DNA of 64,000 nt, from positions 62,001-126,000 of the forward strand of contig NZ_VFOR01000001.1 in NCBI RefSeq assembly GCF_006716235.1. Direction: 5' to 3'. A model generated the notes under the pieces. It did not search any database, was not told where the DNA came from, and worked only from the letters and a program-made list of their open reading frames with translations. The translations under genes were made by a program, and so were the position numbers. Position 1 is the first letter of the stretch; each line of letters opens with the position of its first letter. Source of the DNA: Propioniferax innocua. Its GTDB lineage: Bacteria; Actinomycetota; Actinomycetes; Propionibacteriales; Propionibacteriaceae. Positions 1 through 64,000 of this stretch are shown here, in pieces.

Positions 1-1
1 A

Positions 2-835
2 AGTGCCCCCAGCGGCGCTCCCGGTGGTGGAGCAGCCGGTGGTTATGTGGCCGATCTCGCTGACGTGCAGGAGCTGCAGGGATATCTGCAGTCTTCGATG
101 CAGCATGTGGTGATCATCGAGTTCCACTCCGACCGCGCCGAGGGCGGCGCGCAGATGAGCCAAGAACTCAAGAGCCTGGCCAACGCCAGCGGTGGAAAGT
201 GGCTGTTGGTGCGCGTCGATTGCGATCAGCACGCTGATGTCGCCCAGCAGCTCGGGGTCCAGGCGATCCCCACGGTGGTGGCCGTGATCGGTGGACAGCT
301 CATGCCACTGTTCCAAGGCGTTCAGCCCGCCGACGCGGTCAAGCAGGTGGTCGATCAGGTGCTGCAGGCCGCGGTGGCCAATGGGATCGTCGGTCAGGCC
401 CAGCCGATCGCCTCGCAGGTCGCGAGCGGAGAAAACGAGGAACCAGCGGCTGACCCTCGTTTCGCTGAAGCAGACGCCGCACTCGCACGGGGGGATTACG
501 AGGCTGCGGTGGCCGCGTTCGACGAGGTGCTCGCGCAGACGCCCGGTGACGCCGAAGCATCCGCAGGCCGCGCGCAGGCATCGCTGCTGGCTCGGACCAC
601 CGCTGAAGAGCAGCCGAGCGAGGGGATCGACGCCGAGCTCGCCGCCGCCGATCGCGAACTGATGAGCGGTGACGCCGCCGCGGCCTTCGATCGACTCATC
701 GCCGTGATCCGGACCACCTCCGGAGATGAACGCGATCGGGTGCGTGTGCGCTTGCTGGAGCTCTTCGAGACGCGGGGCGCGTCGGACCCGGCAGTGATCA
801 AGGCGCGTCGGGATCTCACCAGCGCCCTTTTCTGA
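2..835 (+). CDS. YbbN-like co-chaperone (thioredoxin fold + TPR), 5' end outside window
   Basis: The frame is open from base 2, through a Gly/Pro/Ala/Ser-rich linker, into a thioredoxin-like domain, so the true start lies upstream and the GTG at 47 is probably internal. The visible 277 codons show a thioredoxin fold with the cis-Pro motif AIPTV, but the active site reads FHSDRAEG and has no CXXC, so it is not a redox thioredoxin. The C-terminal half is Ala/Asp/Glu-rich with TPR-like helices around the ADAALARGDYEAAVAAF segment. This is the architecture of the YbbN/CnoX family, which holds unfolded proteins and hands them to chaperones; the redox-dead site suggests a purely holdase or scaffold role (inference). 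A DUF6918-type gene faces it on the other strand. Confidence 0.8.
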   Translation, partial: SAPSGAPGGGAAGGYVADLADVQELQGYLQSSMQHVVIIEFHSDRAEGGAQMSQELKSLANASGGKWLLVRVDCDQHADVAQQLGVQAIPTVVAVIGGQLMPLFQGVQPADAVKQVVDQVLQAAVANGIVGQAQPIASQVASGENEEPAADPRFAEADAALARGDYEAAVAAFDEVLAQTPGDAEASAGRAQASLLARTTAEEQPSEGIDAELAAADRELMSGDAAAAFDRLIAVIRTTSGDERDRVRVRLLELFETRGASDPAVIKARRDLTSALF

Positions 836-885
836 TCAGAACGGATTCTGGGCAGAACGGGCCCCGAGCGGGGCGCGACCGGCGG

Positions 886-1329
886 TCAGGAGGCGTGACG
901 TTCGATCACGTCGCCGACCGCCGGTAGTGCGTTCGTGACGAGTTTGGCGGCGCGTCCGCGCAGGCCGTGATAGGCCCGGCGCAGGGCTTCGCGTCGGGAC
1001 GCCTCCGCGGAACGGTCTGTCACCTGGAGCAGGGCCTCGGCGACGGCTGGTCCGTCGGCAGCCAGGAAAGCACCGAAACCTCCGGTACCGGGGTAGTCCT
1101 CCCACCAGGGTTGGAGGGCGGCCGCGAACTCGGGAAGCAGATGGTTGATCGCGTCGGCCACGAACGTGGGGCGGACACGCTGGGCGAGCCCGTAACCGGT
1201 GCGCACGGCAGCCCCGGAGATTCCGGTGGTCGCCTTGACCTGTGTGGCGACGGCATGGTCGAGGTCGGTGACGACCCAGGGGCGTGTCGACGGGTCGAGC
1301 AGTTCATCGCGCAGGGCGGTGTCGGACAT
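886..1329 (-). CDS. DUF6918-type conserved actinobacterial protein
   Basis: This is a 147-residue soluble protein without signal peptide or membrane segment. It resembles, from memory, the DUF6918 family of actinobacteria: an N-terminal motif around STRPWVVTDLDHAV, a central LLPEFAAALQPWWEDY segment and a C-terminal LPAVGDVIERHA. The function of that family is not known to me. I chose the ATG at 1329, which lies 2 nt beyond the stop of the NUDIX gene and has GAGGAG about 8 nt upstream; a TTG at 1335 is also in frame. The near-contact with the NUDIX gene implies a two-gene operon. Confidence 0.7.
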   Translation of the reverse strand: MSDTALRDELLDPSTRPWVVTDLDHAVATQVKATTGISGAAVRTGYGLAQRVRPTFVADAINHLLPEFAAALQPWWEDYPGTGGFGAFLAADGPAVAEALLQVTDRSAEASRREALRRAYHGLRGRAAKLVTNALPAVGDVIERHAS

Positions 1330-1331
1330 GT

Positions 1332-2144
1332 TCAATGCTCCTCGGGATCGGAAGGGTCGATGTCGGACGCTACCGGCATGCCGTCCTCCAGCATCAGGGT
1401 CTGGCCATCATCGAGGTCGAGGGCCTGCTTGATACGGGCGGTGGAGCGTTCGCTCATGACGTCGCCGAGATCATCGACCGATACCCAGTGCAGGGAGGCG
1501 ATCTCAGACTCTTGGCGCCGAAGGCCGGCGATCTGGGCATCATCGATAGTGCCGCCGTCGTAGAGGAACTGCAGTGCGTCGTCCCATCCCAGGGCCGGTG
1601 GCAGCCAATCGACGATCCGCAGCGCCGGGGCGGTGATCTCCAACCCGATCTCCTCGGCAACTTCGCGAATGACCCCGATACGAGGTGATTCGTGCTTCTC
1701 CACCACGCCGCCGGGGAGTTCGTAGTCGGGCTTGTAGTGCGTATTGCACAGCAGGATGCGGCCACGTCGATCGCGGAAGATGCAGTGGGCGATGACACGT
1801 TTCGTGGCCAGCACCGAGTTCATGACGCCGGAGAACCCGCCCTGGCCAGTGACGATGTCGCCGACCAGACGCGAGTAGAGCACCACATCGACGTACCCGT
1901 CATCGGTGGCCATGGCGTCACGCCGCACTCCCTCCTGACGGAAGCCTGCCCGGATGACGGCGCGGCGTGCCTTCACGTCGGGAGCGGGCAGCCCGACCTC
2001 GACCCGGTGGACGCCGCGACCGATCAGCACATCGTCAGCGGCCATGCTGACGGCTCGATCGAGCGTCTCCTGATTGACGGCGGCGCTCCACTCGAGCCTA
2101 CCGATATGGCCGTTCACGTGCACTTTCACCTGAAAATCTGTCAC
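1332..2144 (-). CDS. NUDIX hydrolase with N-terminal GNAT-like domain
   Basis: The 270-residue protein has two parts. Residues 1-95 look like a GNAT-type N-acetyltransferase fragment (RAVIRAGFRQEG motif), and residues 115-265 form a NUDIX domain. The Nudix box is perfect (G146, E152, R160-E161, E164-E165, G167), so pyrophosphohydrolase activity on a nucleotide-like substrate is expected; the substrate cannot be read from sequence. The frame is open for 77 more codons upstream, but that stretch is compositionally unlike the rest. The GTG at 2144 is preferred because GGGAGG lies 8 nt before it. It precedes the DUF6918-type gene in one transcript. Confidence 0.85.
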   Translation of the reverse strand: MTDFQVKVHVNGHIGRLEWSAAVNQETLDRAVSMAADDVLIGRGVHRVEVGLPAPDVKARRAVIRAGFRQEGVRRDAMATDDGYVDVVLYSRLVGDIVTGQGGFSGVMNSVLATKRVIAHCIFRDRRGRILLCNTHYKPDYELPGGVVEKHESPRIGVIREVAEEIGLEITAPALRIVDWLPPALGWDDALQFLYDGGTIDDAQIAGLRRQESEIASLHWVSVDDLGDVMSERSTARIKQALDLDDGQTLMLEDGMPVASDIDPSDPEEH

Positions 2145-2288
2145 GTCTCGAGCCTCCCATGGTCGATGGAAGGGGAAAGCAGTGGGGCATTGAGAGTGCG
2201 GTTCGGCCCGGATCCGGCGTTCGGTGGTCGGCCGTGATGCCGATGGAGGTGTCCTAGGCGAGGGCATGATGGAGACGTTCGTTTTTCC

Positions 2289-2782
2289 ATGGCAAACGGT
2301 CGAATCTCCGAAGTTCGTATTCATCCCAGAGCTATGCGCTTGTCGAATCTGGATCTGGGAGATCTGCTTTCGCATACGGAAAAGATGGTGGATGCATTCA
2401 CGGAACCCGACGGTGGCATGGGTGAGTTGGGGGATCGTGTCGCTTCAGTGCGGGTGGATCTGGAAAAATCAATGCGTGAATGTATGCAGGGTCTCACCAA
2501 CAGGCAAAGCGATCGGGTGCTCCATCGCGCTTGACAAGGGCCACATCACGTCAGGCGAGAGCAAACCGACGAGCTGCGTTGAGAGATCAGCCATCCCCGC
2601 GGCCGAACGGGAAGTCGGTGGAAGAGTGTCCATTCGCCAGCACTCGTGAAGGAGGTTCGGGAGCGACCACCGGTCTTGTTCCGTCTGCGGAACAGAACTA
2701 CCAAGGTGGAGTGCTGTCGCAGTTCTATCGGAGGAACGGTGTCGATCCGGGAGATGCCTTCGAGGTAGAGAGGATTCCATGA
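2289..2782 (+). pseudogene. Low-GC small ORFs upstream of a SUKH gene; possible decayed toxin partner
   Basis: The 634 bp between the NUDIX and SUKH genes hold no recognisable intact gene. An 81-codon ORF at 2289-2534 (MRLSNLDLGDLLSHTEKM..) reads like a helical fragment and has visibly fewer GC third positions than its neighbours. A second ORF in another frame (from about 2480) ends at 2782 in VERIP, with its TGA overlapping the ATG of the SUKH gene by 4 bp. A frame change between them could have joined one toxin-like gene ending at the immunity gene, but no catalytic motif is visible. No Shine-Dalgarno is well placed for the first ORF. Treat this as possible remnant coding DNA. Confidence 0.3.
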
Positions 2783-3372
2783 CCACAGGTGTCTTGACTC
2801 AGAGGCTTGCCGAATACGCCGACCACCTCACGCAGTTGCCAATGCCGCACCTCGTGTCGCGATTGCGTCCGGGAGCATCCTCCGAATCCGTCCGAGCGAC
2901 ATTGGCACATCGCGGGATGCAGGCTCCGGAGGAGTTGGTCGAGCTCTATTCATGGCACGATGGCACCGAAACCACGCCCGAGCTTCGGGGGTCTTCGCTG
3001 TGGTTCACGCCGCCATATTTCTTCGCTTCATTGGCCACGTCCGCACAGATGTACGACGAGCTCATGGCAGCGCCGGGGCGTTGGGACGCGTCGTGGTGGC
3101 CCATTGCGTTTGACAATGCGGGGTCGTATCTCAATGCCGTGTGTTTCGATGAGCCGAATACGGTCGCGCCGGTCCTCGAATACTGGACCGAGACACACGA
3201 GGAAGCCGTTATTCACGTATCGCTGGAGCGGTGGATCGCGACGCTCAAAGCCGGTATGGCCAGCGGTGCGATCCATGTCGCCGCAGATGGTGGGCTGGAT
3301 GTCGATGATGCCCAGTATCTCGATGAGATCGGCCCGGCCCTGAACCCTGGTGTGCCGTTCTGGCACGAGTAG
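2779..3372 (+). CDS. SMI1/KNR4 (SUKH) family protein, possible orphan immunity protein
   Basis: The 197-residue protein resembles the SUKH superfamily: an N-terminal helix pair, APEELVELYSWHDGTE (the usual P..L...Y...NG-like turn), a WWPIAFDNAGSYL strand pair and an acidic C-terminus. SUKH proteins commonly neutralise nuclease-type polymorphic toxins, and others have cellular roles. The ATG overlaps the stop of a short upstream ORF by 4 bp, the spacing seen in toxin-immunity pairs, but that ORF is not a recognisable toxin. Base composition of the segment is lower in GC than the flanks, which fits acquired DNA. Confidence 0.7.
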   Translation: MTTGVLTQRLAEYADHLTQLPMPHLVSRLRPGASSESVRATLAHRGMQAPEELVELYSWHDGTETTPELRGSSLWFTPPYFFASLATSAQMYDELMAAPGRWDASWWPIAFDNAGSYLNAVCFDEPNTVAPVLEYWTETHEEAVIHVSLERWIATLKAGMASGAIHVAADGGLDVDDAQYLDEIGPALNPGVPFWHE

Positions 3373-3547
3373 TGGATCGTCGGTTGTTGATCTGACGTGT
3401 GGCTTCGTTCGCTTGGTGGCGGGGTTTTTGCAGCGCTCCGTGGCGGTCTTGTTGCCGCGATCACGCAGGACTGGCTGCAGGTAGGTGTCGCGGTCTGAAC
3501 CGAGAGGGGTGCGCCCGGTCGGGGCCGTTTGGATCGCTGCCGCTACG

Positions 3548-4150
3548 TCAGAGTCCGAAGGCTCGGCCGCTGACGAGGATCACGATGCCGAGGCCGATGA
3601 GAACGATGGGGAAGAGGATGTGCTCCCAGCGTTCGAGCACTTCGGCGATCGGGGGGCGGGTGGCGACGAACTTTGCCAGGGCCACCAGGACCGCGACGAG
3701 CGCGAGGAAGACGATGCAGTAGGCGACTACTGCGAGAGGTTCCACGCTGAGGAAGACAGGGGTGTAGACGCCGATGTTGTCGCCGCCGTTGGCAAGGGTG
3801 ACGCCTGCGACTGTCCACACGCCGACCTTCTTGCCGGCAACCTTGGCCTCGTCGTCATCGTCGTCATCGTCTCCGCGCCAGGCCTGCCATGCGGCCCAGA
3901 GGCCGAGGCCCAGAGGGATGAGACCGAAGTACGGGATGGCTGCCGAGGGCAGGAATGCTCCGGCACCGATGGTCACCAGGACCGCGGCACCGAGGATGCC
4001 GGCGAATCCGAGGTACTGGCCGGCCAGAATGCGGGCGGTAGTGCCGCGCTGGCCTGCCCCTCGCGCGAAGAAGAGGGAGAGCACGATGATGTCGTCGATG
4101 TTGGTCGCTGCGAACAGGCCCATCGCCTGCAAGACCGAGGTGAGGATCAT
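3548..4150 (-). CDS. cadD: CadD-family cadmium resistance transporter
   Basis: This is a 200-residue membrane protein with about six hydrophobic segments. It starts MILTSVLQAMGLFAATNIDDIIVLSLFFARG, where the NIDDI motif in the first helices is typical of CadD, and a second matching motif LANGGDNIGVYTP occurs in the latter half, as expected for this internally duplicated LysE-like fold. A cytoplasmic loop carries seven Asp in a row. CadD proteins give resistance to cadmium by efflux or sequestration. The start at 4150 overlaps the stop of the ArsR-type gene by 4 bp (ATGA), so the two are co-transcribed and translationally coupled. The ORF extends 18 codons upstream, but those lie inside cmtR. 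Confidence 0.85.
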   Translation of the reverse strand: MILTSVLQAMGLFAATNIDDIIVLSLFFARGAGQRGTTARILAGQYLGFAGILGAAVLVTIGAGAFLPSAAIPYFGLIPLGLGLWAAWQAWRGDDDDDDDEAKVAGKKVGVWTVAGVTLANGGDNIGVYTPVFLSVEPLAVVAYCIVFLALVAVLVALAKFVATRPPIAEVLERWEHILFPIVLIGLGIVILVSGRAFGL

Positions 4151-4506
4151 GCGCCCTCCCCAGCTGCGTCGCATCCGGGAAGCGAGCAGGCGGGATCGAT
4201 GCACGGGGCGTCTTCGTCCACTGCCAGGGTGGCATCGACCAGTGCCGTCAGCGCCTGCGCCAGGTGCGAATCGGCGATCTCATATCGTGTCCGACGACCC
4301 TCGGGCTCGGAGACGACGATCCCGCAATCGCGCAGGCATGCCAGGTGGTTGGACACGTTCGGGCGTGTCAGGTCCAGATCTCGGGCCAGTTCCGCCGGGT
4401 AAGCGGGATGGTCGAGCAGGGTCAAGATGATCCGGGATCGAGTGGGGTCGGCCAGTGCACGACCCAGGCGGTTCATCACGTCGAGACGCGAAGCAATAGT
4501 CAGCAT
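4147..4506 (-). CDS. cmtR: CmtR, ArsR/SmtB-family Cd/Pb-responsive repressor
   Basis: The 119-residue winged-helix protein matches mycobacterial CmtR along its length: RLGRALADPTRSRI, then LTRPNVSNHLACLRDCG, then ADSHLAQAL. The three metal ligands of the mycobacterial protein, Cys57, Cys61 and Cys102, are all present at the same numbering when the ATG at 4506 is used, which supports that start. The C-terminal tail is longer than needed and carries two extra Cys (PACSLPGC). CmtR represses its own operon until Cd(II) or Pb(II) binds. Here the partner is CadD rather than the P-type ATPase CmtA. Its probable operator covers its -10 box. Confidence 0.88.
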   Translation of the reverse strand: MLTIASRLDVMNRLGRALADPTRSRIILTLLDHPAYPAELARDLDLTRPNVSNHLACLRDCGIVVSEPEGRRTRYEIADSHLAQALTALVDATLAVDEDAPCIDPACSLPGCDAAGEGA

Positions 4507-4508
4507 GG

Positions 4509-4537
4509 ACTGAACTGTACAGCACGAACTGAATACT
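4509..4537 (-). promoter_or_regulatory. cmtR promoter/operator
   Basis: On the minus strand TACAGT (4514-4519) lies 7 nt before the cmtR ATG, a leaderless-type -10 box. It sits inside the palindrome CTGTACAG (4515-4522), and GAACTG occurs twice in direct orientation (4512-4517 and 4526-4531). Repeats overlapping the -10 box are what an autorepressor needs. The link to CmtR is inferred from position. Confidence 0.5.
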
Positions 4538-4566
4538 CGGTCACAGGCGTCAGCCCAGATCGCATG

Positions 4567-4672
4567 CCCGTAAGGGGAGCCCTCACCGGACACCACCGCT
4601 ACTTATCGAGAGGAACGACGGCACGCCTGGCGGGCTGTCCCGTAAGACCCGTCCGGTGAACTGTCCGGTGAA
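4567..4672 (+). repeat. Repeat cluster upstream of recombinase, possible resolution (res) site or transposon end
   Basis: CCCGTAAG occurs directly repeated at 4567-4574 and 4639-4646. TCACCGGACA at 4583-4592 is the exact inverse of TGTCCGGTGA at 4662-4671, and a further copy GTCCGGTGA lies at 4651-4659. Clustered short direct and inverted repeats immediately before a serine recombinase gene are typical of res subsites or of a transposon terminus. No mapping to a known element was possible. Confidence 0.4.
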
Positions 4673-4682
4673 GGGAGGCTAT

Positions 4683-5302
4683 ATGACACACATGGAGAGC
4701 ATGTCCCCCTTGAAGGTCGGCTATGCCCGAGTCTCCACCGACGAGCAGGACCTGACCGCGCAGCGTGACGGACTCGCGGCGTTCGGCGTCGATCCCAAGC
4801 GCATCTACGTCGATCACGGGCTCACGGCACGGGCCGCAACGCCGACCGTGAGGGCCTGCGGCAGGCGCTGGCTGCCTGTCGGGACGGCGATACGTTCGTG
4901 GTCACCAAGCTCGATCGGCTGGCGCGTTCAGTCCGTGATGCCCACCAGATCGCCGACGACCTCGCGGCGCGGGAAGTGAAGCTGAGCATCGCCGGATCGG
5001 TGTACGACCCGACCGACCCGATGGGGAAACTGCTGTTCAACGTGCTGGCGATGGTCGCCGAGTTGGAAGCCGACCTCATCCGTGCCCGCACCCGCGAGGG
5101 GATGAAGGTCGCCAAGGCCAAGGGCCGGCTGCGCGGGAAGTCACCGAAACTCACCCCCCGGCAAGAAGCTCATCTCGTCCAGCTACATGCCGCCGACGAG
5201 CACACCGTGGGCGAGCTGGCCGAGCTGTTCAGCGTGGGCCGCTCCACGGTCTACCGCGCCCTTCAGCGCGCCGAGCGCGGGCGCGAGAACGCCTTGCAGT
5301 AG
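4683..5302 (+). pseudogene. Serine recombinase (resolvase/invertase), frameshifted
   Basis: The gene starts with ATG at 4683 behind GGGAGG and reads VGYARVSTDEQDL, with the catalytic Ser in ARVST, up to IYVDHGLT. The frame then breaks near 4826-4836. A different frame continues with NADREGLRQALAACRDGD, TKLDRLARS, an E-helix and a C-terminal helix-turn-helix (TVGELAELFSVGRSTVYRAL). The total length of 620 nt is not a multiple of 3. A full protein would be about 206 residues, normal for Tn3/Tn552-type resolvases. As written the catalytic N-terminus and DNA-binding C-terminus are separated, so it is broken unless this is a sequencing error. Confidence 0.85.
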
Positions 5303-5309
5303 GTGCGTC

Positions 5310-5774
5310 GTGGACGCTCGAGCGCGGTGGCGAATCCTCAGGCTCCACGTCGAGGACCAGGTGCCCCTCGCGCGCTTAGCTCGCGAGACCGGTGTAGGGC
5401 TGCGGACCCTGGATCCCGGCATGGTCACCCTCGCCCTGGAGGGCGCAGCGTCCTACCGCGACAAGCACGAGCTGGTGCTCCGCCGGCAAGCAGAGCTGCC
5501 CAACGCGATGTGGCAATCCGATCACACCATGCTCGACATCCTGGTGGTGGGCACCGACGGCAAGCCCGCACGGCCATGGCTGACAACGATCCTCGACGAC
5601 TTCACCGACGCCCAAGCCATCGCAGCCATCGCACGGATCACCCGCGGCAACTTCCGGCTCCTCGAACGCCTCTTCCCCCAGATCCAGCGGGTCCTGAAGA
5701 TCAACGAACTCGACACCATCACCAACGACGTCATCGAAGCCGCACAGAGCACCCTGGTCATCGGTGTCACCTGA
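5310..5774 (+). pseudogene. Transposase/AAA-ATPase chimera left by internal deletions
   Basis: The 154-codon frame from GTG 5310 contains three pieces of a two-gene transposition module. First is an HTH segment (RWRILRLHVEDQVPLARLARETGVGLRTL). Then, after a missing part, comes the start of a DDE integrase core (MWQSDHTMLDILVVGTDGKP, with the first catalytic Asp, through LTTILDDF). Then, again without the intervening DNA, comes the C-terminus of a TniB/IstB-like AAA protein (ARITRGNFRLLERLF.. to STLVIGVT). All joints are in frame. The remaining catalytic Asp/Glu and the P-loop are gone, so it cannot transpose. Confidence 0.75.
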
Positions 5775-5825
5775 CCCCGCCACGAAGCGACCGAAGAACC
5801 CCGCCATTCAGCAGACGAAGTCACA

Positions 5826-5855
5826 GATCTGACGGGCGTTGAGAGCCGTCAGATC
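5826..5855. terminator. Hairpin between transposon remnant and BASS transporter gene
   Basis: A perfect 10-bp stem, GATCTGACGG (5826-5835) with CCGTCAGATC (5846-5855), closes a 10-nt loop. It lies 16 bp past the stop of the minus-strand transporter gene. There is no U-run on either strand, so termination is plausible but not certain. Confidence 0.45.
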
Positions 5856-5871
5856 ATGGATTTCGGAAGTT

Positions 5872-6864
5872 TCAGCGGGCGACGGGGATTTGGGCCGGAT
5901 CGCGCCGTCCCCACACCGCAGCGATCACTCCACCGGTGATGTTGGCCCAGACAGCGGCGATGGCGCCGGCGATCGCGGCCTCGGGAGTGAAGTACTGGGC
6001 CGCGAGCCCGGAGGCCAGCCCGGAATTCTGCATACCGACCTCGATGCTGATCGTGCGTCGTGCGGGTACCGAAGAACGGAACACCGACGCCACCGCGTGC
6101 CCGATGATCAGCCCAGCGGCGTTGTGCAGCATGACCGCGAAGAACATCAGCAGTCCGGCGGTGGCCAGCGTCTCCGAGGACGCGGCGACCACTGCGATGG
6201 CCACGAACGTGATCATGAGCGTCGAAGCCCAGGGGAGCAGGGGTGTGACCTTCTGCACCACGGCAGGAATGAGGGCCCGGAGGATCAGCCCGGCAGTGAT
6301 GGGCACAACCACGATCTGCACGATCGACATGGCCATCGAACCGGCTTCCACCGGAAGGTACTGACCGGCGAGCCACAGCGTGAGGATGGGGGTGACGATG
6401 GGGGAGAGCAGGGTGGAGATCGAGGTCATCGTGACCGACAGCGCGACATCGCCCTTGGCCAGGTACGCCACGACATTCGAGGCCGTGCCGCCCGGAACAC
6501 AACCCAACAGGATGAGGCCGGCGGCGAGTTGATCCGGGAGATCGAGCACGCGTGCGATGAGCAGGGCTGTGAGCGGCATGATCGTGAACTGAGCCAGCAC
6601 GCCCATGAGCACGACGAGCGGACGCTTGAGCACCAGGGCGAAGTCGGGGATGCGCAGCGTCAGGCCCATTCCGAACATGATGAGCATCAGCCCGTAGGGC
6701 ACGTAATCGCTCCACGAGGCGAACGTGCTCGGGGTCAGGAAAGCGATGACGCCGCCAGCCAGGATCAGGAGAGGGAAGACAGTGACGGCGATACGCCCGC
6801 TGCGCTGAGAGCGCGCGATCGTCTCCTCATCGACGGCCTGGTGGTCGAGGGTGTTGTTCGGCAT
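5872..6864 (-). CDS. Bile acid:Na+ symporter (BASS) family transporter
   Basis: The 330-residue membrane protein has about ten hydrophobic segments and both signature regions of the BASS family: GCVPGGTASNVVAYLAKGD around the first helix break, and EVGMQNSGLASGLA in the second half. Bacterial members move organic anions or CoA precursors such as pantoate (PanS) with Na+; the substrate here is not determined. The ATG at 6864 has AGGAG about 6 nt upstream, and an in-frame extension of 10 codons lacks support. It is followed on the same strand by the hairpin at 5826-5855. The TauE-type gene upstream reads the same way, 85 bp apart. Confidence 0.85.
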   Translation of the reverse strand: MPNNTLDHQAVDEETIARSQRSGRIAVTVFPLLILAGGVIAFLTPSTFASWSDYVPYGLMLIMFGMGLTLRIPDFALVLKRPLVVLMGVLAQFTIMPLTALLIARVLDLPDQLAAGLILLGCVPGGTASNVVAYLAKGDVALSVTMTSISTLLSPIVTPILTLWLAGQYLPVEAGSMAMSIVQIVVVPITAGLILRALIPAVVQKVTPLLPWASTLMITFVAIAVVAASSETLATAGLLMFFAVMLHNAAGLIIGHAVASVFRSSVPARRTISIEVGMQNSGLASGLAAQYFTPEAAIAGAIAAVWANITGGVIAAVWGRRDPAQIPVAR

Positions 6865-6949
6865 CGTTGCTCCTGATCGGCGGGAATGCCACATGCTGGC
6901 ATGGGAAAGTGCTCAGGGGAAGGCGTTCCACGGAACAAACAGGTCGCCC

Positions 6950-7771
6950 TCAACCCCAGAGCTGCCGAGCGAGTGCGGCGATGGCGACCACGACGATGAC
7001 TCCGCGGAGGATCGCGTCGGGCAGGCGTTTGGCCAAGTGGGCACCGAAATATCCGCCGATGAGCGAACCGATCGCGACGAGGGCCGTGCCGATCCAGAAG
7101 ATCTCGGCTCCCCACACGAAGTGGGCCACCAGATAGACGGCAGCGGCCGAGGCGTTGACGATCAAGGACATCTGGTTCTTCACCGCGTTGACATCACCCA
7201 GTTTGCGTCCGGTGCCGACCGACAGGATCGCCATGTAGAGGATGCCCTGAGCTGCGGTGAAAAACCCTCCATAGATCGACGCGAGGCCCATCGGGAGGAC
7301 CAATGCTGGGCGCCGGTAGGGACTCTTGTTGCCCGCATTTCCTCCGGAAGCCGAGTCCGGGGCCGCCGCCTCAGCACGTCGCGCCTGACGCTCCTTGAGC
7401 GTCTTGGTGAGTCGAGGCTGGCTCACGACCATCACGAGGGCGACGCAGATCAGGATCGGCACCACGACGTCAAGGGTTCCGGGCGACGCCTTGAGAAGCA
7501 GGAGCGAGCCGCTCATCGCGCCGATCAACGTGGCGATCGACAACGGTCGCAGGTTGGGGCGCTCGGCCTGGATCTCCTTGCGATAGCCGGCGACCGCCCC
7601 GACGGTGGAGAAGACCATGCCGGTGGTGTTGGTCCGTACCGCCACGCCCGGAGGCAGGCCCGCAGCCATCAGAACCGGGAGCGTGAGCAAAGAACCGGAA
7701 CCGACCGCAGCATTGATGGCCCCGGCGACGGTGGCAGCCACCAGTAGCAGGACCATGGTGATGGGATCCAT
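6950..7771 (-). CDS. TauE/SafE family membrane transporter
   Basis: The 273-residue protein has about eight membrane segments in two repeats. The first repeat contains AGAINAAVGSGSLLTLPVL and the second SIYGGFFTAAQGILYMAIL, the paired TauE/SafE motifs. A basic, Ala/Ser/Gly-rich cytoplasmic loop (LKERQARRAEAAAPDSASG) links them. The family exports sulfite, sulfoacetate or related organosulfur anions, and the specific cargo cannot be inferred. The start is uncertain: ATG 7771 begins right at the first helix, and a GTG at 7807 adds 12 polar residues. Neither has a convincing Shine-Dalgarno. Confidence 0.82.
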   Translation of the reverse strand: MDPITMVLLLVAATVAGAINAAVGSGSLLTLPVLMAAGLPPGVAVRTNTTGMVFSTVGAVAGYRKEIQAERPNLRPLSIATLIGAMSGSLLLLKASPGTLDVVVPILICVALVMVVSQPRLTKTLKERQARRAEAAAPDSASGGNAGNKSPYRRPALVLPMGLASIYGGFFTAAQGILYMAILSVGTGRKLGDVNAVKNQMSLIVNASAAAVYLVAHFVWGAEIFWIGTALVAIGSLIGGYFGAHLAKRLPDAILRGVIVVVAIAALARQLWG

Positions 7772-7925
7772 CTGCTTCTTCGACCGTCCTTCCGCATCGA
7801 TCGTCACCTCGTCAGCCCGTTTCGGCTCGGCCTTTCGAGGTGAGGTTACTGCCAGATTCGGGGTTGCGGAGCCTGTCCATGCACGCGCCGGGATGAACGA
7901 CACACGGTCGCCGGGGAATCTCCGG

Positions 7926-7931
7926 TAGAGT
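7926..7931 (+). promoter_or_regulatory. Candidate -10 box for the car-pyr operon
   Basis: TAGAGT follows the imperfect palindrome CCGGGGAATCTCCGG (7911-7925). Transcription from here would give a leader of roughly 80 nt before carA. No convincing -35 box, PyrR attenuator or terminator hairpin was seen in the leader. Confidence 0.35.
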
Positions 7932-8020
7932 CGTCTTGGTCCAGACGCGTTTCACCGGAGCCCACCTGGGCCGCCATGGTTTTCGAAGTCCGATGAAGCT
8001 GGTGGAAGGACTGGTGCTGG

Positions 8021-9163
8021 GTGACTGGATCACATGGAGTTCGGGCGTGTCTCGTTCTGGAGGACGGGCGCGTATTCGAGGGGGAATCCTTCGGAGCCGA
8101 GGGGGAGACGTTCGGAGAGATCGTCTTCACCACCGGTATGACCGGATATCAGGAGACGCTGACCGACCCGAGCTATCGACGCCAGGTGGTGGTCGCCACC
8201 GCGCCGCATGTGGGCAACACCGGATGGAACCAGGACGATGACGAATCCGCTCGTATCCAGGTGGCCGGGCTTGTCATCCGTGAACGTTCGCCGATCGCGT
8301 CGAACCACACCAGCACCGGCACGCTCGAGGATCAGCTCCGCCAGCAGGGGATCGTCGGCATCAGCGGTCTCGACACCCGTGCGCTGACGCGTCACATCCG
8401 CGAACGCGGTGCGATGCGCGTCGGTATCTCCACCGAGAGTTCCGCCGATGATCTCCTGACGCGGGTGCGTCAACAGCCGGAGATGGCCGGACTCAATCTG
8501 ATCTCCGAGGTCTCCACCACCGAGGAGTACGTGATCGAACCCGTCGGGGAACACCGCTTCACCGTGGTGGCGTTCGACCTCGGCATCAAAGCCATGACCT
8601 CACAACGACTCGCGGCTCGCGGTTGCCGTGTGCACGTGGTTCCGGCCGACACATCGCTCGACCGCGCCAAGGAACTGGGGGCCGACGGTGTCTTCCTCTC
8701 CAATGGACCCGGCGACCCGGCGACCGCCGACGCGCAGGTCGCGTTGACCAAGCAGGTACTCGACGCCGGGATCCCGTTCTTCGGCATCTGCTTCGGTAAC
8801 CAGATTCTCGGCCGCACCTTGGGCTTCGCCACCACCAAGCTCCCGTACGGGCACCGCGGCATCAACCAGCCGGTGCTCGATCACACCACCGGACGGGTGG
8901 AGATCACCGCCCAGAACCATGGATTCGCCGTGGTCGACGAAGGCGCCCCGCGTGAGACGCCGTGGGGAACAGCGACCGTGAGCCACACCTCGCTGAACGA
9001 CGACGTGGTCGAAGGACTCGAACTCCGCCGGGGCGACCGCCTCGTGGCCTTCTCGGTGCAGTACCACCCCGAAGCCGCAGCCGGCCCCCATGACTCGGCT
9101 CACCTGTTCGACCGGTTCTGCGGTCTGATGGCCGACGCCCGCAACAACGCCCAGGAGGCCTGA
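8021..9163 (+). CDS. carA: Carbamoyl-phosphate synthase small chain (glutaminase)
   Basis: The 380-residue protein hydrolyses glutamine and passes ammonia to CarB. The N-terminal CPSase_sm domain covers residues 8-150 ([22 protein letters not shown]). The class I amidotransferase domain covers 180-370, with nucleophile Cys257 in GICFGNQ and the His349/Glu351 pair in QYHPEA. The usual GHQ of the nucleophile elbow reads GNQ here. GTG 8021 is supported by GGAAGGA 10 nt upstream. The stop overlaps the carB ATG (TGATG). pyrB and pyrC, which often precede it, are not next to it. Confidence 0.97.
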
Positions 9164-12100
9164 TGCCCAAGCGCACCGACATCTCGTCGATCCTCGTCAT
9201 CGGATCGGGGCCCATCGTCATCGGTCAGGCCTGTGAGTTCGACTACTCCGGCACGCAGGCCTGCCGCGTCCTCCGGGAGGAGGGCTACCGGGTGATCCTG
9301 GTGAACTCGAACCCGGCGACGATCATGACCGACCCCGAACTCGCCGACGCCACCTACATCGAACCGATCACCACCGAGTTCATCGAGAAGGTCATCGCCG
9401 CCGAGCGCCCCGACGCGATCCTCGCCACCCTCGGCGGGCAGACCGCACTGAACGCGGCCATGGATCTCGACGCGGAGGGCATCCTCGAGAAGTACGGTGT
9501 CGAACTCATCGGCGCATCGATCGACGCCATCCAGCGCGGCGAGAACCGTGAGGAATTCAAGGACATCGTGCTGGGCCTCGACCTCCCCGAGGGAACCGCC
9601 GACGTCGCACGATCACGCATCTGCCACACCCTCGACGAAGTGCTGGCCGCCGCCGACGAACTCAACTACCCGGTGGTGCTGCGCCCCAGCTTCACCATGG
9701 GCGGTGCCGGCTCCGGATTCGCCCACGACGAAGCCGAACTGCGACGCATGGCCGTCGCCGGTCTCGAGGCCTCGCCGGTCACCGAGGTCCTGATCGAGGA
9801 ATCCATCCTCGGATGGAAGGAATACGAGCTCGAGGTCATGCGTGACCGCAACGACAACGTTGTGATCGTGTGTTCCATCGAGAACCTCGACCCCATGGGC
9901 GTCCACACCGGTGACTCGATCACCGTCGCCCCCGCCATGACGCTCACCGACCGCGAATACCAGCGTATGCGCGATGTCGCGATCGGTGTCATCCGTGCCG
10001 TGGGCGTCGACACCGGCGGTTGCAACATCCAGTTCGCCGTCAACCCCGCCGACGGCCGACTCATCGTCATCGAGATGAACCCGCGCGTGTCGCGCTCCTC
10101 GGCCCTGGCGTCCAAGGCGACCGGCTATCCGATCGCCAAGATCGCCGCCAAGGTCGCCGTCGGCTACACCCTCGACGAGATCGACAATGACATCACGTCG
10201 CGTCCCGCGATCGATGACATCACGTCACGTCCCGCGAGCACCTCGGGCCGACGACATACCCCAGCGAGCTTCGAGCCGACGCTCGACTACGTGGTGGTGA
10301 AGGTTCCACGGTTCGCCTTCGAGAAGTTCCCCGGGGCCGACGATCAGCTCACCACACACATGAAGTCGGTGGGTGAGGCCATGTCCATCGGCCGTAATTT
10401 CACCGAAGCCCTCGGCAAGGCCCTGCGGTCCAGTGAACGCAAGGGCCACGAGTTCTGGCTCGCCGATGACGGCTCTGCGCCGGAGGACGGTGAACTCGAG
10501 CTGCTCATGGCCGAGATCGTGCGTCCGCACGATGGCCGTCTGGTCAAGGTCGAACGTGCTCTGCGCTGGGGAGCCAGCGTCGCCGACGTGCACGAGGCCA
10601 CCGGCATCGACCCCTGGTTCCTCGAACAGATCGTCCTCATGCAGAAGGCCGGCGAAGCAGTTCGTGATGCTTCCCCATTGACCGCGGACGTCCTGCGCCA
10701 GGCCAAGCGTCACGGCATCAGCGATGTCCAGATCGCGCACCTGCGCGGCACGACCCCCGATGTCATCCGCGGAGTCCGTGCTGCGCTCGGTGTCCGGCCG
10801 GTCTTCAAGACAGTCGACACCTGTGCCGCCGAATTCGCCGCACTGACGCCCTATCACTACTCGTCCTACGACGAGGAGACCGAGGTGCGCCCCCGTGAAC
10901 GTGAGGCTGTCATCATTCTCGGCAGCGGTCCCAACCGCATCGGGCAGGGCATCGAGTTCGACTACTCGTGTGTGCACGCCTCCCTCGCACTGTCGGAGGC
11001 CGGCTACGAGACGGTCATGATCAACTGCAACCCCGAGACGGTCTCGACCGACTACGACACCTCCGACCGCCTCTACTTCGAGCCGCTCACGCTGGAGGAC
11101 GTCCTCGAGGTGTACGAGGCCGAGCGAGCCGCCGGCCCGGTGGCCGGTGTGGTGGTGCAGCTCGGTGGCCAGACGCCGCTGGGCCTGGCGCGTCAGCTCA
11201 AGGACGCCGGCGTGCCGATCGTGGGCACCACACCGGAGGCGATCGACCTCGCCGAGGAGCGCGGAGCGTTCGGTGCCGTCCTGGATGACGCCGGACTGCC
11301 CGCGCCCAAGCACGGCATGGCCCGCAGCTTCGAGCAGGCACGCACCATCGCCGCCGAGATCGGTTACCCGGTTCTCGTGCGTCCTTCGTACGTGCTCGGT
11401 GGCCGAGGCATGGAGATCGTCTATGACGATGCCGCCCTTGCCGACTACATCGAACGCGCCACCGAAGTGACCCACGAGCACCCCGTGCTCGTGGACCGCT
11501 TCCTCGACGACGCGGTGGAGATCGACGTCGACGCCCTCTACGACGGCACCGAGCTCTACATGGGCGGGATCATGGAACACATCGAGGAGGCCGGGGTGCA
11601 CTCGGGTGACTCCGCGTGTGCGATGCCGCCGATCACCATGGGAACCGAGACCATCGAGGAGATCCGCCGGTCCACCCACGCCATCGCCGATGGGGTCGGG
11701 GTCCGCGGCCTGCTCAACATCCAGTTCGCACTGGCTTCGGACACCCTCTACGTGCTCGAAGCCAATCCGCGCGCGTCGCGCACCGTGCCGTTCGTGTCCA
11801 AGGCCACCGCGACACCGTTGGCGAAGGCCGCGGCACGGATCATGCTGGGCGCGACGATCGCAGAACTCCGCGCCGAGGGCATGCTCAAGCGCGAGGGTGA
11901 TGGTTCCCACGTGGCGGAGGACGCTCCGGTGGCAGTGAAGGAAGCGGTTCTGCCGTTCCAGCGCTTCCGCACCGTGGATGGCGATTCGGTCGACCCGTTG
12001 CTCGGCCCCGAGATGAAATCGACCGGTGAGGTCATGGGCTTGGCCACCACCTTCGGCGCCGCGTTCACCAAGGGAGAGGCCGCTGCCAATGGGCCACTGC

Positions 12101-12585
12101 CGCAAAGCGGCAAGGTCTTCGTCTCGGCAGCCAACCGCGACAAGCGCCATGCGATCTTCCCGATCAAGCGACTCGCCGACCTCGGCTTCGAGATCCTCGC
12201 GACGCGCGGCACCGCCGCGGTCCTGCGCCGCAACGGCGTGCCGACCACGACGGTCCGCAAGCACACCGAGGGGCCCGGCCCGAACGGCGAGCCGACGATC
12301 GTGCAGCTGCTGATGGACGATCAGGTGGATCTGGTCTACAACACGCCCCACGGTGCGAGCCGTGGCGGCTCACCCCGCACCGACGGTTACGAGATCCGCG
12401 GAACCGCGATCGCCCATGGAATCCCGTGCATCACCACGACGCCCGGGTTGTCGGCTGCGGTGCAGGGGATCGAGGCCCTGCGTCGTCAGAGCGAGGGCGA
12501 ACCTCTCGGTGTCCGTTCCCTGCAGGACTGGCAGCCGTACATGCGCCAAGATGCTTCGTCGGCCGCGACTGAGGGGATCAAGTGA
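9163..12585 (+). CDS. carB: Carbamoyl-phosphate synthase large chain
   Basis: The 1140-residue protein makes carbamoyl phosphate from ammonia, bicarbonate and two ATP for pyrimidine and arginine synthesis. It has two homologous ATP-grasp halves (about 1-410 with [17 protein letters not shown], and 575-950 with [17 protein letters not shown]), an oligomerisation domain between them, and a C-terminal MGS-like allosteric domain (about 965-1110). It is longer than most relatives. About 20 residues are inserted near 343-365, between the YTLDEI..DIT and [11 protein letters not shown] motifs, and contain a tandem duplication. Catalytic motifs on both sides are intact. It overlaps carA and pyrD by 1 and 4 bp. 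Confidence 0.97.
10187..10237 (+). repeat. In-frame 27-bp tandem duplication inside carB
   Basis: Twenty-four bases at 10187-10210 recur at 10214-10237 with one mismatch (period 27). They encode DITSRPAID followed by DITSRPAST. The copies lie in the insertion between the first ATP-grasp domain core and the [11 protein letters not shown] segment, a surface linker in other CarB proteins. Confidence 0.85.
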
Positions 12586-13679
12586 TCCGCGCCGAACTGC
12601 CGGAGAACGCACCATCCCTGGCGGAAGCGGCTTACCGCCATCTCCTGCGGCCGGCCCTGTTCCGGGCCGGAGGTGGCGATCCCGAGGTGGCGCACGAACG
12701 CACCATGGCCGCGGTGCGGCGCCTGGCGCACAACCGTGCCGCCCTGGCGCTGGCTCGTCTGATGCACGAACGCTCCACGCGTCGTGTGCAGGTGGCGGGC
12801 ATGACCTTCAACGGACCGGTCGGGCTGGCGGCAGGGCTCGACAAGTTCGCGGTGGGCACCCTCGCCTGGGAGGCTCTCGGGTTCTCCCACGTGGAGCTCG
12901 GCACCGTCACCGCCCGGCCGCAACCGGGAAACCCTCGCCCTCGATTGTTCCGTTTGATCGAATCCCGCGGGATCATCAACCGGATGGGCTTCAACAACCC
13001 CGGAGCCGATGCCATGGCCGCCAGGCTCCGTGCCGATGGCGTCATGCGAGGAAATGGTGCGGCGGGGATCCCCGTGGGTATCTCGCTCGGCAAGACCAAG
13101 CTGACGCCGGTCGAGGACGCCGTGGACGACTACCTGTATTCATTGGATCGGCTGGCGCCCCATGCCGACTACGTGGCGATCAACGTCTCCAGCCCGAACA
13201 CACCGGGTCTGCGTGGTCTTCAGGATCGCGGCGCGCTCGACGCCCTGGTCGACGCCCTGACCCATCGTGCCGCTGAACTCTCCGCTGACCCGGTTCCGTT
13301 GTTCGTGAAGATGGCACCCGATCTCGATGACCGGGGGATCGACGATGTGCTGGAGGTCTGCATCGACAGGGGAGTGGCCGGTGTCATCGCCACGAACACC
13401 ACGATCTCCCGTGAAGGCTTGGCTGTGGCGGACCAGACCGTCGCCGCAGAAGCGGGCGGCCTCTCCGGCGCTCCGCTGCGCGAACGTTCCCTCGAAGTGG
13501 TCCGTCGCTGTGCGCAGCAGGCCGAGCTTCCGGTCATCGGAGCAGGTGGCATCATGTGTGCTGACGATGCGCGGGCGATGCTGGACGCCGGGGCGTGTCT
13601 CGTCCAGATCTACACGGGCTACATCTATGCCGGACCCGGTCTGGTCAACGACATCAATAGGAGCATCCGACATGACTGA
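12582..13679 (+). CDS. pyrD: Dihydroorotate dehydrogenase (quinone), class 2
   Basis: The 365-residue flavoprotein oxidises dihydroorotate to orotate with quinone. The class 2 features are an N-terminal membrane-associating helical extension (about 1-65) and catalytic Ser in the [11 protein letters not shown] loop. FMN contacts include [26 protein letters not shown] and GAGGI near residue 320. The GTG start overlaps the carB stop (GTGA), and the end overlaps pyrF by 8 bp, so all four pyr genes are coupled. Confidence 0.96.
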
Positions 13680-14478
13680 ATCGTTCCCAGAGCGTTTGCA
13701 GAGTCTGACCGCCGAGCGCGGACAGCTCTGCGTGGGAATCGATCCCCACCTGAGCGTGCTGGAGGCGTGGGGCCTGCCGGCCACCGTCGAGGGACTCGAG
13801 AAGTGCGTCCGGGCGATGCTCGACGCCACCGTGGGAGCGGTGGCTGTCGTCAAGCCGAACTCGGCGGCGTTCGAGGTCTTCGGGGCGGCTGGTATCGCCG
13901 TTCTGGAGCGTGCCATCGCCGAGCTTCGTGAGTCGGGCGTGCTCGTGCTCCTCGATGTGAAGCGCGGTGACATCGGCATATCCATGGACGACTACGCTCG
14001 TGCCTACCTCGAGGAAGGGGCACCGCTCTCGGTCGACGCGATCACCGTGAATCCTTTCCTGGGCATCGGGTCGCTCAAGCCGGCCATGGAGCGTGCCCGT
14101 GACAATGGCCGCGGCCTTTATGTGCTGTGCCGTACCTCGAACCCCGAGGGCGGTCAGGTGCAGACGGCGTGGGCCGGGAAGTACTCGGTGGCCGAACGCA
14201 TGGTGCAGGAAGTGCTGGAGGCCAACCGTCCCGACATATTCGGCCCCTTCGGGTTGGTCGTCGGTGCCACGTTGCCGGAGCTGGATGTGGATCTCGCGGA
14301 ATTCAACGGGTCCATCCTCGCTCCTGGTATCGGTGCGCAGGGGGCGACGCTCGAGGGCGTCCGCGAACTGTTCGGTGAGCTGTACCCCAAGGTGCTCCCC
14401 ACTGCTTCGCGTGCTGTCATGCAGTCGGGGCCCGACGTATCTGCACTGGCCGAGGCGATCGACGCATTGCGGGGCTGA
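13672..14478 (+). CDS. pyrF: Orotidine-5'-phosphate decarboxylase, type 2
   Basis: The 268-residue protein makes UMP from OMP. The type 2 (long) signature LLDVKRGDIGISMDDYA contains the Lys-Asp catalytic array, and GIDPHLSVLEAWGLP at the N-terminus and LAPGIGAQGA near the C-terminus bind the phosphate. The ATG at 13672 lies inside the last codons of pyrD, an 8-bp overlap. The frame stays open far upstream within pyrD, but that part is not homologous. Orotate phosphoribosyltransferase (pyrE) is not in the window. Confidence 0.95.
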   Translation: MTESFPERLQSLTAERGQLCVGIDPHLSVLEAWGLPATVEGLEKCVRAMLDATVGAVAVVKPNSAAFEVFGAAGIAVLERAIAELRESGVLVLLDVKRGDIGISMDDYARAYLEEGAPLSVDAITVNPFLGIGSLKPAMERARDNGRGLYVLCRTSNPEGGQVQTAWAGKYSVAERMVQEVLEANRPDIFGPFGLVVGATLPELDVDLAEFNGSILAPGIGAQGATLEGVRELFGELYPKVLPTASRAVMQSGPDVSALAEAIDALRG

Positions 14479-14479
14479 C

Positions 14480-14809
14480 ATGGAGCCGGATGTACCGGCT
14501 TTGAGCAGTGAGGAGCGTATCCGTGCCCGCGCGATCGCGCTCGAGGTCCGGAGGCGCCGCGCTGATGTGAAGCAACAGCTGCGCGATGGTGTCATCGATC
14601 TCGATGACGTGCTCGATCTTGCCCGGGGCGACGACGTGGTGGCGCACATCCGCGTCATGGACATCCTCCGGTGTCTGCCGCGTATCGGGGAGGTTCGTGC
14701 AACTGGCATCATGGAGCAGTTGGGGATCGCCCCGAACCGTCGACTGCGCGGGCTCGGGGACAACCAGAGATCCGGACTGCGCAGGGAAGCGAGCAGAGCA
14801 TGGCGGTGA
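14480..14809 (+). CDS. mihF: Integration host factor, actinobacterial type (mIHF/sIHF)
   Basis: The 109-residue basic protein has the family pattern: an N-terminal long helix (RIRARAIALEVRRRRADVKQQL), then VIDLDDVLDLARGDDVVAHIRVMDILRCLPRIGEVRA, and the DNA-binding lariat around IAPNRRLRGLGDNQR. It is unrelated to proteobacterial IHF. The family bends DNA, aids phage integration and is a nucleoid protein in mycobacteria and Streptomyces. The pyrF-mihF-gmk-rpoZ order is conserved in actinobacteria. The ATG is 1 bp after the pyrF stop, and the 3' end overlaps gmk by 10 bp. Confidence 0.93.
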   Translation: MEPDVPALSSEERIRARAIALEVRRRRADVKQQLRDGVIDLDDVLDLARGDDVVAHIRVMDILRCLPRIGEVRATGIMEQLGIAPNRRLRGLGDNQRSGLRREASRAWR

Positions 14810-15360
14810 CGGTCCTTTCGGGCCCGGCAGGTGTGGGCAAGGGCACCTTGGTGAACGAACTGAGGCGTCGTCACCCCGAGGTGTGGCTCTCGACATCGGT
14901 CACCACGCGAGCGCCGCGTCCGCGGGAGGTGGACGGCAAGCATTACCACTTCATCACAGAGAAGCACTTCGATGAGCTGCTGGAGGTCGACGGGCTGCTC
15001 GAGTGGGCTCTCGTGCATGGGGCCGCCCGCTACGGTACGCCGCGTGCTCCCGTCGACGAGGCGGTGGCCAACGGCCATCAGGTGCTGCTGGAGATCGAAT
15101 TGCAGGGGGCCCGGCAGATCCGACGTTCGATGCCCGACGCGTGTTTCGTGTTCGTCGCACCACCCTCGTGGGACGAACTGGTACACCGGCTCGTCGGTAG
15201 GGGGACCGAATCGGAGGCCGAGCGGGAACGGCGTCTGGCCACTGCCCGCGTGGAGATGGCGGCCGAAGGAGAATTCGACCACGTCGTGGTCAACGATCGA
15301 ATTCCCCGAGCGGTGGACGAATTGGTAGGCTTGATGGGATTGCGCAGCGAGGACGCCTGA
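14800..15360 (+). CDS. gmk: Guanylate kinase
   Basis: The 186-residue enzyme phosphorylates GMP to GDP. The P-loop is GPAGVGKG (residues 8-15). The GMP-binding segment is [21 protein letters not shown], followed by the lid region with [16 protein letters not shown]. Length is normal for a bacterial enzyme. The ATG lies inside the end of mihF, a 10-bp overlap. A frame extension upstream within mihF is not homologous. Confidence 0.96.
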
Positions 15361-15430
15361 ATCGTGCTTCCCAGCACGGCGACCAGACGCCGCCAGCAGC
15401 GCAGCCAGAAAAACTCTGTACGAGAATTAC

Positions 15431-15838
15431 GTGAGGACGATCTTGACCACTCCCGTGCCCGAGGGCATCACCAATCCGCCGATCGATGATCTGTTGGCCA
15501 AGGTCGGCTCCAAGTACGAGCTTGTCCTGTTCGCCTCGAAGCGAGCCCGTCAGATCAATGCCTACTACTCGCAGCTCGGTGAAGGCCTGCTCGAGAACGT
15601 CGGCCCGCTCGTGGAGACAGGGATCCAGGAGAAGCCGCTGACCACGGCTCTGCGTGAGATCAACGCCGATGTGCTCGAGGCCCACGAGGTTGATCCCGAA
15701 GCAGAGGCCGCCGCAGCGCTGGCCGCCCAGAGCGACCCGGATTTCGGAACCGACCTCGGTGACGATTTCTCGGCCGCCGATCTTTCGGTGGAGGATCTGG
15801 GCGACCTGACCAACGAGCCCGGCCCCGACGCGTCCTGA
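15431..15838 (+). CDS. rpoZ: RNA polymerase omega subunit
   Basis: The 135-residue protein has the omega core: [28 protein letters not shown], an acidic mid segment and [15 protein letters not shown]. Omega helps assemble the beta' subunit. Compared with the core family it has a roughly 40-residue acidic C-terminal tail ([18 protein letters not shown]..). Two starts are possible, GTG 15431 or TTG 15443. It follows gmk after 70 bp. Confidence 0.93.
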
Positions 15839-15845
15839 CCGTTCC

Positions 15846-17102
15846 ATGGCCCGCATCGTCCTGGGAGTCGCCGGAGGCATAGCCGCCTACAAGGTGGTGG
15901 AGGTGCTCCGGCGCCTTCGCGAGTCGGGTCATGACGTTCGTGTGGTGCCCACCGAGGCGTCGCTGAATTTCGTGGGCGCCGCCACCTGGCAAGCCCTCTC
16001 GGGTGAGCCGGTGCAGACCGCCGTGTTCGAGGACACCGACCAGGTGGCGCACGTGCAACTGGGTCAGACCGCAGACCTCGTTGTCATCGCACCAGCGACC
16101 GCCGACCTGATGGCGCGCGCCACCACCGGGCGGGCCGACGATCTGCTCACCAACGTTCTGCTCACCTCGCGCGCACCGGTGGTCATGGTGCCGGCGATGC
16201 ACACCGAGATGTGGCAGCATCCTGCGACACGGGCCAACGTGCAGACGTTGCGAGACCGTGGTGTCGTGGTGGTCGATCCGGCGGATGGTCGTTTGACCGG
16301 TAGGGACTCCGGGCCCGGGCGGCTTCCCGAGCCGGTGGACATCTGTCGGATCGTCGAATCCTTTGTCGAATCAACCGGACACGTGGTGCATGCTGCAGGT
16401 CAGGATCTGGCCGGGCGTCATGTGGTCATCAGCGCCGGGGGCACACGGGAAGCACTGGATCCGGTCCGTTTCCTCGGGAACGCGTCTTCGGGGCGTATGG
16501 GTATCGCTCTCGCCCGGGCCGCACGGGTTCGGGGAGCCGAAGTGACACTCGTGGCCGCCAATGTGACCGAGCCGATGCCGTGGGGCTGCCGAATCATCCC
16601 GGTGACCTCCACCGCCGATCTCGATGATGCGATGCGAGGCGCGGTGGTGGACGCCGATGTGGTGGTCATGGCGGCAGCCGTCGCCGATTACCGGCCGGCC
16701 GAGGTGGAGGCGACCAAGCAGAAGAAGACAGGTGACAAGGGCGTCACTCTCGATCTTGAACAGACGCAGGATGTGTTGGCGGGGCTCGTGGCGCAGCGTG
16801 CGGAATCGGCCGATCCGGCACGCAGGGCTCAGACGATCGTGGGCTTCGCCGCCGAAACCGCATCGGGGGAGGCGCTCGACCAGCTCGCCAGGGCGAAGCT
16901 GCAACGTAAGGGCTGCGATCTTCTCGTGGCCAATGACGTCACTTCGGGCGCCGTCTTCGGGGCGGCCGACACCACGGTCCACGTCTACACCCAAGGCTCG
17001 TCCGGCCCGTCGGCAGGCGGATCGACGTGGCGGGGGAGCAAGGGAGTCGTGGCACACCAAATCCTCGATTCCATCTTGAAATACAAGATGGAATCTCAGT
17101 AG
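15846..17102 (+). CDS. coaBC: Bifunctional phosphopantothenoylcysteine decarboxylase/phosphopantothenate-cysteine ligase
   Basis: The 418-residue protein carries out two steps of coenzyme A synthesis. The FMN-dependent CoaC domain (residues 1-185) starts ARIVLGVAGGIAAYK and has the catalytic His in QVAHVQLGQ and the PAMHTEMW loop, where the more usual form has Asn for His. The CoaB domain (about 190-410) has SAGGTREALDPVRFLGNASSGRMG and MAAAVADYRP for CTP and substrate binding. It begins 7 bp after rpoZ, and the rpoZ-coaBC-metK order is typical of actinobacteria. Confidence 0.95.
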   Translation: MARIVLGVAGGIAAYKVVEVLRRLRESGHDVRVVPTEASLNFVGAATWQALSGEPVQTAVFEDTDQVAHVQLGQTADLVVIAPATADLMARATTGRADDLLTNVLLTSRAPVVMVPAMHTEMWQHPATRANVQTLRDRGVVVVDPADGRLTGRDSGPGRLPEPVDICRIVESFVESTGHVVHAAGQDLAGRHVVISAGGTREALDPVRFLGNASSGRMGIALARAARVRGAEVTLVAANVTEPMPWGCRIIPVTSTADLDDAMRGAVVDADVVVMAAAVADYRPAEVEATKQKKTGDKGVTLDLEQTQDVLAGLVAQRAESADPARRAQTIVGFAAETASGEALDQLARAKLQRKGCDLLVANDVTSGAVFGAADTTVHVYTQGSSGPSAGGSTWRGSKGVVAHQILDSILKYKMESQ

Positions 17103-17137
17103 TCGGTCAATCCGCGCGAAGGTGGGGCCATCGGGTC

Positions 17138-17143
17138 TACGGT
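17138..17143 (+). promoter_or_regulatory. metK leaderless-type -10 box
   Basis: TACGGT lies 7 nt before the metK ATG. A start point at or next to the A of ATG would leave no leader and no room for a SAM riboswitch. Confidence 0.55.
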
Positions 17144-17150
17144 TGCGCCC

Positions 17151-18344
17151 ATGTCCAGACGACTTTTCACCTCCGAATCGGTCACCGAGGGTCACCCCGA
17201 CAAGATCGCGGACCAGATCAGCGACTCAGTGCTCGACACCCTGTTGGCGCAAGATCCTGCGTCACGTGTGGCGGTCGAGACCTTGGTGACCACCGGCTTG
17301 GTCGTCGTGGCCGGGGAGGTCACCACCGAGGCCTACGCCGAGATCCCGCAGATCGTACGGGAGACCATCCTCGACATCGGCTACGACTCGTCGCTGAAGA
17401 GTTTCGACGGCCGGTCCTGTGGCGTCCAGATCTCCATCGGCTCACAGTCACCCGACATCGCCCAAGGAGTGGATACCGCGTGGGAGAAGCGGTTGGAGAG
17501 CTCCTTTGATGAATTGGACATCCAGGGCGCAGGGGATCAGGGCATCATGTTCGGCTATGCCTGTGATGAGACGCCGACGCTCATGCCGCTGCCGATCGCG
17601 TTGTCGCACGCCATGTCGCAGCGTCTGGCGCAGGTGCGCAAGGAAGGACGTGTCCCCTATCTGCGTCCCGACGGCAAAGTGCAGGTGACCATCGAGTACG
17701 AGGGTGACCGTCCGGCGCGCTTGGACACCGTGGTGTTGTCATCGCAGCATGCTCCGGATGTGGACCTGGAGAACCTTCTGGCCCCCGACATCCAGGAGCA
17801 GGTGATCCGTCCCGTGCTCGCGGAGTTCGAGGTGGACCACCACGACTACACGTCGTTTGTGAATCCCACCGGGCGATTCGAGATCGGTGGGCCCATGGGT
17901 GACGCCGGACTCACCGGTCGCAAGGTGATCGTCGACACCTACGGTGGAATGGCCCGGCATGGTGGTGGCGCTTTTTCCGGGAAGGATCCATCGAAGGTGG
18001 ACCGTTCCGGGGCTTATGCGCTGCGCTGGGTCACCAAGAACGTCGTGGCGGCCGGCTTGGCAACGCGATGTGAGGCGCAGGTGGCCTACGCCATCGGTCG
18101 CGCACATCCGGTCGGGTTCTACTTGGACTGCTTCGGCACCGAGAAGGTACCGGTGGCGCAGATCGAGGAGGCGGTGTTGCAGACCTTCGATCTGCGTCCT
18201 GCTGCGATCATCCGCGACCTGGACCTGAAACGGCCCATCTTCGCCCAGACCGCGGCATACGGTCATTTCGGGCGCGAACTGCCAGATTTCACTTGGGAGC
18301 GGACCGATCGGGCCGAGCAGCTTGCCGCTTCCGTTCGCGGTTGA
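17151..18344 (+). CDS. metK: S-adenosylmethionine synthetase
   Basis: The 397-residue enzyme makes SAM from methionine and ATP. Motifs include [19 protein letters not shown] with the catalytic His, the [13 protein letters not shown] hexapeptide region and the [20 protein letters not shown]-loop-like motif near residues 265-285. All are intact and the length is normal. The 3' end overlaps the convergent exporter gene by 56 bp. The upstream spacing suggests leaderless initiation. Confidence 0.97.
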
Positions 18345-19623
18345 TCTGCTGACGACGCCGTGCCCGTGCGGCGCGGCGTCGTTCGGCTTCCAGTGCGATC
18401 TGCACGGCGCGGAACGCGGCTGAACCGAACAACAGCCCCATGGCGATGGAGGCGAGCACCGTGATGATGGAGATCACCGTGGTGAGCACCAGGCTGGGTT
18501 CGGCGCCGAGTTGGGTGGTGCTGAACAGGCCGAGTGCACCGGGAACGATCAACCAGAACGAGGGTTGGAACGCCACCATGCGCGGAAGATTGGGCTGCAG
18601 GATGGATGCCAGCGACGAGCAGAACGATGCCACGAAGGCGCCCAGGAAGCTGGAGACATTGCCCGAGCCGCCGAGTTCCTGGCCCAGGAGCTGTGCCAGG
18701 AAGGTTGCCACGAGGACGCCGGCCACCCATGGCCACAGGCGCCATTCGACTGAGTCCATCACCATGATCCCCAGACACATCAAAGCCAGCCCGATGATGG
18801 GGAGCGCCGATGAGAAGGCGCTGACACGGAAGTTCGCGAACTCCGAGATGGGAACCTGCATGACCCATGCGGCGACGCTGATCCCGAAGGCCAGCAGCAT
18901 CAACTGGATGATGCCATTGGTCAGTCGGGAGGCCCCCGCGACGGCATGGTTGGCCGCCAACTCGGCCATGCCGGTCACGAGCATGCCGCCGGGGAGCAGG
19001 ATCACCACTCCGGGCAGGATCGTCCGCATCGGACCGATCAGCAGGTGATTGGCGCTGAGGGCGAAGGCGCCGAGGGCCACGGTGAAGGCTGCGACGGTGG
19101 GAATGAGGGTGCGAAACATCGCTCGACCACTGGAGAAGTCCAGCAGCAGCATCACCACGAAGCTCGCGATGGTGACATAGAGCATGTTGGCCACGCCCGG
19201 CTGCATGATGCCTGCGACGCCGAGCGACATCACCGTGCCGCCAAGGATCGTGGCCCAGCGTCCGAACCGTGGCTTGCGGGAACGCAGGGTGGTGAGCGCT
19301 GTGATCGCCGAGTGCTCGTCCATGCGCCCGCTCATGATCTGGCGGCGGACCGAGTTGAGCTCGGTGATCTGGTCGAGGGTCAGCCCGGCTCCACTGCGTT
19401 CATACGTCGCCGGGTCGCCGGTCTCCAGGGCGACGTTGATCCCGGTAGGTAGCGCGCCGACCTGGCAGTCCGGATAACCGAGGAATCGGGCGACGCGTCG
19501 AACCTCATCCTCGACCTCATGGACAGGGTGGCTGGCAGCGACCATGGCTGCGCCGAGGTAGGCCAAGAGACGACGGGACTGCAGCGCGACCGAGTTGGCC
19601 GAACGGGATGTCGATGAAGGCAC
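18289..19623 (-). CDS. ThrE-family threonine/serine exporter
   Basis: The 444-residue membrane protein has a cytosolic N-terminal part (about 1-115, with [18 protein letters not shown]), about ten hydrophobic segments and a strongly basic C-terminal tail ([19 protein letters not shown]). The domain order, DUF1212 then DUF3815, is that of corynebacterial ThrE, which exports L-threonine and L-serine using the proton motive force. The substrate is inferred from family only. The GTG at 19623 has GAGG just upstream and also a TAGCCT box 6 nt upstream. Its last 56 bp overlap the end of metK tail to tail. Confidence 0.85.
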
Positions 19624-19629
19624 ACCTCA

Positions 19630-19635
19630 AGGCTA
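19630..19635 (-). promoter_or_regulatory. thrE-type gene leaderless-type -10 box
   Basis: On the minus strand TAGCCT is 6 nt before the GTG. A GAGG sequence also lies just before the start, so initiation could be either leaderless or leadered. Confidence 0.4.
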
Positions 19636-19738
19636 GCTAGGCTCACCGAAGACGCCACAATGTGCCGTCCGATGCGTTCCGTGCCGGGGTGTGGCGTGGA
19701 GAATCGACGTGAGGACGACTGTGAGGAAGGAGGCGTCG

Positions 19739-21796
19739 ATGGACGACGACGCGGCCGATGCGTCGGGCGCGGCCGACCTTCCCGGTGCCCCCAGCGCGGC
19801 GTTGTTCGACATAGCCGAGGGGCCGTTGCGGCATGTGGCGCGCGTGGCCGTCGATGTCTCGCTGCCCCACGTCGACAGGCCCTTCGACTATGAGATCCCC
19901 GAACGATTCCTAGAGCGGGCCAGGCCCGGTGTGCGGGTTCGGGTTGTTTTCGCCGGGCAACGCGTCGACGGGTTCATCCTCGAGGTGACGCAGACACGCG
20001 ACCCTGCGCGTCACCTGCGGGAACTGGAACTCGTGCTCGGGCGGGAACAGGTACTGACCCCGGAGATCGCGAGTCTGGTGCGTCGCGTCGCCGACCATTA
20101 CTGCGGCACCTTTGCCGATGTGGTGCGGCTGGCGGTGCCTCCACGTCACGCCCGGACGGAGGAAGCCGATTCCGATGTGACGCCCCGCACCACAGCGGCC
20201 GGATCGGTGCCTGATCCGTTCACCGAACAACCTGCAGGGCCTGGGTACATCGCGGCCGTGACGCGGGGGGAATCACCGCGCGCCTGCTGGCAGCCGGTAC
20301 CTGGCACCACCTGGATGGGGGATTGGGCGGCCGGCCTGGCTCGTGCTGCGGCAGCGGCGGTGGCTGGAGGCCGCGGTGCAGTTCTGGTGGTTCCTGATGT
20401 CCGCGATGTGGAGCGTCTCGTCGAGGCCTGTGACGCAGCGATGGGGCAAGGTCGCACCGTCGCGCTGCATCACCGGTTGGGGCCCGCAGCCCGCTATCGG
20501 GCCTTCCTGCGGGCGCTGCGTGGTGAGGCCCAAGTGGTGGTCGGTACCCGTTCAGCGGTGTTCGCGCCGGTGCGTGATCTGGGACTGATCGCGGTCTGGG
20601 ACGACGGGGACGACCTGCACGCCGAACCGCGTGCACCCTATCCACATGTTCGTGAGGTGGCATGTCTGCGGGCCGCCGGTCAGAACGCCGCACTGTTGCT
20701 GGCCGGGCATATTCGGACCGCAGAGGTGCAGCACCTCGTGGATCACGACTGGGTGCGTCCGATCACCATGGCTCCGGCCCGAGCCCGACGCTTTGCACCC
20801 GCGGTGAAGGTGACGGCGGATTCGGAGATCGAACTGGCTCGCGACCCCTTGGCACAGAAGGTCCGGTTGCCTGATCGTGTGTTCCATACGATTCGAGACG
20901 GCCTGGTGCAGGGCCCGGTTCTGGTACAGGTGCCGCGGGCCGGGTATCTGCCGAGCATCGTGTGCCAGCAGTGCCGGACGCCGGTCAGGTGTCCGCGATG
21001 CGCCGGGATCGTTCAGGCGGAGCCGGGAGGGCCGGGGCGTTCGATGCGGTTGCAGTGCCGCAGCTGTGCTCATGAGATGCCGGATTTCACCTGCGAGGAA
21101 TGCGGGTCGATGCGGTGGCGCTCACCGGTCGTGGGCGTCACCCGGACCGCTGAGGAGCTGGGGCGGGCCTTTCCCCAGACGAGGGTGGTGAACTCACATG
21201 GCGGGCACATCGTCGACTCGGTCGGTCCCGAACCTGCACTGGTGGTGGCCACCGTCGGGGCCGAGCCGATCGCTGCCGGGGGTTATGCGGCTTCCTGCAT
21301 CCTCGACGCCGAACACCTGCTCATGCGTGCCGATCTGCGGGCAGGTGAGGAAGCGCTCCGTCGGTGGTTCACCGTCAGCGCTCTGACCCGAGACGGCGCC
21401 GCCGGAGGGAACGTCGTGCTCGTGGGGCCGGCGGAGGCGCGTCCGGTGCAGGCCTGGGTGCGTTGCGATCCCGCTGGATTCGCCGCCCGGGAACTCGCCG
21501 ACCGCCGCGAGACACTGCTGCCGCCCGCTGCTCGGATGATCGCCATCGAGGGGGAGCCGGATGCCGTCGATCGCTTCGGACGTGGAATCGAGGGGCTCCC
21601 CGACGATGTCGACATCTTGGGGCCGGTGCCGATCGAGGATCCACGCGCGGAGAACGAGACCGTGCGCCTGCTGGTCCGTGCCCCCATGGCGTCGGCGCAC
21701 GACGCGGTGCGCGCCGTGCGCGCCCAGCTGAGCCGACGTGCGGCTGCACGAGAACCCGCCGTGCGCGTGCGGGTGGATCCCAGGACGTTGCTGTGA
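19739..21796 (+). CDS. priA: PriA-like primosomal protein N', helicase motifs degenerate
   Basis: The 685-residue protein has the PriA layout: an N-terminal 3'-DNA-binding domain ([17 protein letters not shown]), a helicase-like centre, and a zinc region with four CXXC pairs (CQQC, CPRC, CRSC, CEEC; about residues 405-460). The Walker A GXXGSGKT is missing from the helicase region, and the DEEH box reads DDGD, so ATP hydrolysis is unlikely. This loss is known in actinobacterial PriA homologues. It probably still binds restart forks as a scaffold. ATG 19739 has GAAGGAGG 5 nt upstream and is preferred to the upstream GTG 19691. The stop overlaps the next GTG (GTGA). Confidence 0.88.
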
Positions 21797-23043
21797 CGCC
21801 GCTGCCGGATCGCGTGCGTCGGATCGTGGAGGAGATCCCACCCGGGCGTGTACTCACCTACGGCGACATCGCCGATCTGGTCGGCACAGGAGCCCGTCAG
21901 GTGGGGCAGGTGATGGCCACTCTGGAGCCCGGCGCGCCGTGGTGGCGTGTTGTCAATGCGCAGGGGCGTCTGCCCTCCTGGCTGGTTGATGAGGCGCAGG
22001 AATCATGGCGGGTCGAGGAGATGCCGCTCGGCCCCGACAGTGACCGTGTGATGCTGGCACGCGCACGCCTCTCCGTGACCGAGGTGGCACGGCTCTGGCC
22101 CACTACGATGGGCCGAATGCGGATCATGTTTGCCGGAACCCCCGAAGTCGCGGTGCCATCCCTGCAGGCCTTGCTGGACAGCGAGCACGAGGTGATCGGA
22201 GTGATCACCCGGCCTGACGCACCTCGCGGGCGCGGCAAGCGTCTCCACCCGAGCCCGGTGGCCGAAGTGGCGTTGGAGGCAGGGATCGAGGTGCTCCGCC
22301 CGGCCCATCCCCGGGATCCGGAGTTCCAACAGCGTCTGCGTGAACTGGCGCCCGACTGCATTCCCGTGGTGGCCTACGGGGCCTTGGTGCCGCAGACCGC
22401 TCTGGACATCCCCACCCATGGCTGGGTGAACCTGCACTTCTCTTTGCTGCCCCGCTGGCGCGGCGCGGCACCGGTGCAGCACGCCATCATGGCCGGCGAC
22501 GACGAGACCGGCGCATGCGTCTTCCAGCTCGTCGAGGCACTCGATGCCGGTGACGTGTTCGGTGAGATCCGTCGCTCCATCGAACCGGCCGACACCGCCG
22601 GGGACCTGCTCGACGCCCTCGCCGTCGATGGGGCCGGGCTTCTGGTGGAGACGCTCGATGCCATCGGCGCGGGGACGGCCACCGCGACACCACAGCCGGA
22701 GGAAGGCATCACATTGGCGCCCAAACTCGGTGTCGAAGATGGGCGGATCGACTGGTCGATGGATGCGGAGGAGATCGATCGCCGGATCCGTGGATGCAGC
22801 CCGGCGCCGGGGGCATGGACCACATGGCGAGGGGAACGCTTCAAAGTGCATGCCGCGCGTCCGGTCGCCGGTGCGGTCGTGGAACCGGGTGTCATCGTCA
22901 GCAGCAAGAAGTGGCTCCAGGTCGGCACGGGCTCGCGGCCCCTCGAACTGGACCTGGTGCAGCCACCGGGGAAGAAACCCATGCGAGCGGCCGATTGGGC
23001 ACGTGGCGTCACGATCGAACCGGGCGAACGGTTCGGCGCATGA
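21793..23043 (+). CDS. fmt: Fused frame: MGMT-like (ATL) domain + methionyl-tRNA formyltransferase
   Basis: One frame without an internal stop encodes 416 residues. Residues 1-105 form an alkyltransferase-like DNA-binding domain ([17 protein letters not shown], then [10 protein letters not shown]). The alkyl-accepting PCHR Cys is absent, as in ATL proteins, which flag O6-alkylguanine for repair. Residues 109-416 form a complete formyltransferase: [16 protein letters not shown], the HPSPVAEVA loop, [20 protein letters not shown] (catalytic Asn-His), and a C-terminal OB domain. Fmt formylates initiator Met-tRNA. Separate Fmt could start at ATG 22117, which has a TACGAT box 7 nt before it and no Shine-Dalgarno. 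The GTG 21793 start is coupled to priA. Confidence 0.85.
22104..22109 (+). promoter_or_regulatory. Internal leaderless-type -10 box before the Fmt part
   Basis: TACGAT ends 7 nt before ATG 22117, where the Fmt domain begins (MRIMFAGTP). Another ATG at 22108 lies inside the box. It would allow free Fmt to be made apart from the fused protein. Confidence 0.45.
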
Positions 23044-24392
23044 GTGCTGCCCGGGGTGGACCCCGACGCGGTGGTCGGCGTCGTGCATCGAGGATCGATC
23101 CGGCCCGGCTGGCGGCCTATCGTGCGCTGCGTCGCGTCTCGGGTGATGACGCATTCGCCAACCTGACCGGGGTCGAGGAGTTCAGCCGCCTGGAGGGACG
23201 CGACGCTGACTTCGCCACCGAATTGCTGCACGGCACATGTCGCCTCATGGGCACCTACGACCGCATCATCGCCGCGGCATCGGGCAGGAGGCTCACAGCG
23301 TTGCAGCCGGAGGTCATCGATGTGCTGCGGCTGGGCGCCCATCAGGTGTTCTCGATGCGTGTACCGGATCATGCGGCGGTCGCGGCGAGCGTCGATCTTG
23401 CTCGTGAGGTCATCGGGGAACGGGTGACCGGTCTGGTGAACGCCGTGACCCGAAAACTGACCAAGGACTCGTTGGACGCCTGGACCGAGCGACTCTCCCG
23501 GGACGAGAGCGTCTTCGAGGCCCTCGCCATTCGGCACCATCACCCGGCGTGGATCGTGCGTTCCTTTGCCGACGCGCTGGGCGTGGAGCCCGATGATCCC
23601 GAGCTCGCCGCGGCCCTCGAGGCCGACAACATCGCGCCGCGCACCGCGCTCGCCGTGCGACCCGGGCTTGCCGAGGTCGACGATCTTGTGGCTCACGGCG
23701 CCGAACCGATCCCGGATGCGCCGTATGGAGCGTGGTTCAGCGGTGATCCGGGCCGGATTCCCGAAGTCATCACCGGACGCGCCGGGGTGCAGGACCCCGG
23801 ATCCCAGCGGTCGGCGCAGATGCTGGCCGAGGCCACCGCTCCGGACGGTCCGTGGCTCGACATCTGTGCCGGTCCCGGCGGCAAAGCAGCGCTGTTGGCC
23901 GGTCTGGCCCAAGAGGCGGGGACGCGGCTGGTGGCGTCGGAGAAGGCTCCGCACCGGGCGGAGCTGGTGCGTCAGGCCCTGCGGACGTATCCGACGCGAC
24001 CCCCGGTGGTGGTGGCTGACGGCACGGCCTCACCGTGGCGTGCGGGGGCCTTCGCCAAGGTGATGGCCGATGTGCCGTGCAGTGGACTCGGCGCCCTGCG
24101 GCGTCGCCCCGAGGCCCGGTGGCGCAAGACTCCCGAGGACCTCGCCGATCTGGTGCCCCTGCAACGTGCCCTGCTGGGCTCGGCGCTCGAGGCGCTGATG
24201 CCCGGAGGCATTGCCGCTTATGTGACATGCTCGCCGCATCTGCCGGAGACCACCGGTGTGGTGGAGCATGTGCTGGGAGAGCGTTCGGGTTTCAGCATCG
24301 AATACGAGCATCAACTCTGGCCTCATCGCGATGGGACCGACGCCATGTTCTGCGCTCTGATCCGTCGTGAGGGCCCGCGCTCCTCGACGTAG
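23040..24392 (+). CDS. rsmB: 16S rRNA (cytosine-967-C5)-methyltransferase
   Basis: The 450-residue protein has an N-terminal NusB-like domain (about 15-155) after an Arg/Gly-rich leader, and a C-terminal SAM-dependent methyltransferase domain (about 255-450). The SAM motif is [15 protein letters not shown]. The two Cys used for m5C chemistry are in DVPCSGLG and YVTCSPH. The ATG overlaps the fmt stop (ATGA), and the fmt-rsmB pair is widely conserved. Confidence 0.95.
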
Positions 24393-24399
24393 ACGCCAT

Positions 24400-24437
24400 C
24401 TCGACGTTGTGCCGGGACTGCGCGGCACAACGTCGAG
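24400..24437. terminator. Strong hairpin between rsmB and rpe
   Basis: A perfect 15-bp stem (CTCGACGTTGTGCCG at 24400-24414 with its complement at 24423-24437) closes an 8-nt loop, starting 8 bp after the rsmB stop. No U-run follows. It is positioned to end the priA-fmt-rsmB transcript or to attenuate rpe, whose start is 51 nt further on. Confidence 0.6.
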
Positions 24438-24488
24438 GTGGAGATGCATTCTGCGATACTCTCGCCGGACGACCCCGAAGGAGTATCC

Positions 24489-25142
24489 GTGCGCATCACA
24501 CCCAGCATCCTCAACGCCGACTTTGCGAACCTGCAGTCGGAGATCGAACGGATCCCCAGCTCCGATGCGATCCACGTCGATGTGATGGACAACCACTTCG
24601 TGCCGAACCTGACGATCGGATTGCCGGTGGTCGAGTCCCTGCGCAAGGTCACCGACAAGATGCTCGACATGCACCTGATGATCGCCGACCCCGACCGTTG
24701 GGCACCGGCCTACGCCGAGGCGGGGGCCGAGTCGGTCACCTTCCACGTGGAGGCGGCTGCGGCGCCGATCCGTCTGGCCCGTGAGATCCGCGCCCAAGGA
24801 GCCCGTGCATCGATGGGGTTGAAGCCCGCAACGCCCGTGGAGCCCTACGCCGACATGCTCGATGAGCTCGACATGTTGCTCATCATGACCGTCGAGCCGG
24901 GGTTCGGTGGCCAGAAGTTCCTCGACCTGTGCCTGCCCAAGATCAAGCGTGCCCGTGAGCTCATGGGGGATCGTCAGATCTGGCTGCAGGTCGACGGTGG
25001 GGTCTCGGAGCAGACGATCGAGCGTTGCGTCGATGCCGGTGCGGACACCTTCGTGGCGGGGTCGGCGGTGTTCAAGGCCGATGATCCCGATGCGATGGTC
25101 AATACCCTCAGGGACAAGGCGATCGCACGTTGCACGCATTGA
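24489..25142 (+). CDS. rpe: Ribulose-phosphate 3-epimerase
   Basis: The 217-residue TIM barrel interconverts ribulose-5-phosphate and xylulose-5-phosphate. Signatures are [29 protein letters not shown] (metal His/Asp), [17 protein letters not shown] and QVDGGVS. GTG 24489 has GAAGGAG 5 nt upstream. An in-frame ATG/GTG further upstream would read through the hairpin arm and is not favoured. It converges with the PAC2 gene, with 17 bp between stops. Confidence 0.96.
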
Positions 25143-25159
25143 TCTGCGTGCGTTGAGTA

Positions 25160-26017
25160 TCAGGTGCCGCGGCGGCGTAGATATCGCTCGAATTCCGCGG
25201 CGATCGCATCCCCGGAGCCGTTGGGAACCTGATCCTGGTGATCTTCGAGGAGAGAGGCGACGTATTCGGAGAGTTCGGCATCGGACTCCACGAGCTCGGT
25301 CACGTCGGTCTCCCAACGCCGAGCTTGTTGTTCGAGTTCGGTGAGATCGAGGTTGGCGTCGAGGACCATCTCGATGTGCTGCAACAGGGCGAGCGTCGCC
25401 TTTGGGCTGGGTGAGTTCGCCACGTAGTGGGGGAGCGTCGCCCACAGGCTCATGGTGTCCATGCCGATGCGTTCGCAGGAGTGAGTGAACACGCCGGTGA
25501 TGCCAGTGGGGCCTTCATAGGTCTGCCCGGTGGCACCGAATCGTTCTCGGATATGGGTGCTGGAGCTGGTTCGGCTGATCGGGACGGGAAGGCTGTGGTG
25601 CTGATCTGAAAGCATCGCTCCCAGAACCAGCACCAGAGGTGGGTGGACAGAGCGCAGGGTGGAGACCAACTGTGAACAAAACATCTCCCAACGCATGTTG
25701 GGTTCGGGGCCCTGGATGAGCACAAGGTCCAGATCCCTGCCGACGGAGTTGGTGATCCTCCCGGTGCGCACCGTCGTGCTCGGCCAGATGATCTCGCGTG
25801 ATGCTTCGGTGCCCACGATGACCGGCCGGGTGGCCTGCAGATCGTAATACTCGCCGCCCATGTCCCAGACCAGATCGGCGTGCGAAATGTCCTGGATGTG
25901 TTCGAGGGCGTCGGTGGCAGAACCCCCGGCGTCACTCCATCCACCGAACGCGACGAGCACGACCGGTTCGGTCATCTCACGCAGGGAACGGGCGGTCGAT
26001 GAATCTGGGCTGGGCAT
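25160..26017 (-). CDS. PAC2 family protein
   Basis: The 285-residue protein has the PAC2 fold motifs: VVLVAFGGWSDAGGSATDAL near residue 20, a YDLQATRP segment, VLVLGAMLSDQHH, and a C-terminal helical, acidic part. PAC2 proteins resemble eukaryotic proteasome assembly chaperones; bacterial members have no agreed function. The gene is divergent from metH and about 7 kb from the proteasome genes. ATG 26017 is chosen because TATGCT lies 7 nt upstream of it. Confidence 0.85.
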   Translation of the reverse strand: MPSPDSSTARSLREMTEPVVLVAFGGWSDAGGSATDALEHIQDISHADLVWDMGGEYYDLQATRPVIVGTEASREIIWPSTTVRTGRITNSVGRDLDLVLIQGPEPNMRWEMFCSQLVSTLRSVHPPLVLVLGAMLSDQHHSLPVPISRTSSSTHIRERFGATGQTYEGPTGITGVFTHSCERIGMDTMSLWATLPHYVANSPSPKATLALLQHIEMVLDANLDLTELEQQARRWETDVTELVESDAELSEYVASLLEDHQDQVPNGSGDAIAAEFERYLRRRGT

Positions 26018-26024
26018 GCAGGGC

Positions 26025-26030
26025 AGCATA
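26025..26030 (-). promoter_or_regulatory. PAC2 gene leaderless-type -10 box
   Basis: On the minus strand TATGCT lies 7 nt before the ATG at 26017. It is divergent from the metH box 61 bp away. Confidence 0.5.
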
Positions 26031-26090
26031 CGACCCGGGCAAGATTTTTCCGTCTGTTGGTCAAGTGCGGACATCCCTGTTCCGCGCTCG

Positions 26091-26096
26091 TAGACT
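26091..26096 (+). promoter_or_regulatory. metH leaderless-type -10 box
   Basis: TAGACT lies 8 nt before the metH GTG at 26105. No Shine-Dalgarno or cobalamin riboswitch fits in the 87 bp between the two divergent starts. Confidence 0.55.
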
Positions 26097-26104
26097 CGAC
26101 CGAT

Positions 26105-29100
26105 GTGAAAACCGATGAAACTCCTGACCTGACGCTGGGCGATGCCCTGCGTGACCGTATCGTCCTCGCCGATGGCGGCATGGGCACGATGCTGCAGGAA
26201 CACGATCTCTCGATGTCGGATTTCTCGGGTCTGGAGGGCTGTAACGAGATCCTCTGCGTCACTCGCCCCGACGTTGTGGAGAGCATCCACGGGGCGTATC
26301 TGGATGCCGGTGCACAGGCCATCGAAACCAACACGTTCGGAACCAACCACGCGGCGTTGGCCGAGTACGGCATCACCGACCGCCTCACCGAGCTCGCCGG
26401 GGCGGCTGCGACCATCGCGCGGCGCGCCGCCGACTCCTTCGCGACGCCGGAATCGCCGCGGTGGGTTCTGGGTGCCATGGGACCGGGTACAAAACTGCCG
26501 ACGCTGGGCCAGGTGTCTTTCACCACGATCCGCGACGCCTACCGGCTCCAGGCGTCTGCGATGCTCGATGGCGGGATCGACGCGATCCTCATCGAGACCT
26601 GCCAGGACCTCCTACAGACCAAGGCGGCAGTCATAGCCGCCCACGAGGCCATGGCCCAAGTGGGGCGTGAGGTGCCGATCTGCGTCAGTGTGACCGTCGA
26701 AACCACCGGCACCATGCTCATGGGGTCGGAGATCGGAGCCGCACTCACCGCGCTGGAACCCCTTGGTATCTCATCGCTTGGGCTGAACTGTGCCACTGGT
26801 CCCACCGAGATGAGTGAGCATCTACGACATCTCTCACGGCACGCCGGTATCCCCATCACCGTGATGCCGAATGCCGGCCTGCCGGTACTCACCAAGGATG
26901 GTGCCCACTATCCGCTGGGTGCCGAGGAGTTCGCTGAGGCCGTGGCCGGATTCGTCGGAGAGTTCGGCCTGGGCATGGTGGGAGGCTGCTGTGGAACGAC
27001 GCCGGCCCACATCACAGCGCTGTCTCGTCGACTGGCGTCGGTCACCAGGGCCGAGCGCACTCCCGACCGCATCAATTCTGCTTCCAGCCTGTACAGCGAC
27101 GTGCCGCTGCGTCAGGACCTGTCGTACCTGTCGATCGGGGAGCGCACCAATGCGAACGGTTCGAAGGCGTTCCGGGAGGCGATGCTCGCCGAGAACTGGG
27201 ATGAATGCATCGAGATCGCGCGCAATCAGATCCGTGACGGTGCACATCTGCTCGATCTCTGTGTCGACTATGTGGGACGCGACGGCGTCGCCGATATGAG
27301 CGAGCTTGCCGGCCGGTTGGCCACGGCGTCGACGTTGCCGATCGTGCTCGACTCCACCGAACCCGAGGTTCTCCGTGCTGGCCTGGAGCGGCTCGCGGGA
27401 CGCTGCGTCATCAACTCGGTGAACTACGAGGACGGTGATGGACCGGGGTCACGGTTCGCGCGCATCATGCCGCTGGTCAAGCAACACGGCGCTGCTGTGG
27501 TCGCCCTGACCATCGACGAGGAGGGCCAGGCGCGCACCACCGAGTGGAAGGTGCGGGTGGCCGAGCGTCTGATCGGGGACCTCACCGAGAACCACGGCAT
27601 GGAGATCGGCGACATCATCGTTGACTGCCTGACCTTCCCCATCGGAACCGGTCAGGAGGAGACGCGCCGCGATGGTATCGCCACGATCGAAGCGATCCGG
27701 GAGCTGAAGCGGCGTCATCCGCAGGTGCAGACGACGCTCGGGGTGTCCAATGTGTCATTCGGCCTGAACCCCGCGGCCCGCGTCGTGCTGAACTCGGTGT
27801 TCCTGAACGAGTGCGTCGAGGCCGGACTCGATTCGGCGATCGTGCATGCGGCCAAGATCCGACCGATGAACCAGATCCCCGATGATCAGCGACAGGTGGC
27901 GCTGGATCTGGTGTACGACCGACGGACCGAGGGCTACGACCCACTCGAACGTTTCTTGGAGATGTTCGAGGGCGTCACGAACGCCGACACCAAGGCTGCT
28001 CGGGCAGCGGAACTGGCTGCCCTGCCGGTGGCCGAGCGTCTGCAACGACGCATCATCGACGGCGACGGCAAGGGACTGGAGGACGACCTCGAGGAGTCCT
28101 TGGCCGACAAACCAGCGCTGAAGATCATCAATGACGATCTGCTGGCCGGTATGAAGGTGGTCGGTGAGCTCTTCGGGGCCGGTGAGATGCAGCTGCCGTT
28201 CGTGTTGCAGTCGGCCCAGGTGATGAAACAGGCCGTCGCCCATCTCGAACCGCACATCGATGCGACCGACGATTCCGGCAAGGGAACGATCGTGTTGGCC
28301 ACGGTCAAGGGAGATGTGCACGACATCGGGAAGAACCTCGTGGACATCATCTTGAGCAACAACGGCTACAACGTGGTCAACATCGGTATCAAACAGTCGG
28401 TGAACCAGATCCTGGAGGCAGCCGATCAGCATGATGTGGATGCGGTCGGGATGTCGGGGTTGCTGGTGAAGTCGACCGTGGTGATGAAGGAGAACCTCGA
28501 GGAGTTCAACAATCGGGGCGTCGCTGCGAAGTACCCGGTGCTGCTGGGCGGCGCTGCATTGACGCGTGCATATGTGGAGCAGGATCTGCAGGAGATCTAC
28601 GCCGGTGAGGTTCGATATGCCAGGGACGCGTTCGAGGGGCTGCGGCTCATGGACGCGGTCATGGCTGTCAAACGTGGGGAGCCCGGGGCATCCCTGCCCG
28701 AGCCGAAGCGTCGGCGTGTGCAGGCTGCGACCGTCGAGATCGACGAGGACGCACGTAACGACACCGAGCGATCCGATGTCTCACGGGATCACGACGTCCC
28801 GACACCACCGTTCTGGGGGTCACGCATCGTCAAGGGCATCGCTCTGGCCGATATCGCGGGGTGGCTTGACGAACGTGCGACGTTCATGGGGCAGTGGGGT
28901 CTCAAGGGCAGCCGTGATGGTGCTTCCTACGAGGAACTCGTCGACACCGAGGGGCGTCCCCGGCTGCGTACCTGGATGGATCGGATCCACACCGATCAGC
29001 TCGGTGAATTCGCTGTTGCGTACGGCTACTACCCGTGTCACAGCGAGGGAAATTCACTGCTGGTGTACGACCCCGACGACCACGGCCTGCTGCGGCACAC

Positions 29101-29599
29101 ATTCACATTCCCGCGTCAGACGCGCGGTCAGCGGCTGTGCCTGGCCGATTACTTCCGCGACGCCGAGGAGGTGGCAGAGAAGGGACCCGATGTGGTGGCG
29201 CTGCAGTTGTGCACGATGGGGTCGAAGGTGTCGGATGAGACCGCCAAGCTGTTCGCTGCGAACGAGTACCGTGACTATCTCGAGCTGCATGGCCTGAGCG
29301 TGCAGCTCACCGAGGCGCTCGCGGAGTTCTGGCATTCACGGGTGCGGAGCGATCTGGGCCTGGAACCCACGGGGGCAGACATCGAGACGATGATCCGCGA
29401 TCAGGACTATCGGGGATGCCGTTACTCCTTCGGCTATCCGGCATGCCCTGAACTGGAGGATCGTACGAAGGTGGTTGACCTGCTCGAGCCGGAACGTATC
29501 GGTGTGGAGCTGTCCGAGGAACTGCAGCTGCACCCGGAGCAGTCCACCGACGCGCTCGTGGTGCACCATCCCGAGGCGAAATACTTCAACGCGCGGTGA
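26105..29599 (+). CDS. metH: Cobalamin-dependent methionine synthase
   Basis: The 1164-residue enzyme methylates homocysteine using methyl-tetrahydrofolate and B12. All four modules are present: the homocysteine domain (about 1-325) with zinc Cys in NCATGP and GGCCGTTP, the pterin-binding domain (about 340-600, SIGERTNANGSKAF), the cap and B12 domain with DVHDIGKN near residue 738 supplying the axial His, and the SAM-dependent activation domain (about 905-1164). An 11-residue acidic/basic linker region near 870 is not conserved. GTG 26105 is chosen over the upstream TTG because of the -10 spacing. Enzyme and metK together close the SAM cycle. Confidence 0.96.
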   Translation: MKTDETPDLTLGDALRDRIVLADGGMGTMLQEHDLSMSDFSGLEGCNEILCVTRPDVVESIHGAYLDAGAQAIETNTFGTNHAALAEYGITDRLTELAGAAATIARRAADSFATPESPRWVLGAMGPGTKLPTLGQVSFTTIRDAYRLQASAMLDGGIDAILIETCQDLLQTKAAVIAAHEAMAQVGREVPICVSVTVETTGTMLMGSEIGAALTALEPLGISSLGLNCATGPTEMSEHLRHLSRHAGIPITVMPNAGLPVLTKDGAHYPLGAEEFAEAVAGFVGEFGLGMVGGCCGTTPAHITALSRRLASVTRAERTPDRINSASSLYSDVPLRQDLSYLSIGERTNANGSKAFREAMLAENWDECIEIARNQIRDGAHLLDLCVDYVGRDGVADMSELAGRLATASTLPIVLDSTEPEVLRAGLERLAGRCVINSVNYEDGDGPGSRFARIMPLVKQHGAAVVALTIDEEGQARTTEWKVRVAERLIGDLTENHGMEIGDIIVDCLTFPIGTGQEETRRDGIATIEAIRELKRRHPQVQTTLGVSNVSFGLNPAARVVLNSVFLNECVEAGLDSAIVHAAKIRPMNQIPDDQRQVALDLVYDRRTEGYDPLERFLEMFEGVTNADTKAARAAELAALPVAERLQRRIIDGDGKGLEDDLEESLADKPALKIINDDLLAGMKVVGELFGAGEMQLPFVLQSAQVMKQAVAHLEPHIDATDDSGKGTIVLATVKGDVHDIGKNLVDIILSNNGYNVVNIGIKQSVNQILEAADQHDVDAVGMSGLLVKSTVVMKENLEEFNNRGVAAKYPVLLGGAALTRAYVEQDLQEIYAGEVRYARDAFEGLRLMDAVMAVKRGEPGASLPEPKRRRVQAATVEIDEDARNDTERSDVSRDHDVPTPPFWGSRIVKGIALADIAGWLDERATFMGQWGLKGSRDGASYEELVDTEGRPRLRTWMDRIHTDQLGEFAVAYGYYPCHSEGNSLLVYDPDDHGLLRHTFTFPRQTRGQRLCLADYFRDAEEVAEKGPDVVALQLCTMGSKVSDETAKLFAANEYRDYLELHGLSVQLTEALAEFWHSRVRSDLGLEPTGADIETMIRDQDYRGCRYSFGYPACPELEDRTKVVDLLEPERIGVELSEELQLHPEQSTDALVVHHPEAKYFNAR

Positions 29600-29641
29600 C
29601 CCCGGCGGTGGAGATCCGGATTTCTTGGGAAGTCTGGAATC

Positions 29642-30352
29642 ATGGTCGGCGCCATGACTGACACCAAGAATTTCCCGGCCGCCGTCCTGTGGGATTTTGA
29701 CGGCACCCTCGTCGACACCGAACCCCTGTGGTTCGCTGCGGAGGGGGCGTTCATCGAGTCCCACGGGGGCACGTGGAGCGAGGAGCTCGCCCACGAACTC
29801 ATCGGCTCTGCGCTCACCGATGGGGCCAACAAGCTGCTTGATGCCCTCCGCTCGGAGGGCATCAAGCCCGACGTCGAGACCGATGACGTGGTCGCCGAGC
29901 TCATCGATTCGGTGCTCGCCAGCGTCGTGGATGGTGACTACACATGGCGGCCTGGTGCTCGGGAACTGCTGTTGGGGCTCCGCGACCGGGGCATCCGCTG
30001 CGGTCTGGTGTCGATGTCGTTCCGACGGATGCTGGAGACGGTGGCCGCCGAGCTGCCCGAGGACACCTTCGAGGTCATCGTGCCCGGTGACGAGGTGGAG
30101 CGAGGAAAGCCCCACCCCGACCCGTATCTCGACGCGGCGGCCGCTCTCGGCGTCGACATCACAGACTGCATCGTGATGGAGGATTCACCGACCGGGGCGA
30201 AGTCCGGGGTCGCGAGCGGTGCTGCTGTGGTGGCCGTACCGAATCTGGTGCCAGTGGCTCCCGGTGGGCGCAGCGTCGTCCTCGAGACACTCGACGGCAT
30301 CGGTCCGGACGAACTGATCGATGCGGCCCGGACCGCAGGAGGTTCCGCATGA
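29642..30352 (+). CDS. HAD-superfamily hydrolase (phosphoglucomutase/phosphatase-like)
   Basis: The 236-residue protein has the full HAD set: DFDGTLVDTE nucleophile motif near residue 18, a helical cap (about 30-100), VSMS as motif II, RGKPHPDPY with motif III Lys, and VMEDSPTGAKSG as motif IV. It most resembles beta-phosphoglucomutase-like phosphatases; the substrate is open. A second in-frame ATG lies at 29654. The stop overlaps the next ATG (ATGA), so it is co-translated with the lipoprotein gene. Confidence 0.85.
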   Translation: MVGAMTDTKNFPAAVLWDFDGTLVDTEPLWFAAEGAFIESHGGTWSEELAHELIGSALTDGANKLLDALRSEGIKPDVETDDVVAELIDSVLASVVDGDYTWRPGARELLLGLRDRGIRCGLVSMSFRRMLETVAAELPEDTFEVIVPGDEVERGKPHPDPYLDAAAALGVDITDCIVMEDSPTGAKSGVASGAAVVAVPNLVPVAPGGRSVVLETLDGIGPDELIDAARTAGGSA

Positions 30353-31785
30353 GGATCAACCGAGTCCTGGCTGCCTTGGTGATAACGGCCCTGACGCTGG
30401 GTCTTGGTGCCTGTTCCAGCGAGCAGGCGTCGGCCCGTTCCAAGCAGAAGATCCCCCTGCGGATCGGAGTCCTGCAGAGCCCCGAGATCATCGCCGACCC
30501 CGTGGCCGCCACGGGCAAGGATTCCGAGGCGTTCATCTACAACACGTTCCAGCGGCTGATGACCGTCGAATCGGGCACGGGGCTGCTGAAACCTGATGCG
30601 GCCGCGGAATGTCTGTTCATCGACGAGGTCACCTACTCATGCACGCTGAACACGCAGATGCAGTTCACCAACGGCAACAAATTGACAGCGAGCGATGTGA
30701 AATTCTCCATCGATCGAGCCAAGGCACTGTCGAAGCCCGGCACCTCCGGCGTCTTCCTCGACACCCTCGAGGAGGCGGTGATCGTTGAGGAGGACCGCGT
30801 CGATTTCAAGCTCAATCAACCCGACAACCAGTTCGGTCATGTGCTGGCCTCGCCCGCGGCGTCGATCGTGGATGAGGAGGTCTACTCGGCCACGAAGATC
30901 CGCCCCAGCGCGGAGGCGCCGGTGGGGTCAGGGCCAGTGCAGGTGATAAAGCACACCGAGGACGAACTGGGCTACTGGAGCAACACCGACTATCGCGGCC
31001 GTAACCCGGCCCAGACGATCAACCAGGTGATCCGCACCTTCGATTCGCCCGAGGAGATGCGACGCGCCGCCGAAGCCGGTGAGCTGGATGCCATCTGGGA
31101 CGCCGCCGCCATGGAGACGATCCCGGAGGGCTTTCACGAGGACCGCTTCACCAATGGCCGTGTGCAGTGGCTGCGGTGGAATCCGGAGTCGAAACTGCGT
31201 GAGCAGGCCGATGTGCGCGAGTATGTGCGTGACGCGGTGCAGCCGATGCGTTCGATGCGGTCAATCCTTCCGCGCGGCACCGACACGGCCGTGCCGGTGT
31301 TCGACACCGGTCAGCGCCAGCCGCGGAGTCCTCGACAGGCGTCGTTGAAGCTGTGGCATGAGGATCTGCCCGATCAGGAGGTCGTGGCCGAGAACGTGGC
31401 CTCCTTGCTGGAGGAGGATCAGGCGGTCACCGTGGAGCTGACCACCAAGGCATCCGAGGCCGATCTCTACCTCGAGGACGTCAAGCCGTGGGTGCGCACA
31501 CCGATCGCGTGGTTCCAGCCCTATCTGGAGGATCCGCTGCCGGGCACCGAGGAACGCAACGCACAGGCGGTCGCCGAGATGCGCTCGGCGTTCACCCAGC
31601 CCCGCAAGCAGGAGGCATCGACGCGTCTGCAGCAGTACGTGCACGATGACGCGACGGTGGTTCCGTTGACGGTGGAGGACCAACGAGTCCATCTCGGTCC
31701 CACTGTTGAACTCTCGCGGGAGAACGAGATGGAGAACTACATGGCGCCCGGATTCCAGCTGGGTGTGTGGGGATTCTCCCTGTGA
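30349..31785 (+). CDS. Solute-binding lipoprotein, family 5 (peptide/nickel type)
   Basis: The 478-residue protein has a lipoprotein signal (MRINRVLAALVITALTLGLG followed by AC; lipid Cys22) and the family 5 fold: EAFIYNTFQRLMTVE, an SFSIDRA-like KFSIDRAKAL segment and a VRTPIAWFQPYLEDP C-terminal part. The fold binds oligopeptides or similar ligands outside the membrane. No permease or ATPase gene adjoins it. It sits between a HAD gene and trmI by 4-bp overlaps on both sides, an arrangement leading into the ARC-proteasome region. Confidence 0.85.
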   Translation: MRINRVLAALVITALTLGLGACSSEQASARSKQKIPLRIGVLQSPEIIADPVAATGKDSEAFIYNTFQRLMTVESGTGLLKPDAAAECLFIDEVTYSCTLNTQMQFTNGNKLTASDVKFSIDRAKALSKPGTSGVFLDTLEEAVIVEEDRVDFKLNQPDNQFGHVLASPAASIVDEEVYSATKIRPSAEAPVGSGPVQVIKHTEDELGYWSNTDYRGRNPAQTINQVIRTFDSPEEMRRAAEAGELDAIWDAAAMETIPEGFHEDRFTNGRVQWLRWNPESKLREQADVREYVRDAVQPMRSMRSILPRGTDTAVPVFDTGQRQPRSPRQASLKLWHEDLPDQEVVAENVASLLEEDQAVTVELTTKASEADLYLEDVKPWVRTPIAWFQPYLEDPLPGTEERNAQAVAEMRSAFTQPRKQEASTRLQQYVHDDATVVPLTVEDQRVHLGPTVELSRENEMENYMAPGFQLGVWGFSL

Positions 31786-32741
31786 GCGGTCAGGATGTGA
31801 GCGGTCAGGAGCCCACGTTCAGCACCTCCGGCGTCCACACCGGTGATCTGCGGCCGGGGGAGTGGGTGACGCTCACCGACCGCAAGGGACGACGAAACCT
31901 GGTGCGTCTCGAGGCCGGAGGCATGTTCCACACCACCAAGGGGGGTGTGGCGCACGATGATCTGATCGGTGGGCCCGAGGGTGTCGTCGTCCGATCGGTG
32001 GGAGGACTGAACTTCCTCGCGATGCGTCCGCTGCTGCACGATCACATCGTGACGATGAAGCGCGGTGCCGCGATCATCTACCCCAAGGAAGCCGCCCAGA
32101 TTCTGATGATGGGCGACATCTTCCCCGGCGCCCGGGTGCTGGAGGCCGGCGTCGGCTCCGGCGGATTGACGCTGGCACTGCTGCGCACCCTGGGGGCCGA
32201 CGGTGAGCTGCATTCCATCGAGCGTCGTCAGGACTTCGCCGACATCGCCCGTCGCAACGTCGAGGAGTTCCACGGAGGGCCGCACCCGGCGTGGCATCTG
32301 CAGGTGGGCGACCTCAACGAGGTCCTCGCCGATCCCCGGCGCCGTCCTGAGCAGGTTGACCGGGTGATCCTCGACATGCTCGCGCCCTGGGACTGCATCG
32401 AGCACGTCGGGGAAGTGCTGGCGCCCGGTGGCGTGCTGGTCTGTTACGTGGCCACCACCACGCAGATGGGTCTGGTGATGGACACCATTCGGACCCACCA
32501 GGGCTTCACCGAACCCGAGGCGACCGAGAGTATTCAACGCGACTGGCACGCCGAGGGGCTCGCGATCCGCCCGTCGCACGGAGGAGTGGGACACACCGGA
32601 TTTCTGGTGATCGCCCGACGCCTCGCACCCGGGGTGACCACACCACCACGCAAACGCCGCCCGGCACCCGGGGCCTACGGACCCGATTACCACGGTCCGC
32701 GTCCCCCGGGCGTGGATGAGGCATCGAAACCGTCCGAGTAG
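31782..32741 (+). CDS. trmI: tRNA (adenine-58-N1)-methyltransferase
   Basis: The 319-residue enzyme makes m1A58 in tRNA. The N-terminal beta domain (about 15-85) is followed by a Rossmann domain with EAGVGSGGLTLAL for SAM, DMLAPWDC as the catalytic motif and HTGFLVIARR. A basic, Pro-rich C-terminal tail follows. The GTG overlaps the preceding stop (GTGA). The first 30 nt are a 15-bp duplication with two GTGs (31782, 31797), so either may start. The trmI-ARC-dop-pup-prcBA order is the usual actinobacterial one. Confidence 0.93.
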   Translation: MSGQDVSGQEPTFSTSGVHTGDLRPGEWVTLTDRKGRRNLVRLEAGGMFHTTKGGVAHDDLIGGPEGVVVRSVGGLNFLAMRPLLHDHIVTMKRGAAIIYPKEAAQILMMGDIFPGARVLEAGVGSGGLTLALLRTLGADGELHSIERRQDFADIARRNVEEFHGGPHPAWHLQVGDLNEVLADPRRRPEQVDRVILDMLAPWDCIEHVGEVLAPGGVLVCYVATTTQMGLVMDTIRTHQGFTEPEATESIQRDWHAEGLAIRPSHGGVGHTGFLVIARRLAPGVTTPPRKRRPAPGAYGPDYHGPRPPGVDEASKPSE

Positions 32742-32744
32742 GCT
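32739..32744 (+). promoter_or_regulatory. ARC ATPase gene leaderless-type -10 box
   Basis: TAGGCT overlaps the trmI stop codon and ends 6 nt before the ATG at 32751. The identical box and spacing recur at dop and der. Confidence 0.55.
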
Positions 32745-32750
32745 CGCGGC

Positions 32751-34427
32751 ATGGAGCCCATCGACACATCGACGTCGTCGCAGCCCTCGTTGGAGCGTCA
32801 GCTCGCGCGGGCACGCAGCGATATGCGGACCCTCGCTCAGCAGAACGAGCGGCTGGCCAAGACCCTGAATCAGGCTCGGGCGCAGATGGTCGACATGAAG
32901 GAGCGTCTCGACGCCCTCGGGCAGCCGCCTCTGACGTTCGGGATCGTGCTCGAGCGTCCGGAGCGCAAGCCGACCGACATGGTCGCCAGTGCAGATGTGT
33001 TCGTGCAGGGGCGCCGCATGCGGCTGAAGATCTCTGCGCAGACCGAGGATGCCGACATCCATCCGGGATGCGAGGTGATGGTCAACGAGACGCTCGTGAT
33101 CGTGGGCGTTCGTCCTCGTCCGCTGGCAGGGGACATCGTGACCGTCGATGACATCCTGGATCCCCCGAGCGAGGACGGGCTGTTGCGTCGGGCCGTGGTG
33201 ACCGGCGCGGTCGACACCCAGCAGGTGGTCGTGCTGGCACCGTCGATCGACGCGAAGGTCCGCGCCGGGGATCGACTCCTCATCGACAAGAAGGCGCAGC
33301 TTGCTTTCGACATGGTGCCCAAGGTGGACGTCGAAGATCTGGTGCTCGAAGACGTGCCCGACATCGATTGGAACGACATCGGGGGGCTGTCGCAGCAGAT
33401 CGAGGAGATCCGCGACGCCGTGGAGCTGCCGTTCGGTCACCCGGAGCTGTTCACCGAGTACGACCTCAAGCCGCCCAAGGGCGTCCTGCTCTACGGGCCA
33501 CCCGGGTGCGGCAAGACGATGATCGCCAAGGCGGTGGCCAACTCCCTGGCCCATGCGCGTGGTCAGGATGGACGCTCGTGGTTCTACAACGTCAAGGGCC
33601 CGGAGCTCCTGAACAAGTATGTGGGCGAATCCGAGCGTCAGATCCGACACATCTTCGAACGCGCCCGTGCCAAGGCCGGTGACGGCCGCCCCGTGATCGT
33701 GTTCTTCGACGAGATGGACTCGCTGTTCCGAACCCGCGGCAGTGGCGTCAGCTCCGATGTGGAGAACACGATCGTGCCCCAGCTCCTCAGCGAGCTCGAT
33801 GGTGTGGAAGACCTTTCCAATGTGATCATCATCGGTGCCTCCAACCGGGAGGACATGATCGACCCGGCGATCCTGCGACCGGGACGCCTCGATGTGAAGA
33901 TCCGCGTCGAACGCCCCGACGCCGAAGCCGCACTGGAGATCTTCGGGCACTACCTGACGCCGAAGGTTCGCCTGCACGCCGACGATCTACGGGAGTTCTC
34001 CGGTGACGCCGAAGCCTGCCGGCGCGCCATGATCGATCGCGTGGTCACCACCATGTATGCCCCGACGCCGGAGAACGAATTCCTGGAGCTGACATTCACC
34101 TCCGGTCGCGTGGAGGTCCTGCACTTCCGGGACCTCGCATCGGGTGCCATGATCCGCAACATCGTCGACCGTGCCAAGAAGCGTGCCGTCAAGGAACACA
34201 TCGACGGTGGCGGCGGTGGCGTCCGCATGGAGCATCTTCTGGGGGCGCTCACCGCCGAGTTCGCCGAGAACGAAGACCTCCCGAACACCACGAGTCCCGA
34301 TGATTGGGCCCGGATCGCCGGCGCGCTGCCGAAGGGGGAACGGATCACGCAGGTGCGTCCGCTGCTCCGCTCCAAGCATCCCACCGCAGCCGAGGTGAGC
34401 ACCGCCGAGACCGGGCAGTATCTCTGA
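32751..34427 (+). CDS. arc: Proteasome-associated AAA ATPase (ARC/Mpa)
   Basis: The 558-residue ring ATPase unfolds pupylated proteins for the 20S core. Residues 20-65 form the coiled coil that captures Pup, then tandem OB domains (about 65-200), then the AAA module with Walker A GPPGCGKT near 249 and Walker B VFFDEMDS near 318. An arginine-finger region follows. The C-terminus ends TGQYL, the penultimate-Tyr motif that docks into the PrcA ring. Length matches mycobacterial Mpa, though Mpa is about 50 residues longer at the N-terminus. Confidence 0.96.
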
Positions 34428-34482
34428 CCTCGGCCTTCCCGGGATCCGGGCCACCTCGACGTGGGGCCGGGCTGTCGCGGCT

Positions 34483-34866
34483 CTATGCAGAGGTGGAGCG
34501 TGCGCGGGTGTGGAGGATCAGAAAACCGATCAGACGCCAGCCCAAGAGGGTGAACGACAAGATGATCGTCGTCACCACGATCAGACGCATGGCCGTGGCC
34601 TCGCCACCGAGGTTGCGCAGTACCAGCCCGCCGATCAGCGTCGTGGCCCAGACGGTCAAGGCGTCTTCCAGATGCAGCGTGCGACGCCCTTGACGGCTGA
34701 GGAGCCAGCCGATGCTCAGCGCCAACCAGAATGGAAAGACGGTGGGAAGCAGGACAGCCAGGGCCGTCGGCTGGTCCTGAGCCAGCGAGTACACGAACCA
34801 GAACCCGAAAATGAACAACAGATCGATGGGGTAACCCCATAACCGTTTGGTCCGTCGCACGTCCAT
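34483..34866 (-). CDS. DUF3054 family membrane protein
   Basis: The 127-residue protein has four predicted membrane helices (LLFIFGFWFVYSLA, a segment around LLPTVFPFWLALSIGWLL, TVWATTLIGGLVLRNL, and VVTTIILSFTLLGWRLIGFLIL) and matches the DUF3054 pattern with W..T...G..LR. Function is unknown. ATG 34866 is preferred, with TACCCT 6 nt before it, over an in-frame ATG at 34941 that would lie inside dop. It is divergent from dop, with only 37 bp between the two starts. Confidence 0.8.
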   Translation of the reverse strand: MDVRRTKRLWGYPIDLLFIFGFWFVYSLAQDQPTALAVLLPTVFPFWLALSIGWLLSRQGRRTLHLEDALTVWATTLIGGLVLRNLGGEATAMRLIVVTTIILSFTLLGWRLIGFLILHTRARSTSA

Positions 34867-34872
34867 CCGGTC

Positions 34873-34878
34873 AGGGTA
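34873..34878 (-). promoter_or_regulatory. DUF3054 gene leaderless-type -10 box
   Basis: On the minus strand TACCCT lies 6 nt before ATG 34866. The dop box on the other strand starts 13 bp away, so the two promoters overlap in their upstream parts. Confidence 0.5.
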
Positions 34879-34891
34879 CCGCGCAGGTGCG

Positions 34892-34897
34892 TAGGCT
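34892..34897 (+). promoter_or_regulatory. dop leaderless-type -10 box
   Basis: TAGGCT lies 6 nt before ATG 34904. Its -35 region would overlap the start of the divergent DUF3054 gene. Confidence 0.55.
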
Positions 34898-34903
34898 GCT
34901 GTC

Positions 34904-36403
34904 ATGCGTCCGGTGATGGGTATCGAGAACGAGTACGGCATTGCTGCCGTGGGTGACTGTGAGCTCGATGAGATGGGGTTGTCGAACGCTGTGGTGCGCG
35001 CATGGCGCTCGCTCCTGGCGGCGGAGGGTTCGGCTGGGAACCGGTGGGACTACACCACCGAGACTCCGCTTCAGGACTCCCGTGGCTTCCAGGTGGAGCG
35101 GGTCCGAGCCCACCCCACCCAACTCACCGACGACGAGACCATGGCCAATGTGGTGCTTCCCAACGGCGCGCGTTTCTACGTCGATCACGCCCACCCCGAG
35201 TACTCCGGCCCCGAATGCACTTCCGCCCGGGACGCGGTGCTCCACGACGCCGCAGGGGATCTCATCGCGCGTCGCGCGGCGGAGGAGGCCGGACGCCGAA
35301 TGGGCGTGCCGATCCGGCTGTGGAAGAACAACACGGACGGCAAGGGAGCGTCCTACGGAACCCACGAGAACTATCTGACGCCCCGCGACGTCAACTTCCA
35401 TCGTTACGTGCGCCTGTTCACGCCGCATCTGGTGACCCGTCAGGTGTACACCGGGAACGGGCGCGTGGGTCTGGGACAGGAGAGCGAACACGCCGGTTTC
35501 CAGTTGAGTCAGCGGGCGGATTTCTTCGAGAAGGAAGTCGGTCTCGAGACAACTTTGCGTCGACCCGTGATCAACACCCGCGACGAGCCACATGCCGACG
35601 CCCGGCGGTTCCGGCGTCTGCATGTGATCACCGGGGATGCCAACCGTTCGGAGTTCGCCACCTGGCTCAAACTCGGTACGGCCCAGTTGGTGCTGCGGGC
35701 CATCGCCGACGGGAGGATCGACGACTCCCTCGAACTCGCCGGTCCGGTCGCCGGCATGCATACCGTGAGCCACGACCTCGAGCTTGACGCACTGCTGCCG
35801 TTGGCCGACGGTCGCCGGTTCACCGCTCTGCAGATCCAACACGAACTGTGGCAGGCCTGCTCGCGATACGCGGAATTCGGTGACGCCACCGCGGAGGACC
35901 GTGACATCCTCGATGCTTGGGCGACCGTGCTGCAGGACCTCGACACCGACCCCCTGCGCTGTGCCGACCGACTCGATTGGGTGGCCAAGTATGCGCTGCT
36001 GGACCGCTACCGCGTTCGAGACGGTCTTGCGTGGGACCATCCGAAGCTCGCACTGATTGATGTGCAGTACAGCGAACTCGATCCGGCACGTAGCCTGCAC
36101 GACGCACTGGTGCGCAAGGGCCGGATGCGTCGTCTCACCACCGATGAGGATGTGGAGGCAGCCATCGGCACGCCACCTCATGACACTCGGGCCTGGTTCC
36201 GCGGGGAGTGTGTGCGGCGTTTCGGATCACATCTGGCGGCGGTGTCCTGGGATTCGGTCATGTTCGATCTGCCGGGGGAGCGCACGTATGTGCGTCTGCC
36301 GATGGACGATCCGTACCGCGGCTCGTTCGACAGTGTCGGTTCGCTCTTCGCCGACGATCCCGATGCGGCGACGCTCGTCGAGCGATTGGCGAAGGGGTCA
36401 TGA
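34904..36403 (+). CDS. dop: Pup deamidase/depupylase
   Basis: The 499-residue protein belongs to the glutamine-synthetase-like Dop/PafA family. It opens with RPVMGIENEYGI, the ATP/Mg-binding motif with catalytic Glu/Asp, and carries ARFYVDHAHPEYSGPEC and RLWKNNTDGKGASYGTHENYL. Dop converts the C-terminal Gln of Pup to Glu and can remove Pup from substrates. It is assigned to Dop, not the ligase PafA, by the adjacent Pup ending in Gln and by its position before pup. Confidence 0.95.
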   Translation: MRPVMGIENEYGIAAVGDCELDEMGLSNAVVRAWRSLLAAEGSAGNRWDYTTETPLQDSRGFQVERVRAHPTQLTDDETMANVVLPNGARFYVDHAHPEYSGPECTSARDAVLHDAAGDLIARRAAEEAGRRMGVPIRLWKNNTDGKGASYGTHENYLTPRDVNFHRYVRLFTPHLVTRQVYTGNGRVGLGQESEHAGFQLSQRADFFEKEVGLETTLRRPVINTRDEPHADARRFRRLHVITGDANRSEFATWLKLGTAQLVLRAIADGRIDDSLELAGPVAGMHTVSHDLELDALLPLADGRRFTALQIQHELWQACSRYAEFGDATAEDRDILDAWATVLQDLDTDPLRCADRLDWVAKYALLDRYRVRDGLAWDHPKLALIDVQYSELDPARSLHDALVRKGRMRRLTTDEDVEAAIGTPPHDTRAWFRGECVRRFGSHLAAVSWDSVMFDLPGERTYVRLPMDDPYRGSFDSVGSLFADDPDAATLVERLAKGS

Positions 36404-36411
36404 ATCGCGGC

Positions 36412-36417
36412 TAGCAT
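36412..36417 (+). promoter_or_regulatory. pup leaderless-type -10 box
   Basis: TAGCAT lies 8 nt before the pup ATG, in the 22-bp gap after dop. It would give pup-prcB-prcA a transcript separate from dop. Confidence 0.5.
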
Positions 36418-36425
36418 GGGCCGAC

Positions 36426-36611
36426 ATGAGCCAGGAATTCCAGGAGCGTCAACAGGACGAGGACGAGCAGGTCGTCGACGACGTCACGGCGCAGGAACAG
36501 CCATCCACAGATGACGCCGGGTTCGACTCGCTGCTTGACGAGATCGACGGTGTTCTCGAGGCGAACGCCGAGGAGTTCGTTCGGTCCTTCGTCCAGAAGG
36601 GGGGCCAGTGA
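36426..36611 (+). CDS. pup: Prokaryotic ubiquitin-like protein Pup
   Basis: The 61-residue, very acidic, largely disordered protein ends [11 protein letters not shown]. The GGQ end must be deamidated to GGE before ligation to lysines, which agrees with dop next door. The helix-forming segment around residues 31-52 ([19 protein letters not shown]) binds the ARC coiled coil. The stop overlaps the prcB GTG (GTGA). Confidence 0.97.
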
Positions 36612-37483
36612 GCGACATCGGCCTGCCCTCCGATTTTCTGCGCGGTGGAAGCTCATCCTTCACCGAGTTCTTGCGACGTGTCGCACCTGAGCAGCTTCCG
36701 GGCCGGGAACTGGCCGGTGGCGGGCAGGTCCCCGAGGTTCCGCACGGCACCACGATCGTGGCGGCCACATGCGCCGATGGTGTGGTGATGGCCGGGGATC
36801 GACGTGCCACTGCGGGCAGCATGATCGCCCAGCGCGACATCGAGAAGGTCTTCGGCGCTGATGACCTGTCGATGGTCGGCATCGCCGGGTCTGCAGGGAT
36901 CGCGGTGGAGATGGTACGGCTGTTCCGCGTCGAACTGGAGCATTACGAGAAGATCGAAGGGACCCTGCTCTCCCTCGAGGGAAAGAGCAACCGTCTCGCG
37001 TCGATGATCCGCGGGAACCTGGCCATGGCGATGCAGGGGCTCGTCGTCGTTCCGTTGTTCGCCGGATGGGACGCTCAGGCCGCCCGCGGTCGGATCTTCT
37101 CCTTCGACGCCACCGGTGGACGCTACGAGGAGCACGGTTTCCACACCGTCGGATCGGGATCGGTGTTCGCGCGGGGATCGTTGAAGAAACTGCACGACCC
37201 CGGCCATGACATCGATACCACTGTGATGGCTCTGCTGCAGTCGCTCCATGATGCCGCCGATGACGATTCGGGCACCGGTGGTGCTGATCTGCAGCGTCGG
37301 ATCTTCCCCGTGGTGATGACTGCCACGGCCGACGGCGTCCGGCGGCTCTCCGATGATGAGGTGGGACGCCGTGTCGACCGGATCATCACCGGACGTCACC
37401 TTCGTCCCGACGGGCCGGCCGCCCCCGTGGTGACCACATCAGGCGCGGACGCTGACGACCACGGTGAGGAGGAAGCACGATGA
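36608..37483 (+). CDS. prcB: 20S proteasome beta subunit
   Basis: The 291-residue precursor has a 47-residue propeptide that ends PHG. Autocleavage would expose Thr48 ([21 protein letters not shown]) as the N-terminal nucleophile, with the conserved Asp/Lys-type residues of the fold following. The mature chain forms the two inner rings. It is tightly packed between pup and prcA with 4-bp overlaps. Confidence 0.97.
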
Positions 37484-38175
37484 CGATGCCGATGTATGTC
37501 TCGCCCGAGCAGCAGATGAAGGACCGCGCGGACTACGCGCGCAAGGGCATCGCGAGGGGCCGTTCGGTGGCCGTGCTGCGTTTCGCCGAGGGGATCTGCC
37601 TGGTGGCGGAGAACCGTTCGCAGTCACTGCACAAGATCAGTGAGATCTACGACCGGATCGCCTTCGCCGCGGTCGGGCGCTACAACGAGTTCGAGAATCT
37701 GCGGATCGCCGGTATCCGCCATGCCGATCTGCGCGGATACTCCTACGACCGTGCCGATGTGACCGGGCGAGGTTTGGCCAACGCTTATGCGCAGCTTCTG
37801 GGCACCATCTTCTCCAGCGGTATGGAGAAGCCCTACGAAGTGGAGCTCATCGTCGCCGAGATCGGCGACGACGCCGGTTCCGATGAGATCTATCGCTTGA
37901 CCTACGACGGTTCGGTCGCCGATGAGGATCATTTCGCAGTGATGGGTGGTGAGGCCGATGCGATCGCCGAACGCATCACCGCACTGCGTTCTGCGAAGGG
38001 CATCGGCGACGAAGCCTCGTTGACCGAGTGCGTCCAGATCGCCGTCGCCGGGCTCGCGGGCGAGCGCACCCTCGGCGTCGATTCACTCGAGGTGGCCGTT
38101 TTGGACCGTTCGCGGGAGCAGCAGCGCAAGTTCCGCCGCCTGGGCGACGCCGAGCTGACTGAGATGCTCTCGTGA
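37480..38175 (+). CDS. prcA: 20S proteasome alpha subunit
   Basis: The 231-residue subunit starts [30 protein letters not shown], the gating N-terminus of bacterial alpha subunits, and forms the outer rings that receive the ARC C-termini. It overlaps prcB (ATGA) and tyrA (GTGA). The Pup ligase gene pafA, often downstream, is not found here. Confidence 0.96.
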
Positions 38176-39248
38176 GCGAGGGCGTCTCCGACATCGATCC
38201 GGTCGTCGTCATCGGAGCCGGGTTGGTGGGAGCCTCGGTCGGTTGTGCCTTGACCAGCGTCGGCGTGCGCGTGCATCTTCGGGACCGTGAGCCCAGTCAT
38301 GCTGCGGTCGCCGCGGGGATCGGTGCGGGCACGACCGCGGCCCCCGACCGCTCGGCCGTGGGATTGGTCGTGGTCGCCGTTCCCCCCGGAGCGCTGTGCG
38401 GCACGGTGGCGGCCGCTTTGGAGGAATACCCGAACGCGGTGGTCACCGACGTCGGCTCGGTCAAGGGCACCTTGTTGGACGAGCTGGTGGCCGAGGGCGT
38501 TGAACTGTCGCGGTACGTGGGATCACATCCCATGGCCGGATCGCAGCATGCCGGCCCGGTGACCGCTCATGCTGACCTGTTCACCGGACGCACCTGGGTC
38601 GTGTGCCCTCACCCGGCAACGACGCCGGGGACGCTGGCGGTGGCCGAACAGCTGGGGGAGTTGTGCGGGGCTCGGGTGGTGTCGTTCGAGCCACATGAGC
38701 ACGACGAGGCCGTCGCCGGTGTCTCCCACGTGCCCCATCTGGTCTCGGTGGCGGTGGCCGCGTCGCTGTGTGATGAGGTTCCCCGGCGTCTGGAACTGGC
38801 CGGTCAGGGTGTGCGTGATGTGACGCGTATCGCCGGGAGCGATCCGATGCTGTGGGATCAGATCCTCACCGCGAACGGGCCCGCGATCAGTCATCGACTG
38901 AGAGAGGTGGCCGATCGGCTGATGATGGCCGCGTCCGCACTGGATCAGGGGCGCACCGTCGAGCCGTATCTGCGGCAGGGGGTCGCCGGAACCAAGGTAC
39001 TGCCCGGAAAGCACGGCCTGCGTCAGTCGGAGTATGCACGGTTCACGCTCCCGATTCCCGATGAACCCGGTGCTCTGGCGCGGCTCTTCGCTGACGCGGA
39101 CCTCGCGGGTGTCAACATCGAGGACTTCTCGATCGAGCACGACAAGTATCACGCGTCGGGGCGCCTGCAGGTGGCTGTCGACCCGGAGGCGGCGGCCAGT
39201 TTCGCCACCATGATGACGGGTCGGGGCTGGGACGTCCGGCCGTTGTGA
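38172..39248 (+). CDS. tyrA: Prephenate dehydrogenase
   Basis: The 358-residue protein makes 4-hydroxyphenylpyruvate for tyrosine. The N-terminal Rossmann motif [13 protein letters not shown] binds NAD(P), the catalytic region has [19 protein letters not shown] and SHVPHLVS, and a C-terminal ACT domain (about 290-358, [19 protein letters not shown]) is the likely site of tyrosine feedback. Its GTG overlaps the prcA stop, so aromatic synthesis is transcriptionally tied to the proteasome genes here. Confidence 0.93.
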
Positions 39249-39359
39249 ACGCTGTGGCAACCGCCGCACGACGGGGCGGTTACGCAAGATTGAACCCTGG
39301 GTGACATGTTGTTCGGACGCCGCCTGCAGGCGTGTCGAGCCGAGTGGAGGAGACCTACT

Positions 39360-40097
39360 GTGAAGCATGTGAACGGCTTGGTCATCGCGATCGATGGCCC
39401 CAGCGGATCGGGTAAATCGAGTACCGCACGGGGCGTGGCTCGACGCCTCGGTCTTGCGTACCTCGACACCGGTGCGATGTACCGCGCCATCACCTGGCTG
39501 GCATTGCACGAGGGAATCGATCCGGTGGACACCGACGCCATCGCCGCGCTGGCTGCGGACGCCGAACTTGAGATCGACGACGATTCCACGGCGACCGTCT
39601 TCCGCATCAACGGGCATGATGTCACCGCAGCCATCCGAGAGCCTCGCATCTCGGAGAACGTCTCACGCATCGCAACCAATCTGCGCGTCCGAGACATCCT
39701 GGTGGCCGATCAGCAGCGTCGGATCACTGAGGCCCGGGCCAGCGGAGGCATCGTCGTCGAGGGGCGTGACATCACCACCGTGGTGGCACCCGAGAGCGAG
39801 GTGCGGGTTCTGTTGGTGGCCGATCCTGAAGCACGGATCGCGCGTCGTGAGGCCGAACTCGCCGGTGCTGCGGATACCGCTGCGGTCACCGACCAGGTGG
39901 TGCGTCGGGACCGTGATGACTCCACGGTCGCGGCGTTCACCGAGGCCGCCGAGGGTGTCACGGTGGTCGATTCGACGCACATGGGACTGGACGAGGTCAT
40001 CGACCGCATCTGCACGATGGCCGACCCTGCGTCGATCCCTCTTTCCGAAACCCCAAGCCCGGAAACCCCCAGCCCGGAACCCCCAGACAAGGAGTAG
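39360..40097 (+). CDS. cmk: Cytidylate kinase
   Basis: The 245-residue kinase phosphorylates CMP/dCMP. The P-loop is DGPSGSGKSS near residue 10, followed by YLDTGAMYRAIT and VEGRDITTVVAP. GTG 39360 is set by GGAGGAG 7 nt upstream; the longer ORF start has no such site. The C-terminus carries a Pro/Ser/Glu tail (ETPSPETPSPEPP) made of 15-bp repeats that core family members lack. The next gene starts 3 bp after its stop. Confidence 0.95.
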   Translation: MKHVNGLVIAIDGPSGSGKSSTARGVARRLGLAYLDTGAMYRAITWLALHEGIDPVDTDAIAALAADAELEIDDDSTATVFRINGHDVTAAIREPRISENVSRIATNLRVRDILVADQQRRITEARASGGIVVEGRDITTVVAPESEVRVLLVADPEARIARREAELAGAADTAAVTDQVVRRDRDDSTVAAFTEAAEGVTVVDSTHMGLDEVIDRICTMADPASIPLSETPSPETPSPEPPDKE

Positions 40098-40099
40098 TC

Positions 40100-40828
40100 G
40101 TGACCAGGCCCACCACGATCAGTCCGCACCTACCGCACACCGAGAAGGTTCGCGCTTCTGGAGGAACGCTGCTTCGCCGTTTCCGCCGGGTCGGTTCGGG
40201 ACTGTTTCGTTCGTGGTGGGACATCGAGTTGACCGGCGTGGAGAATGTGCCCGCCGAGGGGCCGGTGATCTTGGCTCCGAATCATGTGGGTGTGATCGAT
40301 GGACCGTTGGTGGTGTCGGTGACGCCGCGTACCACGTTCGCCCTGGCCAAATCCGAATTGTTCACCGGTGCGGTGGGGCAGGCCCTCGAGCTGCTGGGAC
40401 AGATCCCGATCGCCCGGCACTACGTGGACACCAATGCCATGCGTCGAGGTGTTCGAGTGCTGCGCGACGGCGATGCGTTGGCGATCTTCCCCGAGGGGAT
40501 GCGGGCCAAGGGCGACTTCGCGACGATCCGCCACGGCGTCGCCTATCTGGCGATGGTCACCGGGGCGCCGATCGTTCCGGTCGCTCTGTTGGGCACACGA
40601 ATCGATGGCATGTCGGTCAAGCAGGTTCCCGCGCGTGGCTCGCGTCTGTACGTGGACTACGGGGAGCCGATCCACATTGCACGGGAGCCCTGGCCTCGTG
40701 CCCAACATCTCGTGGCGGACCGGGCCGAGTTCGTGCGTCGCCAGCTCGAGGGCCATGTTTTCGCCGCGCAGCGTCGCACCGGAATGTTGCTTCCAGACGC
40801 CTCCCCGGTGCTCGTCGCTGCTGCATGA
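40100..40828 (+). CDS. plsC: 1-acyl-glycerol-3-phosphate acyltransferase (PlsC-like)
   Basis: The 242-residue protein has the acyltransferase motifs NHVGVID (NHX4D catalytic pair) and FPEGMRA, and a hydrophobic segment near residue 50. It would make phosphatidic acid for membrane lipids. The cmk-plsC-der order is conserved in actinobacteria. It runs 24 bp short of der. Confidence 0.88.
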   Translation: MTRPTTISPHLPHTEKVRASGGTLLRRFRRVGSGLFRSWWDIELTGVENVPAEGPVILAPNHVGVIDGPLVVSVTPRTTFALAKSELFTGAVGQALELLGQIPIARHYVDTNAMRRGVRVLRDGDALAIFPEGMRAKGDFATIRHGVAYLAMVTGAPIVPVALLGTRIDGMSVKQVPARGSRLYVDYGEPIHIAREPWPRAQHLVADRAEFVRRQLEGHVFAAQRRTGMLLPDASPVLVAAA

Positions 40829-40840
40829 GTGGCATCGCGG

Positions 40841-40846
40841 TAGGCT
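40841..40846 (+). promoter_or_regulatory. der leaderless-type -10 box
   Basis: TAGGCT lies 6 nt before the der ATG at 40853, with the same hexamer and spacing as at dop and the ARC gene. Confidence 0.55.
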
Positions 40847-40852
40847 GGCGGA

Positions 40853-42187
40853 ATGTCTGAGACGCAGCCGCTCACGAAGCCCGTCGTCGCCGTCGTGGGG
40901 CGCCCGAACGTCGGCAAGTCGACGCTGGTGAACCGAATCCTGCAGCGCCGCGCCGCTGTGGTGCAGGACGTTCCAGGCGTCACCCGTGACCGTGTCTCCT
41001 ATGACGCTGACTGGAACGGGCGCGAGTTCGTCCTCGTGGACACCGGCGGCTGGGCCTCCGATGCCGACGGCATGGCGGCACGTATCGCCGAGCAGGCCGA
41101 GCTGGCGATCTCCACCGCGGACGCGGTGCTGTTCGTGGTCGATGCCACCGTCGGTACGCTCGATGAGGATGAAGCCGTTGTGCAGGTGCTGCGACGCTCC
41201 CGCAAGCCGGTGGTCGTGGCCGCCAACAAGGTGGATGATCAGCGTGCCGAGGCGGAGGCGGCCGCCATGTGGAATCTCGGTCTCGGCCAGCCCTGGCCGG
41301 TCTCGGCTCTCCACGGACGGGGGTCGGGAGACCTTCTCGACGCACTGCTCGAGGCGCTTCCGGAGGCACCTCCCGAGGGGGACGGAGAGCTGGGAGGGCC
41401 GCGCCGCATCGCCCTGGTCGGCAAGCCGAACGTCGGCAAGTCGTCGTTGTTGAACAAGCTTGCAGGGCAGCAGCGGGTGGTCGTCGACAACGTGGCCGGC
41501 ACCACGGTCGATCCGGTCGATGAACTCGTCGACATCGGTGGGACGACCTATCAGCTCATCGACACTGCAGGTATCCGGCGTCGCGTCAAGGAAGCTTCCG
41601 GGCACGAGTACTACGCGTCGTTGCGCACCCAGTCCGCGATCGAGCGGGCCGAGTGCTGCGTCATGGTCATCGACGCCTCGGAACCGATCAGTGAACAGGA
41701 TCTGCGGATCCTGAGTTCGATCGAGGAGTCCGGCCGGGCATTGGTGATCGCCTACAACAAGTGGGACCTCACCGATGAGGAACGACGGCGCTACCTGGAA
41801 CGCGAGATCGAACGGGATGTTCAGGCGTTCTCCTGGGCCTCACGGGTCAACATCTCCGCACTGTCGGGCCGACACATCGACAAGCTTGCACCAGCCATCG
41901 AGGAAGCTTTGGAGGGGTGGGAGACACGCATCTCCACCGGGCGTCTCAATGCGTTCCTTGGACGTCTTGTTGCGTCCCATCCGCACCCTGTGCGTGGTGG
42001 CAAACAACCACGCATCCTGTTCGGGACCCAAGCGCAGTCCGGGCCACCGAAGTTTGTGTTGTTCACCAGTGGCGATCTCGATCATGGGTATGTGCGTTTC
42101 GTGCGTCGACGTCTGCGTGAGGACTTCGGCTTCGCCGGGACGCCGGTGCCGATCGAGGTGCGGGCCCGCCAAAAACGTTCTCGCTGA
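40853..42187 (+). CDS. der: Ribosome-assembly GTPase Der (EngA)
   Basis: The 444-residue protein has two G domains in tandem. The first has G1 GRPNVGKS (16-23), DTGGW and NKVD; the second has G1 GKPNVGKS near 188, DTAGI and NKWD. A C-terminal KH-like domain follows ([22 protein letters not shown]). Der acts in maturation of the 50S subunit. Confidence 0.96.
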
Positions 42188-42301
42188 CATCACTCTGCGG
42201 GGGCGGCGGACAGTCGGAAAGGGAGCATGCTTGGGTGGTGGAGGGGTGCTTGGTGGCCCCCGGACGTCATCGACGATGATCAGCCAGTTCAGGAGGGCAA
42301 C

Positions 42302-43762
42302 ATGTCGGAGTACACGACCGGTTCCACACGGGAGAACGGTGCGCCCAACGAAAGTGACCGCAACAGTCTGAGTGTCGGTTCGAACGGGCCATTGCTCCTG
42401 CATGACACGCACCTGGTCGACACCTTGGCCCACTTCAATCGCGAGAGCGTGCCCGAGCGTCGTCCGCATGCCAAGGGGTCGGGCGCTTTTGGTGAGTTCA
42501 CCGTGACTGGAGATGTCAGCCGATACACCAAGGCCGCGCTCTTCCAACCGGGAACGACCACGAAGATGCTGGCGCGGTTCTCCACCGTCGCCGGTGAGCT
42601 GGGATCCCCCGACACGTGGCGTGACGTGCGGGGCTTCTCGCTGAAGTTCTACACGACCGAAGGAAACTTCGACCTCGTGGGCAACAACACCCCGGTCTTC
42701 TTCGTGCGTGATCCGATGAAGTTCCCACATTTCATCCACTCACAGAAGAGGCTGCCGGATTCAGGCCTGCGGGACCACACGATGCAGTGGGACTTCTGGG
42801 TGAACAACCCCGAATCCGCACACCAGGTGACCTACCTGATGGGCGACCGTGGGCTACCGCGCACCTGGCGGCATATGAACGGCTATGGCTCCCACACCTA
42901 CATGTGGATCAACGCTCAGGGGGAGAAGTTCTGGGTCAAGTACCACTTCATCAGTGACCAGGGCGTTGAGTTCCTGTCCGATGAGGAAGCCGCCAAGATC
43001 GCCGGTGAGAATGCGGACTTCCACCGCGCCGACCTGTTCAACTCCATCGCCGGGGGAGACTTCCCGAGCTGGACGCTCAAGGTGCAGGTCATGCCGTACG
43101 AGGATGCCAGGACCTATCGGGTGAACCCGTTCGACCTGACCAAGGTGTGGTCTCACAAGGATTATCCGCTCATCGAGGTCGGCACGATGACGTTGAACGA
43201 GAACCCGGTCAACCATCATGCCCAGATCGAGCAGGCCTCGTTCGCCCCCAGCAATTTCGTGCCGGGCACCGGGTTCTCGCCTGACAAGATGCTGCTGGGA
43301 CGTGTCTTCGCTTATGCCGACGCCGCCCGTTACCGCATCGGGCCGAACTTCGATCAACTGCCGGTGAACCAGCCGCTGCCTGAAGTGGCGGCGAAGGCCA
43401 ACCGTTACACGATCGGCGGTCCGATGGAGTATCACCACACCGGTGATGCCCCGGTGTACGCGCCGAATTCGTTTGGTCGTGGTCACGCTGATGAGGTGGG
43501 TCCGGTGGAGTCCTCGTGGGAGTCCGACGGAGAGATGGTGCGATCGGCCTACGAACTGCACCCCGAGGATGATGACTTCGGGCAGGCGGGTGCGCTCGTC
43601 CGGGATGTACTCGATGATGCGGCACGTGAGCGGTTGGCGAAGAACATCGCCGGCCATATCGCACCGGTCACCGACGAATCGCTGTTGGCCAGGATCTTCG
43701 ATTACTGGAAGAACATCGACCCAGATCTGGGGTCGCGGGTGCAGGAGCTGCGAGAAAAATGA
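42302..43762 (+). CDS. katA: Monofunctional heme catalase
   Basis: The 486-residue enzyme breaks down hydrogen peroxide. The distal His is in [14 protein letters not shown], the distal Asn in [10 protein letters not shown], and the proximal heme Tyr in [14 protein letters not shown] near residue 338. The length is that of a small-subunit (clade 3) catalase. ATG 42302 has AGGAGG 6 nt upstream. The stop overlaps the ATG of the DUF1206 gene (ATGA). Confidence 0.95.
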
Positions 43763-44625
43763 ACATGGACGTGGAGGGTGCCCTCGACGATGCGGGTGAT
43801 GCCGATTCGGCGGACGCACATGCCGCGGGGCGCATCGTCCAACAGAACCCGGTGTATCAGACCTTCGTGTGCGTGGGGCTGATCGCCTTCGGCGTCATGC
43901 ATCTGCTGATCGGTTGGATCGCGCTGCAGATCGCTTGGGGTGGGCAGGGATCGGATCAGCAGGCGTCGGGCACTGGCGCTCTGCAGGAGTTGGCGCAGAA
44001 ACCCGGCGGGAAGATCGCATTGATGGTCTGCGCGGTCGGGTTGTTCGTATTGGTGTTGTGGCAATTGATCGAAGCAGCCATCGGACACACCCATGTGACC
44101 GGTAAGCAGCGTCTGGGCAGAAGGCTGGGATCACTGAGCAAGGTCGTGACCTACGCAGTGATCGGGAGCGCAGCGGCACGCATCGCTTTCGGCGGCGGTG
44201 GTGGAGGAGGTGAGAGCCAGCAGGAGTCGCTCGTCGCGCAGATCATGCAGAATCCCGCAGGTCGTGTACTGATCGGGGTCATCGGGCTGGTGGTCATCGT
44301 CGTCGGTGTGTTCGGCATCGTGAAGGGCGTACGCCGCACATTCACCGAAGACCTCGATGGTGGAGTGCCCGATTGGGCGAAGACTATGGGCACACTGGGC
44401 TACTGCGCCAAGGGGATCGCCGTTGGCATCGTGGGTTTTCTGTTCGTGTGGTCTGCGATCACTTTCAACGCTCAGGCCGCAGGGAACACCGATTCGGCGT
44501 TGCGGGCGATCGTGCAGCAGCCGTTTGGGCCCTACCTGCTGACTGCCATGGCAGCGGGCATGGCTGCCTTCGGCCTGTTCAGTTTCGTGTGGGCTTTCAA
44601 CGCGCGTCATGAGAAGGCGCGTTGA
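43759..44625 (+). CDS. DUF1206 family membrane protein
   Basis: The 288-residue protein has six hydrophobic segments in three repeats, each built as short helix pair: [40 protein letters not shown] and [20 protein letters not shown] begin the repeats. This triple arrangement fits DUF1206; the function is unknown. It is translationally coupled to katA, which points to a stress-related role (inference). Its last 29 bp overlap the convergent WYL regulator gene. Confidence 0.85.
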
Positions 44626-45610
44626 GAACTGCCCGGGAGAGTCTGGCACCCAGGCGTTCCACTGCGTGAAGCACTTCTTCATCGCCGAGCAGGTCGAAGG
44701 GCAGCGGAAAACCGGCCAGCCAGGCCGCCAGATCATTTGCGGAATCGCCTCCGACGGTGATCAAGGTGTGGGTATCCGAGACGTTGCTGACTTCGTGCTG
44801 GAGGTCGGAAGCGGCGTCGGTCACATGGTCCAGTGATGCGTACACAACCAGCTCTGCCCGATGTCGGTAGGCATCCGTGGGGATGGGCGCCGCTGCCCGT
44901 GCTGCGAGCTGGGTTGCTGTCTCCCTCGGCGCGAATCGCCAGGAGTGGCTCTTGAGCCTGGACATCCGGTCAAGGCGGAAGGTTCGCCACTCGTTTTTGT
45001 CGAGATCGAAGGTGATCAGACGCCAGATGCCATGTTTGGCGAACAGCCAATGGGGCTCCACGGTTCGTCGGGAGTAGTTTTCGTGCCGGTCGGTGTAAGT
45101 GAAGGTGAGACGTTGCTGCCGTCTGATCGTCCCGATGATGGTGAGAATCGTGGTTGCAGACGCACCGCCGCGTGAAGGCATGGCCTCCACTGCCTCACGA
45201 AGGTGTTCCAACCGGAGGCCGAGATGGTGGGGAAGCCCGGCTTGGATCTTGTGCAAGGCCGTCAGAGCGGGGCCGGCATAGTCAGAATCGATACTGCTCG
45301 CAGCCACGGTGAGCGCCAGTGTCGTCGCGACGGTCTCGTCTTCATCGAGCAGGAGTGGTGGTAGAACGTGGCCACGGTCCATGGCATACCCACCGAGTTC
45401 GCCGGGGGCGCCATCGATCTTGTAGCCAAGGTCTCGGAGCCGCTGGATGTCACGGCGAAGAGTTCGATGAGTGACGCCGAGACTGTCGGCAAGGTCAGCC
45501 CCTCGCCAATGGGAGCGTTTCTGCAGGAGACCCAACAAGCCCAGCGCCCGTGCCGTCGGATCACTGCCGACGACCACACCCGAGGGTGTATCGGAGTCCG
45601 TCTTCATCAT
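44597..45610 (-). CDS. YafY-like HTH/WYL-domain transcriptional regulator
   Basis: The core of about 337 residues has an N-terminal winged HTH (ALGLLGLLQKRSHWRGADLADSLGVTHRTLRRDIQRLRDLGY) and a WYL domain (RLTFTYTDRHENYSRRTVEPHWLFAKHGIWRLITFDL). These proteins are one-component regulators. The frame stays open for 79 more codons upstream (to 45847), but that part is low-complexity and built from hexapeptide repeats, so ATG 45610 is taken. It overlaps the DUF1206 gene by 29 bp tail to tail. Confidence 0.82.
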   Translation of the reverse strand: MMKTDSDTPSGVVVGSDPTARALGLLGLLQKRSHWRGADLADSLGVTHRTLRRDIQRLRDLGYKIDGAPGELGGYAMDRGHVLPPLLLDEDETVATTLALTVAASSIDSDYAGPALTALHKIQAGLPHHLGLRLEHLREAVEAMPSRGGASATTILTIIGTIRRQQRLTFTYTDRHENYSRRTVEPHWLFAKHGIWRLITFDLDKNEWRTFRLDRMSRLKSHSWRFAPRETATQLAARAAAPIPTDAYRHRAELVVYASLDHVTDAASDLQHEVSNVSDTHTLITVGGDSANDLAAWLAGFPLPFDLLGDEEVLHAVERLGARLSRAVLNAPSHDAR

Positions 45611-45703
45611 CGGATCCGTACCCAGGCTCGTGCTTGTGCCCAGGCTCACGCCCGTGCTCGTCCTCAGATCTGCGCCCATATTTGAATCTGAGCCTTGGCA
45701 TCT

Positions 45704-45775
45704 TTCGAGGTCTATGCAGGAGGTCTTGTCTATGTAGGAGTCTTTGTTTATGTAGGAGGCCTTGTCCATGAAAGA
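45704..45775 (-). repeat. 18-bp imperfect tandem repeats, about four copies
   Basis: In the open extension before the WYL regulator, 18-bp units spell SFMDKA, SYINKD, SYIDKT and SCIDLE on the minus strand. They are AT-richer than the surroundings. Whether they are translated is unknown. Confidence 0.75.
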
Positions 45776-45879
45776 GTTCTCGACCATGCCCATGTCTGCA
45801 GGTGCGCCTGAGCCTGTTCCTGTGTTCATGGGCACATGGTTGCGCAAGGCGCAGGGGAATGGGCAGACACGCCGATTGA

Positions 45880-45939
45880 TTCATCGACGCGGCCTGCGCG
45901 TGGCAACAGTTCATCGACGCGGCCTGTGCGTGGCTATAG
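45880..45939 (+). repeat. 30-bp direct repeat, two copies
   Basis: Two copies (45880-45909, 45910-45939) begin TTCATCGACGCGGCCTG and differ at few positions. They lie within a stretch of about 870 bp (45848-46718) that holds repeats but no credible gene. Confidence 0.8.
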
Positions 45940-46000
45940 AACGACAGGTCTGCTACAGGACGACAACATACGGTTTGGCGCGCGAAGGGTCGTGATGACG

Positions 46001-46060
46001 GCGTGCGGGAAGTAACGCGGGGCTGCGAGAAGTAACGTGGGGCTGCGGGAAGTAACGCGG
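46001..46060 (+). repeat. 20-bp tandem repeat, three copies
   Basis: Units at 46001-46020, 46021-46040 and 46041-46060 follow GGCTGCGGGAAGTAACGCGG with one to two changes each. No ORF uses them convincingly. Confidence 0.9.
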
Positions 46061-46101
46061 GGCCAGAAGCATAGGGCCCCACACACTTTCAAAAACGTTT
46101 A

Positions 46102-46116
46102 GGACAGATCCTGTCC
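46102..46116. promoter_or_regulatory. Palindrome GGACAGATCCTGTCC, possible operator
   Basis: A perfect 6-bp inverted repeat (GGACAG / CTGTCC) spaced by 3 bp lies upstream of the WYL regulator and its repeat region. A related half, GAGGACAGAAAG, follows at 46152-46163. A symmetrical site would suit a dimeric regulator, perhaps the WYL protein itself (inference). Confidence 0.4.
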
Positions 46117-46250
46117 GCGACTCATCAAGAATTGCTGCTGACAACGGTCGTTGAGGACAGAAAGTGACCTAGACGAAAACCGATGTATAGGGGGGCTTCT
46201 GGTTGCCGCCGTCGGTGATGAGCAGAGGCCGACTTTCCGGGGGGGGAATC

Positions 46251-46540
46251 TGGTCACCGGGGAGGCTGGTCACCGGGGAGGCTGGTCACCGGGGAGGCTG
46301 GTCACCGGGGAGGCTGGTCACCGGGGAGGCTGGTCACCGGGGAGGCTGGTCACCGGGGAGGCTGGTCACCGGGGAGGCTGGTCACCGGGGAGGCTGGTCA
46401 CCGGGGAGGCTGGTCACCGGGGAGGCTGGTCACCGGGGAGGCTGGTCACCGGGGAGGCTGGTCACCGGGGAGGCTGGTCACCGGGGAGGCTGGTCACTGG
46501 GTGAGGCTGGTCACCGGGAGAGGTTGACCACCGGGGGGGG
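46251..46540 (+). repeat. 16-bp minisatellite, 15 identical units plus degenerate copies
   Basis: Fifteen exact units of TGGTCACCGGGGAGGC run from 46251 to 46490. A 17-bp variant (46491-46507), a 16-bp variant (46508-46523) and a further decayed copy follow. Each unit contains GGTCACC, a near-palindrome. The unit is not a multiple of 3, so open frames through the array are by-products. There are no spacers, so it is not a CRISPR. Slippage should make copy number variable. Confidence 0.95.
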
Positions 46541-46580
46541 GAGCAGGCCTCTCGAGAACCGGCGGCGGTGCGTTGCTGTG

Positions 46581-46616
46581 TGTCGGCGTGTCGGTGTCGT
46601 GTCGGCGTGTCGGTGT
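46581..46616 (+). repeat. 19-bp direct repeat, two copies
   Basis: TGTCGGCGTGTCGGTGT occurs at 46581-46597 and 46600-46616. It lies between the minisatellite and the qNor terminator. Confidence 0.8.
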
Positions 46617-46647
46617 AAAGCGTTACGGAGACGGCTGTCAGAGCTGC

Positions 46648-46693
46648 GTGGGGGTCGACCTCCTGAAAGCTCCTGAAGGTGGTCGACCCCCAC
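46648..46693 (-). terminator. Hairpin downstream of the NO reductase gene
   Basis: A perfect 13-bp stem, GTGGGGGTCGACC (46648-46660) with GGTCGACCCCCAC (46681-46693), closes a 20-nt loop that contains TCCTGAA twice. It lies 26 bp past the stop of the minus-strand qNor gene. No U-run follows. Confidence 0.65.
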
Positions 46694-46718
46694 ACGTGTG
46701 GCTACAGGTTCAATTCAC

Positions 46719-49124
46719 TCAAACGGTCTCCTTCTCTGCCGTGGCGTCGGCGTCGGCGTTGTCTTCTGATGTCAGGTTGCCCGGGGTGAACACGCGTCCA
46801 CCGTCCTTGAGCGCGTGCCCGGTGAGGATGCCGACCATGAACAGTCCGATGAGGACGGCCCCCAGCGCGAAGATGGTGTCACCGGGGGTGCGCAGCCAGC
46901 GGAGGACGACAAGGGCGGGTTGGTACAGGAACTCCGAGCTGCGGGCGTACCACAGGCCTTCCTGGATGCTGGCCCACGCTTGGGCGAGACCCAGAGGGAG
47001 CAAGGAGAACAGTGACATGGCGAGCAGGCCACCGTTCATGCACCAGAAGCCCCATTTCAACGGCCAGTCGTTCCAATCGCGTCCGGGCATGAGGCTGCGG
47101 ACGCAGAACAGCATGAGTCCTACGCCGAGCATGCCGTAGACACCGAAGAGGGCGGTGTGGGCGTGCAAGGGGGTGAGGTTGAGGCCCTTGACGTAGAACA
47201 GCGAGATCGGCGGATTGATCAGGAAGCCGAAGACGCCGGCCCCCAGCATGTTCCAGAACGACACCGAGATGAAGAAGTAGATGGCCCACTTGTAGCCGGA
47301 CACCCATTCCTTCACACGCAGGATCCGCATGTTGCGGAACGCCTCGAAACCGATCAGCGCGAGCGGAACGACCTCGAGGGCACTGAAGGTGGCACTCCAC
47401 GCCATCACCGGGTCGTTGCCACCGCTGAAGTAAAGGTGGTGACCGGTACCGATGATGCCTCCGAGAAGGAAGATGGTCGTGGCAGCCAGCGTCGCGGTGG
47501 TGGCGATTCGGGGGCGTACGAGGCCGAGGCGGCTGAACAGGAACGCGATCACAACAGTGGCGAACACCTCGAAGAAGCCCTCCACCCACAGATGGACGAC
47601 CCACCAGCGCCAGTACTCGGTGATGGAGAGGTGGGTGTCACGTCCCATGCCGAAGGCGGCGCCGAAGAACGAGGCGATCGCCAAGCAGCTGACCAACAGC
47701 ATGGCCACCAGGGTCTTCTGCGAGCCACCCGCAAGGGGTGCGTCTGTAGTGGGTTCGAGCTTGGTTCCGCGAGCCCGGCTGATAGCGGGCCACATGGCGC
47801 GGAACATCAGGAAGAACCACAGGAAGAGACCGATGAACAGGCCGATCTGCCAGAAACGAGCCAGATCGAGGTATTCCATACCGGTGGTGCCGAACCACCA
47901 TGACTGGATGGTTCCGTAGCCGAGCTTGCCGGTGATGGACATCCACTGGCCGAGCATCGAGCCGAAGACGACCACGACCAGGGCGACGAACAGGACGTTG
48001 ACCAGCAGGCGCTGCCCCTTGGGTTCACGGCCACCGACGGCCGGGCCGACGTACAGGCCCGTGGCGAGCCAGGCGGTCGCGATCCACAGGATGCCGAGCT
48101 GCGTGTGCCAGGTGCGCGTGACGGCGTAGGGGAGCCACTCGTCGATCGGGATGCCGTACAGAGCGCCACCCTCGACGCCGTAATGGGCCGAGATGATGCC
48201 CATGGCGATCTGCAGGACGAACAAGGCACCAACCACGAAGAAGTATTTGAGGGTTGCCTTCTGCGATGGTGTCGGTTCGTAACCGAGGAGCGGATCGTCC
48301 TTGGGAGGATTGTTGGTCACCTCGTCCTCGTCCTCGTTGAACGAGTGGTACCAGACCATGAACCCGATGCCGGCGAGCAGGATGATCACCGAGATGACCG
48401 ACCACAGGATGTTGGTGGCGGTCGGGACGTTCTCCACCAGTGGCTCATGCGGCCAGTTGCGTGTGTAGGAGGCCTCGTCGTAATGGGTCTCGGTGGACGC
48501 TGACCAGCTCGACCAGAAGAAGAACGCATTCATCTTGGCCATGGCATCGGGGTCCTCGACCGAACCTGCCGGGATCGCGTAGTCCACATGCCCCTCGGCG
48601 AAGATCTTGCCGAAGTGTTCTGCATTGGTCTGGTAGGCCTCGGCGCGATACTCAGGAAGAGTGATCGTGCCGGTGGCCTCGTCGTAAGTGTTGGTGCGGA
48701 ACAGCTCCACGAGCTGCGCGTCGATGGCACCCTTGACCTCGGTGGGTGCCTCCTCGTAGTTGGAGACGCCGTGCTCCTCGGCCAGCTTCTGTTGTACGAA
48801 GACAGCCTCGCGGTGGAGCCAGTCTGCGGTCCAGTCCGGGGCGACGTATGCGCCGTGTCCCCAGACCGAACCGATCTGATGGCCGCCGATCGACTGCCAG
48901 ACTCGTTGGCCATCCATGATCTCGTTCTCCTCGATCAGGACGTCCCCGGATTCGGAAACGACCTGCTTGGGAACCGGCGGTTTGGAGACATTGATCTGCA
49001 TGCCCATCCAGAGCAGGACGCCGAATGATCCGATCACCACGATGGCGAGTGCGATCCACCAGCGTCGGTTTCGGTTGGGCACCTTACTGTCCGGGGGTGC
49101 CTCTGTTGTGTCAACTGTGCTCAC
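46719..49124 (-). CDS. norZ: Quinol-dependent nitric oxide reductase (qNor, NorZ type)
   Basis: The 801-residue membrane enzyme reduces 2 NO to N2O with electrons from quinol. Residues 23-43 form the extra N-terminal helix, about 50-260 an extracytoplasmic domain lacking heme c residues, then about twelve more helices. Metal ligands match the Geobacillus qNor pattern: HLWVE (His and Glu of FeB), GHHLYF (two His) and HAHTALFG (heme His). The GTG start at 49124 has AAGGAG 6 nt upstream. It is monocistronic, bounded by the hairpin at 46648-46693, and probably serves NO defence. Confidence 0.92.
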   Translation of the reverse strand: MSTVDTTEAPPDSKVPNRNRRWWIALAIVVIGSFGVLLWMGMQINVSKPPVPKQVVSESGDVLIEENEIMDGQRVWQSIGGHQIGSVWGHGAYVAPDWTADWLHREAVFVQQKLAEEHGVSNYEEAPTEVKGAIDAQLVELFRTNTYDEATGTITLPEYRAEAYQTNAEHFGKIFAEGHVDYAIPAGSVEDPDAMAKMNAFFFWSSWSASTETHYDEASYTRNWPHEPLVENVPTATNILWSVISVIILLAGIGFMVWYHSFNEDEDEVTNNPPKDDPLLGYEPTPSQKATLKYFFVVGALFVLQIAMGIISAHYGVEGGALYGIPIDEWLPYAVTRTWHTQLGILWIATAWLATGLYVGPAVGGREPKGQRLLVNVLFVALVVVVFGSMLGQWMSITGKLGYGTIQSWWFGTTGMEYLDLARFWQIGLFIGLFLWFFLMFRAMWPAISRARGTKLEPTTDAPLAGGSQKTLVAMLLVSCLAIASFFGAAFGMGRDTHLSITEYWRWWVVHLWVEGFFEVFATVVIAFLFSRLGLVRPRIATTATLAATTIFLLGGIIGTGHHLYFSGGNDPVMAWSATFSALEVVPLALIGFEAFRNMRILRVKEWVSGYKWAIYFFISVSFWNMLGAGVFGFLINPPISLFYVKGLNLTPLHAHTALFGVYGMLGVGLMLFCVRSLMPGRDWNDWPLKWGFWCMNGGLLAMSLFSLLPLGLAQAWASIQEGLWYARSSEFLYQPALVVLRWLRTPGDTIFALGAVLIGLFMVGILTGHALKDGGRVFTPGNLTSEDNADADATAEKETV

Positions 49125-49177
49125 GAGTGCTCCTTACGTGCCGCGGATGCTCTGGCTGGGTGGCGACGAGCTGCGCG

Positions 49178-49218
49178 ATAATTAAAGCACATAAAAAATG
49201 TCCATTAATAATGTGTGT
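49178..49218 (-). promoter_or_regulatory. AT-rich promoter region of the NO reductase gene
   Basis: This 41-bp stretch is far richer in A/T than anything nearby (ATAATTAAAG, ATAAAAAATG, ATTAATAATG) and lies 54 bp before the qNor start. It is the natural place for the promoter and an NO- or oxygen-responsive operator. No exact NsrR or FNR/DNR palindrome was recognised. Confidence 0.4.
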
Positions 49219-49284
49219 CAGCTCCCCGGTGCGTTCCGCCGACGCCAAGCCCGTTAGCTGTCGTTGGGTGGTGTGGAGGGCCGC

Positions 49285-49332
49285 GTCGTATGTGCCCGGT
49301 GTCGTATGTGCCCGGTGTCGTATGTGGCCGGT
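49285..49332 (+). repeat. 16-bp tandem repeat, three copies
   Basis: GTCGTATGTGCCCGGT occurs at 49285-49300 and 49301-49316, and with one change at 49317-49332. It lies between the divergent qNor and antiporter genes. Confidence 0.92.
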
Positions 49333-49375
49333 TTTGTGCCGTTGACATGGAGCAGCGGTGTGGGGAGGTAGTCTG

Positions 49376-49404
49376 CCGCCGGTCCACGGAGGCGGGTGCC
49401 CGCC
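49376..49404 (+). promoter_or_regulatory. Leader with two mutually exclusive stems before the antiporter gene
   Basis: GGCGG at 49391-49395 can pair with CCGCC at 49376-49380 (10-nt loop) or with CCGCC at 49400-49404 (4-nt loop). The second hairpin ends 6 nt before the AAGGAG ribosome site. This could be a translational switch, but short GC stems are common in such DNA. Confidence 0.3.
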
Positions 49405-49421
49405 CGTCACAAGGAGTGAGC

Positions 49422-50750
49422 ATGAACGCTGTTGTCCTCGCAGTGCTGGTGATGTTGGCGCTGTCCTTCGCCCGCGTCCACGTGGTGATCGCGCTGGTGG
49501 TCGGAGCGATGGTCGGGGGCCTCGCAGCAGGTATGGGCATCAGACCGGCGCTGGATTCGTTCACCGAGGGCATCGCCAATGGGGCCAGTATCGCCTTGTC
49601 GTACGCCATGCTCGGTGCCTTCGCGGTGGCCATCGCTCACTCCGGGCTGCCGCAGGCCTTCGCGCGCTGGGTGATCAGACGGGCCGGTCCGGATGTTGAA
49701 GGACGCCGTGCCCGGTGGGTGGTTCGTGGCCTGCTGGTGACGGTCCTGGCTGCGGCGGTCATGTCGCAGAATCTCGTGCCGATCCATATCGCGTTCATTC
49801 CGCTGCTGATCCCGCCGCTGCTCATGGTTTTCAACAGGTTTCGTGTCGATCGTCGGGCGCTGGCCTGCATCATGACGTTCGGCCTGGTCACCACCTACAT
49901 GTACCTGCCGGTGGGGTTCGGGCACATGTTCCTCAAGGAGATCCTGCTGGCCAACATCGAGCAGGCAGGTCTGTCAACCGAGGGCATCAATGTGATGAGT
50001 GCCATGGGCATCCCCGCGTTGGGGATGGTGGCCGGCGTCCTGATCGCGGTCTTCATCACCTATCGGCGCCCCCGAGACTATGACGACAAGCCGGTGGATG
50101 GGCAGGACGCTGACCAGCCCGAGGAGCCTATCGAGCCCTATCGCATCGTGGTGGCGGTCTTGGCGATCGCTCTGTCACTGACGATTCAGGTGGTCGCCGA
50201 TTCGCTGATGCTGGGTGCTCTTGTCGGTTTCTCGGTGTTCGTGGCAGCCCGCGTCGTGCGGTGGGATGAGGCCGAAAGGGTATTTGACAAGGGCATCAAG
50301 ATGATGGCGATGATCGGATTCATCATGATCGCGGCCCAAGGGTTCGCGCAGGTCATGAAAGACACCGGTCAGATCGAGGCGCTCGTGGATTCCTCGGCCT
50401 CACTGTTCGCCGGGTCCAAGCCCATGGCTGCCTTCATCATGTTGCTGGTGGGCCTGTTGGTCACCATAGGGATCGGCAGCTCCTTCTCCACCCTCCCGAT
50501 CATCGCGACGATCTTCGTTCCCCTCTGTGGGGCAGTGGGTTTCTCGCCCCTCGCCACCGTTGCGCTCATCGGCACCTCCGGTGCCATCGGCGACGCCGGC
50601 TCGCCCGCATCGGACTCCACACTGGGGCCGACTTCCGGTCTCAACGCGGATGGCCAGCACAACCACATCCGAGACTCGGTGATTCCGACATTCCTCCACT
50701 TCAACCTGCCGCTGTTCGCTGCGGGATGGGCGGCGTCGCTGATCCTGTGA
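49422..50750 (+). CDS. Na+/H+ antiporter family protein (NhaC/YuiF-like)
   Basis: The 442-residue membrane protein has about eleven hydrophobic segments. It matches the Na+/H+ antiporter family that includes Bacillus YuiF: GIANGASIALSYAMLGAFAVAIAHSGL early and GTSGAIGDAGSPASDSTLGPTSGLNADGQHNH late, the latter probably lining the ion or substrate path. Some members carry amino acids rather than Na+/H+. ATG 49422 has AAGGAG 5 nt upstream. It is divergent from qNor across 297 bp. Confidence 0.82.
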   Translation: MNAVVLAVLVMLALSFARVHVVIALVVGAMVGGLAAGMGIRPALDSFTEGIANGASIALSYAMLGAFAVAIAHSGLPQAFARWVIRRAGPDVEGRRARWVVRGLLVTVLAAAVMSQNLVPIHIAFIPLLIPPLLMVFNRFRVDRRALACIMTFGLVTTYMYLPVGFGHMFLKEILLANIEQAGLSTEGINVMSAMGIPALGMVAGVLIAVFITYRRPRDYDDKPVDGQDADQPEEPIEPYRIVVAVLAIALSLTIQVVADSLMLGALVGFSVFVAARVVRWDEAERVFDKGIKMMAMIGFIMIAAQGFAQVMKDTGQIEALVDSSASLFAGSKPMAAFIMLLVGLLVTIGIGSSFSTLPIIATIFVPLCGAVGFSPLATVALIGTSGAIGDAGSPASDSTLGPTSGLNADGQHNHIRDSVIPTFLHFNLPLFAAGWAASLIL

Positions 50751-50853
50751 TGAGAGCATCGCGATGATCGGGGCTTTCACAAGGTGACGGGGGCGACGAT
50801 TGGCGCGGTCATGTCGCAGTGATGTACTGTTCTTCCTCGGGCCGCTGGCCCAA

Positions 50854-50927
50854 CGGGCTGTGGCGCAGCTTGGTAGCGCACTACACTGGGGGTGTAGGGG
50901 TCGCAGGTTCAAATCCTGTCAGCCCGA
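50854..50927 (+). tRNA. tRNA-Pro (anticodon GGG)
   Basis: The 74-nt gene folds fully: acceptor CGGGCTG with CAGCCCG and discriminator A, D-arm GCGC/GCGC, anticodon stem CTACA/TGTAG with loop CTGGGGG, and T-arm GCAGG/CCTGT around TTCAAAT. The anticodon GGG reads CCC and CCU proline codons. CCA is not encoded. Confidence 0.97.
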
Positions 50928-50935
50928 CGTTTGTC

Positions 50936-50977
50936 AAGGCCTCGGAACATGGTTGCTGCATGTTCCGAGGCCTTTTT
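50936..50977 (+). terminator. Intrinsic terminator of tRNA-Pro
   Basis: A perfect 16-bp stem (AAGGCCTCGGAACATG at 50936-50951 with its complement at 50959-50974) with a 7-nt loop is followed by further T residues. It starts 8 bp after the tRNA and also faces the convergent response-regulator gene. Confidence 0.92.
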
Positions 50978-50997
50978 CGTATCCGGGAGCCTGTGTC

Positions 50998-51624
50998 TCA
51001 GATCCATCCCTTCTCATAGGCGACCCGTACCGCGGCGGCGCGATCGGAGACGCCCAGCTTCGTGTAGATGTGCGCCAGATGCGTCTTGAAAGTGGTTTCG
51101 GAGACGTGCATTCGAGCGGCCGCTGTTCGGTTCGTGCCACCTCGTGCAAGTTCGTTGACCACCGCGATCTCCCGTGGGGTCAACCGCTCCGCTGCCGCGT
51201 CAGGGCTGGAGAGGGCACGCAACGCGGCAGGGCTGAGCACCGGACGCCCCGCGGCCAGGTCGTGCACGGCCCGGATCAGCTCGGCCCTCGGTGCATCCTT
51301 CAACAGGTAGCCATCTGCGCCAGCCGCCAAGGCACTGCGAATGTCGTGGTCGGTGTCGTAGGTCGTCAGCACGAGGATCTTCACCGTGACATGCTCGGGG
51401 CCGGCGCTTCCGCTGCGAATGGCCCGGATCGCCTCCACGCCATCCCCGCCCGGCATGCGTAGATCACACAGAACGACATCGGGGGAGTGTCGGGGCAAGA
51501 GCGTCACCAACTCCGGTCCACTGGAGGCCTCCAGAACGACCTCGATCTCCTCGTCCCGGGTGAGGATCGCAGCGATCCCGTCCCGTACGAGTGGATGGTC
51601 ATCGGCGATCGCGACGCGAATCAT
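50998..51624 (-). CDS. NarL/LuxR-family response regulator
   Basis: The 208-residue protein has a receiver domain (residues 1-120; acidic DD at 8-9, phospho-Asp54 in VLCDLRMPGGDG, Thr and Lys in VLTTYD and LLKDA) and a LuxR-type HTH (about 145-205, LTPREIAVVNELARGGTNRTAAARMHVSETTFKTHLAHIYTKL). ATG 51624 overlaps the kinase stop (ATGA). It probably controls the upstream ABC genes in the same operon. Confidence 0.93.
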   Translation of the reverse strand: MIRVAIADDHPLVRDGIAAILTRDEEIEVVLEASSGPELVTLLPRHSPDVVLCDLRMPGGDGVEAIRAIRSGSAGPEHVTVKILVLTTYDTDHDIRSALAAGADGYLLKDAPRAELIRAVHDLAAGRPVLSPAALRALSSPDAAAERLTPREIAVVNELARGGTNRTAAARMHVSETTFKTHLAHIYTKLGVSDRAAAVRVAYEKGWI

Positions 51625-52880
51625 GATGGTGCACCTTCCGTTGCTCCCCGGGGGACCGAGGCGGTCACCGATGTGCCCCATCCCTTCTCGGAGTCGATGT
51701 CCAGACGCCCGCCCACTGCCGCCAACCGGTCGCGGAGCCCCGGCAGCCCATAACCCGACGCAGGCCTTGGTGAGTCGAGCTGTCGAGCGTCGAATCCGCA
51801 GCCGTCATCGGTGACCTGTAGTGAGACGCCATCTGCCGCGTAGTCCAGGTGAAGCCGCACGGTGCGGGCGTGAGCATGTTTCGCCACATTCGCCAGAGCC
51901 TCCTGCGCCATGCGGACAAGGTGCTCGTCGTGGGGAGTCGTCACGGGATCGCCGGTGACGCTGAACACGCCCTCGAGCTCGTTGGCCGCGCGCCATTCGC
52001 CGAAGAGATCATCGAGAGCCAGGGGAAGGTCCGAGGCGTCGAGCCGAGGTGACGCCAGCGCGGAGACCGCCCGCCGGGCTTCACCGAGCGCGTCTCGTGC
52101 GGTGGCGTCCACGAGGGCGAGCCGTCGATCACGCTCGGCATCATCGGTCTCGTCGGCCACGGCATCCAGCTGGGCGATGATGGCCACCAGATCCTGTGCC
52201 ACGGTGTCGTGGATCTCACGGGACACGCGCTTGCGTTCGTCCGCGACGCCCGCCTCCCGGGCCTGTTCGATCAGCTGGTCGGTGAGCTCGACGTTGCGTT
52301 CCTGTTCCACCCGCAGGTCCGAGTTCGCCTGTTCCAGACGACGCATGAGACGTTCCCGTTCGGCGTCGAGCCCGGCCATGATCAACGCCACCACGAGAGT
52401 GATCGTGGCGAACGCCACGTAGATCGGGAAGGTGAAGATCTCCGAGCGGGGGCCACCGGTCTGGGCGACCGCGACCACCAGGGCCGTCGCCACGATCCCC
52501 ACGACCCGCCAGAGCCTGGATGTGAAGAGCGACGCCTCATGGAAACTGATGAACAGGTAGAGACCGAAGGTCGGGGAGAGCAGGATCGCCCCGGCGGCGA
52601 GCCCGAGATTCACGAAGAAGCACCCGCGTCGGTGCAACTCGTTGCCCGCGTGGATCGCACAGAACACCCGGAGGGCGCCGAGGGCGAGCGTCAGGAGAGC
52701 GATCCAGGGGAGGGCATTGCGTGGAGACACCGGAACGCCGGCGAGGATGAGCCACACCGCTGCGCCGCAGGAGACGGCCAACAACGGCAGAGTGACCGTC
52801 AGACGCGTGCCGGGGCGCCGCGGTACCGAGCCGTCCACGGGAGCCACCGAGGTGCTCGTCATTCCCGCATGTGATGCCAT
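51621..52880 (-). CDS. Sensor histidine kinase (HisKA_3 type)
   Basis: The 419-residue protein has about five membrane helices (residues 28-170), a coiled coil (about 172-212), the dimerisation/phosphoacceptor domain with His224 in RKRVSREIHDTVAQDL, and a HATPase_c domain (N-box AQEALANVAKHAHA, G1 DDGCGFD, G2 GYGLPGLRDRLAAVGG). The sensing part is almost entirely membrane-buried, with no large extracellular domain, as in kinases that sense cell-envelope stress or their own transporter. ATG 52880 is chosen, 19 codons before the first helix; the frame upstream is non-homologous. Confidence 0.9.
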   Translation of the reverse strand: MASHAGMTSTSVAPVDGSVPRRPGTRLTVTLPLLAVSCGAAVWLILAGVPVSPRNALPWIALLTLALGALRVFCAIHAGNELHRRGCFFVNLGLAAGAILLSPTFGLYLFISFHEASLFTSRLWRVVGIVATALVVAVAQTGGPRSEIFTFPIYVAFATITLVVALIMAGLDAERERLMRRLEQANSDLRVEQERNVELTDQLIEQAREAGVADERKRVSREIHDTVAQDLVAIIAQLDAVADETDDAERDRRLALVDATARDALGEARRAVSALASPRLDASDLPLALDDLFGEWRAANELEGVFSVTGDPVTTPHDEHLVRMAQEALANVAKHAHARTVRLHLDYAADGVSLQVTDDGCGFDARQLDSPRPASGYGLPGLRDRLAAVGGRLDIDSEKGWGTSVTASVPRGATEGAPS

Positions 52881-52920
52881 GTCGCCATCATCTCCTGCGC
52901 CCGTGGTGAAACGGCGTGCC

Positions 52921-53715
52921 TCACTCCCATCGGAACAGTCTCGTGGCCAGAGCCGTCGAGCCGAGCGTCCACACCAGCAGCACCATGAACGGTTGCCATT
53001 CGACGCTGCCGGTGGTGCTGGCATCCAGCATGAGCTGTGCGGTGGCCCCTCCCGGGGTGAGGTCGGCGACCGTGCGCAACCAGTCCGGGAATCCGGCTCG
53101 TGGGAACCACATGCCGGAGGCCGCCCACATGACCACCGCGATCGCGTTTCCGATGCCGGGGGCGGCCTTCGCGTTCGACACGACCGACGCGATGAGAGCC
53201 CCCATGGCCACGAAGCAGACCGTGGAGGAGGTGGCGGCGAGTGCGAACCAGCCCAGATGAGTGGGTATCCCGGCCCCTGAGACCGCCGGTATGCCCATGA
53301 TGAAGCCGGCCACGAGAAGGGCGAAGCCACTGATGATGGTGATGAGTGCGGTCAACAACGACAGGGGAGACGTCGGTGTGGTGCGGAGTCGACGCAGGAC
53401 TCCGCTCTCCCGATAGGTGCCGAGGGTGCCGGGAATGATCGTGAGCCCGAGGATCGAGCTCGAGAACAGGATCAGCACCGGCGTGTAGGCGGTGATCACC
53501 GACACCCCGCCCATGGACGCCACTGGTTCACGGGCGGCTGGAAACACGCACATCACGATGATCGCGGTCACCGGGAGGATGGCACCGAAGATCAGTGCAG
53601 CCGGCTCCCGCGCGTGCAGACGGGTCTCGTTGAGAAGGTGGGCCCGGTAGGCATGCCATTGGCGTCCCTGGAGGAGTGAGTTTCCGGGCGTGGGGCCCAC
53701 GGTGGTGGTGGTCAT
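52921..53715 (-). CDS. ABC-2 type permease
   Basis: The 264-residue protein has six hydrophobic segments and the ABC-2 pattern: an N-terminal amphipathic helix, LIFGAILPVTAIIVMCVFP, TYRESGVLRRLRTTPTSP (the conserved Glu/Arg elbow) and ASGMWFPRAGFPDWLRTVADLTPGG. It forms an exporter with the ATPase just upstream in the operon. The kinase gene follows 40 bp later. Confidence 0.9.
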   Translation of the reverse strand: MTTTTVGPTPGNSLLQGRQWHAYRAHLLNETRLHAREPAALIFGAILPVTAIIVMCVFPAAREPVASMGGVSVITAYTPVLILFSSSILGLTIIPGTLGTYRESGVLRRLRTTPTSPLSLLTALITIISGFALLVAGFIMGIPAVSGAGIPTHLGWFALAATSSTVCFVAMGALIASVVSNAKAAPGIGNAIAVVMWAASGMWFPRAGFPDWLRTVADLTPGGATAQLMLDASTTGSVEWQPFMVLLVWTLGSTALATRLFRWE

Positions 53716-53716
53716 G

Positions 53717-54643
53717 TCACTGCTCCTCGGGTGCTTCTGGTTCGTGGTGGTTGTGTTGCGTCAGCGAGAGGAACGCGTCATCCAAGGTCGGGGTGGTGAT
53801 GCGGAGTCGTTGTGTCGGGATGCCCCGCTGCGTCATCGCCGCGATCACCTGTTGCGGCGCCTCCTCACCCCCATGGACGATGACGCGACCGCGTGCGACG
53901 CTCACGTCGGTGACGGCGGGCAGCTCCTGCAACTCGGTGAGTGGGATATCGGTGCTGGCGTCGAACGAGATCTCCTGGGAGCCACCGGAACCAGCCACCT
54001 CGTCCGGGGCGCCTTCGGCGATGATGCGCCCCTCCGACAGGATCACCACGCGATCACACAGGTACTGGGCCTCCTCCATGAAGTGGGTCACCAGAATCAT
54101 GGTGACGCCGTCGTTCCGGAGCAGTTCGAGGTAGGACCAGATGTCTCGACGGGCCGAGGGATCGAGCCCGGTGGTCAGCTCATCGAGGAATGCGACGCGT
54201 GGACGCCCGATCAGTGCGAGAGCCACCGACAACCGTTGTTGCTGACCTCCGGAGAGATTCACAAAACGCGTGCCTCGTTGATCGGCGAGATCGAAGCGTT
54301 CCAACAGCTCCTCGTTCGGTCGAGGATCGGTGTAGAACGAGGAGTAGAGTGCGAGCGCCTCACCCACCTTGATCCTGGCCGGCAGCCGACACTGTTGGAG
54401 CTGCATCCCCAACAGTTCACGGAGTTCTGCCCCGGCGCCCCGGGGGTCGTGGCCGGCGACGGCGATCTGTCCGGCGTCGGGGGTCCGCAGGCCGCCGATG
54501 CATTCGACCGCGGTGGTCTTGCCCGAACCATTGGGGCCCAGGATGCCGACGATCTCACCTTCGTCCACGGCGAGATCGATGCCGCGCAGAACCTGTTTGG
54601 GTCCGTAGGACTTGGTGAGCCCGGAGACTTGGATGAGCGCCAT
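53717..54643 (-). CDS. ABC transporter ATP-binding protein (drug/antibiotic exporter type)
   Basis: The 308-residue ATPase has Walker A GPNGSGKT near 35-42, signature LSGGQQQ near 131 and Walker B VAFLDELTTGLDP near 151, where Leu replaces the usual Pro of DEP. The C-terminal part is the DrrA/CcmA-like extension. The stop is 1 bp from the permease start. ATG 54643 is used; the frame remains open far upstream to 55099, but the extra part is not an ABC sequence. Order ATPase-permease-kinase-regulator suggests a self-regulated export module. Confidence 0.92.
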   Translation of the reverse strand: MALIQVSGLTKSYGPKQVLRGIDLAVDEGEIVGILGPNGSGKTTAVECIGGLRTPDAGQIAVAGHDPRGAGAELRELLGMQLQQCRLPARIKVGEALALYSSFYTDPRPNEELLERFDLADQRGTRFVNLSGGQQQRLSVALALIGRPRVAFLDELTTGLDPSARRDIWSYLELLRNDGVTMILVTHFMEEAQYLCDRVVILSEGRIIAEGAPDEVAGSGGSQEISFDASTDIPLTELQELPAVTDVSVARGRVIVHGGEEAPQQVIAAMTQRGIPTQRLRITTPTLDDAFLSLTQHNHHEPEAPEEQ

Positions 54644-55130
54644 GGATCCAGCGTCCCGCCGTGGCGTTCCTCGTACATCGCTCAGGCGGCCGGTTCTGGT
54701 CTCCTCCGATCGGATGAGGCCAGAACGGTGCGCCGCCCGTCGACCGTTTCGCCGCGTCAGCCCAGCTGCACGCGCAGGAGCCCGCGGGGCGTTCGTGTGG
54801 CGAGGTCCGCAGTGCGATCTTGCGGACGGGGGTGGGGGCCTCCCAGAGTTCTCGCTCCCAGGCCCGTGCGACTTCCACCGAGAACCCATCACCGATTTCG
54901 CCGTGCTCTTATCCTGAGGGCTGTGCCGTGAATCGGCATAGATCGTGCCCGTGTTCGAGTTGAGCCACACCGGAGGCGGGTTGTCGCAGGCGGCCAGAGT
55001 CAGCCCGAGCTCGCGCGTCGTGTGGGTCCGCGACCGGAAGATCTCGTCGGCGTTGGCCTTGGTGTAGCGACAACTGACCGAACGGCCGGCAGGGTCCACA
55101 CCCGCGCTGAGGGTCTGCGTCGCTGAATGC
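54644..55130 (-). other. 487-bp interval without a clear gene; possible coding remnant at 54909-55099
   Basis: From GTG 55099 on the minus strand the frame reads RSVSCRYTKANADEIFRSR and LAACDNPPPVWLNSNTGTIY with GC-rich third positions as in real genes. It then runs without stop into the ABC ATPase frame. No family was recognised. It could be a gene fragment, an unusually long N-terminal extension, or chance. The rest presumably holds the promoter of the ABC operon. Confidence 0.3.
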
Positions 55131-55170
55131 GAAGGTCCCGGCGAAGCGTGGCTGCTTCACCGGGACCTTC
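55131..55170 (-). terminator. Hairpin downstream of the alkaline phosphatase gene
   Basis: A 17-bp stem with one G-T type mismatch (55131-55147 with 55154-55170) and a 6-nt loop lies 47 bp past the phosphatase stop. It has no U-run. Confidence 0.65.
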
Positions 55171-55216
55171 ACCGTGCCGCGATGCTCACCTTCGGCGAAG
55201 TATCGCGGGTTTCAAC

Positions 55217-58200
55217 TCACCGCTGACGGCTGCGGCGACGCAGGACGCTGGTGGCCGCCAGCCCCAGCATCGCGGCGACCCCCACGGCCATGGCGAGGCC
55301 GGCAGCGTCTCCGGCACCGGTGTTGGGCAGTCCTCCGGGACCCTTGCCGCCTTCGGGGGCGCCGGGCCGTTCGCCCGGACCGGGCGCACCTGCTTCCTCG
55401 TCGGAATCAGGGTCGGACTCACCAGGTTCACCGGGCTGGCCCGGTTCGCCGGGCGCAGGAGCCGGATCGCTGGGATCCTCGGGCTCGGGAGCCGGATCAC
55501 CGGGCTCCTCCGGCTGAGGCGCCGGTGACTCGGGATCCTCCGGTGCCGGAGCCGGCGTGGTCGGATCATCACCGGGCTCCTCGGCAGGAGTGAACGGCAC
55601 ACCCGGTTCCACGTCGGTGTCGAGACCGAGCGCATTCACCACGGTGAAGTGCAGGTCGGTCTGGTCGGTGAAGCCGATGACGTTCTCGGCCGACGGTCCC
55701 TCGGCAGCGATGCGCAACTGTGCACCGGTATGCGTCGAGGAAGCACCCTCATTGTCCGACGCAGTCGCGTAGTTCACGCTCATCGGAGCACCGTCGGCCG
55801 TGGTCAGCTTCGTGACCAGACCAGCGGTCTCGGCGTCGTTGTAGACGATCTGCGAGGTGTGGGCGTGGTCGGCGGTCACGACGATGAGCGTGGGCTCACC
55901 GGATTCGGCCACCCAGTCCCGTGCCACCTGCACGGCCTGATCGAGGTCATCGAGTTCGCCGATCTGGCCACAGATGTCGGATGCGTGGTCGGCCTTGTCG
56001 ATCGAGGCACCCTCCACCTGCAGGAAGAAGCCCTCCTCGTTGGGCAGGACGTTCAATGCCGCCGAGGTCATGTCGGCCAGGGTCGGCACGTCCTCGGTGC
56101 GTTCGGGGTTCTTCTCACAGCGTGCAGGATCCTGCATGGCACCATCGGTGGTCGGCACCGTCTCCAGGAAGTTGCGGGGCAGGTTGCCCTCGTCGAACAG
56201 CCCGAGGATCGGGCCCTCGGGATCGGCCTGACGCAGCGAGATGCCCTCGGCCTCGGCCGAACCGGTCGCAGCTTCGAGCTCGGCCTTGTTCGTGACCACC
56301 TGGAACCCGTTGGCCTCGGCGTTCTCCAGCACGGTGTCACCCTCGGTCCAGGTGTTGTCGCCGGCTTCACCGCTGACCTGGACGGTCTGCTCGAAGGCCG
56401 CCGATCCACCGCCGAGCGTGATGTCGGCGCGGGTGTCGATGAGCTGTTCGGAGATGGACCCGAGGCCGCCGTTCTCGCGGTACTGGGCGTCGAACTCGCC
56501 GCCGGTGCAGCGCGGGTTGGCCTCCTCGGTGTTCTCCGGCCCGTAGCACTTGCGGTTCACCGCATGGGCGCCCATGACGGCCGCGGTGGCGTCCTGGATC
56601 TCGGAGGTGGTGACATTGCCGGTCTTCATACCGGCGGCTTTGGCCATCTCCAGCAGGTTGGCGTGCGGGGTGCCATCGAGCCCGATGCCGATACCACCGT
56701 TGTAGGTCTTGGTGCCGGTGGCCCATCCGGTGCCCGAGGCCGCCGAGTCGGTGACGTAGTCGGGGAGCCCAGTCTCCGGGTTCAGCGCGTAGTGGGTGTA
56801 CGAGCCGGTGTAGGGCAGTGCATCGACGCCGGGCAGACGTCCATTGGCGCCATAGAGGTAGTTGCGCGCCGAGGTGATCTCCGAGTCGCCCATGCCGTCA
56901 CCGATGAACAGGATCATGTTCTTGGCCTGCTCGTCGGAGCGCTGCTCGCCCTCGGTGCCGTACTGGGCGCAGTCACCGGGTAGGGGAGCGACCATGTTGC
57001 CGTTGGCATCCACCCGGAAGCAGGTCTCGGCCGGATTCGACGCCGCGACCGGCTTGGCCAGACCCGCATCACTGGCCCCGTCGGATTTGTCGGGGTTGAG
57101 ATCGAGGGCACTGAGCATGGTGTAGAAGAGGTCCGTCTGGTCGGTCTGGCCCAGAACGTTCTCCTCACCCGGGCCATATGCGGCCACACGGAGCTGGGCG
57201 CCGGTGTGCTGGGTCGAGCTCTCGCCAGCCTCATCGGCGGGGATGGTGCCGTAGGCGACCGTCATGGGGGTGCCGTCGGCGGTCTCCAGACGCGCGGTGG
57301 CCGAAACACTGTCGGCGTCGTCATAGACGATCTGAGTGCTGTGCGAATGGTCGGCGGTCACCACCACGAGGGTGTCGCCATCCTCCTTGGCGAAGTCAAG
57401 GGCAGCCTTGGTGACCTCGTCGAGGCGCTCGGTTTCACCGATCTGACCGCAGATGTCCGCACCATGGGCCGACTTGTCGATCGACGCCGACTCGATCTGG
57501 AGGAAGAAGCCCTCCTCGGCCTCGGGATCATCCAGCAACTCGATGGCCTTGTCGGTCATCTGCGACAGATCCGGTTCGTCGCCGGTGTCCTGAGGGGTGC
57601 ACTGGACGGGCTCATCGTGAGCGCCGCCGACGCTGGCGAGGTGCGGTTCGAAGCGAGTGGCCATGTTGCCCTCGGCGAACAGCCCCAGCACGGGCTTGTC
57701 CTGATCCGCTTCGGTGATGGCCGACAGTTCGTCGGCGTCGGTGGCCACCTGGAATCCGTTGTTCTCGGCGTTCTCCAGAACGGTGTCACCCTCGGTCCAC
57801 TCGGTCTGTGTATGGCCCTCGTCTGCGGTCAGGTACGGGTTCCGCCCGGGACCGCCTTCTTGGACGACCTGCTCGAAGGCCGCCGAACCGCCACCGAGGG
57901 TCACATCGGCGCGGGTGTCGATGAGCTGTTCGGAGATGGACCCGAGGCCGCCGTTCTCGCGGTACTGGGCGTCATACTCCTCACCGAAGCAGCGACCGTT
58001 CGCCTCCTCGGTGTTCTCCGGGCCGTAGCACTTGCGATTCAGGGCGTGGGCTCCCATGGCCGCCGGGGTGGCGTCCTGGATCTCGGAGGTGGTGACGTTG
58101 CCGGTGCGCATGCCACCGAGCTTGGCCAGCTCGATCAGGTTGGGCACCGGGGTGCCGTCGATCTGAACACCGACGGCACCGTTGTAGGTCTTGGTGCCGG

Positions 58201-58645
58201 TCGCCCAGGCCGTACCCGAAGCGGCGGAATCGGTCACGTAGTTGATCGACCCGTCGCGGTTGACCGAGTGATGTGTGTACTGCCCTTCGCTGGTGAGCTC
58301 GTCGATGCCCTCGAAGCGGCCGGCGGCCCCCTCGAGGTAGTTGCGTGCAGCAGTGATCTCCTGCTGACCCATGCCATCGCCGATGATGAGGATCACGTTG
58401 CGGGCGGTCTCATCGGTCCGCCCCTGGCCTTCTTTCCCGAATTGGGCGCAGTCACCGGGGCCGGGGGCGACGACATTCCCGTCGCCGTCAATGGCCACGC
58501 AGTCTTCGGGGCCGTTGTAGCCCCGTGTGGTGTCGCCTTCAGCGGCGGAGGCCAGCGGATTGAACAGAGACATCGAACTGAGGACGGCTGTGACGGCCAG
58601 TGTCGCAAGAGATGCGACGCTGCGCCGTGACCGTGGAGACTTCAT
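55217..58645 (-). CDS. Cell-wall-anchored alkaline phosphatase with two tandem catalytic domains
   Basis: The 1142-residue protein has a signal peptide (about 1-35, ending ASA), two complete PhoA-type domains (about 75-545 and 570-1010), a Pro/Glu/Asp-rich stalk and a sortase signal (LPNTG at about 1106, a hydrophobic stretch and RRRSRQR). Each domain has its own set: IGDGMG, nucleophile Ser in TDSAASGT, the GNVTTSEIQDAT segment, and TADH metal ligands (TADHSHST / TADHAHTS). Both copies share the C-rich RKCYGPENTEEAN and ENGGLGSISEQLIDTRAD segments, so they arose by duplication. It should release phosphate from esters at the cell surface. GGAAAGGA precedes the ATG. Confidence 0.93.
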   Translation of the reverse strand: MKSPRSRRSVASLATLAVTAVLSSMSLFNPLASAAEGDTTRGYNGPEDCVAIDGDGNVVAPGPGDCAQFGKEGQGRTDETARNVILIIGDGMGQQEITAARNYLEGAAGRFEGIDELTSEGQYTHHSVNRDGSINYVTDSAASGTAWATGTKTYNGAVGVQIDGTPVPNLIELAKLGGMRTGNVTTSEIQDATPAAMGAHALNRKCYGPENTEEANGRCFGEEYDAQYRENGGLGSISEQLIDTRADVTLGGGSAAFEQVVQEGGPGRNPYLTADEGHTQTEWTEGDTVLENAENNGFQVATDADELSAITEADQDKPVLGLFAEGNMATRFEPHLASVGGAHDEPVQCTPQDTGDEPDLSQMTDKAIELLDDPEAEEGFFLQIESASIDKSAHGADICGQIGETERLDEVTKAALDFAKEDGDTLVVVTADHSHSTQIVYDDADSVSATARLETADGTPMTVAYGTIPADEAGESSTQHTGAQLRVAAYGPGEENVLGQTDQTDLFYTMLSALDLNPDKSDGASDAGLAKPVAASNPAETCFRVDANGNMVAPLPGDCAQYGTEGEQRSDEQAKNMILFIGDGMGDSEITSARNYLYGANGRLPGVDALPYTGSYTHYALNPETGLPDYVTDSAASGTGWATGTKTYNGGIGIGLDGTPHANLLEMAKAAGMKTGNVTTSEIQDATAAVMGAHAVNRKCYGPENTEEANPRCTGGEFDAQYRENGGLGSISEQLIDTRADITLGGGSAAFEQTVQVSGEAGDNTWTEGDTVLENAEANGFQVVTNKAELEAATGSAEAEGISLRQADPEGPILGLFDEGNLPRNFLETVPTTDGAMQDPARCEKNPERTEDVPTLADMTSAALNVLPNEEGFFLQVEGASIDKADHASDICGQIGELDDLDQAVQVARDWVAESGEPTLIVVTADHAHTSQIVYNDAETAGLVTKLTTADGAPMSVNYATASDNEGASSTHTGAQLRIAAEGPSAENVIGFTDQTDLHFTVVNALGLDTDVEPGVPFTPAEEPGDDPTTPAPAPEDPESPAPQPEEPGDPAPEPEDPSDPAPAPGEPGQPGEPGESDPDSDEEAGAPGPGERPGAPEGGKGPGGLPNTGAGDAAGLAMAVGVAAMLGLAATSVLRRRSRQR

Positions 58646-58684
58646 GGTGTCCTTTCCCTTGAACCGGTCGGGCCCTCTGATCAG

Positions 58685-58690
58685 ACAGTA
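58685..58690 (-). promoter_or_regulatory. Candidate -10 box of the alkaline phosphatase gene
   Basis: On the minus strand TACTGT lies 4 bp beyond the last phased repeat unit, 39 bp before the ATG at 58645, a normal promoter position for an activator bound over the -35 region. Confidence 0.4.
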
Positions 58691-58694
58691 TGAA

Positions 58695-58734
58695 TGTCAC
58701 CGAGTGGTTGAAATTAGGTGTCCAAAGGGTTAAC
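58695..58734 (-). promoter_or_regulatory. PHO-box-like repeats of the alkaline phosphatase gene
   Basis: On the minus strand four heptamers start exactly 11 bp apart: GTTAACC (58734), GGACACC (58723), TTCAACC (58712) and GGTGACA (58701). Direct GTTCACC-like repeats with an 11-bp period are the known PhoP-binding pattern in Streptomyces. The gene it precedes is a phosphatase, which fits. Binding itself is not shown. Confidence 0.65.
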
Positions 58735-58817
58735 CGGATCAGAGAAGGTTCGAAATCGATGCTCGGATCATCTGTGGCGAGCGCGTTCCGGAGTCTTTCG
58801 AGGAGGGACCTTCAACT

Positions 58818-58877
58818 GTTCGAGCCTCGTTTCCTCGCACGATGGCCACCGTTCACATGTTGTTAAGAATCGTTTTC
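58818..58877 (+). promoter_or_regulatory. PHO-box-like repeats and promoter of the ugp-type operon
   Basis: On the plus strand GTTCGAG (58818), GTTTCCT (58829), GTTCACA (58851) and GTTAAGA (58862) keep an 11-bp register, one position (58840) not matching. A -10 box TAGAGT follows at 58879-58884. The fit is looser than on the other strand. Confidence 0.55.
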
Positions 58878-58914
58878 GTAGAGTGGCCAGTCAGACGTGT
58901 GAACGCTGGAGAAG

Positions 58915-60069
58915 ATGGAGAAGCCCGTGTCGAGCGTGGTGCTACGCGATGTCCGGAAGTCCTTTCCCTCGCGCAGGGGCGGGCAGGTCGCCGTGCTGAG
59001 CGGGATCGACACCGATGTCGCCGATGGGGAGTTCTTGGCCATTCTGGGGCCGTCCGGATGCGGCAAGTCGACGCTTCTGCGCATCATTTCGGGGCTCGAG
59101 GCGCCCACGAGTGGGTCCATCCACATCAATGGAGCAGACGTGACCGGTACCGCCCCCGAGCGCCGCGAGCTGGCCATGGTGTTCCAGAACTATGCGCTGT
59201 TCCCGCACCTCGACGTGCGGGAGAACATCCTCTTCGGGCTGAAATCGCGTCGGGAGCCGCGTGACCTGCAGGGGCGCCGTCTTCGTGAAACCACTGATCT
59301 CCTGGGGTTGGACGCACTTCTCGACCGAAAACCCTCCGAGCTCTCCGGTGGCCAGCGTCAGCGCGTGGCACTGGGCCGGGCGCTGGTCTCCGGGCAACGG
59401 CTCATTCTCATGGACGAGCCGCTGTCGAACCTCGACGCCAAGCTGCGGGCCGACATGCGCATCGAACTCAAGCGCATCCAGCGCCGCCTTGGGCTGACCA
59501 TCATCTATGTCACACACGATCAGGTGGAAGCCATGACGATGGCCGACCGGGTCATGATGCTGGCCGATGGGGGTGTGGAGCAGCTCGCGGCTCCGGCGGA
59601 GATCTATGCTGCCCCGGCCAGTGTCACCGTGGGTCGATTCATCGGTTCGCCGCCGATGAACATCATCGCTCCATTCGGGCGCGCCGGAGGCGCGCTGCCC
59701 CTGCCTGCGGGGGTCGACGCGGGTCGGACGCTGCTTGGGGTTCGCCCCGAGCGGGTCTCGTTGGTCAGCGAGGGGCTTCCCTGCCCCGACGATGAGGTGC
59801 AGATCGGGGCCGCAGAGGTCGTGGTCAACGAACTCCTTGGCGCTGACCGAATCGTCACCACCGAGATGGCCGACGGCACCCGTGTCATGGTGCGCGTCAC
59901 TCCCGATGTCGCTGTGGCCGAGGGCGCAAGGGTCACGCTCTCTGCACCTGCGGACCATCTTCACCTCTACGACCGGACCTCGCGGCGTCGGCTCGAGCAG
60001 TCACCTTTTCCGCAGAGTGATCCGGGTGCCGATCCCGCTCCGACGGCCCACATGCCGGAAGTCCGCTGA
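58915..60069 (+). CDS. ugpC: UgpC-like ABC importer ATPase
   Basis: The 384-residue ATPase has Walker A GPSGCGKS (45-52), Q-loop VFQNYALFPHLDV, signature LSGGQRQRVA, Walker B LILMDEPLSNLD and a C-terminal TOBE domain (about 245-370), the layout of MalK/UgpC. It energises uptake by the genes that follow. The start may be ATG 58915 or GTG 58927, which has GGAG at a better 6-nt distance. Placing the ATPase first is less usual for ugp operons. Confidence 0.88.
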   Translation: MEKPVSSVVLRDVRKSFPSRRGGQVAVLSGIDTDVADGEFLAILGPSGCGKSTLLRIISGLEAPTSGSIHINGADVTGTAPERRELAMVFQNYALFPHLDVRENILFGLKSRREPRDLQGRRLRETTDLLGLDALLDRKPSELSGGQRQRVALGRALVSGQRLILMDEPLSNLDAKLRADMRIELKRIQRRLGLTIIYVTHDQVEAMTMADRVMMLADGGVEQLAAPAEIYAAPASVTVGRFIGSPPMNIIAPFGRAGGALPLPAGVDAGRTLLGVRPERVSLVSEGLPCPDDEVQIGAAEVVVNELLGADRIVTTEMADGTRVMVRVTPDVAVAEGARVTLSAPADHLHLYDRTSRRRLEQSPFPQSDPGADPAPTAHMPEVR

Positions 60070-60114
60070 CCCCGACCATCAACCAATCACTTGCTGAGCA
60101 CTTCGAGGAGTCCC

Positions 60115-61398
60115 ATGAAACGACAGATCCGTACCCGCGCAGGGGCCGCCTTGGCCGCCGCCTCATTGTTGCTCACCGCCTGTGGCGGTGACGGCACGAG
60201 CGACGGCGTCACTGAGATCGACTTCTACTATCCGATCGCCGTCGGGGGCCCGTTGGAGTCGGTGATGAACGGCTACATCGACAGGTTCAACGATGAGCAC
60301 GATGACATCGAGGTCACGCCGGTCTATTCGGGTGACTATGAGCAGACGCTCGCCTCGGTCCAGTCGGCAGCACAAGCGGGCAATACGCCGGCGCTGACGG
60401 TGCTCGGCTCGCATGAACTGCTCACTGTCCACGATGCCGGAATCATCAAGCCCATCGAGGAGATCGTCGACGACCCCGAATGGTTCGATGGCTTCTACGA
60501 CTCTTTCATGCTCAACAGCACGCTGCCCGATGGGACCGTCGCCTCCATCCCCTTCCAGCGATCCACTGTGGTGATGTACTGGAACAAGGAGCTTTTCGAG
60601 AAGGCCGGGTTGGATCCGGAGACGGCACCCACAACGTGGGACGAGATGGTCGATTTCGGTAAGCAGGCTCAGGACAGGGGCGGTGCCGACTGGGGAATCC
60701 AGATCCCGTCCACCACCTGGGGTGTGTGGATGCTCGAATGCATGGTCATCCAGAACGGTGAGTTGCTGTGGGACGCCGAGAGCGGTGCACACGTCGGATA
60801 TGACGACCCGGCCACTGCGACTGCACTGCAGAACTGGGCAGACCTGCAGGCCGACGGTCTCGAGCCGAAGGGAACGGTCGAGTGGGGCACGCTGCCCACC
60901 GAGTTCTCGAACGGAAACACGGCCATCGCGTGGACGACCACCGGCCAGCTCACCAACATCAAGGACAATGCCGATTTCGAGTTCGGCGTCGCTCCGCTTC
61001 CAGCTCAGGACCAGCCCGGATCGGCCACTGGCGGCGGAAATCTCTACGTCATGGACGGCATCGACGATGACCAACAGGACGCAGCGGTGGAGCTTGCCCG
61101 CTTCCTGTCGTCGCCGGAGATCCAATCGGACTGGGGAGTGGAGTCCGGGTACGTTGCCGCCGTCGAGGAAGCGTGGGAATCCGAGCCGTTGGCAAGCTAC
61201 GTCGAGGAGTTCCCACAGGCCGGCGCTGCACGGGACCAGCTGGACGTGGCCGAGCCGGAGTTCGGCACTTACCGGCGTCAGGAGGTCTTTGATGTGATGG
61301 CCAACGCCATCGAAGAGGTGATGGGCGGCGCCGAGGTGGAGCCGACACTCGAAGAGGCCCAGAAGCAGGCCGACGAGATCCTCGCCGAGTACCAGTGA
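60115..61398 (+). CDS. ugpB: UgpB-like substrate-binding lipoprotein
   Basis: The 427-residue protein has a lipoprotein signal (lipid Cys23 in LLTAC) and a family 1 solute-binding fold. Its N-terminal IDFYYPIAVGGPLESVMNGYIDRFN and VYSGDYEQTLASVQSA resemble binding proteins for glycerol-3-phosphate. SIPFQRSTVVMYWNKELFEKAG follows in the standard position. Substrate by family and context is sn-glycerol-3-phosphate or a glycerophosphodiester; sugar cannot be excluded. ATG 60115 has GAGGAG 4 nt upstream. Its stop overlaps ugpA (GTGA). Confidence 0.85.
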   Translation: MKRQIRTRAGAALAAASLLLTACGGDGTSDGVTEIDFYYPIAVGGPLESVMNGYIDRFNDEHDDIEVTPVYSGDYEQTLASVQSAAQAGNTPALTVLGSHELLTVHDAGIIKPIEEIVDDPEWFDGFYDSFMLNSTLPDGTVASIPFQRSTVVMYWNKELFEKAGLDPETAPTTWDEMVDFGKQAQDRGGADWGIQIPSTTWGVWMLECMVIQNGELLWDAESGAHVGYDDPATATALQNWADLQADGLEPKGTVEWGTLPTEFSNGNTAIAWTTTGQLTNIKDNADFEFGVAPLPAQDQPGSATGGGNLYVMDGIDDDQQDAAVELARFLSSPEIQSDWGVESGYVAAVEEAWESEPLASYVEEFPQAGAARDQLDVAEPEFGTYRRQEVFDVMANAIEEVMGGAEVEPTLEEAQKQADEILAEYQ

Positions 61399-62309
61399 AT
61401 CGGACCCCCTCGGCCACCTGGTCAGGCGCGGCGTCGTCGGATGCCCTCCGGCGGCGCCGCCGTTCTGATGCGGGTTTCGCCTATGCTGCCTTGACGCCGG
61501 CGTTCGTGATCCTGGTCGGATTCACCGTCTTGCCCTTCATCATGGCTGCGTGGCGCAGCATCCATGATCGGTCGGGAGAGCTGACGGGGAAGAACTACGA
61601 GAGGATGTTGCACGACGGTGTGTTCCACACGGTGATCCAGAACCAGCTCGTCTACACGGCGGTGACGGTCCCGGCCACGGTTGCCGTGTCCTTGGCCCTC
61701 GCGCTACTGGGTGCGAAGGTCGTCCGGGCCAAAGCGTGGGTCCGCGTTTCCTTCCTGGCTCCGGCCGTGTTGCCCATCGTGGCAGCCGGAACCATCTGGG
61801 TGTACTTCTATCAGCCCAATTTCGGCGTCCTGAACGCGGCCCTGGGCGCCGTGGGGTTGCCGCAGCCGAATTGGTTGGGGCAACCGGATACGGCGCTCGG
61901 CGCCATGATGGTCGTTGCCATCTGGCAGCAGGCTGGTCTGTTCGTCCTGTTCTACCTGGCGGCACTGCTGACCCAGGACCCACAACTCCGTGAAGCCGCG
62001 CGCATCGAAGGTACTGGCCCATGGATGTTCTTTCGGAGGGTGACCTGGCCGTTGTTGATGCCGACGACGTTGTTCGTCGGCGTGATCGCCACGGCAAATT
62101 CCTTCAAACAGGTCGACCTGGTGTTCGTGATGACCCAAGGAGGCCCGGCTGATTCGACGAAGTTGATGCTCTACTACGTCTGGCAGACGGCCTTCGGCCA
62201 GTTCCGCCAAGGCTATTCGGCGGCCATCACCGTGGCGCTCGTGGCCATTCTGCTGACCATTGCGGTGGCCCAGATCCGCTTGCTCGACAAACGTATCCAC
62301 TACCGCTGA
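61395..62309 (+). CDS. ugpA: UgpA-like ABC importer permease
   Basis: The 304-residue permease has six hydrophobic segments and the EAA loop EAARIEGTGPWMFFRRVTWPLL that contacts the ATPase. The N-terminal 30 residues are polar and Arg/Ser-rich. It pairs with UgpE to form the membrane channel. Confidence 0.88.
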   Translation: MNRTPSATWSGAASSDALRRRRRSDAGFAYAALTPAFVILVGFTVLPFIMAAWRSIHDRSGELTGKNYERMLHDGVFHTVIQNQLVYTAVTVPATVAVSLALALLGAKVVRAKAWVRVSFLAPAVLPIVAAGTIWVYFYQPNFGVLNAALGAVGLPQPNWLGQPDTALGAMMVVAIWQQAGLFVLFYLAALLTQDPQLREAARIEGTGPWMFFRRVTWPLLMPTTLFVGVIATANSFKQVDLVFVMTQGGPADSTKLMLYYVWQTAFGQFRQGYSAAITVALVAILLTIAVAQIRLLDKRIHYR

Positions 62310-62325
62310 GAAAGGCCCAGCGCGC

Positions 62326-63213
62326 ATGAATCGCATATCCGACCCCGTCTCGTCCGGTGACCACGAGGCCTCGTCATCGGAGGCTAGTTCGGAGCAGGTG
62401 GCCCGCCCCGCAGCCAGCTTGGGGGACCGGTTGATGGTCGTGTCGGCCTGGGGCATGGCCCTTGTGTGGGTGTTCCCCCTCCTGCTGGTGCTCGTGATGG
62501 CGCTTCGCGACTCACCCACCGATTTCTCGCCGTGGGGTGGCTGGACCTTCGAGAACCTCACGCGGGTCTGGAACGCTGCGCCCTTCGGGATCTTTCTGCG
62601 CAACAGCTTCCTGCTCGTGGTGGGGTTGACCTCCACACAGGTCGTTCTGGGAGTACTGGCGGCCTACGCGTTCGCGCGTTTCGAGTTCCGCGGCCGGGAC
62701 GTGCTGTTCTTCGTCGTGTTGGCCCAATTGGTCATCTATCCCGAGATCATGCTCTCGGAGAATTTCTTCATGATCTCGCGACTGGGACTCGACGACACGC
62801 TCCTCGGCGTCGGGCTTCCCTATGCCGCCAGCGCATTCGCGATCTTCCTGTTGCGGCAGGCGTTCAAGACCGTTCCCGGTGAACTCGTCGAGGCCGCTGT
62901 CATGGAAGGTATGGGGCGGCTTCGGGTGCTGTGGCATGTTTACCTGCCACTGTGCCGGTCCACCGTGGCTGCCTTCGCCATGGTGTCGGTCTCGTTCCAC
63001 TGGAACAATTTTCTGTGGCCACTGATCGCCACACGGACCAATGACGCCCGTCCGGTCACCGTCGGCGTGGTGCGGTTCATGGCTCCGGAATCGGGTATCG
63101 ACTACGCGTCGTTGACCGCGGGGACCTTCATCATCGTGACGCCACTGTTGGTGTTCTTCATCATCATGCAGCGTCAGTTCGTGCAGTCCTTCATGCGCTC
63201 GGGGATCAAATAG
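62326..63213 (+). CDS. ugpE: UgpE-like ABC importer permease
   Basis: The 295-residue permease has six hydrophobic segments and an EAA loop, EAAVMEGMGRLRVLWHVYLPL. A polar N-terminal tail of about 35 residues precedes the first helix. ATG 62326 is taken; a Shine-Dalgarno is weak (GAGAAAGG). It begins 16 bp after ugpA and converges with the TetR gene, 19 bp between stops. Confidence 0.87.
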   Translation: MNRISDPVSSGDHEASSSEASSEQVARPAASLGDRLMVVSAWGMALVWVFPLLLVLVMALRDSPTDFSPWGGWTFENLTRVWNAAPFGIFLRNSFLLVVGLTSTQVVLGVLAAYAFARFEFRGRDVLFFVVLAQLVIYPEIMLSENFFMISRLGLDDTLLGVGLPYAASAFAIFLLRQAFKTVPGELVEAAVMEGMGRLRVLWHVYLPLCRSTVAAFAMVSVSFHWNNFLWPLIATRTNDARPVTVGVVRFMAPESGIDYASLTAGTFIIVTPLLVFFIIMQRQFVQSFMRSGIK

Positions 63214-63232
63214 CCTGCCCGTGCCCACGTGG

Positions 63233-63928
63233 TCAGGAACCGCTCTGGTCCAACATGGTCCGGCTCATGCCCTCCATCAGCGAGGTGATCAGAAGCCGGA
63301 AATAACGCTCGCTGGTCTGTTGCCCCTCGTCGCTGAGCAGAGGAGTGAGGAGTTCGTCACGCATCAGCGCCACCGCGTGACTCTGTTCGGCGAGGTCGGC
63401 GAGGTTCTGGCGCATGGCCTCGATGTCGTGCCGGCGACGGGCCAGGTGGGACTGGCGGTCCCGCGCCGATATCGCGCCCATCGCCACATTGATGATCATG
63501 GCGTGGGCCGTTGTGACATGCTCGCCGAAGCCGGCGGCGGTGAGCTTGTCGATCGCTGTTTCGAACAGGGGTAGTAGATCGGCCGGGAAGTGGCCCGACT
63601 CGGAGCGTTCGACGAGGTTCTGCGTCACGCCGTGGTACTGCAGTGACGCCCGGCGCAGGGTGAGCAGTATCTCCATGTACCACTCCTGCCACGGCAGGTC
63701 GGCATCCGGCATCTCGACCGTGGCCAGGATCTGGTCGGTGACGGTGTTCTGAACGGCGGCCTTGGTGGGGAAGTAGTGGTAGATCACCGACGGGACCACA
63801 TCGAGCTCTGTTGCCAGATCCCTGATCGACCAGCCGTGGAGCCCCTTCTTCGCCGTCATCGCCAGCGCACAGGCTCCAACTCTCTCAGGAGTGAGCCCGA
63901 CCCGACGGGACGTGTCCTTGGCGGTCAT
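63233..63928 (-). CDS. TetR/AcrR-family regulator
   Basis: The 231-residue protein has a TetR-type HTH at about residues 14-60 (GACALAMTAKKGLHGWSIRDLATELDVVPSVIYHYFPTKAAV) and an all-helical ligand domain. The YHYFPTK turn is a typical recognition-helix end. Ligand and targets are unknown. It reads away from the right end of the window and may control a gene outside it. The ATG has TACACT 6 nt upstream. Confidence 0.88.
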   Translation of the reverse strand: MTAKDTSRRVGLTPERVGACALAMTAKKGLHGWSIRDLATELDVVPSVIYHYFPTKAAVQNTVTDQILATVEMPDADLPWQEWYMEILLTLRRASLQYHGVTQNLVERSESGHFPADLLPLFETAIDKLTAAGFGEHVTTAHAMIINVAMGAISARDRQSHLARRRHDIEAMRQNLADLAEQSHAVALMRDELLTPLLSDEGQQTSERYFRLLITSLMEGMSRTMLDQSGS

Positions 63929-63934
63929 GGCTGG

Positions 63935-63940
63935 AGTGTA
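63935..63940 (-). promoter_or_regulatory. TetR gene leaderless-type -10 box
   Basis: On the minus strand TACACT lies 6 nt before ATG 63928. Confidence 0.5.
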
Positions 63941-63969
63941 ACCGGAGCCATGAGCGGCTTGACCGGGAT

Positions 63970-63988
63970 TTAGCTAAGGCTTACCTCT
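63970..63988. promoter_or_regulatory. Candidate iron box (DtxR/IdeR-type operator)
   Basis: TTAGCTAAGGCTTACCTCT matches the IdeR/DtxR consensus TTAGGTTAGGCTAACCTAA at 14 of 19 positions. It lies 12 bp from the right edge, so the gene it may control is outside the window. Confidence 0.45.
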
Positions 63989-64000
63989 GTTGTAGATCAT

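Follow-up and report, generated by a model that had tools for sequence, protein, structure and literature searches.

A likely divergent pair of phosphate-starvation promoters between a tandem alkaline phosphatase gene and a Ugp-type importer in Propioniferax innocua

Described phosphate boxes and how the locus compares

Streptomyces PhoP recognizes PHO boxes, in which GTTCACC units are repeated directly every 11 nt (PMC7866108, PMC4415409), and RegX3 of M. smegmatis is an activator of pstS and phoA (PMC12301784). In C. glutamicum, phosphorylated PhoR binds the promoter of the ugpAEBC importer operon (PMC3353115), while the DevR-like regulator PolR of Microlunatus phosphovorus binds GTTCACnnnnnGTTCaC upstream of pstS (PMC6754071). 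The ligand residues of a Ugp binding protein have been published for Phaeobacter UgpB, in which Glu88 and Arg393 hold the glycerol hydroxyls (PMC12718374). Here we analyzed a window of 64,000 nucleotides of Propioniferax innocua, in which a 269-bp gap separates an alkaline phosphatase (ALP) gene on the minus strand from the genes of a Ugp-type importer on the plus strand. Based on sequence comparison, the gap is likely a divergent pair of phosphate-starvation promoters, probably of an ordinary kind: the phosphatase side, which is well supported, is very probably such a promoter, and the importer side, the weaker half of the claim, is probably one as well.

The locus resembles each of the described systems in part. 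Its boxes have the Streptomyces heptamer, the 11-bp head-to-tail phasing and the combination of core and degenerate units (PMC7866108, PMC4415409). Unlike Streptomyces PhoP, however, the regulator present here is of the RegX3 type by sequence, the boxes lie 31 nt (pstS, phoU, phn) or 9–10 nt (Ugp, Na/Pi) before a putative –10 element, and the genome has a Ugp-type importer, whereas Streptomyces lacks a ugp cluster (PMC7866108). The mycobacterial SenX3-RegX3-PhoU system provides the best-matching regulator, with kinase and phoU adjacent here too, but the gene set of the regulon differs, and the likeness concerns the regulator, the gene adjacency and the targets pstS and phoA, PMC12301784 giving no box sequence. 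The PhoR regulon of C. glutamicum likewise includes a Ugp importer as a phosphate-starvation operon (PMC3353115), although the PhoR site is an 8-bp repeat with a 3-bp linker of the CCTGTGAA type rather than 11-bp-phased heptamers, and the importer there is linked to a phosphodiesterase and not to an alkaline phosphatase (PMC7866108). PolR sites, including that of pstS, have been footprinted or gel-shifted and have the same sequence and period as the present box (PMC6754071). PolR is DevR-like and tied to oxygen, in contrast to the RegX3-type regulator here; since it acts on a like box in Microlunatus, a member of the same family, the box could have another regulator besides RegX3 in the present genome. 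Finally, the importer shares operon content and phosphate-contacting residues with the Ugp importers of E. coli and with Phaeobacter UgpB, but its binding protein has Ser and Phe where the latter has Glu88 and Arg393.

Boxes, promoter layout and regulator

The original prediction had placed eight heptamers in the gap, four on each strand, and all are present at the coordinates it gave (Table 1). On the minus strand the four units, separated by cttt, taat and actc, form a real 11-bp-phased PHO array that stands above chance in matrix ranks and Markov controls. On the plus strand, where four units with one gap had been proposed, the two nearest the importer are credible, the two farther upstream fail the matrix, and position 58840, which falls in the same register, has no match to the heptamer matrix. 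A mechanical repeat finder listed no direct-repeat family in the region, because the heptamer copies are degenerate. A sigma-70 consensus scan of the region found no promoter, which is unsurprising for activator-dependent promoters.

Table 1. Features of the divergent region and its flanking genes (positions in the window).
Feature	Position	Strand	Remark
Secreted LPNTG-anchored alkaline phosphatase, two tandem PhoA-type domains	55217..58645	-	
Candidate -10 TCTGAT, ALP side	58680..58685	-	family spacing, 31 nt past repeat 2
Alternative candidate -10 TACTGT, ALP side	58685-58690	-	26 nt spacing
Heptamer 4, ALP array, GGTGACA	58695..58701	-	register of the GTCA element of relatives' pstS promoters
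Heptamer 3, ALP array, TTCAACC, degenerate	58706..58712	-	
PHO heptamer 2, ALP array, GGACACC	58717..58723	-	
PHO heptamer 1, ALP array, GTTAACC	58728..58734	-	identical to both heptamers of the genome's own pstS box
GTTCGAG	58818..58824	+	repeat of the original prediction, unsupported as box
GTTTCCT	58829..58835	+	repeat of the original prediction, unsupported as box
PHO-like heptamer GTTCACA, Ugp promoter	58851..58857	+	
PHO-like heptamer GTTAAGA, degenerate, Ugp promoter	58862..58868	+	
Candidate -10 TAGAGT, Ugp side	58879..58884	+	10 nt past second heptamer
UgpC/MalK-type ABC ATPase	58915..60069	+	
UgpB-family solute-binding lipoprotein, altered pocket	60115..61398	+	
UgpA-type permease	61395..62309	+	
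UgpE-type permease	62323..63213	+	putative start codon

The GTTCACC consensus at three mismatches gave hundreds of matches and was useless for site calling. The boxes were scored, rather than judged by eye, with a heptamer matrix; a search of 57 genomes supplied pstS promoters from 29 relatives for it, and the genome of the window itself was excluded. Its sites were chosen by the consensus that the genome's own pstS and phoU boxes suggested, so that the 58.7-kb region had no part in the matrix, although the PHO-box idea itself did. All 29 relatives' promoters contain GTT[CA]ACC-N4-GTT[CA]ACC or a near copy. Of the roughly 128,000 window positions scored, the ALP array ranks second for two repeats and first for three and for four; first-order Markov copies of the region reach its score in 0.9%, 0.3% and 0.1% of cases, respectively. 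Its first pair, GTTAACC-N4-GGACACC, agrees with the consensus at 12 of 14 positions and is followed by two degenerate units. The Ugp-side pair, GTTCACA-N4-GTTAAGA, scores 6.9 bits (rank 8 in the window), a level that about 4% of Markov copies attain; it agrees at 11 of 14 positions, the second heptamer being off consensus at two or three of seven.

The genome (2.79 Mb, 6 contigs), searched by pattern and stretch by stretch, has three copies of the exact box GTTMACS-N4-GTTMACS. One lies in the gap that separates phoU from senX3-regX3, another precedes pstSCAB, and the third precedes a gene for a HAD hydrolase followed by phnDCEE. At all three a TAnnnT lies 31–32 nt past the second repeat, a combined pattern that is found nowhere else in the genome. 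One-mismatch matches elsewhere are mostly inside genes, and among the remainder, judged by context, no adjoining gene was recognized as phosphate-related. This confinement of the exact box to phosphate loci, together with the identity of the first ALP-side heptamer to that of the pstS promoter, argues that the heptamer of the array is the genome's own phosphate-starvation box. The third exact box (G000:C3:108769 onward; L151 1770-5956) precedes the HAD hydrolase gene and a phnDCEE phosphonate/phosphate importer, which together are predicted to form a phosphate-regulon operon.

The PHO-box part of the original prediction thus stands, but its regulator does not. A phosphate two-component system had been expected in the genome and was found, on a contig other than that of the window, as SenX3-RegX3-PhoU (G000:C2, 564.6-567.3 kb): a RegX3-type regulator gene has a gene for a PhoR/SenX3-type kinase beside it, with phoU in divergent orientation. 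The best solved relative of the regulator is M. tuberculosis RegX3 (345.7 bits), followed by MtrA (198.3 bits), so that by sequence the phosphate regulator is of the RegX3 type rather than PhoP.

The pstS promoters of the family also indicate how such a box is positioned. In 28 of 30 (own included) the second repeat is followed by a TAnnnT that starts exactly 31 nt on. A GTCA element also recurs, 16 nt past that repeat and so in the fourth 11-bp register, which in the ALP array is occupied by GGTGACA. We found no description of this layout in the literature compared. In a 55-nt promoter matrix the ALP promoter is second in the window, and first when the –10 columns are omitted. It has TCTGAT at 31 nt and TACTGT at 26 nt, with no TAnnnT at the family spacing.

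The importer promoter is arranged differently. It scores –26.4 bits (rank 967) against the 55-nt pstS-type model, and its box ends 10 nt before TAGAGT. The same 10-nt distance from PHO box to –10 is the arrangement of E. coli. The box-10 nt-TAnnnT layout has a single occurrence in the genome, the Ugp promoter, for a pattern written after seeing the site; the pair together with a TAnnnT at 9, 10, 30, 31 or 32 nt occurs in about 0.08% of Markov copies, with these spacings chosen post hoc. A three-unit PHO-like array 9 nt before TAGTCT lies upstream of a Na/Pi-cotransporter gene and a gene for a PstS-like lipoprotein (G000:C1:936667; L086 8667-11352), which makes the Ugp-side layout credible. The lineage would thus use one box at two spacings to the –10 element (31 nt and 9–10 nt) in about six phosphate loci, giving a motif-based view of phosphate-starvation promoters in a little-studied actinobacterial group.

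Phosphatase, importer and their relatives

The originally proposed phosphate-scavenging context is supported. The phosphatase (1106 bits against NF007810, cut-off 540) is an in-frame tandem duplication with halves 63% identical and a C-terminal LPNTG anchor signal; DSAAS with the catalytic Ser, RKCYGP with the Arg, and the metal-site motifs DK..H, TADH.H and HTG each occur twice, once per domain. Using the first domain as query, we found orthologous phosphatases in seven of 56 other genomes searched. Among these orthologous single-domain phosphatases, four of seven (L121, L125, L123, L124) have an upstream box of 12.6–19.9 bits on the gene's strand. In L121, L125 and L123 no site on either strand of the 4.2-kb locus scores higher than this box, and in L124 it ranks second. 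No clear upstream box was seen for the phosphatases of L120, L122 and L126. Most of the orthologues in relatives are about half as long as the present enzyme.

The importer is rare in the family, with one other match among 97 genomes. In the genome collection it matches two genomes of Nesterenkonia and a Propionibacterium MAG, after which betaproteobacteria predominate (Variovorax among them, with about 41% identity); this grouping of the actinobacterial copies with betaproteobacterial operons suggests transfer between phyla. In N. cremea, N. salmonea and the Propionibacterium MAG, the best four-repeat array of the whole 8–15-kb locus lies directly upstream of the ATPase gene. Position alone would put the best array there with a chance of about 0.5%, 0.8% and 2.4%, respectively (regions of 140, 240 and 410 bp). 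The N. cremea box is strong, has the 31-nt spacing and gives the best promoter score of its locus by 16 bits; as absolute values, the array scores of 1.6 in N. salmonea and 3.7 in the MAG are low. A phosphatase gene beside the importer was found in none of these three loci. The combination of box and importer therefore recurs in relatives and the divergent pair does not: among the genomes compared, the phosphatase-importer neighborhood occurs only in the present one, and the shared promoter region is not conserved. Each Nesterenkonia importer operon has two binding-protein genes, and the gene after the N. cremea importer (L029 12509-13966) encodes a 2H phosphoesterase domain fused to an RpiR/SIS regulator.

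The four importer genes have UgpC, UgpB, UgpA and UgpE as their best models, all under the curated cut-offs. The Ugp-type assignment held at the level of the family, but the residues that define glycerol-phosphate binding are absent from the binding protein. By low-identity sequence alignment of Phaeobacter UgpB with this protein and its relatives, the phosphate-contacting Tyr64, Ser143, Ser266 and Tyr342 are kept as Tyr75, Ser150, Thr275 and Tyr346, and Gly303 as Gly307. Glu88 and Arg393 align with Ser99 and Phe392, and both are replaced in every relative compared, by Ser/Ala and Phe/Thr (in the second copies of Nesterenkonia, Val or Gly). At the second Trp of the clamp the alignment has Gln, but as a W-x-x-W is present nearby, this position was given no weight. 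With both glycerol-contacting residues lost, glycerol-3-phosphate appears doubtful as the ligand. In three betaproteobacterial loci, a gene for a DeoR-family regulator lies directly before the importer operon, and the one compared with NCBIfam is nearest to GlpR, which favors a glycerol- or sugar-phosphate-like ligand. We tentatively suggest, at somewhat less than even confidence, that this Ugp branch would be RegX3-controlled and, working next to a tandem phosphatase on the cell surface, import a phosphate ester different from glycerol-3-phosphate; the branch, shared by few actinobacteria and many betaproteobacteria, has kept the phosphate clamp and replaced both glycerol-binding residues. 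If so, the ligand of this Ugp-like importer may differ from the textbook one.

A proposed switch and its rivals

The likely explanation of these data is a known type of switch in a new place. When phosphate is plentiful, PhoU would hold the SenX3-type kinase off; when it is scarce, the kinase would phosphorylate the RegX3-type regulator, which would bind the 11-bp-phased heptamers head to tail and recruit RNA polymerase in both directions. The leftward product would be a cell-surface tandem alkaline phosphatase freeing phosphate outside the cell, and the rightward product a Ugp-class ABC importer that may take up an intact phosphate ester, so that the two are probably induced together when phosphate runs out. 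The model is based on the sequence and phasing of the boxes, their match to the genome's own pstS and phoU boxes, the recurrence of boxes before orthologous genes and the presence of RegX3, SenX3 and PhoU.

Only the phosphatase might be under RegX3, the importer promoter being constitutive or substrate-controlled and its GTT heptamers fortuitous. The score of the Ugp-side pair, which about 4% of Markov copies reach, and its misfit to the pstS-type model point this way. However, the 10-nt spacing to TAnnnT in a layout unique in the genome, the similarly close spacing at the Na/Pi-cotransporter and the top-ranked arrays upstream of the importer in three relatives make this unlikely on balance. 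A fortuitous GTT-rich stretch is barely credible as the source of the repeats: their copies are degenerate and form no repeat family without the matrix, but the ranks in the window, the Markov controls and the reappearance of boxes before orthologous genes all speak against chance. It is highly improbable that the boxes belong to a different regulator recognizing a similar 11-bp repeat, whether MtrA-type, another OmpR-type or PolR-like. The genome encodes four OmpR-type regulators, direct repeats are common to the OmpR class (PMC3353115) and Microlunatus PolR binds nearly the same box (PMC6754071); yet the exact box marks only phosphate loci here, including the region between phoU and senX3-regX3 itself, and the MtrA sites of C. 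glutamicum are (A/G)TAACAAT with a 3-bp linker (PMC3353115).

Control of the importer by a TetR-family protein encoded at the end of the operon (63233-63928) seems improbable. A 13/15-pair inverted repeat (58846-58860 / 58895-58909) spans the start region and includes the plus-strand GTTCACA, but by a rough hand estimate such a repeat has a chance of about 3–10% in 269 bp, and the TetR gene runs on the opposite strand, while the other loci compared have no such gene next to the importer. The region upstream of the TetR gene itself has a different palindrome, GTAGATCATTGTTCTAC, without GTTCACA, which leaves a TetR operator at the importer unsupported. The TetR gene faces an MFS-transporter-like gene just past the end of the window (L088, about 6030), and the palindrome between the two is likely an operator.
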